Virus record (IMG/VR): IMGVR_UViG_3300046002_005615
Span: 1-24,131 of that record
From: a virus
Length of the DNA stretch: 24,131 bases
Direction: 5' to 3' (one strand)
Part shown: one piece after another, positions 1-24,131 of the stretch
Layout: each line of letters begins with the position of its first letter
Numbering within the stretch: position 1 is the stretch's first letter
Notes under the pieces: generated by a model
Databases searched by the model: none
Told to the model about the DNA's origin: nothing
What the model saw: the letters and a program-made list of their open reading frames with translations, nothing else
Program-made: the position numbers and the translations under genes

Positions 1-227
1 GTCACTTCTGACTTAACAATTTGTGAAAGAGTTTCGAAGTTTGGTGCCGACTCATACTTCTTATGATATTCCTTAACCATTTGTAAAATGATTTTAAAAT
101 ACTTATTGTCGAAGTAGGAGGGTTCAATGACATCAATAATTGACGATGCAAAATCCTTATCCTCTATGATTTGGTTTAACAACTGAATCTGAAATGTGTT
201 ACCCAAATAATCGAAATTCTTTACCAT
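1..227 (-). CDS. Replicative DNA helicase, gp41/DnaB-type (N-terminal fragment)
   Basis: The gene is cut by the left window edge; 75 codons are visible, starting at the ATG whose first base is 227. The visible part is a helical N-terminal domain with a pattern typical of phage gp41/DnaB helicases: QIQLLNQIIEDKDF, then a short hydrophobic segment, EPSYFDNKYFKII, and EYHKKYESAPNFETL. In this family the N-terminal domain makes the hexamer collar, and the RecA-like motor that would unwind the fork lies downstream, outside the window. Unlike most genes here it has a purine-rich GAGGGGAG about 12 bases before the start, which could act as a ribosome binding site. It follows the RNase H and UvsX genes, which fits a replisome cluster. 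No Walker motif is visible in the window, so the call rests on N-terminal similarity and context. Confidence 0.72.
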   Translation of the reverse strand, partial: MVKNFDYLGNTFQIQLLNQIIEDKDFASSIIDVIEPSYFDNKYFKIILQMVKEYHKKYESAPNFETLSQIVKSEV

Positions 228-261
228 ATATTTTTTTGACTCCCCTCTCATATCTAAATAC

Positions 262-714
262 TCATGCGCTTAAGTCAAATTCGCAGTATTCGTAATTTAA
301 TTTTGTTTTTGAAAAAATGTCAGTCAACTCACGAAGGACCTCTTTCAAAAATGGTCTTACGTCAACAGTATAACGAACTTTTGGTGGGAACATTTTTCCA
401 TCGAAAATTCTATGACAAAGTGTCGTGTCTCCAACCTTAACATAAATGTTAAAGTATTCAGGACCTTCAGTAAACGAAGTCTCCATAATTTTGGAGTCAT
501 GTATGATTGCGTCTTTGTTGTCTAGCATATAAACAACAGTTTTCATCTTCAAATAATACTGAAGTTCATCCTTTAGGGATTTAATAAATTCGTAAAACTC
601 AATTGAGTTTTTTGCTTGAGGATTAAACCCTCTGACATTGAAGAATCTTTGAACAACAATGTTGTCATTGAGGGTGAGTAAAAACTCCATCTTCGTACTG
701 TCTTGTTCTTTCAT
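262..714 (-). CDS. Hypothetical protein in replication cluster (150 aa)
   Basis: I do not recognise this protein. It has 150 residues, no signal peptide, no membrane segment and no nucleotide-binding motif. It looks like a small mixed alpha/beta soluble protein: a short beta-rich start (MEFLLTLNDNIVVQRFF), a charged helix around residues 40-55, a second beta-rich part (YFNIYVKVGDTTLCHRIF) and a helical C-terminus (RPFLKEVLRELTDIF). The ATG at 714 comes two bases after the stop codon of the upstream nuclease gene, so the two are probably co-translated. A second in-frame ATG at codon 9 is an alternative start. It lies between the RNase H-type and gp41-type genes, which suggests a replication accessory role, but nothing in the sequence proves one. 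It does not resemble T4 UvsY as I remember it. Confidence 0.8.
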   Translation of the reverse strand: MKEQDSTKMEFLLTLNDNIVVQRFFNVRGFNPQAKNSIEFYEFIKSLKDELQYYLKMKTVVYMLDNKDAIIHDSKIMETSFTEGPEYFNIYVKVGDTTLCHRIFDGKMFPPKVRYTVDVRPFLKEVLRELTDIFSKTKLNYEYCEFDLSA

Positions 715-718
715 AAAT

Positions 719-1720
719 TTAATTTTTGTTTGTGTTTCTTTTTTCTTTTCTTGTGAGTTTTAGAAATGGTTTTAGGAAGTTCACCCAAGCTTCATCATTC
801 TTGGGAAGATACTTAAAAAGACCGTCTTCCATCATTAGTCTCATTAAGTTTTTATATCCTCTGTCTGTGGGGTCGATTGTATCGGTATGAATTTGTTCTA
901 CAAGATGTTTACCCTCATCTGTGATTAGAGGTTCGTGAAGGTTAACAATTTTGGAATTTATTTTGTAAACCTCTTCTCCAAATATACCACTTTTTGTCTT
1001 ACCAGTCAAAATATTTGATATACTTTTAATATGTTTCTTTTGCTGGATATTTCGGGCATTATCTAATAATTCTTCGACAGTGCAGGATTTTTCCTGCATT
1101 TGTGGGAATAATTTCACAAGAGTTTTTTCACCCAAACCCTCGATACCATCGATGTTGTCTGATTTGTCCCCTGTGAAGATTTTACACACGGTCACATTTT
1201 GATGAGGAATGTCTACCTTGTTAATTGAAATCTTGTCTCCGTTCTTATAATAAGATTTTGTAGTCGGTGAAAAAATTGTAACTCTTTCTGATATTAGTTG
1301 TGTTAGGTCTTTGTCCGCAGAAAATATAATTATTTTCTCATCGACAGACACTTTACAATAGTAAGCAATAAGGTCATCCGCCTCATTATTAGTCATTTCG
1401 ACTTGTCTAACAAAAACCTCCTCCAAATACATCTTTACTCTTGCTTTTTGTTGCAAGTAAGATTCGTATTTGTATTCATTCATGTCTTGTCGACGGTTAC
1501 CCTTGTATTGTGGGTATATGGATTTTCTTATTGATGAATTGGAATTACCATCCCAAAAGACAATCACTTTATCGTGATTATGTTCCTCCAAAAATCGACG
1601 AATAGTATTAATGAAGTGGTAGACACCCCCAACGTGAGAACCTTCACTGTAGAGTTCCTTAACCCCGTGAAATCCAATTTTGAATAGGTTGTCCCCATCC
1701 ACCAACAATGTCTTTGTCAC
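719..1720 (-). CDS. rnh: RNase H / 5'-3' flap nuclease (T4 Rnh, FEN-1 family)
   Basis: This 333-residue protein carries the ordered acidic motifs of the FEN/5'-nuclease superfamily. They are LLVDGDNLF (Asp8, Asp10), VIVFWDG (Asp57), the basic RKSIYPQYKGNR arch segment (65-76), NNEADDLIA (Glu113, Asp115, Asp116), FSADKDLTQL (Asp136, Asp138) and TGDKSDNI (Asp185, Asp188), followed by the helix-hairpin-helix GIEGLGEKT. These residues bind the two metal ions. T4 Rnh is about the same size (305) and removes RNA primers and short flaps from lagging-strand fragments, working with gp32. The start is a GTG at 1720; no ATG in frame gives the conserved N-terminus and there is no clear ribosome binding site. 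The gap to the recombinase upstream is 23 bases. All catalytic acids are intact, so it is probably active. Confidence 0.93.
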   Translation of the reverse strand: MTKTLLVDGDNLFKIGFHGVKELYSEGSHVGGVYHFINTIRRFLEEHNHDKVIVFWDGNSNSSIRKSIYPQYKGNRRQDMNEYKYESYLQQKARVKMYLEEVFVRQVEMTNNEADDLIAYYCKVSVDEKIIIFSADKDLTQLISERVTIFSPTTKSYYKNGDKISINKVDIPHQNVTVCKIFTGDKSDNIDGIEGLGEKTLVKLFPQMQEKSCTVEELLDNARNIQQKKHIKSISNILTGKTKSGIFGEEVYKINSKIVNLHEPLITDEGKHLVEQIHTDTIDPTDRGYKNLMRLMMEDGLFKYLPKNDEAWVNFLKPFLKLTRKEKRNTNKN

Positions 1721-1743
1721 ATATTCAATTTAAGGGTTAACAA

Positions 1744-2745
1744 TCAATCTTCTTTTTCCTCTGTAAGTGTAAAATCACCTTCACTACCGATGATATCTTT
1801 CCAATAGTCGGCGTGTTCTTTTTTGTATACTTCTATTGACGCTTTTTCTTCTGCCGAGTCTTTACCCGCCAAGAATCCGTGTGGCGTTACTATAATTTTA
1901 CCATCATCGAAACCAAGTCCGTTGATGTGGTTTTTCATTACAGAAATTTTACTTCTTACTGCGAATTTAACTGAGCGTTTATCTTTAGTCGCAGTAATCT
2001 TTGTGGTACCCGCACCTTTTTGATTTCCGAATAAGAAAACTAATGATGAGTTCAACCAAACAGACTCTCCACCTTTAGCTTTAATCTTTGGTTGTCCGAA
2101 TGGATTATCCGGTAGTTCAACCCATGGCTGATTAATAATTATTAGTGTATTCTCATATTCGTTATCGGACTTTCTTGAACCTGAAATTCTTTGGTTGATG
2201 CCCATACCTATCTTGTCAGATAACACTGAAGCATTGTGTTGTTTTCCACCTTTACCTTCATAAGTCATTTTACAAGGTACAGAACCAACAGAGTCCCAAA
2301 TAAAACAAAGACTATAATTCAATTCCCCTTTTTCTTGAGCATCAAGTAGTTGATTTATATAATCTGTGATTTGTTCAATATAACTGAAATTATTATTGAA
2401 TAAAAAGAATCCGTCCCAATCAAGTTCGCCCGTTTCTTTATCCACCACTTCTTCACACTGAAAACCCATTAATTTTGCATGGTCAAAACTCCACTTCTGT
2501 TCTGTAATAATAAAAACAGGAAGAATTTCTTTTTTCTGTGCATCTACAGCAGCTTTTATCGCGGCAGTTGTCTTACCTGTATCAGAGTGACCCAAGAACA
2601 TATTAATATGTCCAATTGCAGGGCCGGGTAGTCCTACCGCATCCAAGAAATCTGAACCCAAATCCAAAAATCTTTGTGGTTTATATTTCGCCGAAGTTGA
2701 GAACTTCTTTTTTAAATTACTAAAATCGTTTTTCTTAATAGCCAT
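1744..2745 (-). CDS. uvsX: UvsX/RecA-like recombinase
   Basis: This is a RecA-fold ATPase of 333 residues, close to T4 UvsX (391) though shorter. Numbered from the ATG at 2745, the Walker A loop GHSDTGKT spans 52-59, a candidate catalytic glutamate lies in IITEQKW (Glu82), and Walker B is LCFIWDS ending at Asp151. A QP-type motif (LIIINQPW) follows, as expected for a RecA-type sensor or DNA loop. The C-terminus is acidic (TLTEEKED). In T4, UvsX forms filaments on gp32-coated single strands and drives recombination-dependent replication and repair. The gene overlaps the 3' end of the upstream 97-residue ORF by 11 bases. A TTG six bases upstream would add two residues; I prefer the ATG. Confidence 0.9.
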   Translation of the reverse strand: MAIKKNDFSNLKKKFSTSAKYKPQRFLDLGSDFLDAVGLPGPAIGHINMFLGHSDTGKTTAAIKAAVDAQKKEILPVFIITEQKWSFDHAKLMGFQCEEVVDKETGELDWDGFFLFNNNFSYIEQITDYINQLLDAQEKGELNYSLCFIWDSVGSVPCKMTYEGKGGKQHNASVLSDKIGMGINQRISGSRKSDNEYENTLIIINQPWVELPDNPFGQPKIKAKGGESVWLNSSLVFLFGNQKGAGTTKITATKDKRSVKFAVRSKISVMKNHINGLGFDDGKIIVTPHGFLAGKDSAEEKASIEVYKKEHADYWKDIIGSEGDFTLTEEKED

Positions 2746-3028
2746 CTTCAATAATTTTAATCATGGGTAATTTGTTCTTCTTTTCTCCGTCATAAAAGTT
2801 AGTATCTTCTTCATATAAAGTACCTAATTCTTCTTCATGAAAAGTTACCAATCTCAAATTCAGTTCTCCTTCTTTGGATTCCTCCTTCAACATTCCAAAC
2901 AAAACTGTATCACCGATTTGTTTAGCCCTACCAGAAACATAACTTTTTTCTTTTAAAGCACTCAAAATCTCATAAGTAAGAATTTTGTTGTCACGCAATT
3001 GTAATTCTATTTCTTCTTTGAATGTCAT
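2735..3028 (-). CDS. Hypothetical protein between gp32 and uvsX (97 aa)
   Basis: I do not recognise this small, charged, acidic protein. From the ATG at 3028 it has 97 residues: a helical N-terminus (MTFKEEIELQLRDNKILTYEILSALKEK), then a probable beta region with GDTVLFGMLKEE and LNLRLVTFHEEELG, and a mixed-charge tail ending in MIKIIEDGY. The open frame runs further upstream to about 3163, but that part overlaps the gp32 gene and the terminator hairpin, so 3028 is the better start. There is no Shine-Dalgarno sequence; the start lies 10 bases after a terminator-like hairpin. Its stop overlaps the start of uvsX, so translation is probably coupled. The position between an SSB and a recombinase would suit a mediator or loader such as a UvsY or gp59 analogue, but I see no sequence proof. 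Confidence 0.75.
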   Translation of the reverse strand: MTFKEEIELQLRDNKILTYEILSALKEKSYVSGRAKQIGDTVLFGMLKEESKEGELNLRLVTFHEEELGTLYEEDTNFYDGEKKNKLPMIKIIEDGY

Positions 3029-3038
3029 ATAAAAAATT

Positions 3039-3061
3039 AAGGGCGGCTTGACACCGCCCTT
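3039..3061 (-). terminator. Intrinsic terminator after the gp32 gene
   Basis: An 8-bp GC-rich stem (3039-3046 pairing with 3054-3061) has a 7-base loop. On the minus strand it is followed by TTAATTTTTTAT. It begins 10 bases after the gp32 stop codon. The T-rich tract runs straight into the ATG of the next gene at 3028, so some read-through must occur if that gene has no other promoter. This would give more gp32 than UvsX. Confidence 0.8.
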
Positions 3062-3071
3062 TGTTATAAAA

Positions 3072-3926
3072 TTAGAATGGTAAATCGGAATCGGCCTCAG
3101 CATCTGCTTGAGGGTCTGTGTATTTTTTAGAACCTTTAGATGAACCTCCGATAGTTTCTTCATTCACAGATGAATCTCCGTAAACATATCCACCTTTTTC
3201 ATTATCCCATTTTGGGGTTTCTCCTCTAGCGATTGCTTCGAGATATTCGACAGGTTTTTTGGAATATACGTCAGTCCAACTCAACTCGTCATTAATCCAA
3301 GCATCTGCCTGTGCTTTCTCACCATGAACAGGTGTAGGGTCATCATACATAATTGCAGATACAGTTGTATATTCTTTTCCTTTTGGAGTTTTGGACTTAG
3401 CAAGTTCGATAATTAAGTCACGACCTTTTTCAGAGTCAGTAACATCTCCTTTATTTCTCCAAATCGGAATGATTTTATCAAGGATTCCTTCGTTCTTGTA
3501 GTTGTGTTTAAAACGCCAAAACTTTGGTCCGTCTTGTTCATTATCACGGTCAATAACTTTTACAATGTAAAACTTACGTGATTTGTACTGTTTGGCAAGT
3601 TCCTTGTCGGAATCTTTACCTGTACCCATCAACTCATCATACACTTCGTTTAGAGGTGAACGTTCGTTGTCGTTCTTTCCTGGGTCGTAGAACTTTTGCC
3701 ACTGACCTCCAACTTGAATTTCATGGTACCAAGCTTCTTTGAATGGTGAAGAACCATCTGTAGTTGGGAGAATCCTAACCCTTCTTTGTCCTGACTTTTC
3801 TTTGTCTCCGAGAATAAGAGCGAAATACTTTTTCATTCTTTCATCTTGAGACATTCTTGATTGGGCCCCGCCCCCGATTTGGTTTTTTTCATACTGTGCC
3901 AATACGGCGTCTAATACATTACTCAT
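3072..3926 (-). CDS. 32: Single-stranded DNA-binding protein, gp32-like
   Basis: This 284-residue protein matches the layout of T4 gp32 (301). The N-terminus is short and helical. The OB-fold core includes RRVRILPTTDGSSPFKEAWYHEI (48-70) and a conserved middle block YKSRKFYIVKVIDRD...PKFWRFKHN. A Gly/Ser linker (GGSSKGSKK) leads to an acidic tail. In T4, gp32 coats single strands and organises replication, recombination and repair. Two things are odd. The T4 zinc site needs one His and three Cys; here His68 could match, but the whole protein has no cysteine, so a T4-type zinc site is impossible. Its last residues, DSDLPF, look like the tip of bacterial SSB proteins. The gene has its own strong promoter candidate and is followed by a terminator, consistent with high expression. 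Confidence 0.9.
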   Translation of the reverse strand: MSNVLDAVLAQYEKNQIGGGAQSRMSQDERMKKYFALILGDKEKSGQRRVRILPTTDGSSPFKEAWYHEIQVGGQWQKFYDPGKNDNERSPLNEVYDELMGTGKDSDKELAKQYKSRKFYIVKVIDRDNEQDGPKFWRFKHNYKNEGILDKIIPIWRNKGDVTDSEKGRDLIIELAKSKTPKGKEYTTVSAIMYDDPTPVHGEKAQADAWINDELSWTDVYSKKPVEYLEAIARGETPKWDNEKGGYVYGDSSVNEETIGGSSKGSKKYTDPQADAEADSDLPF

Positions 3927-3952
3927 AATTTTTTAATTTAGATTGTAGTTTA

Positions 3953-3981
3953 AATATAATTGGGAAATCCCTATATGTCAA
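3953..3981 (-). promoter_or_regulatory. Promoter candidate for the gp32 gene
   Basis: On the minus strand there is TTGACA (3976-3981), a 17-base spacer and TATATT (3953-3958), a near-perfect sigma-70-type match. It also fits the looser Bacteroidota pattern (TTTG, then TATATTTA). The spacer contains a GGGATTTCCC inverted repeat (3962-3971) that could be an operator. The terminator just upstream (3989-4006) insulates it, and the gp32 ATG lies 27 bases downstream of the -10 box. Confidence 0.6.
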
Positions 3982-3988
3982 ATTAAAA

Positions 3989-4006
3989 AGGGACCTTTCG
4001 GTCCCT
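3989..4006 (-). terminator. Intrinsic terminator after the Pro/Ala-repeat gene
   Basis: A perfect 7-bp stem (3989-3995 with 4000-4006) closes a four-base loop that reads GAAA on the minus strand, a very stable GNRA tetraloop. It is followed by CTTTTTAATT. It lies 6 bases after the stop codon at 4013 and separates the tail/linker transcript from the gp32 promoter. Confidence 0.82.
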
Positions 4007-4012
4007 AAAATT

Positions 4013-4672
4013 TTAAATCATTTCGTCTTCTTCTTCAGGTTGGAATGATTTTTTTATATCACTCATATTAGCATCTGTTACGTCTTCAGGTTTCAAAACA
4101 TAATCTTTTTTACCCGTGAGTTCCATTTCAGCTTTTTTGTCTGTGAAGAAATCAGATAATTTCTGATTGTATGGTGCAGAATCATAACTTCTTAACTCTA
4201 ATCTTTCTTCAGGAGATTTTTGTCTATATTTTTCTATCTTATCTTCGATTGTATTGAGTCTATTCATGATAGAATCCATTTCAGATAATTTAGATTCGAG
4301 GTTCGAAACTTGATTAAAAAGATTTTGGAAATACTCTTCTTGTTTTTTTTCGATTGATTTTTGTGAATCTACTAATTCAGTAATGTCCATCTCTTCAACT
4401 CCACTTTCATCTTTCTCTTCTGATTTACCATCATTATCTATTTTTTCAACATCTGGGTCATTTTCTACATCAATAGGTTCGGCACTTACCGCTGCTGGCG
4501 CTCCCGCATCTGCCGGTGGTAATGCTCCCGCATCTGCCGGTGGTAATGCTCCCGCATCTGCCGGTGGTGGAGGTGGTGGCTCAACTGCTTGTTCCTGAAT
4601 GTATTTATTAATACTTCTATACCTGTCTATCTCGCTTAAAATTTTCTTATCTAAACTCATTTTATTATCCAT
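4013..4672 (-). CDS. Pro/Ala-repeat coiled-coil protein, function unknown (219 aa)
   Basis: I do not recognise the family. The order of parts is clear: a basic-acidic N-terminus (residues 1-30, containing KKILSEIDRYRSINKYIQEQ), a PPPPPP run followed by three PPADAGA repeats (about 31-58), and an acidic stretch rich in Asp and Glu (about 65-95). Then comes a long heptad-like coiled coil (about 100-150, QKSIEKKQEEYFQNLFNQVSN and onward) and an acidic end EEEDEMI. No enzyme motif is visible. Such a layout suits a flexible linker or a structural or scaffolding role. The ATG at 4672 overlaps the upstream gene by 8 bases; a second ATG at codon 5 is an alternative. It is the last gene before a strong terminator, so it probably belongs to the tail transcript. 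Confidence 0.78.
   Translation of the reverse strand: MDNKMSLDKKILSEIDRYRSINKYIQEQAVEPPPPPPADAGALPPADAGALPPADAGAPAAVSAEPIDVENDPDVEKIDNDGKSEEKDESGVEEMDITELVDSQKSIEKKQEEYFQNLFNQVSNLESKLSEMDSIMNRLNTIEDKIEKYRQKSPEERLELRSYDSAPYNQKLSDFFTDKKAEMELTGKKDYVLKPEDVTDANMSDIKKSFQPEEEDEMI
4500..4568 (-). repeat. 24-bp tandem repeat (about 2.9 copies) coding PPADAGAL
   Basis: Two identical 24-base units (4500-4523, 4524-4547) and a third truncated to 21 matching bases (4548-4568) lie in frame inside the coiled-coil protein gene. They are much richer in GC than the surrounding DNA. Because the unit is a multiple of three, copy-number change would keep the frame and alter only linker length. Confidence 0.9.
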
Positions 4673-4889
4673 TTAAAAGTTGTTTTATTCCACGTACGGT
4701 TTCAACTTTAACTTTTCTATTAATAAGATGTTGATGACCCGCTCTTTCTATAAGACCATCTCTGTCTCTTACAACGTAGCACTCGCCAGTATCCAAATCA
4801 CAAACTTCTCTTGTACCATCTCCGTTGTCTTGTTCAGAATATCTAACCGATTTTCCGAGGTAAGAATTCAATTTTGATTTTAAATCCAT
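4665..4889 (-). CDS. Small hypothetical protein (74 aa)
   Basis: This 74-residue protein is charged and I do not recognise it. It starts MDLKSKLNSYLGKSVRY, has a central CDLDTGECYVVRDRDG with two cysteines six residues apart (Cys30 and Cys37), and ends in a basic helix (KVKVETVRGIKQLLNG). The cysteine pair could bind a metal or form a disulfide, but four ligands are not visible. The ATG at 4889 comes six bases after a 7-bp hairpin, and the stop overlaps the next gene by 8 bases, so the two are probably translated together. A real gene is supported by tight overlap and sensible composition. Function is unknown. Confidence 0.7.
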   Translation of the reverse strand: MDLKSKLNSYLGKSVRYSEQDNGDGTREVCDLDTGECYVVRDRDGLIERAGHQHLINRKVKVETVRGIKQLLNG

Positions 4890-4895
4890 AAAATA

Positions 4896-4920
4896 CTTTT
4901 CATATAAATATACTGAAAAG
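4896..4920 (-). terminator. Weak hairpin between hub gene and 74-aa gene
   Basis: A 7-bp stem (4896-4902 with 4914-4920) has an 11-base AT-rich loop and is followed on the minus strand by TATTTT and the ATG at 4889. The stem is A/T-rich, so it is at best a weak terminator. It could instead affect translation start or protect the hub mRNA 3' end. Confidence 0.35.
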
Positions 4921-4927
4921 ATATAAA

Positions 4928-7900
4928 TTAATAAATTATAGTCCCGGGGAGAATAGTTCTATCTGGTGTTGGGTTATTTGGGTCTTCAGCGAATGTATCG
5001 GCCTTTACATTTATCTTCATACCTTGCTCCAATATTACAGAATCGTTTTGGACCGCTTGTATAATTTCGTCTCTTGTCATTGAAAATGTTTTTCTATCTG
5101 TCGATACGTATCCATTTAACTGAATTTGTCCTTGTTTAACGATGACTTCTCTTTGAGTACCATCTGATGATTGTCCTCCAACAAGTGTCATAGAATTAAT
5201 CGGATTACCATAAGTTCCTAATAAAGCGGCTTTAGCTTCATCAATTAGTTCTTGTTCTGTCGCAAAAGCACTTGGGACGCCTTCATATATTTTACTACCG
5301 TTATCATAAACTATAATAAACTTTTTTGGACCCAAACTGTTTATGGTATAGGTAAATCTCCCACTTCCTGTTGACTGTACTTTGGAAACCGAGTAATTCA
5401 AAGAAAAAGAATTTTTAAATAACCACGTTGGTGTTTGGTTATTTATTTGGGCAGATAATGTCACCAAACCTGAAGGGGGGTTCGTTACCGATGTCGATAT
5501 TATAGTCTTGAGACCACTCGAACCGTTTTGTATGTTCGTTTGAGAAGCAATGTTTTCGGGTGACTGTGATGTGACAGGTGATTGTGTTTGATTACCACTA
5601 ACTTGTGAAGAGGGTGAACTTGGGTCTGTTTGTGCAGGATTGAAAACGAAATTACTTACACTAGTACCTATTCCGTACTTTGTCTCCACAACAATTTTTG
5701 TTCTAACTTGAGTTGTGGGTACTGGTACAGGTTTAGGTAAACTAAAAGTCAGTAATGTATTATCGGGGTTCACCGTTATATTGTCCTTAAGAATTATACT
5801 ATTATTAACTTGAACTTTAATAACATCTTTAAAATTAACTCCAGTGACCTTGATAATAGAATTTTCAATTCCTGATGATGGGATGAATGAAACAATTACA
5901 GGTGGGGGGCAACTCAATCCAGAGGTGTTTGATATACCAGAAGTTCCGCTTGTGCCAGAAGTTCCGCTTGTGCCAGAAGTTCCGCTTGTACCAGAAGTTC
6001 CGCTTGTGCCAGAAGTTCCGCTTGTGCCAGAAGTTCCAGCTCCAGTGTCATAGTCTTTTAATCCTACAGACTCTGCGGACTGTTTAGCGCTTATGAATGA
6101 ACTTTTAACGTTAGTGAATTCAGTTGGGTTTTTATCGAAGTACTCTGGTGAAACATTAGAGTTCGGCCAAAAACAAACATAGTATTTTACTAACCCACCT
6201 AATTGAGATATTCTTTGAATATTTCCTTCCAATCTACTCTTCATGAAAAGTATAAACTTGTCTAAATCTGAAAATCCTGCAACAGGTAATGGATTAGGTT
6301 TTGACGATAAGGTCTTTCCTAAATTAACACAACAATAAGTTCTTGAGAAAAAGTCATCTCCCGATTGCCCGTAATCATAATCTAATGTTATTGTTGCAAA
6401 GTTATTATCGAATGATTTGAACGCCCCATCATTACCATTATCGTTTTTCGTAAACGTCCTTACATAACAAATATTATAAATAATGAATTGTAAAATTTCA
6501 CTGTTTGGTATAAGTCTTTTTATTGCATCTGCAAATTCTTGTTTGTTTTTATTTGTAGGTGTTCCTTGGGTCGCGGTATACTGAAGGTCTTTATATTTTT
6601 CAAGAACTTGAGTTTCACAAGTATTTGGTGCGGCTAAAGTGTTTTCTGCACTTTGAACAACTTGAGATGCCTTTTGGTTATCGGTTGTTGGTGGTAGATT
6701 AGAATTTTCTTTTTTCGTTGTAACAATTTGTTCTATTTTTGTAAGTAAATTTTTGTTTAAACTTTGTAAGAAATTATCTATGGCAGGCAAATCAAAAATT
6801 CCCTGTCTTATTCCTTTGAAAGTGGTTTCGAAATTTCCTGAACCAATTGTATGACTTACTTCAGTAATCATATAGGGTCCATTAAACATCGGAACGTGTC
6901 TCAAATTGAAATACATTGTTGGTTGAATAAGCGCATTTCCAAAACATTGTATGGTACACTCATAGCTTCTTTGTTTATAAAGATTATATAAACTTACGTT
7001 TTGAGTTGCGGTATTAGTTCCATTTGCCTGATTTACAATATTCAGTTGGGTGTTGATAGATTCAGATGTGGCTTTACCTGATTCCTGTCCAACGTTAAAA
7101 GAATAAAAAATATTTTGATTACGTGTTCCAATGTCCACATTAAATCCAACACATCTGTTTGATAAAGCATAATCTTTTTTATCCTTAAGATTTTCTATAA
7201 GTGGATTTTCAGATGCTCTTCTCATTTCAAAACCATCATCTCTAAATCTAAAGTTTCCTTTGGGTAAGTCTAAATACGATGATGGTTTACCACTATAAAA
7301 CGCAATCAATTTTGGCCCTGAATTTCTATAGTCTACATTAAGAAAAGTACCCCACATGTTGTTAGCAAATTCCAAAGAGTTTTCACTTCGGTTGGCAGAT
7401 ATACCTGTTACATCTTGTACGTTGTAAAAGTTTACATACGCAGGAAGAGGCATTACAACAAAATTGTTCTTTATTAATATCGAACTCAAAAAAGTATAAA
7501 CACTCATTTCCATGTTGAGTGAGTTCTTATTGAGTACATTTTTCAAATCAAATATGTCTAATAATATTATATCCCCGATATTTCTAGATGCTCTGTCAAG
7601 AAACATCATGTCCTCAAAAAGGGTCTTTGTTTTGAAATCGCTCCCCGCAATCCATTTATCATTAAGAGCCTTAAACACTTCATAATTTTCAACCTTACTC
7701 TGTTGCCCTTCGAATACGCTTTGAATTGCTCTTTCAGGTACTTCGAATTGTTCAGGTAAATCTTTTCTCACTCTTGTCAAAACATCATTGAGAAACTGAT
7801 TTGCAAAGTTTTCTGAATTAGAAACGTAAGAGGCAAGGGCTCTTTTGAAAGTCGTTTGATTAGCCGAAGAAACATTATTCAACTTATAGGTTGCATACAT

Positions 7901-10900
7901 TTTGATTATGGGAGCCAAAATCACAATGTTGTCTACAGTAAATTTGATATTGTTATCAACAAAAAAATCAGTAATGTATGAACCTTTTGATGTATACCTT
8001 AATTGGGGAATTTCAGAAAATCCTACTTCAACTTCTAATTTAGTCCATTCTTGCGGATATCTAGTTTTACTTTGAATCAAGGTTGTATTTCCACCCACAG
8101 TTGGTAAGGACCCTTTCTCGTAGGCCTCAAATTGTATTGGGTCTACCGTGGTTCCCAAATATGAATTCCAAATTCTTCTTTGATAAAAACTAGGATTTCC
8201 AAAGGCAAACAATTTATCATACTCCAAGAATTCTTTTATATTATTGGTGAATTTTTGTATTTGTTTTTCCAAAACCGTATTAAAGTAATTTTCATAACTT
8301 TGAGTTTTATCTTGAGCAGGTACTTTCATTAAGGTTTTAAAAAAAGATTGAAAGTTTGTATAAACCGCCTCTGGGTCTGATAAACTTTGACCTATAGATA
8401 TTGTTTGTGTTGGGATATCCATATTTTTAGCGGCCTTTGAAAATTTCAAAAACTCGTCCTCAAACTTATCAAGTATTTTGGTTTCGAACACAGAAAACAC
8501 TTCATCAATTTTACTATAAGTTGTTGCTGAACGAATTGTGAAAGGAGCTTGATTAATGTATGTTGGCTCAATTATATTAACATAACTGTCAGGACCTGGT
8601 TTTTTCAGGGGGAAGTTTTCAAAATATCCGTAATTTGGTGCCGCCCACAATAATCTAATTGAGCCGTTGTATAGTGCTTCATTGTCTGTCAGATTAACAT
8701 ATGTTTTTCCTGCTCCGTCGACACATTCAGATTGCGCTTGGTTAATTGTAGACCCGAAAGATGGAAGAACGTAATACCCCACCTCTGGAAAATCCCCAAC
8801 ACATACATTATTACTATTAAATGAACTCTGAATTATTTCGGGCAAAAGTACTGAGAATGGTTCCACTTTAGTCAAAACATCGTTTTGGTATGCTCCTTGG
8901 ATGTTTGAAGTTTCTAAATTAAAAATTTTTAGTCCGTTCGCAACACTTACTTGTATCTCCCTATCAGTATACGTAGAATACAAATCTTTTCCATTATAAA
9001 AATAACTAAAGTAATTTATCAGACCAGGATAAAATCCTGTAATAATTTGATTTCCTTCGGTAGATGTTCTCTGTAATATAATTTGATTTTCTAAAACCTC
9101 TCCATCTGTATTTGGTACTGGAGTATCAAATTTATACAATTTGGTTTTTGACTTTGTTATAGGGTCGTAGTTGTCTACATATTCAAAGTTTTTCCAAACC
9201 GCATTCAAAATATCATTCCCACTTTCTTTGTAAGTTTTATATCTGTGCCAAATGGAACCAAATTTCAATATCCAAGCGTAAGGTAATTTGTGTACCCCAC
9301 TGAATTTTTTTAGACAGCTTGCAATATAATCCAAATCAGTAATTTCTAATCCGTCGTAAGTTTTATACCTTTCCCTCAAAGAAGCCAAAGGTAGTGAGTT
9401 AAGGAAAAGATATGCCGCGGTTATGTAAGGATACTCAGCATTTGCCTTTTCTTGTTGTGTGCCATAAATTATTGAATTTATAAAATAAGGGGTATTCAAC
9501 ATTGATGTTGTTGTAGTTCCAGAATAATCCGGATTTGGCGAAAAACTCTCAAGAAATCCCTCTGTTGGTATTTTCGGTTCTCTAGTTTTATAAAACTCTA
9601 ATAATGTTTGTGTGGTTTCTTGTTCAGTAGGATTATTAGTCTCTTTAAAATAAAAGTTGGAGACAGGTCTATTTGTATTATAATCAGTTTGTCCCGTAAA
9701 ATTCGATATTACTGTTGCACTTGGAAATACTTTGAGAACTTTATTAGTATTATAAACCATTTGTCCCTCACTCATTGCACTGAAACTCAAATTTTCTTTA
9801 CACCAAGTTTCATTCGTAAATGGATACGTGTCAATTATTTTAGGTTCGTTTAATGTTGATTGAACAATTAATTCCAAGGCTTTGGACTTTGCAGTATAAA
9901 GTGGTCTTCTTCCAATTTGATTAAGATTATAAACTCCGAAAGACTCTTCAGTTTGTTCTTTGAGATACGGAGTTACATAAAAATCTCTAATGAAATCTTG
10001 ATACGATTTTCCCGTTCCTGAATTAGAAATGTTTGCAAGGAAGTTGGGATAATTTGCGGAGTTTAAATCGTAGTTCTTAAGTTTGAGTGTCAGATAAGGT
10101 GAACTTACCCCCAAACTTGTTTTTATATTACTAGCCTCAACCTCGAGATTGTATTTGTTTATTTCATCAAATAAATTGTTGTTTCCGAGTAATCTTGCAA
10201 ATCCATTATAAACACCCCCAACATACTGTCTCTCCCATATCTCATAAAAGAATTTAATTTCCTCTTTATTAGTATAAGCAATACCACTATTTGGAAACTC
10301 CAATGGGATATAATTCATTATGTTTGTATCTACGTCTGATTCAGTAGGTGGTTGAGCTATTGGGACATTAAACTTTTGTGTTAAACCCTTCATATATTCT
10401 TCTACGAACTCAACTTCAGGCCACTTATCAAAAAGATATCCTTTAGTAAGGTTAACAACAGTGGGGTCTGCAATATATTTGAGCTGGAATCTTCCCTTCT
10501 TATCCTCTGGGGTCTCAACAAAGAATTGAGGCCATGGGTAAACGGGAATTTGTGCGGTTGTTAATCCTTGATTACTTTGTTGTGCGTTCGACGCTAATGG
10601 TAAAAATTCTACATTATCCGAACCTAATACCGAACTTTGATTGTTAAGAATTGCCGCTTTTCTAACTGGGTCATATTTTACATTCCAAGCATTTGTATGT
10701 ACATCATCCATAAGTCTTATGAACCCCTCTGCAGATGCCATAATAACCGCCATAATGTTTCTTACTGTAGGACTAAATCCTAGACCTGTTGCCTGACTTT
10801 CAATTTTTTTCGCCAAATCTGCGGATAGAGCTTTTTCAACTTCAGCCAATTTTTTGTTAGCATCGGCCTCTATTGAATATATTGTACCATCAAAATACTG

Positions 10901-12451
10901 TCCCGCTTTACCCTCAAAAAAGAATAACTCTATCGATTGAGTCTTTTTTGGGTTTCCTTTTTCATCAGTTTCTTGTGTTATTGTATTGAAACCCAAATTA
11001 TTGATGGTTTTACTTATGTCGTCTGATGTTGGTGCAAGAATCCCATATTGTTGTTGAGTTGTCGCAATAAAATTTATTTGACTAGCAACAACACCTCTTC
11101 TTATCATGTTTATAGATATAGGATTTGTAATTGGAAACTTTCCATCAGGTGTACCTAATGTTGGGTTTCTAGCTAGTTCAGCGTTCGAAAGTAAAATGAT
11201 ATCGTTAAGTTTTGAGAGGGCTGTTACCTTTTGTTCTTCGTTCAATTTTTTGAATGTATAAGCGAACTTATTATCAGTCAAAACAATTGGTCTAGGATTC
11301 ATGTACGTATTAAACCAAGAATCGTTGTCACTTCTGATTTGTGCATAGTATGATTCAAGATTTTTTTTGTAATTTCTGATATTGGTAAGTGGTTCTAAAT
11401 TTGCGGGAGGATAAGATTGACTAATTAACTTTTCAAAATTTTCTAACTTGTTCATCAATTGAACCAATGTGAGTTCAGGAAAATTTTGAGGTATCAATTT
11501 TTTTGCCTTATATTCAGAATATACCTCGACAATTTTTTGATAACCCTTTTCTGTTACAATTTGGGTTCTTACCGCATCGTTACTATTTGTCCCTTCACCT
11601 ATCTTACCTGTTGTTGCGTTTGCTGTCGCATTTTGAGATGTTTGTCCTTGTTCTGTAGATTGTTGTACATCAAATCTTGTCGCATACATGTGAGGTGCCG
11701 CCAACAAGTGTCCCATAGAGAGTTCATTCAGAATATTGAATTTGTAACCAACGAATTCCAACTCAATTGTGTAGTTTCCACTATATGAATTGAATCTTGA
11801 GTTAAATTTCAATAGGTTCAATTGGTACCTTATCGCCTGACCATAATATCCTTTTAGGGTTAAATAAAATGCGGGATACGGTAAATTAAAAAAGGCTGCG
11901 TATGGTGAATTATTTCCAAGTTGGAATAACGCTTTACCCTGTACGTCTTCCAAAGTCATTGAGACACTTGGTATGAAAGAGGTGCTTGTTCTTATATTAA
12001 TTGATGTGATGCCCAATAGTCCATTATCAATAGCGTTATTTGGATTTGATATTGTGTTAACTATGTAAGGTTTCGAGCCGTCTTTAGGTACAACACCTAC
12101 TTGTCGAGGTTGGTTTTGACCTCTCAAATTAACCGCATCTCTTCCAGTTAACTCATCATAATATCCGGTACCCAAGAAATTGTCCTTGGTTGGTTTCAAG
12201 AAGTTTATTTTTGCTATAGATACGGTTCTAATTCCATCTTGACCTGTGGCACCTACGGCAAGTTTGGTTCTTGGCAATAGCTCAGCCTCCAAATTAGCAT
12301 ACATGACAAGGTTCTCATGGTCAACAAGCCTTTCTGAAATTTTTTTGGTTGTGGGGTCCACAGTCTTGTTCGGGTCAACAACTATTATATTGTTGTAATC
12401 GAAGTCCACATAAATGTTACCACTGTTATCAGCTGTCAGATTACCTGCCAT
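4928..12451 (-). CDS. Giant baseplate hub protein with Gly-Thr-Ser repeats and TIG-like domain (2507 aa)
   Basis: The N-terminal part (about residues 145-250) has hub-like features: [29 protein letters not shown], and [16 protein letters not shown] second hub-type segment at about 1825-1890 contains [32 protein letters not shown] and [12 protein letters not shown], as seen in gpD/gp27-like hub proteins that form the ring under the tail tube. The long stretch between is unrecognised. After it come an unrecognised domain (about 1940-2130), a Gly-Thr-Ser repeat linker (about 2133-2175), an IPT/TIG-like beta-sandwich (about 2180-2275, with FIPSSG and IKVTGVNF), a Ser/Gln-rich linker and a C-terminal domain of unknown type. 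T4 gp27 has about 390 residues, so this protein is unusually large. It overlaps the gp53-like gene by 11 bases. No lysozyme motif was seen. Confidence 0.75.
5919..6040 (-). repeat. 18-bp tandem repeat coding (Gly-Thr-Ser)n
   Basis: Five near-identical 18-base units run from 5937 to 6026, with a partial sixth to about 6037 and a degenerate one at 5919-5936. One unit differs by a single base. They code an uninterrupted run of about ten Gly-Thr-Ser triplets in the hub protein, just before its TIG-like domain. Such a tract suits a flexible or collagen-like linker and is prone to replication slippage, in steps that keep the frame. Confidence 0.92.
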
Positions 12452-12764
12452 AATAATAAAAATAATTCTCTATTGCCGCTTTATAGTCCTGTAATGATGG
12501 TATGAGCGGAAAAGGAATAATCAAGACTGCTCCGTCATATATCGTATTTTCCAAACCACCAAATTGAGGATTTGCTTGTAAAATCAGCCAATTATAATAA
12601 GGTGCACCATAAAACTCTTGTGATACTTTGTCTAATCTACTTCTTCCAACTTTATAAATAAATGTTTGGTCCGTTGGTTTTTGTGGTATCTGAACGAATG
12701 GTACAACAGTTTGTTGCCCGTTGATAGCAAACTCATTGTATCTATTATAATATGGATATGCCAT
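12441..12764 (-). CDS. 53: Baseplate wedge protein, gp53/LysM-like (107 aa)
   Basis: This small 107-residue protein has a Tyr-rich N-terminus (MAYPYYNRYNEF), then a LysM-like core at about 36-86. The core reads YKVGRSRLDKVSQEFYG, YYNWLILQAN and DGAVLIIPFP, that is, a beta strand, two helices and a beta strand ending in 'G..L.IP'. T4 gp53 and P2/Mu-type small tail proteins share this fold; they hold baseplate parts together at the tube end rather than bind peptidoglycan. Its ATG shares one base with the stop of the upstream gene (TAATG), and its end overlaps the hub gene by 11 bases, so the three are translationally coupled. It could equally be named a LysM-type tail protein. Confidence 0.78.
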   Translation of the reverse strand: MAYPYYNRYNEFAINGQQTVVPFVQIPQKPTDQTFIYKVGRSRLDKVSQEFYGAPYYNWLILQANPQFGGLENTIYDGAVLIIPFPLIPSLQDYKAAIENYFYYYGR

Positions 12765-15700
12765 TAATTAAGTTTTACTTTAGAAATATAAACATCAGGT
12801 ACATCGGATAAAGTGTTCCACGTTGCGTCGTCTGTGTTTGCGTTTGTGGTTGCACCTAATGATTTAATCAGGTTCTCTTGTCCTTTGAATGCGGAAGTGT
12901 TTGAAGAACCATCTGTTAACTCATAAACTAAAACTCTTTCTTTACTTGGGAATGGGGTATAATTTAGAAAATCTTTTAAGTCGGAATCGGACTGTTTTTT
13001 TACAAAATCCCTCGTTAAAGTATTTTCTTCTTCGTATTTTGGTTTTGTTTCTGTTAACCAGTACGCATCGAATTGGGTATCCAAGTCTGTATTACCACTA
13101 TCCAAAATAGATTTGTTATTTTTTATATTTCCGATTATGGCGTCTTTGAAATTTTGATATTTTGTATTGTCAACAATTATATCATTGAAAATGATATATT
13201 GTCTTTTAAATGAATCTATTTCAAACTCTGATAATTTACAAAAGGGAATAAAGACTTTATCTTTCAACCCGTCTTTGTAAAGTGTGTTTTGCTCTTGTGT
13301 ACCGTAAACTAACTTGTCCTGATAATTTGAACTACCTACATCAAATTTATAATCTGTAGATATAAAAGTGTAAAATTCTTTCACATCTTCTGCAATTTTT
13401 CCTATATCTCCTCTTAATTCTTCAAATGTTTCTGTATATGAATCTTCTGACCTTAGCACCTCTGTGGTACCAGAAATAATATAAACTTTTATATTTCCGT
13501 TTGGTTGTTGTAAACCATCAGTTCCATCGGTATTCAGAGTTTGTCCGTAAGTCAATGTATTTGCTCTACTGAAATACCCTAATAAGTTTTGTTGTTGTAT
13601 AGACAAATCTTGTACAATTTTTGTAGCGGCACTCAAATAATTTGTTTTCTTCGATTTAACAAAATTTCTCATATTCTGTCTTAATTGCCTTATTACTTTG
13701 TTATTGAAATTTTTACTTGGGTTTTTCATCCATTTAATGAAGAGGTCCATTTTACTTTCATCATTACTGTCTATATCATCCTCATAATCTTTAAAAATCT
13801 TATTAATTTTTGGTTCCATCCCTTCAGGTTTGCCCAAAATTTTTATTGGTTCACCACCAAACGAAAGGAAAGTTCCACTGATATAACTTCTATCGGAAGT
13901 TACAATTTGCATCATCCCGTGGTTATATTGTTGTAGTAATTCACTTTGTTTGTTTACCACATTTTGGAAATACGTTTGGGTTTCTGAAACAAACTTATTC
14001 ATAAATTCTTTATATGATATTGTTCCATTCTCACTTGATTCAGTTATAAAATTTGTGAGAATAGTTCCTATCGTAGAAGCGTTGGATTGACCGTTGAGAT
14101 TTTGTGTTTGATTGTTTGTTGCTGCCGGTGGTTGTGCGCCAATTGCGTTCAGGAAGTTTTTATCTAGTACTTTATAACTAGTATCCGTTACATCCGCTCT
14201 ATCATCGTAGATTTCTGTGTTTGCATAGTAATTGAATGTTAACGCATTTTGGAGTTTGTCCACCGCTTGTTTCAATCCACTTCCACCAACAAAGTTAAAT
14301 TGTAATGTCACATTCGCAATCATTGGTTGAACTCCGATACCTTCGGGATTTATATCTAAATCTTCATACGTTAAAGAAAGTGAGGTGGGAATTATTTTTG
14401 TGTTATAAAAATCCCCAATCCTTAAAATAAGAACTGGAGGGCTTCCGAATGAAGTATTAATTGCGTTATTGTATTCTAACTCTGGTTGGCTTTGTGGTGT
14501 TTTTTGTTTGATTGTCGGAATTGTATCACCAGGTCTCATGCATTGTTGTAAAAAAGTAAGCCTAGTATTCAAACCTTCTGGTGTCATTGAATGAAATGCA
14601 GGTTGGAAAAATTTGAGTTTGTCTTTAAGGTTGTCAAAAACCATAGGGGTCTCCTCTTTAATAGTTTCAAAATAATCACATTCCGAAAGTAATCCTCTTA
14701 AAACTCTCTTTGTTATATTATCTTTTTCTGTCCATGTTAATTCTACTTGGGTTGAAGGGAAAGTTTTTGGTGGGGTGTTTCCCTGTTGAGAATTGGGTGT
14801 GGTTTGTTGTGTAGGTTGTGCGGTAGGTACCTTCGGTGGTTGTGTTAAAGTCGATTCTATTTTTGATATAAAAGCTCTTCTACATGCCATCGCACCAACA
14901 GTATAAACATCGGTTGGACCAACTTGGTCTCCGCCTTTTACTTGTAAAGTTCCCGTTGCATTTTTATCCGAACAATTAAAAGTCTGACCATTGGCTACAA
15001 ATTTGGAAACTTCGAAAGGTCCTGTAGTTGTTGGACTAATTTTTGGAGTTGAGTTAGTGTTTTCACCGAATGGAGTTCCTGCCTTTACAATTAAACGTTG
15101 TGGAGATGAAGTTACAAATTTCGAAAGTGCTTGGTCTTGATTGAAATAACCAATCATAGAATTAATTCTTCTCTCCGCTAATAATTTATTATAAGCATCC
15201 GTTGCCGGGGCAGAGCAACTTGCATCAATTATTAGGGTTACTGTTCCTTCCGGATTGTCCTCGAAAGCTTTTGCTAATTTCAATTTAAAATCATTTAAAG
15301 CCTCGTAACTCGGTATTACCCCCTTATCAAATAAATTCTCTGTGTCGGGTTGTTTAGAAGTATAAGTTGCTTCTCTTCCAATATATGTTATATAAAGTGA
15401 CGTATAATCTGTTGTACCCCCTTCTTCCGGGTAATTGTTGTCAAAAAACAATCCTATATTTTGAAGACTAGAAAAGTCTATAGTGCTTGATGCTTGTGGT
15501 GAAGACTGACGAACATCTTCCCTAGTTCCGTCTACTCCTGATTGAATTGTTTGAACAGCAGCTCCGAGTTGTTCTCTTGATAAATCACCTGATGTGATAA
15601 TAGTCTGTAGTTCATACAAATCTTGTGGGTTGATTGTGTAATATCTTTTTGCGAGTTCGTACAAATCGTATTTTCTGCATCCAGCGAAAAATGAATTCAA

Positions 15701-17863
15701 AATACTGTTTACACGTTCAGAGTTTGATTCTTTAGCCAAAACTTTGTTAACAATCATGTTTAGAACTGAAGGGTGGTCAACTACCATTTTCCAGCTAATA
15801 CTTCCCGACCTGCTTGTATTATTGTATGTGTATATTGGTTCAGGTCTTCCTATGAAGTCGTTAGATTTCCAGTTAGCACTAATATTCTCGTTGAAGGTAA
15901 GTGCGTATGGTGGAAACCACATTACCCTTCCTCCATTAGGACCTCTTTCGCAAACAGCTAAATCGTTGACTGTATATCCTGGTGTATTCGAAGTTCTCCA
16001 AGCCAAATTCTCAAGTGAGAACATATATTTTTTTGCAAAAGCCGAATTTCCTGCGCTAATGAGATTTGTTGAGTCTTGTCCTCCCTCTCTTTTATTTGGG
16101 GCGATATTCAAGTTATAAGTTTTATCTAAAACCGAATAAGAAAATCTTCTCCCTTCGGTTGTCATACCGTTTGTCTTCTGTAAGTCATTATACTGTAGGT
16201 AAGGGGTATCTTTAGTAAAAACTCTACAATATTCAGTTCCCACCTCTTGACCTATCGCGCCAATATACGCAAGGACCCTTGAGCCTTTAGTCATTTCTTT
16301 ATAACCATCATGAAAAACTTTACTAACTTGGTCTATTGCATTACCAACATGTTGAAGTCTTTTTCCTCCTTGCGGTTGGCTATCTATAAGTCTTTGCGTG
16401 TCGAAAAGAATTGACCCTTCTTTAAACTCAAGGTTTGTAGACTCCGTTTTGTTATACGATGATGGTTTGAAATCTTGGTCAGGTGAAATTATTTCACCTT
16501 CAACACCAACTTTCTTACCAGCGTTCCCCCTATATTTGGGTGACACCCAAGTAAACCCTCCTTCAATTCCTCCACCATTAGAATAAGTAGGACCATTAGC
16601 ACCTAACTTGACCTCTTGATTAGGACCCTCGTAAAGTTGAGCTAGCTCTGTTGGACCATATACCGGGGATTGTTGCTCTATCCCAAACTCATTTACAGGT
16701 ATCTGTCCGTCGGGTGAGAATACTCTTGATGGGTCGGATGTGATAGAACCAATATAAAAATTACTGTTGTTTGTTGTTGAACCGACCAAAGCCCCACCGG
16801 CTCTATCAAATAAAGTTCTATCGTAACTCGGCTTGAACCTATTAAAATCTATGTTTGCAAATAATCTAGATTTTTGTCCTCCTCCCATGTTGTTATACAT
16901 GATTTGAGAACCTGTCTTGTTTGCACCTAACAATCTATTAAAGAACTTCCCTGTTGCGGTATTTTTGAAGGCGTTACTAATTTGTTGAATTGTGGTCGGT
17001 TGGCCTAACTGAACACTTGTATCCCAATATGAACCAGGTATCGGTGATACAGGAATGTAACTTCCTGCCAATCTTAAAGCAAAATCTGTTGCAGCAATAA
17101 GTGGATTTGCGGGAAGTGTGATTTGATAGTTTGGTTCTATTAATGGTACAATACCCGTTACAATGTTTAGAACATCTGTCCCACTTCTTACGTTAAATGC
17201 ATTGGCTCTACCTCTGGTCTGTCTTATTTGAATTTGAGCTATTCGGTCAATAAAAAGTTGTTTGAGCCTTGTCGCGCCAAATCTTTGTATATAGGAGTCA
17301 GAACTTAAAAGCCCATCCGAACCTTGTGGGTCGGGATTTAAAAGAATGGAAACCGGTCCATAAGTACTCGGAACAAATTGTAATGGTTGGTAAGGGTTTC
17401 CATTAGGAAGTCTGTCTTGGTCAGGTCTAACTGTCTCAAGATTAGCAATGACCTCACCACCATCCAAACTGTTATTTGTTGAGTATGCATTTAATGGTCT
17501 CCAAGCAGGAGCGACTCCAGGATACCCCTTATCTCTTGCGATTGGGGCTTCATCAACAATTCTAGCATCTCGATAATCATACTCCCCCTCGTTAGATTTT
17601 GAGTTCAATAGAGCTCCTGGGTCAGGTACTTGTTTGTAACCTCCATCTGCCCCATATTGATTTAGCGGATATAAACCATCTGCAAACGAAGGTGTATCTA
17701 TAAGTGAGTCGGGGGAATCTTTAACCGCATAATCAGACTGTGTATATTCAAAATTAACTGGCGGGGATATTCTTCTTGGGGACTTGGCATAAGGAGTCAA
17801 GTTCCTTGTCATCAGTTTTTTTCTGAAAGCATCTGAACTTGCAAAATCTAAAGTTGTCCCCAT
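12764..17863 (-). CDS. Large baseplate protein with OmpA-like segment (1699 aa)
   Basis: I infer a baseplate role from position and from two tail-type beta modules. The first (about 644-700) has FPPYALTFNENISANW, then a YTYNNTSRSGSISWKMVV strand. The second (about 1141-1230) has VLILRIGDFYNTKIIPTSLSLTYEDL, then ANVTLQFNFVGG. Between them, at about 860-935, is an OmpA-like segment: VTLIIDASCSAPATDAYN followed by LLAERRINSMIGYF. This matches the family pattern of a central strand, Asn, and an Arg-Arg helix that in OmpA-type domains touches peptidoglycan. The first 600 residues are rich in Pro, Gly and Asn, and the C-terminal 350 are helical and charged. The gene starts at ATG 17863 with no visible ribosome binding site, 46 bases after the tape measure gene, and is coupled by TAATG to the gp53-like gene. 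Confidence 0.7.
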   Translation of the reverse strand: MGTTLDFASSDAFRKKLMTRNLTPYAKSPRRISPPVNFEYTQSDYAVKDSPDSLIDTPSFADGLYPLNQYGADGGYKQVPDPGALLNSKSNEGEYDYRDARIVDEAPIARDKGYPGVAPAWRPLNAYSTNNSLDGGEVIANLETVRPDQDRLPNGNPYQPLQFVPSTYGPVSILLNPDPQGSDGLLSSDSYIQRFGATRLKQLFIDRIAQIQIRQTRGRANAFNVRSGTDVLNIVTGIVPLIEPNYQITLPANPLIAATDFALRLAGSYIPVSPIPGSYWDTSVQLGQPTTIQQISNAFKNTATGKFFNRLLGANKTGSQIMYNNMGGGQKSRLFANIDFNRFKPSYDRTLFDRAGGALVGSTTNNSNFYIGSITSDPSRVFSPDGQIPVNEFGIEQQSPVYGPTELAQLYEGPNQEVKLGANGPTYSNGGGIEGGFTWVSPKYRGNAGKKVGVEGEIISPDQDFKPSSYNKTESTNLEFKEGSILFDTQRLIDSQPQGGKRLQHVGNAIDQVSKVFHDGYKEMTKGSRVLAYIGAIGQEVGTEYCRVFTKDTPYLQYNDLQKTNGMTTEGRRFSYSVLDKTYNLNIAPNKREGGQDSTNLISAGNSAFAKKYMFSLENLAWRTSNTPGYTVNDLAVCERGPNGGRVMWFPPYALTFNENISANWKSNDFIGRPEPIYTYNNTSRSGSISWKMVVDHPSVLNMIVNKVLAKESNSERVNSILNSFFAGCRKYDLYELAKRYYTINPQDLYELQTIITSGDLSREQLGAAVQTIQSGVDGTREDVRQSSPQASSTIDFSSLQNIGLFFDNNYPEEGGTTDYTSLYITYIGREATYTSKQPDTENLFDKGVIPSYEALNDFKLKLAKAFEDNPEGTVTLIIDASCSAPATDAYNKLLAERRINSMIGYFNQDQALSKFVTSSPQRLIVKAGTPFGENTNSTPKISPTTTGPFEVSKFVANGQTFNCSDKNATGTLQVKGGDQVGPTDVYTVGAMACRRAFISKIESTLTQPPKVPTAQPTQQTTPNSQQGNTPPKTFPSTQVELTWTEKDNITKRVLRGLLSECDYFETIKEETPMVFDNLKDKLKFFQPAFHSMTPEGLNTRLTFLQQCMRPGDTIPTIKQKTPQSQPELEYNNAINTSFGSPPVLILRIGDFYNTKIIPTSLSLTYEDLDINPEGIGVQPMIANVTLQFNFVGGSGLKQAVDKLQNALTFNYYANTEIYDDRADVTDTSYKVLDKNFLNAIGAQPPAATNNQTQNLNGQSNASTIGTILTNFITESSENGTISYKEFMNKFVSETQTYFQNVVNKQSELLQQYNHGMMQIVTSDRSYISGTFLSFGGEPIKILGKPEGMEPKINKIFKDYEDDIDSNDESKMDLFIKWMKNPSKNFNNKVIRQLRQNMRNFVKSKKTNYLSAATKIVQDLSIQQQNLLGYFSRANTLTYGQTLNTDGTDGLQQPNGNIKVYIISGTTEVLRSEDSYTETFEELRGDIGKIAEDVKEFYTFISTDYKFDVGSSNYQDKLVYGTQEQNTLYKDGLKDKVFIPFCKLSEFEIDSFKRQYIIFNDIIVDNTKYQNFKDAIIGNIKNNKSILDSGNTDLDTQFDAYWLTETKPKYEEENTLTRDFVKKQSDSDLKDFLNYTPFPSKERVLVYELTDGSSNTSAFKGQENLIKSLGATTNANTDDATWNTLSDVPDVYISKVKLN

Positions 17864-17909
17864 TTAATTATTTTATTATAAATAGGTTGAGGATTATTTT
17901 TTCGAAAGT

Positions 17910-19745
17910 TTACTTTGTTCTTTCTAGTTCTTTGGACTTTGATAACCAATGATTATAAACTAATTTTTTGAACTCATCGGAAATAATGTATTCTTCAAAT
18001 TTTTGTGATGACATTCCTGGAGGTGTGACCACTTTGAATGTGACTTCTCCTGTGAAATCTACTATATTTTTAGATTCCTTAATTTCAGTTTTGTTTTCAG
18101 ATAAAACGTAATTTTGTAGGGCTTGTTGTTGGTTACCGAATAAAATCGAACTTACCACAGGCTCTACCTTTGCCGCTGTGGTTGATTTTCCCTGTGTGGA
18201 TGTTACCCCGTAATTCTTCGCCTCTGTCTCTAACCTGTTCATGAAATCTTGGTATTGCTTAGCAATAAAACTATTACCACCAACTTGCCCTTTAGATTCC
18301 CCAAGTTTTTCGAGTGTTGATTTAGCATACCCTAATAAGTCCGACTTTATCCCCTTGCTTCCTGATTCTAGTTCAGCTAATGTTTCTTTAATAATTTTAT
18401 TAACATCTTCCCCTCCAACCGCTTTCTGAATTTTATCCTGTGCACTTGTAAAAATTTTTTCGAACGTATTTCTAAATGCTTCTGTGTCAGAACCTCTTTC
18501 AGACAGTGCTCCTGTTGTTATAGTTGCAGCTTTATTGATTGCATCAATATTATCCCTAACAAACCTAGCAGAAACGACACCATTATAATATGCTTTGTTT
18601 ATTGATTCGAGAGCTGCTTTGGCAGCATCAGAAGATTTTAACTGAGCCCTTGCAATATCTTCTACGGTTTTTGGTGACTCCTTTTGTTGTTTAATTAATT
18701 CATCAAATTCTTGTTGTGTTAGGTCAGATAATTTTTTCTCAACACCGCTGTCCATCTTGATTGTATACTCACCTTCAGTATTCATTGCACCCAAGTTGGC
18801 AATGTATTGTTTGTCTTCCTCTGAACCGAATTTAATGGAAGGTTTTATTTGAGAGAGTCTTTTATCTAATTCTTGAGCTGCAATCGATGTTTTGGCTAAA
18901 TTATCATAACTAATTCCAGTTTCTTTATGCAACTCCTTCATTGTAAGTATTCCTTGGGGACTTATCTTGAAGGTTTTTGTTTTCTCATCGAAATAAGAAA
19001 ACTGTTTGGTCATGTTAATCAAGGATTCTTGTAATGCTCCGGGGTCATTGATTGAAGCATTCATTAATGCAAATGGGTCTCCTAGTTGTCCAACCGCAAC
19101 TCCAAGTCTTTGTAATCCCGCCGCCATGTTAATTGCACCTTCGGGGTCTTGTACTTTGTTTGCAAATTCAAGTGCGTCACCCATGTTGAATTTTACCATA
19201 GCAGCTTGAGCTGCCATTTTGGTCATTCCTTGTACCCCATTTTGAAAATTAAACTTATTAAGGTCAGACATGTTCGTAAGAACAACACCCATAACACTTT
19301 TCGTATTGAGTCCCAAATTTTGAACATTAACCACCGCTTCACTCATTTGAGGTCCTATGAGAGACGCCTGATAACCTGCATCTGAAAAAGACTTTACCAA
19401 TGTTTTACTGTCTTCCCCTAAAACTTCGCTAGTTGCATATATACCTGAAACAATCTGCTCGTTCATTAATACATTTCTTTGGAGAGCGTCTGAAATTTTC
19501 TCCATTGTTTGAAATGTATCTCTTATACTACCCCCTAATCTTACTACTTTAGGTTCCGCTTCTGTAATCGCAGCCATTACAGCTGATATTCTTTGTCTAG
19601 ATTGTCCGAAAGTATTGTTCAGTTGTCTACCATACTCGTCCATGTTAGCAATTGCTTGCTTGAACTTGTCTGGGTCCAAGAGTTTGAACTGGTCTAAAAT
19701 ACTACTTAAATAATCTTTACTATTTTGTTGGTCAGGATTTTGCAT
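17910..19745 (-). CDS. Tail tape measure protein (gp29-like)
   Basis: This 611-residue, mostly helical protein has long Ala/Gln/Lys-rich stretches, for example QRISAVMAAITEAEPKVV and AAGLQRLGVAVGQLGD, with no enzyme motif. Its end is a more compact domain (FTGEVTFKVVTPPG, then FEEYIISDEFKKLVYNHW). T4's tape measure gp29 has about the same length (590), which would predict a tail near T4's 100 nm. The position after the tube and chaperone-type genes and before the LysM/hub genes is where tape measure genes lie in contractile phages. No obvious transmembrane segment is seen. The ATG at 19745 has an A/T-rich leader and no Shine-Dalgarno sequence. Confidence 0.78.
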   Translation of the reverse strand: MQNPDQQNSKDYLSSILDQFKLLDPDKFKQAIANMDEYGRQLNNTFGQSRQRISAVMAAITEAEPKVVRLGGSIRDTFQTMEKISDALQRNVLMNEQIVSGIYATSEVLGEDSKTLVKSFSDAGYQASLIGPQMSEAVVNVQNLGLNTKSVMGVVLTNMSDLNKFNFQNGVQGMTKMAAQAAMVKFNMGDALEFANKVQDPEGAINMAAGLQRLGVAVGQLGDPFALMNASINDPGALQESLINMTKQFSYFDEKTKTFKISPQGILTMKELHKETGISYDNLAKTSIAAQELDKRLSQIKPSIKFGSEEDKQYIANLGAMNTEGEYTIKMDSGVEKKLSDLTQQEFDELIKQQKESPKTVEDIARAQLKSSDAAKAALESINKAYYNGVVSARFVRDNIDAINKAATITTGALSERGSDTEAFRNTFEKIFTSAQDKIQKAVGGEDVNKIIKETLAELESGSKGIKSDLLGYAKSTLEKLGESKGQVGGNSFIAKQYQDFMNRLETEAKNYGVTSTQGKSTTAAKVEPVVSSILFGNQQQALQNYVLSENKTEIKESKNIVDFTGEVTFKVVTPPGMSSQKFEEYIISDEFKKLVYNHWLSKSKELERTK

Positions 19746-19783
19746 CCAAATTATTTTTTAATAAATAGAACAATGAATTGTTT

Positions 19784-19963
19784 TTAACTCTTATTGTTCA
19801 TTTCGAGCCACTTATCCAAAAGGTATTTACGGGCAAATATTGGCATCTGAATAAAGTCAGACCAACTAATTTTCATTAAGGTGTTTAGATAATAAAACTC
19901 ATCTAATTGTCCTTTTCTATAGTCCGAAGAAAGGGCGAAAAAATTCAACCCCAAAACCAACAT
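19784..19963 (-). CDS. Overlapping ORF, probable frameshift extension of the gp26-like protein (59 aa)
   Basis: This frame overlaps the last 47 bases of the gp26-like gene in the +1 (equally -2) frame and continues 133 bases beyond its stop codon. Read alone it has 59 codons from an ATG at 19963. The part after the overlap is protein-like: QLDEFYYLNTLMKISWSDFI, then QMPIFARKYLLDKWLE, a helical and aromatic pattern found in small tail assembly extensions. It fills an otherwise empty gap right before the tape measure gene, the usual site of a chaperone frameshift product (P2 E/E', lambda G/GT, Mu gp41). Its own ATG would add a hydrophobic start (MLVLGLNFFA) and has only an AGGAG 15 bases away. 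A frameshift at 19937-19943 would make a fusion of 293-294 residues instead. A true coding role is likely; the mode of expression is inferred. Confidence 0.68.
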   Translation of the reverse strand: MLVLGLNFFALSSDYRKGQLDEFYYLNTLMKISWSDFIQMPIFARKYLLDKWLEMNNKS

Positions 19964-20666
19964 TGACCGTTAGTTTTTCTCCTGATGGGGTTGTTACTTC
20001 TCTTTTCATTTCGAGTCTGGGTTCATTTTGGTCCAAAAATCTTCTTATGAATTTGGAATCCATTATAGGCATTATTTCAAGTGATTTTGCAATTTTTCCC
20101 TTGTCGGTCTCTCCGTCGAGTTCAACAATCTCTCTTCCTAATCTCCATGTTACACTTGGAACTACTCTTCCTTTTGGATAGTTTTCTTCAAACTTTCTTA
20201 ATTCCATTATCTCACCATACGTTAGGGGCCTCAACTTTACAGTTACCCCTGACTTCGGTAATGAAGTTAGAAAAGTTCCATCATCTTGTGGTTGTTCTCC
20301 TTTTGTAATATTCATTTCATCAAGCATAACTTGAGTTGAAAAAGGTTTCCCTGTTTTGGGGTCAGTCGCTGTTACATTCATTTCAGGACCGAATGAAGTG
20401 TTTCTTAAAAATACAAGTATAGCTTCTACGTCCCCTTCCAACAAATCTTCAATTTTTACATCAGGTTCATAGATTTTAGCCCTCAATAGATTACTTGTCA
20501 AATCAAGTCCCCCACCCATAAGGATGTTTTCATCAGATGCCGTAAGATAACCTACTTTAAGTGATTTCTTCTTGTTTTTATAAAACACACCTTGTGAAGG
20601 TAGTGGTACCACGTCATGTGGTAATGTTAAATTATTTTGTCCGTACTCTCTTGATTTGTCTTCCAT
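19917..20666 (-). CDS. Baseplate/tail assembly protein, gp26/gp51-type
   Basis: This 249-residue protein resembles the T4 gp26 baseplate family. Near the N-terminus it has LPHDVVPLPSQGVFYKNKKK, then KVGYLTASDENIL (about 15-50). The middle has KIEDLLEGDVEAILVFLRNTSFG and VKLRPLTYGEIMELRKFEENY, and the end is a beta-rich VNVGFGVEFF. In T4, gp26 and gp51 help assemble the central baseplate hub; at this locus, between tube and tape measure, the role may be that of a tail assembly chaperone. The ATG at 20666 lies 10 bases after a terminator stem and has no Shine-Dalgarno sequence. The last eight codons contain a TTT TTT CGC slip site, from which the +1/-2 frame stays open for 50 more codons. Confidence 0.8.
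   Translation of the reverse strand: MEDKSREYGQNNLTLPHDVVPLPSQGVFYKNKKKSLKVGYLTASDENILMGGGLDLTSNLLRAKIYEPDVKIEDLLEGDVEAILVFLRNTSFGPEMNVTATDPKTGKPFSTQVMLDEMNITKGEQPQDDGTFLTSLPKSGVTVKLRPLTYGEIMELRKFEENYPKGRVVPSVTWRLGREIVELDGETDKGKIAKSLEIMPIMDSKFIRRFLDQNEPRLEMKREVTTPSGEKLTVNVGFGVEFFRPFFGL
19937..19943 (-). promoter_or_regulatory. Candidate programmed ribosomal frameshift site (TTT TTT C)
   Basis: In the frame of the gp26-like gene the codons are TTT TTT CGC, six codons before the stop. A +1 slip of tRNA-Phe from UUU to UUC, helped by a slow CGC codon, or a -2 slip within the T run, both enter the downstream 50-codon frame. UUU-CGN is the known +1 site of influenza PA-X, and Mu uses a -2 shift at the equivalent tail locus. 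Confidence 0.5.
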
Positions 20667-20676
20667 ATAAAAAAAT

Positions 20677-20703
20677 AACCGTGAAGTTTATGTCTCCACG
20701 GTT
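20677..20703 (-). terminator. Intrinsic terminator after the tail tube gene
   Basis: A 7-bp stem (20677-20683 with 20697-20703) with a 13-base loop is followed on the minus strand by A and seven Ts (20669-20675). It lies 34 bases after the tube stop codon and ends 10 bases before the ATG of the gp26-like gene. It would lower expression of minor tail proteins relative to the abundant tube protein. Confidence 0.78.
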
Positions 20704-20737
20704 AAATATAAAAAGTTTTGATTTTTTATAAAGAGTA

Positions 20738-21226
20738 TTAGTAAACTAACACACATCTATCCATACGTAATTCCGCAGTAATGTCTGCCAAAGCGTCTGT
20801 CGAATATCCTAAAGCCCCAAAGTCAACACTTGTTAGGAATGTTCCGTAAAGAATCCACTTTTCAACAACAACTCCTGTTGGGTCCAACATCTCGAGGTCC
20901 ACATCTTTTTTATAACCTGCCGCATATCCCATACGACCTGTTACAGACTCCGCATGTAGACGCACCCACTCCATAAGAGCTTGAGATGCTGAAGGACCAA
21001 TTGGGTCTCTGAATTTAACTGAAATAGGGTCCCAATTGAATCTTCCTGCAACGAATGTTGAAGTATTCAAAAATTGAATTTCAGTACCTGCAATTTTGAT
21101 TGAAGGTCTTTTTGCGCTCTCCACGAACCATTCGTTGATACCCAAGCTTGAGGGGAATCTCAATATGAATCGATTCTGACGTTTCGGTTCATACGGTATC
21201 GGCATTTTCATTAGTAAATCAGCCAT
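20738..21226 (-). CDS. 19: Tail tube protein (gp19-like)
   Basis: This 162-residue protein is almost the same length as T4 gp19 (163). It shows the family pattern: N-terminal PYEPKRQNRFILRFP, SAKRPSIKIAGTEI, FNWDPISVKFRDPIGPSA, MGYAAGYKKDVDLEMLDPTGVVVEKWILYG, and the C-terminal SVDFGALGYSTDALADITAELRMDRCVLVY. Stacked hexamers of this protein make the inner tube through which DNA passes. It starts at ATG 21226 after a 97-base leader that carries a weak promoter candidate, and ends just before a terminator, so it may be transcribed at a high level by itself. A HAD-like gene separates it from the sheath gene, unlike T4, where gp18 and gp19 are adjacent. Confidence 0.93.
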   Translation of the reverse strand: MADLLMKMPIPYEPKRQNRFILRFPSSLGINEWFVESAKRPSIKIAGTEIQFLNTSTFVAGRFNWDPISVKFRDPIGPSASQALMEWVRLHAESVTGRMGYAAGYKKDVDLEMLDPTGVVVEKWILYGTFLTSVDFGALGYSTDALADITAELRMDRCVLVY

Positions 21227-21256
21227 GATATATTAGTTTTTTTTTGTTTCTTCGTT

Positions 21257-21283
21257 TATATAGTATAAATATAGTGAGTTCAA
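21257..21283 (-). promoter_or_regulatory. Weak promoter candidate for the tube gene
   Basis: On the minus strand TTGAAC (21278-21283) is followed after 15 bases by TATATA (21257-21262). The spacer is short, and the DNA is so AT-rich that chance is a real alternative. The long leader and the terminator after the tube gene make a separate promoter plausible. Confidence 0.25.
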
Positions 21284-21323
21284 AAATATTTCTATTGACT
21301 TTTTTTTATAAAACTATATTCAT

Positions 21324-22151
21324 TTATTTATATTCTTCTTTGCCTTTACCAGTAAAATAAGTTCTCACTTGGTCTTCTGGTTTACCTTTATAATGTTTTC
21401 TCATAACTTCTATATTCTTTAAATCGTCATCTGAAAACCCTATTGTAGGTTTCTTCGGTATAAAATTATTACTAACATCATTTTTAAGATAGGCTTTCTT
21501 ATTTAATTCATGTGCTAGTTGTTTTATGTGATTTACAAACTCGTCCATAGCCATGATTTTTAACTCTTCAGGACTTGCCGCTCCTTGGTCTTTCCCAAAA
21601 GTAACAGGGTGGTATCTGTTAATGTCCAAATATGTTTTAATCATTTCCTCATCAGACATTTCTTCTTCGTCGGTAAAATCTCTATATTTTCTTAAGTTCT
21701 TTATAAGTTGGTCTTTATCTATACCACCAAATCCATCAACAATATAATTGTAAACAGCTTGCTTAAGTGTCCTTGGATTATGTCCTCTTGCAGTTATTAT
21801 TGCAAAAACAGAACCATTATTAATAGCTTCTTTGAAGTCATCAAATGCCGGTCCTTTTTCGGCTTTCATTGCATCTATTAAAAATGTCTTGTCTCCTTCT
21901 GTTCTAAAATTTCTAAAAGCATTTTCAGCATAACCAACAATCGTATCACCATTATATTCTACAGGGCCCTTACCAATTTTTTCTCTGTACTTTGCAAAGT
22001 CAGTAGTGGACATACCTACCTCATCACCCATATCATTTTTTAGAACTATTTTTGTTGGCATGTGCACAATGTTGTCATCCCAATCGAAAGCGTAATATTT
22101 CATATCAGGAGTTCCCTGTTCCTCAAATCCTTCTTTGAACTCTTTTTCCAT
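21324..22151 (-). CDS. HAD-family phosphatase-like protein
   Basis: This protein has the HAD motifs. Motif I is YAFDWDDNIV (Asp23 as nucleophile, Asp25 as acid/base). Motif II is FAIITARGHN (Thr120). The acidic motif is IGFSDDDLKN (Asp241 to Asp243), with conserved lysines in the helices between. HAD enzymes mostly remove phosphate from nucleotides, sugars or polynucleotide ends; the substrate cannot be told from this sequence, though the DWDDN form is common in phage phosphatase and polynucleotide kinase-type proteins. No kinase P-loop is present. It has 275 residues from ATG 22151; an ATG at 22103 (codon 17) would place motif I at residue 7, as usual for the family, and is a good alternative start. 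It lies between the sheath and tube genes, an unexpected place for an enzyme. Confidence 0.8.
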   Translation of the reverse strand: MEKEFKEGFEEQGTPDMKYYAFDWDDNIVHMPTKIVLKNDMGDEVGMSTTDFAKYREKIGKGPVEYNGDTIVGYAENAFRNFRTEGDKTFLIDAMKAEKGPAFDDFKEAINNGSVFAIITARGHNPRTLKQAVYNYIVDGFGGIDKDQLIKNLRKYRDFTDEEEMSDEEMIKTYLDINRYHPVTFGKDQGAASPEELKIMAMDEFVNHIKQLAHELNKKAYLKNDVSNNFIPKKPTIGFSDDDLKNIEVMRKHYKGKPEDQVRTYFTGKGKEEYK

Positions 22152-22162
22152 TTTTGGCTAAA

Positions 22163-22180
22163 GGGGGGACAAGTCCCCCC
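22163..22180 (-). terminator. GC-rich hairpin after the sheath gene
   Basis: An 8-bp stem of six G-C pairs and two more pairs (22163-22170 with 22173-22180) closes a very short loop, six bases after the sheath stop codon. Only TTT follows on the minus strand, so it may be a weak terminator or an mRNA 3' stabiliser. It ends 11 bases before the HAD gene start. Confidence 0.55.
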
Positions 22181-22186
22181 ATTTTA

Positions 22187-24131
22187 TTAGATATTTTCAA
22201 ACGAAGCTCCTGTCGGTGTGATAAAGAATTCAATATCAATAAATTCTAGAGCTTTCGTAGGTTTAAGGTAAATTTTACCTGTGAGTGTGTTTCTATCCAA
22301 ATCTTCAGGAGAAGAAGATACCGTTACACGGAAGTCATAAAGACCTCTATCTCTTCTAATACCATCAAGAATAGGATTAACACTATCGAGGAATTGTTGT
22401 CTTACGATTTGGTCGTTTTGTTCAAACAACAATCTTACAGCAACAGCCGAAATTAACTTACGAGCCTGTAACAACAATCTTCTAACATTCAACCTATTAA
22501 GTGCTGAATCAGCGACTTGGAGAGTTTTGTTACCCCAAATTACGGTTCCTACATCAGAGAAAGTTGCGATTGGGTTGATTCTACCTTGGTATAACGTATC
22601 TCTATCCTCTTGTGTTAGTTTTTGTCTAGCTTTAATTGAGTTAACAAGACCTCTTGTATAACCCGCTGACGCGAACCATGGGAAAGAAATATTATCTGTT
22701 AGTGCCAAATTTCTAACGACCTCACCTGTTGGTGGTAAATAAATTTGTGTGTTGTTAACTGTATCTCTCACAAGAATCCATGGATAGTATGTTGCAGTGT
22801 AATTAGAATCAATTCCTGTATTATCTAAATTATCTACAGCTTCTTGAGAATAGATTACATCGAACTGACTTGTTCCGTCTGGAGTATACATTTGGTAGTC
22901 AGGTGTTGTAACAATATAAACAGAATCCGCTCTTTGGAATTGAATCATATCAATAGCTTCTTCACAAAGATTTGAGTTATTAACATAATCAATACTTGAT
23001 GTTGCAAATACGTTAATATTTGTTGCTTCAGGGTTTTGATATGTCAAGATACCCAACAAGTAAGCGTAGTAGTCAGTATTTGCGAAGTCACTTGTGTTAT
23101 TCTGTACAGTAATTCTCTTAAACAATCCGTCACCTGTCGCTGTTGGGTATTTTGAAGATGGTGATGCACCTGCCAAATAACCCGAAGAACCTAATTGGAA
23201 TCTATCTTGGTTAGTTCTGAACTCTCTGTATATATCCCATCCATCAAATCCACCAGCAAAACATACTGTGTACTTTCTGGAATAAATGAAATAATATGGA
23301 TTTTCTTGAGTGTCGGGGTCTGCTGTAAAGTCTGCGGTACCACATTCAAAAGCTGTTTCACCACTTGTTTGAAATGAGTTTGAAATTGTAACAACAGTAG
23401 CTCCAGAGTCCATGTGGAAACCCTTACTCAAATAATTGAAGTTTTCACCTGGTACTTCAAAAGATGAACTTACCCAGTTAGTAGGATTTTGTTTTCCTTT
23501 GTAAGAAAGGAAAGATTCATCGACACCATATTGTGAAGAGAAACCAAGATAACTTCTTCTTATGACATCTCCTGATGACTCAACAGTATTTGAACCTCCA
23601 GAGGATGTTCCGAAAGGAGGATTCATTATTGTTTCTCCAGGATAAAAATACTTTGTTTTGTACTTAATCATTGGTGAAGGATTATCTGTTGTTTCATATT
23701 CTCTTTGAACGTACCCGTAGAAACCACAAGGAAGAGCATCTATAGGTGCTCCGTCCGCCATTTCAACCATAATGTATTTAGAAATCAAAGCATATTCACC
23801 ATTGGAAGAACCAATCTTTTTAGCCACAAAGTTGTTAGAAAGAGGGTCCATATTACAATTTGTGAATTTCTCGATTACAACAGGATTATTATCTGTATCA
23901 AAAAATTGTCTAACCAACACATCAAATGTCATATTATTGAACGAAAGATTAGCTATCGAAACTTTAACTTCAAAATTTGCAGAATCACCGTCAGAAATAG
24001 ATATGAACTTAAATAAGTTATAAACTTTATTACCTCTCAATTCAGAAACCAAGAAAGGTGTTTCAGGTGATTGATATCTTTGAGATTTGTAAGCGATAGA
24101 AGAAGGGTCTTGAGACCTTGCTCCCGGTAAT
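22187..24131 (-). CDS. 18: Tail sheath protein, gp18-like (5' end outside window)
   Basis: The frame is open to the right window edge, so 647 residues are visible and the N-terminus is missing. Seen features fit T4-type sheath proteins: TPFLVSELRGNKVYNLFKFISISDGDSAN near the visible start, a variable middle with many Asn, Ser and Thr, then LTQEDRDTLYQGRINPIATF and the classic C-terminal region WGNKTLQ, NVRRLLLQARKLIS, YDFRVTVSSSPEDLD and EFIDIEFFITPTGASFENI. Sheath subunits surround the tube and contract during infection. A TTG inside the frame at 24052 could be mistaken for a start, but 26 in-frame codons lie upstream without a stop and read like sheath sequence (ARSQDPSSIAY). The gene is followed by a GC-rich hairpin. 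Confidence 0.92.
   Translation of the reverse strand, partial: LPGARSQDPSSIAYKSQRYQSPETPFLVSELRGNKVYNLFKFISISDGDSANFEVKVSIANLSFNNMTFDVLVRQFFDTDNNPVVIEKFTNCNMDPLSNNFVAKKIGSSNGEYALISKYIMVEMADGAPIDALPCGFYGYVQREYETTDNPSPMIKYKTKYFYPGETIMNPPFGTSSGGSNTVESSGDVIRRSYLGFSSQYGVDESFLSYKGKQNPTNWVSSSFEVPGENFNYLSKGFHMDSGATVVTISNSFQTSGETAFECGTADFTADPDTQENPYYFIYSRKYTVCFAGGFDGWDIYREFRTNQDRFQLGSSGYLAGASPSSKYPTATGDGLFKRITVQNNTSDFANTDYYAYLLGILTYQNPEATNINVFATSSIDYVNNSNLCEEAIDMIQFQRADSVYIVTTPDYQMYTPDGTSQFDVIYSQEAVDNLDNTGIDSNYTATYYPWILVRDTVNNTQIYLPPTGEVVRNLALTDNISFPWFASAGYTRGLVNSIKARQKLTQEDRDTLYQGRINPIATFSDVGTVIWGNKTLQVADSALNRLNVRRLLLQARKLISAVAVRLLFEQNDQIVRQQFLDSVNPILDGIRRDRGLYDFRVTVSSSPEDLDRNTLTGKIYLKPTKALEFIDIEFFITPTGASFENI

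Follow-up and report, generated by a model that had tools for sequence, protein, structure and literature searches.

A bacterial SSB-like tail on the gp32-type ssDNA-binding protein of a clade of T4-related phages

The gp32 locus

The window, by which we mean the whole stretch of 24,131 bases analyzed here, is a lone virus record that carries on its minus strand a gene for a gp32-family single-stranded DNA-binding protein, followed by a small ORF and by genes for a recombinase and an exonuclease (Table 1). The gp32 ORF closes after 284 codons at a TAA stop (3072-3074, minus strand), and the C-terminal end of the protein reads ADAEADSDLPF. An earlier note had described the protein as a gp32 homologue without cysteines ending in DSDLPF, and this observation of a cysteine-free gp32 with an SSB-like end is confirmed, as the ORF, its sequence and the match to Pfam PF08804 (gp32) agree. 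PF08804 is the sole Pfam family found in the protein (E 2.3e-9; 38 bits, where the curated cut-off is 26.8), its match covering residues 44-229 and profile positions 1-207 of 208; no PF00436 domain was found, and the protein further matches the PHROG SSB families phrog_1192 and phrog_224. A phmmer search of PDB sequences with the single window sequence returned no match, and a profile built from 100 gp32 relatives matched just four PDB sequences, every one of them gp32. Near the N-terminus, a stretch reading L-D-A-V-L-A-Q-Y-E-K (residues 4-17; 3876-3917, minus strand) is highly conserved across the clade, is predicted to be helical, and occupies the position of the T4 N-terminal cooperativity domain.

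Table 1. Positions of the features at the gp32 locus of the window
Feature	Position	Strand	Basis or remark
5'-3' exonuclease (RNase H/FEN-like)	719..1720	minus	Pfam PF02739, E 2.3e-30; next in the cassette
UvsX/RecA-like recombinase	1744..2751	minus	PHROG 97, E 4.6e-15; constant neighbor of gp32 in the clade
Small ORF, 97 codons	2735..3028	minus	no Pfam match; between gp32 and uvsX
gp32-family ssDNA-binding protein	3072..3926	minus	284 aa, no Cys; Pfam PF08804, PHROG SSB families, fold
T4 zinc-site region, gp32 residues 63-102	3621..3740	minus	His68 retained; S90-P91-L-N-E in place of CPxC, at start of predicted helix 91-102
Variable low-complexity linker, about residues 240-270	3117..3209	minus	length variation; low pLDDT
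14-residue tail block D-P-Q-x7-D-L-P-F, residues 271-284	3075..3116	minus	no indels in 156 distinct relatives, among the matches listed
SSB-Ct-like tip DLPF, residues 281-284	3075..3086	minus	[DEN]LPF in relatives; Bacteroidota SSB tips

Among the matches listed, uvsX lies downstream of gp32 in all 215 clade loci that extend far enough and the exonuclease is present in 209 of them; a relative of the 97-codon ORF follows gp32 in 50 of the 215, so this ORF comes and goes. Past the exonuclease, the same strand of the window holds a 150-residue ORF and then an ORF cut by the window's end, which is taken for a DnaB-like helicase. Three other window ORFs scanned match T4-like baseplate or tail-tube families. 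One 2507-residue ORF (4928-12451, minus strand) is tail-like by position and contains a Gly-Thr-Ser repeat run.

Predicted fold

Two AlphaFold2 runs gave the core block of the window protein a pLDDT of about 64-86, and in fold searches against solved structures the best matches of the model were RB69 and T4 gp32. Foldseek matched six gp32 chains to it at E values of 7.5e-9 to 8.5e-8. With VIA, the first model matched 2a1k_A (Z 14.1, rmsd 4.1, 192 aligned) and 1gpc (Z 13.7, rmsd 3.8, 191 aligned), and the second model gave Z 13.8 and 13.6 against RB69 and T4 gp32; four gp32 entries fell at Z 11.5-14.1, and the next-ranked row stood at Z 4.7. T7-type SSBs were not among the matches listed in the fold searches, where an absent row amounts to no exclusion. 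The relationship to gp32, against which an unrelated predicted structure would have spoken, is thus upheld by the models, in which the predicted fold is closest to that of RB69 and T4 gp32.

The zinc-site region across gp32 groups

The zinc ligands of T4 gp32 are described as His64, Cys77, Cys87 and Cys90 (PMC3012046). In alignment, His68 of the window protein matches His64 and a cysteine stands at none of the other positions, in keeping with the claim that the T4 zinc site cannot form; the further suggestion that the zinc loop has been structurally replaced fits both AlphaFold2 models, in which a predicted helix (residues 91-102; block pLDDT about 76-85) begins at S90-P91 in the place of the knuckle. 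In an alignment of 100 gp32 sequences chosen as group representatives (A2), all four ligands are present in 14 of 14 T4-type representatives, the window protein and its 33 clade representatives keep the His without any Cys, and the region is free of Cys in 16/16 immuto and 26/28 cyanophage-type representatives. Counted over distinct sequences, a Cys-Cys or Cys-His pair occurs in the region in 24/25 T4 and 7/9 Lysinibacillus-like proteins, in 2/122 of the cyanophage type, in 0/55 immuto and 0/6 Microcystis-like proteins, and in 0/57 of the window clade (first scan, best 80 of 600 matches). At the position of the T4 Cys-Pro-x-Cys, the zinc-less groups mostly carry [SD]-Pro-x-x-[ED].

The state of the zinc site changes at least four times on a gp32 tree built without the zinc-site columns, a quick tree with SH-aLRT support only and with long-branch warnings. 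Loss of the site is ordinary because most of the other gp32 groups sampled lack it too, and its absence from most cyanophage-type and all immuto gp32 means that it is no family-defining feature; a special standing of the missing zinc site pointed out in the earlier note is not supported. We likewise rejected the absence of cysteine as the main point, since it is frequent in other gp32 groups and is shared by a quarter of the proteins of similar length in a related 321-kb contig (G001), where 10 of the 41 ORFs between 250 and 320 residues have none. Although commonly regarded as a part of gp32, the zinc site can be dispensed with.

Several individual proteins depart from the pattern of their groups. 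Two cyanophage-type gp32 (L209 and L237) retain the His, the Cys and the CPxC amid zinc-less kin. In Lysinibacillus-phage-like gp32 (L089-L092) the zinc His is replaced by Arg and the Cys-Pro-x-Cys reads Cys-Pro-Ile-His, so that the metal site is perhaps altered. The gp32 of Bacillus phage SBSphiC (L344) is without zinc ligands and has a very long tail with acidic and lysine runs.

A conserved tail block in the window clade

Three scans of IMG/VR, each taking the best 80 of 600 matches, yielded 239 loci from the clade of the window; their 156 complete, distinct gp32 sequences are, among the matches listed, 49-100% identical to the window protein and down to about 48% identical among themselves; four of the first scan's best 80 matches sit on contigs of 317-326 kb. 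All members found are metagenomic, and no named phage isolate was found in the clade. A search of bacterial genome contigs found no genome carrying the gene; a search with L592 matched 0 of 395 Bacteroidota genomes, a result that shows little because it has no positive control.

All 156 sequences, among the matches listed, end in [DEN]LPF (135 D, 18 E, 3 N) and carry D-x-Q, which occupies positions -14 to -12 and leaves exactly 11 residues to the end (DPQ in 148). Variability is high at positions -15 to -30, length changes never fall inside the 14-residue block, and the spacing from the YLE motif of the core to D-x-Q ranges from 33 to 48 residues, again among the sequences listed. Two of the 12 seed peptides of the second and third scans lie in the tail (QEEDEADE and KDPQENEK) and could bias these scans toward sequences with a conserved tail; the six of the first scan all lie outside it, and its 57 LPF ends in 57 distinct sequences (best 80 of 600 matches) are therefore free of tail selection. 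The codons of the tail D, P, Q, L, P and F vary synonymously among 61 distinct genes of that scan (best 80 of 600). A DNA pattern for DPQ-x7-[DE]LPF-stop, using no core sequence, matched at least 120 stretches, and the 118 proteins read from these loci (L525 onward) are all gp32 relatives of the window protein; at about 50% identity, divergent members still retain the tail together with the S-P-L-[NT]-[ED] segment.

Outside the clade, a PF end was found in none of 217 distinct complete sequences of the other gp32 groups sampled (83 + 39 cyanophage-type, 55 immuto, 25 T4, 9 Lysinibacillus-like and 6 Microcystis-like), and on the quick gp32 tree the tip arises once, in a clade with full SH-aLRT support. 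The end DSDLPF has the elements of the SSB-Ct motif, namely acidic residues, a hydrophobic residue, Pro and a terminal Phe. The SSB-like tip that the earlier note had recognized is kept in 156/156 relatives among the matches listed, and relatives lacking it were not found within the clade. Surveyed across gp32 of known and probable Bacteroidota phages, as that note had proposed, the tip is present in every window-group sequence listed and is absent from the Flavobacterium immuto group (0/55 PF). On the sequences sampled, it is a real, clade-wide feature of single origin, and larger than had been noticed. Chance was rejected as its source: the expectation for a [DEN]LPF end is 2.9e-5 per protein and 0.011 across the 392 ORFs of G001, whose gp32 is the sole ORF ending in [DE]LPF, and the tip is invariant in relatives under synonymous codon change. 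In AlphaFold2 models the tail reached a pLDDT of 71 and 61 with a clade-rich alignment (53 and 46 in an earlier run), and linker residues 251-270 stayed at 34-41 in the clade-rich model.

Gene content and likely host of the clade

Pfam scans of G001 covered 224 of its 392 ORFs and took the best 25 families per set (of 52, 28, 38 and 26); the matches listed include Gp23, the T4 portal, family B polymerase, PhoH and DnaG-N. The same contig (L349-L365) also encodes superoxide dismutase, a Clp protease domain, DnaJ, glycosyltransferases and collagen-like repeats. The possibility that clade phages carry a second, bacterial-type SSB was rejected, as PF00436 was found in none of 10 related contigs, 10 of 14 control genomes being positive. 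The gp59-like loader (PF08994), present in T4 and in both cyanophages searched, was not found in G001, G002, G004, G407 or G408, and likewise not in immuto, Microcystis and Lysinibacillus phages; its absence tracks a deeper split for this reason, and loss of gp59 is a weak candidate for the cause of the tip. As for readers of the tail encoded by the phages themselves, PriA and RecO were not found in G001 and G004, nor were family A polymerase and Pol III alpha in G001, G004 and G005.

SprB repeats and Por secretion tails are marks of Bacteroidota. Among the Pfam matches listed, both the SprB repeat and Por_Secre_tail occur in G001, and Por_Secre_tail was not found in a second related contig (G004). 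In the window, none of 12 genes is preceded by an SD-like motif, against 29/442 and 5/407 genes in clade loci and 0/11 in immuto; the counts are 3/8 in T4, 6/15 in cyanophages, 5/8 in Herelleviridae and 36 of 121 genes at Bacteroidota ssb loci. The clade probably represents T4-related phages of Bacteroidota: its scarce SD-like motifs and the marker domains, which come from one contig, speak for this host, and the share of such motifs at the Bacteroidota loci themselves speaks against it.

Comparison with bacterial SSB tips and other phage proteins

SSB is present in 117 of 118 Bacteroidota genomes. Of the 72 Bacteroidota SSB ORFs whose ends were counted (71 genomes; 73 rows with one antisense ORF, L399, left out), 71 end in PF, 65 in LPF and 59 in DLPF; E. 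coli SSB ends in DIPF, and the bacterial-type SSBs of one Bacteroides phage and one Flavobacterium phage end in DDLPF. The clade tail resembles the bacterial SSB-Ct in its acidic residues, its LPF and its free Phe, DLPF being the commonest Bacteroidota form, but it is borne on a gp32 core rather than the PF00436 fold, it adds the invariant D-x-Q, and its conserved unit is 14 residues long where SSB-Ct has 6-9. D-x-Q at -14 was found in 0 of 75 ORFs ending in [LIV]PF at Bacteroidota ssb loci.

With T4 and RB69 gp32 the window protein shares the OB-fold core, the family HMM and a flexible C-terminal tail; the T4 tail, however, ends in LLNDL rather than LPF, and the window protein keeps only the His among the zinc ligands, with no PF08994 found in five related contigs. 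The nearest named kin of the window by recombinase is Flavobacterium phage immuto, whose recombinase is 43.7% identical to the window's, whose gene order is likewise gp32-RecA-exonuclease-DnaB, and whose gp32 also lacks Cys and has the [SD]-P helix start; yet this gp32 is about 18-23% identical to the window's and ends in KFDDLFN(E). A terminal Phe is also found in T7 gp2.5. This protein and Enc34 ORF6 are, like clade gp32, phage SSBs with an acidic tail making protein contacts, but their T7-type fold is described as so unlike that of T4 gp32 that the two structures cannot sensibly be aligned (PMC5686142). The SSB of phage HK620 likewise has a PF end and a RecA-like gene adjoining its own, but it is presented as an SSB homologue and not as gp32 (PMC5928155). 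In a literature search covering mostly titles and abstract openings, no publication on an SSB-like gp32 tip was found.

A proposed role for the tail

Proteins that read SSB-Ct are described as taking its terminal Phe into a hydrophobic pocket, where a basic lip holds the carboxylate and a basic ridge the Asp residues, and binding is lost when the Phe is missing (PMC10164576). In HK620, the last six residues of the SSB (ending NDYPPF) are reported to be required for stimulating the phage's own RecA-like Sak4 (PMC5928155), and the T4 gp32 tail is reported to recruit Dda through residues 248-270 (PMC11551737) as well as gp61, gp59 and RNase H (PMC3012046). The window protein is best explained as the replication and recombination ssDNA-binding protein, of the gp32 type, of a phage related to T4 whose host is probably a member of Bacteroidota. 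The OB-fold core would coat ssDNA, as suggested by the fold; a subdomain would be held without zinc by the predicted [SD]-P-capped helix at the position of the T4 CPxC knuckle; and a flexible linker would bear the 14-residue tail D-P-Q-x7-[DE]-L-P-F with its C-terminal Phe free. Given the SSB-Ct features of the sequence, the Sak4 and Dda precedents and the constant uvsX neighbor, we propose that the tail recruits DNA-processing enzymes in the fashion of SSB-Ct: a hydrophobic pocket would take the Phe, a basic lip the carboxylate and a basic ridge the acids. As the last four letters of the tail are the commonest Bacteroidota SSB tip, host SSB partners would be the likeliest readers of the LPF end, and the D-x-Q part probably supplies an additional, phage-specific contact. 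The homology, the absence of zinc ligands, the invariant tail with its single origin and the match to host tips are shown, whereas recruitment, the partners and the D-x-Q role are read here from sequence, and we give this explanation as a whole a probability of about 0.5.

Within such a scheme, clade gp32 may be a mimic of the host SSB hub, a version that we put forward as doubtful: with the SSB-Ct of the host phylum on the gp32 tip, PriA, RecO, RecG and RecQ would load on phage ssDNA, D-P-Q would add a phage grip or outcompete host SSB, and phage ssDNA may be disguised from SSB-sensing defense. Phage SSBs, gp32 included, are reported to trigger several defense systems (PMC10732053).

The tail might instead recruit phage partners only, such as UvsX, primase or helicase, its likeness to SSB-Ct being convergence on a shared pocket chemistry. 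The absence of D-x-Q from host SSB ORFs, together with a 14-residue unit exceeding SSB-Ct, points to a reader that host SSB lacks; uvsX follows gp32 in every clade locus listed with room for it, and the HK620 pair of SSB and Sak4 (PMC5928155) and the T4 partners Dda (PMC11551737), gp61, gp59 and RNase H (PMC3012046) are reported precedents. However, immuto phages keep the gp32-uvsX-exonuclease order with a different tail, and an exact match to the commonest host tip would then be a coincidence of convergence, which leaves this account possible without being probable. As immuto phages infect Flavobacterium with another gp32 end, the tip is unnecessary in the Bacteroidota phylum, and the longer block, the host SSBs without D-x-Q and the tipless immuto would together speak for a partner encoded by the phage or for an additional contact. 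A mainly intramolecular role, in which the tail folds back over the DNA-binding surface of the core until ssDNA displaces it, seems to us unlikely. Such gating is proposed in a model of the T4 C-domain (PMC5892887), and the rise in tail pLDDT after a disordered linker could reflect docking on its own core, but conservation alone also raises pLDDT, other gp32 groups gate with other tail sequences so that the invariant LPF and free carboxylate need more explanation, and a recruiting tail could gate too.

It is very improbable that the LPF end is a ClpXP protease signal setting the amount of gp32. The terminal LPF of SsbA is reported to be such a signal in some strains of Streptococcus mutans (PMC5143411), and G001 encodes a Clp protease domain protein; yet, of the species tested in that report, S. 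mutans ClpXP alone reads LPF, and in some strains only (PMC5143411), the D-x-Q is left unexplained, and a replication SSB needed in bulk would be an odd target. Scarcely credible, and rejected here, is the view of the tip as a functionless shared relic retained through the closeness of the relatives sampled: one clade does hold all members and the tip has a single origin, but members diverge to about 48% mutual identity, adjacent tail positions vary freely, and the codons of the invariant residues change synonymously.

Significance

Among phage SSBs gp32 is the textbook case, with a tail known for recruiting phage proteins. Here a large clade carries, in place of the usual gp32 tail, an invariant block of 14 residues that ends in a tip of the bacterial SSB type; it has a single origin, and sister groups without the tip serve as controls. 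The clade tail is a peptide that could be tested for host or phage readers, and it makes a case for asking whether these phages connect to the SSB network of the host or disguise their own ssDNA.
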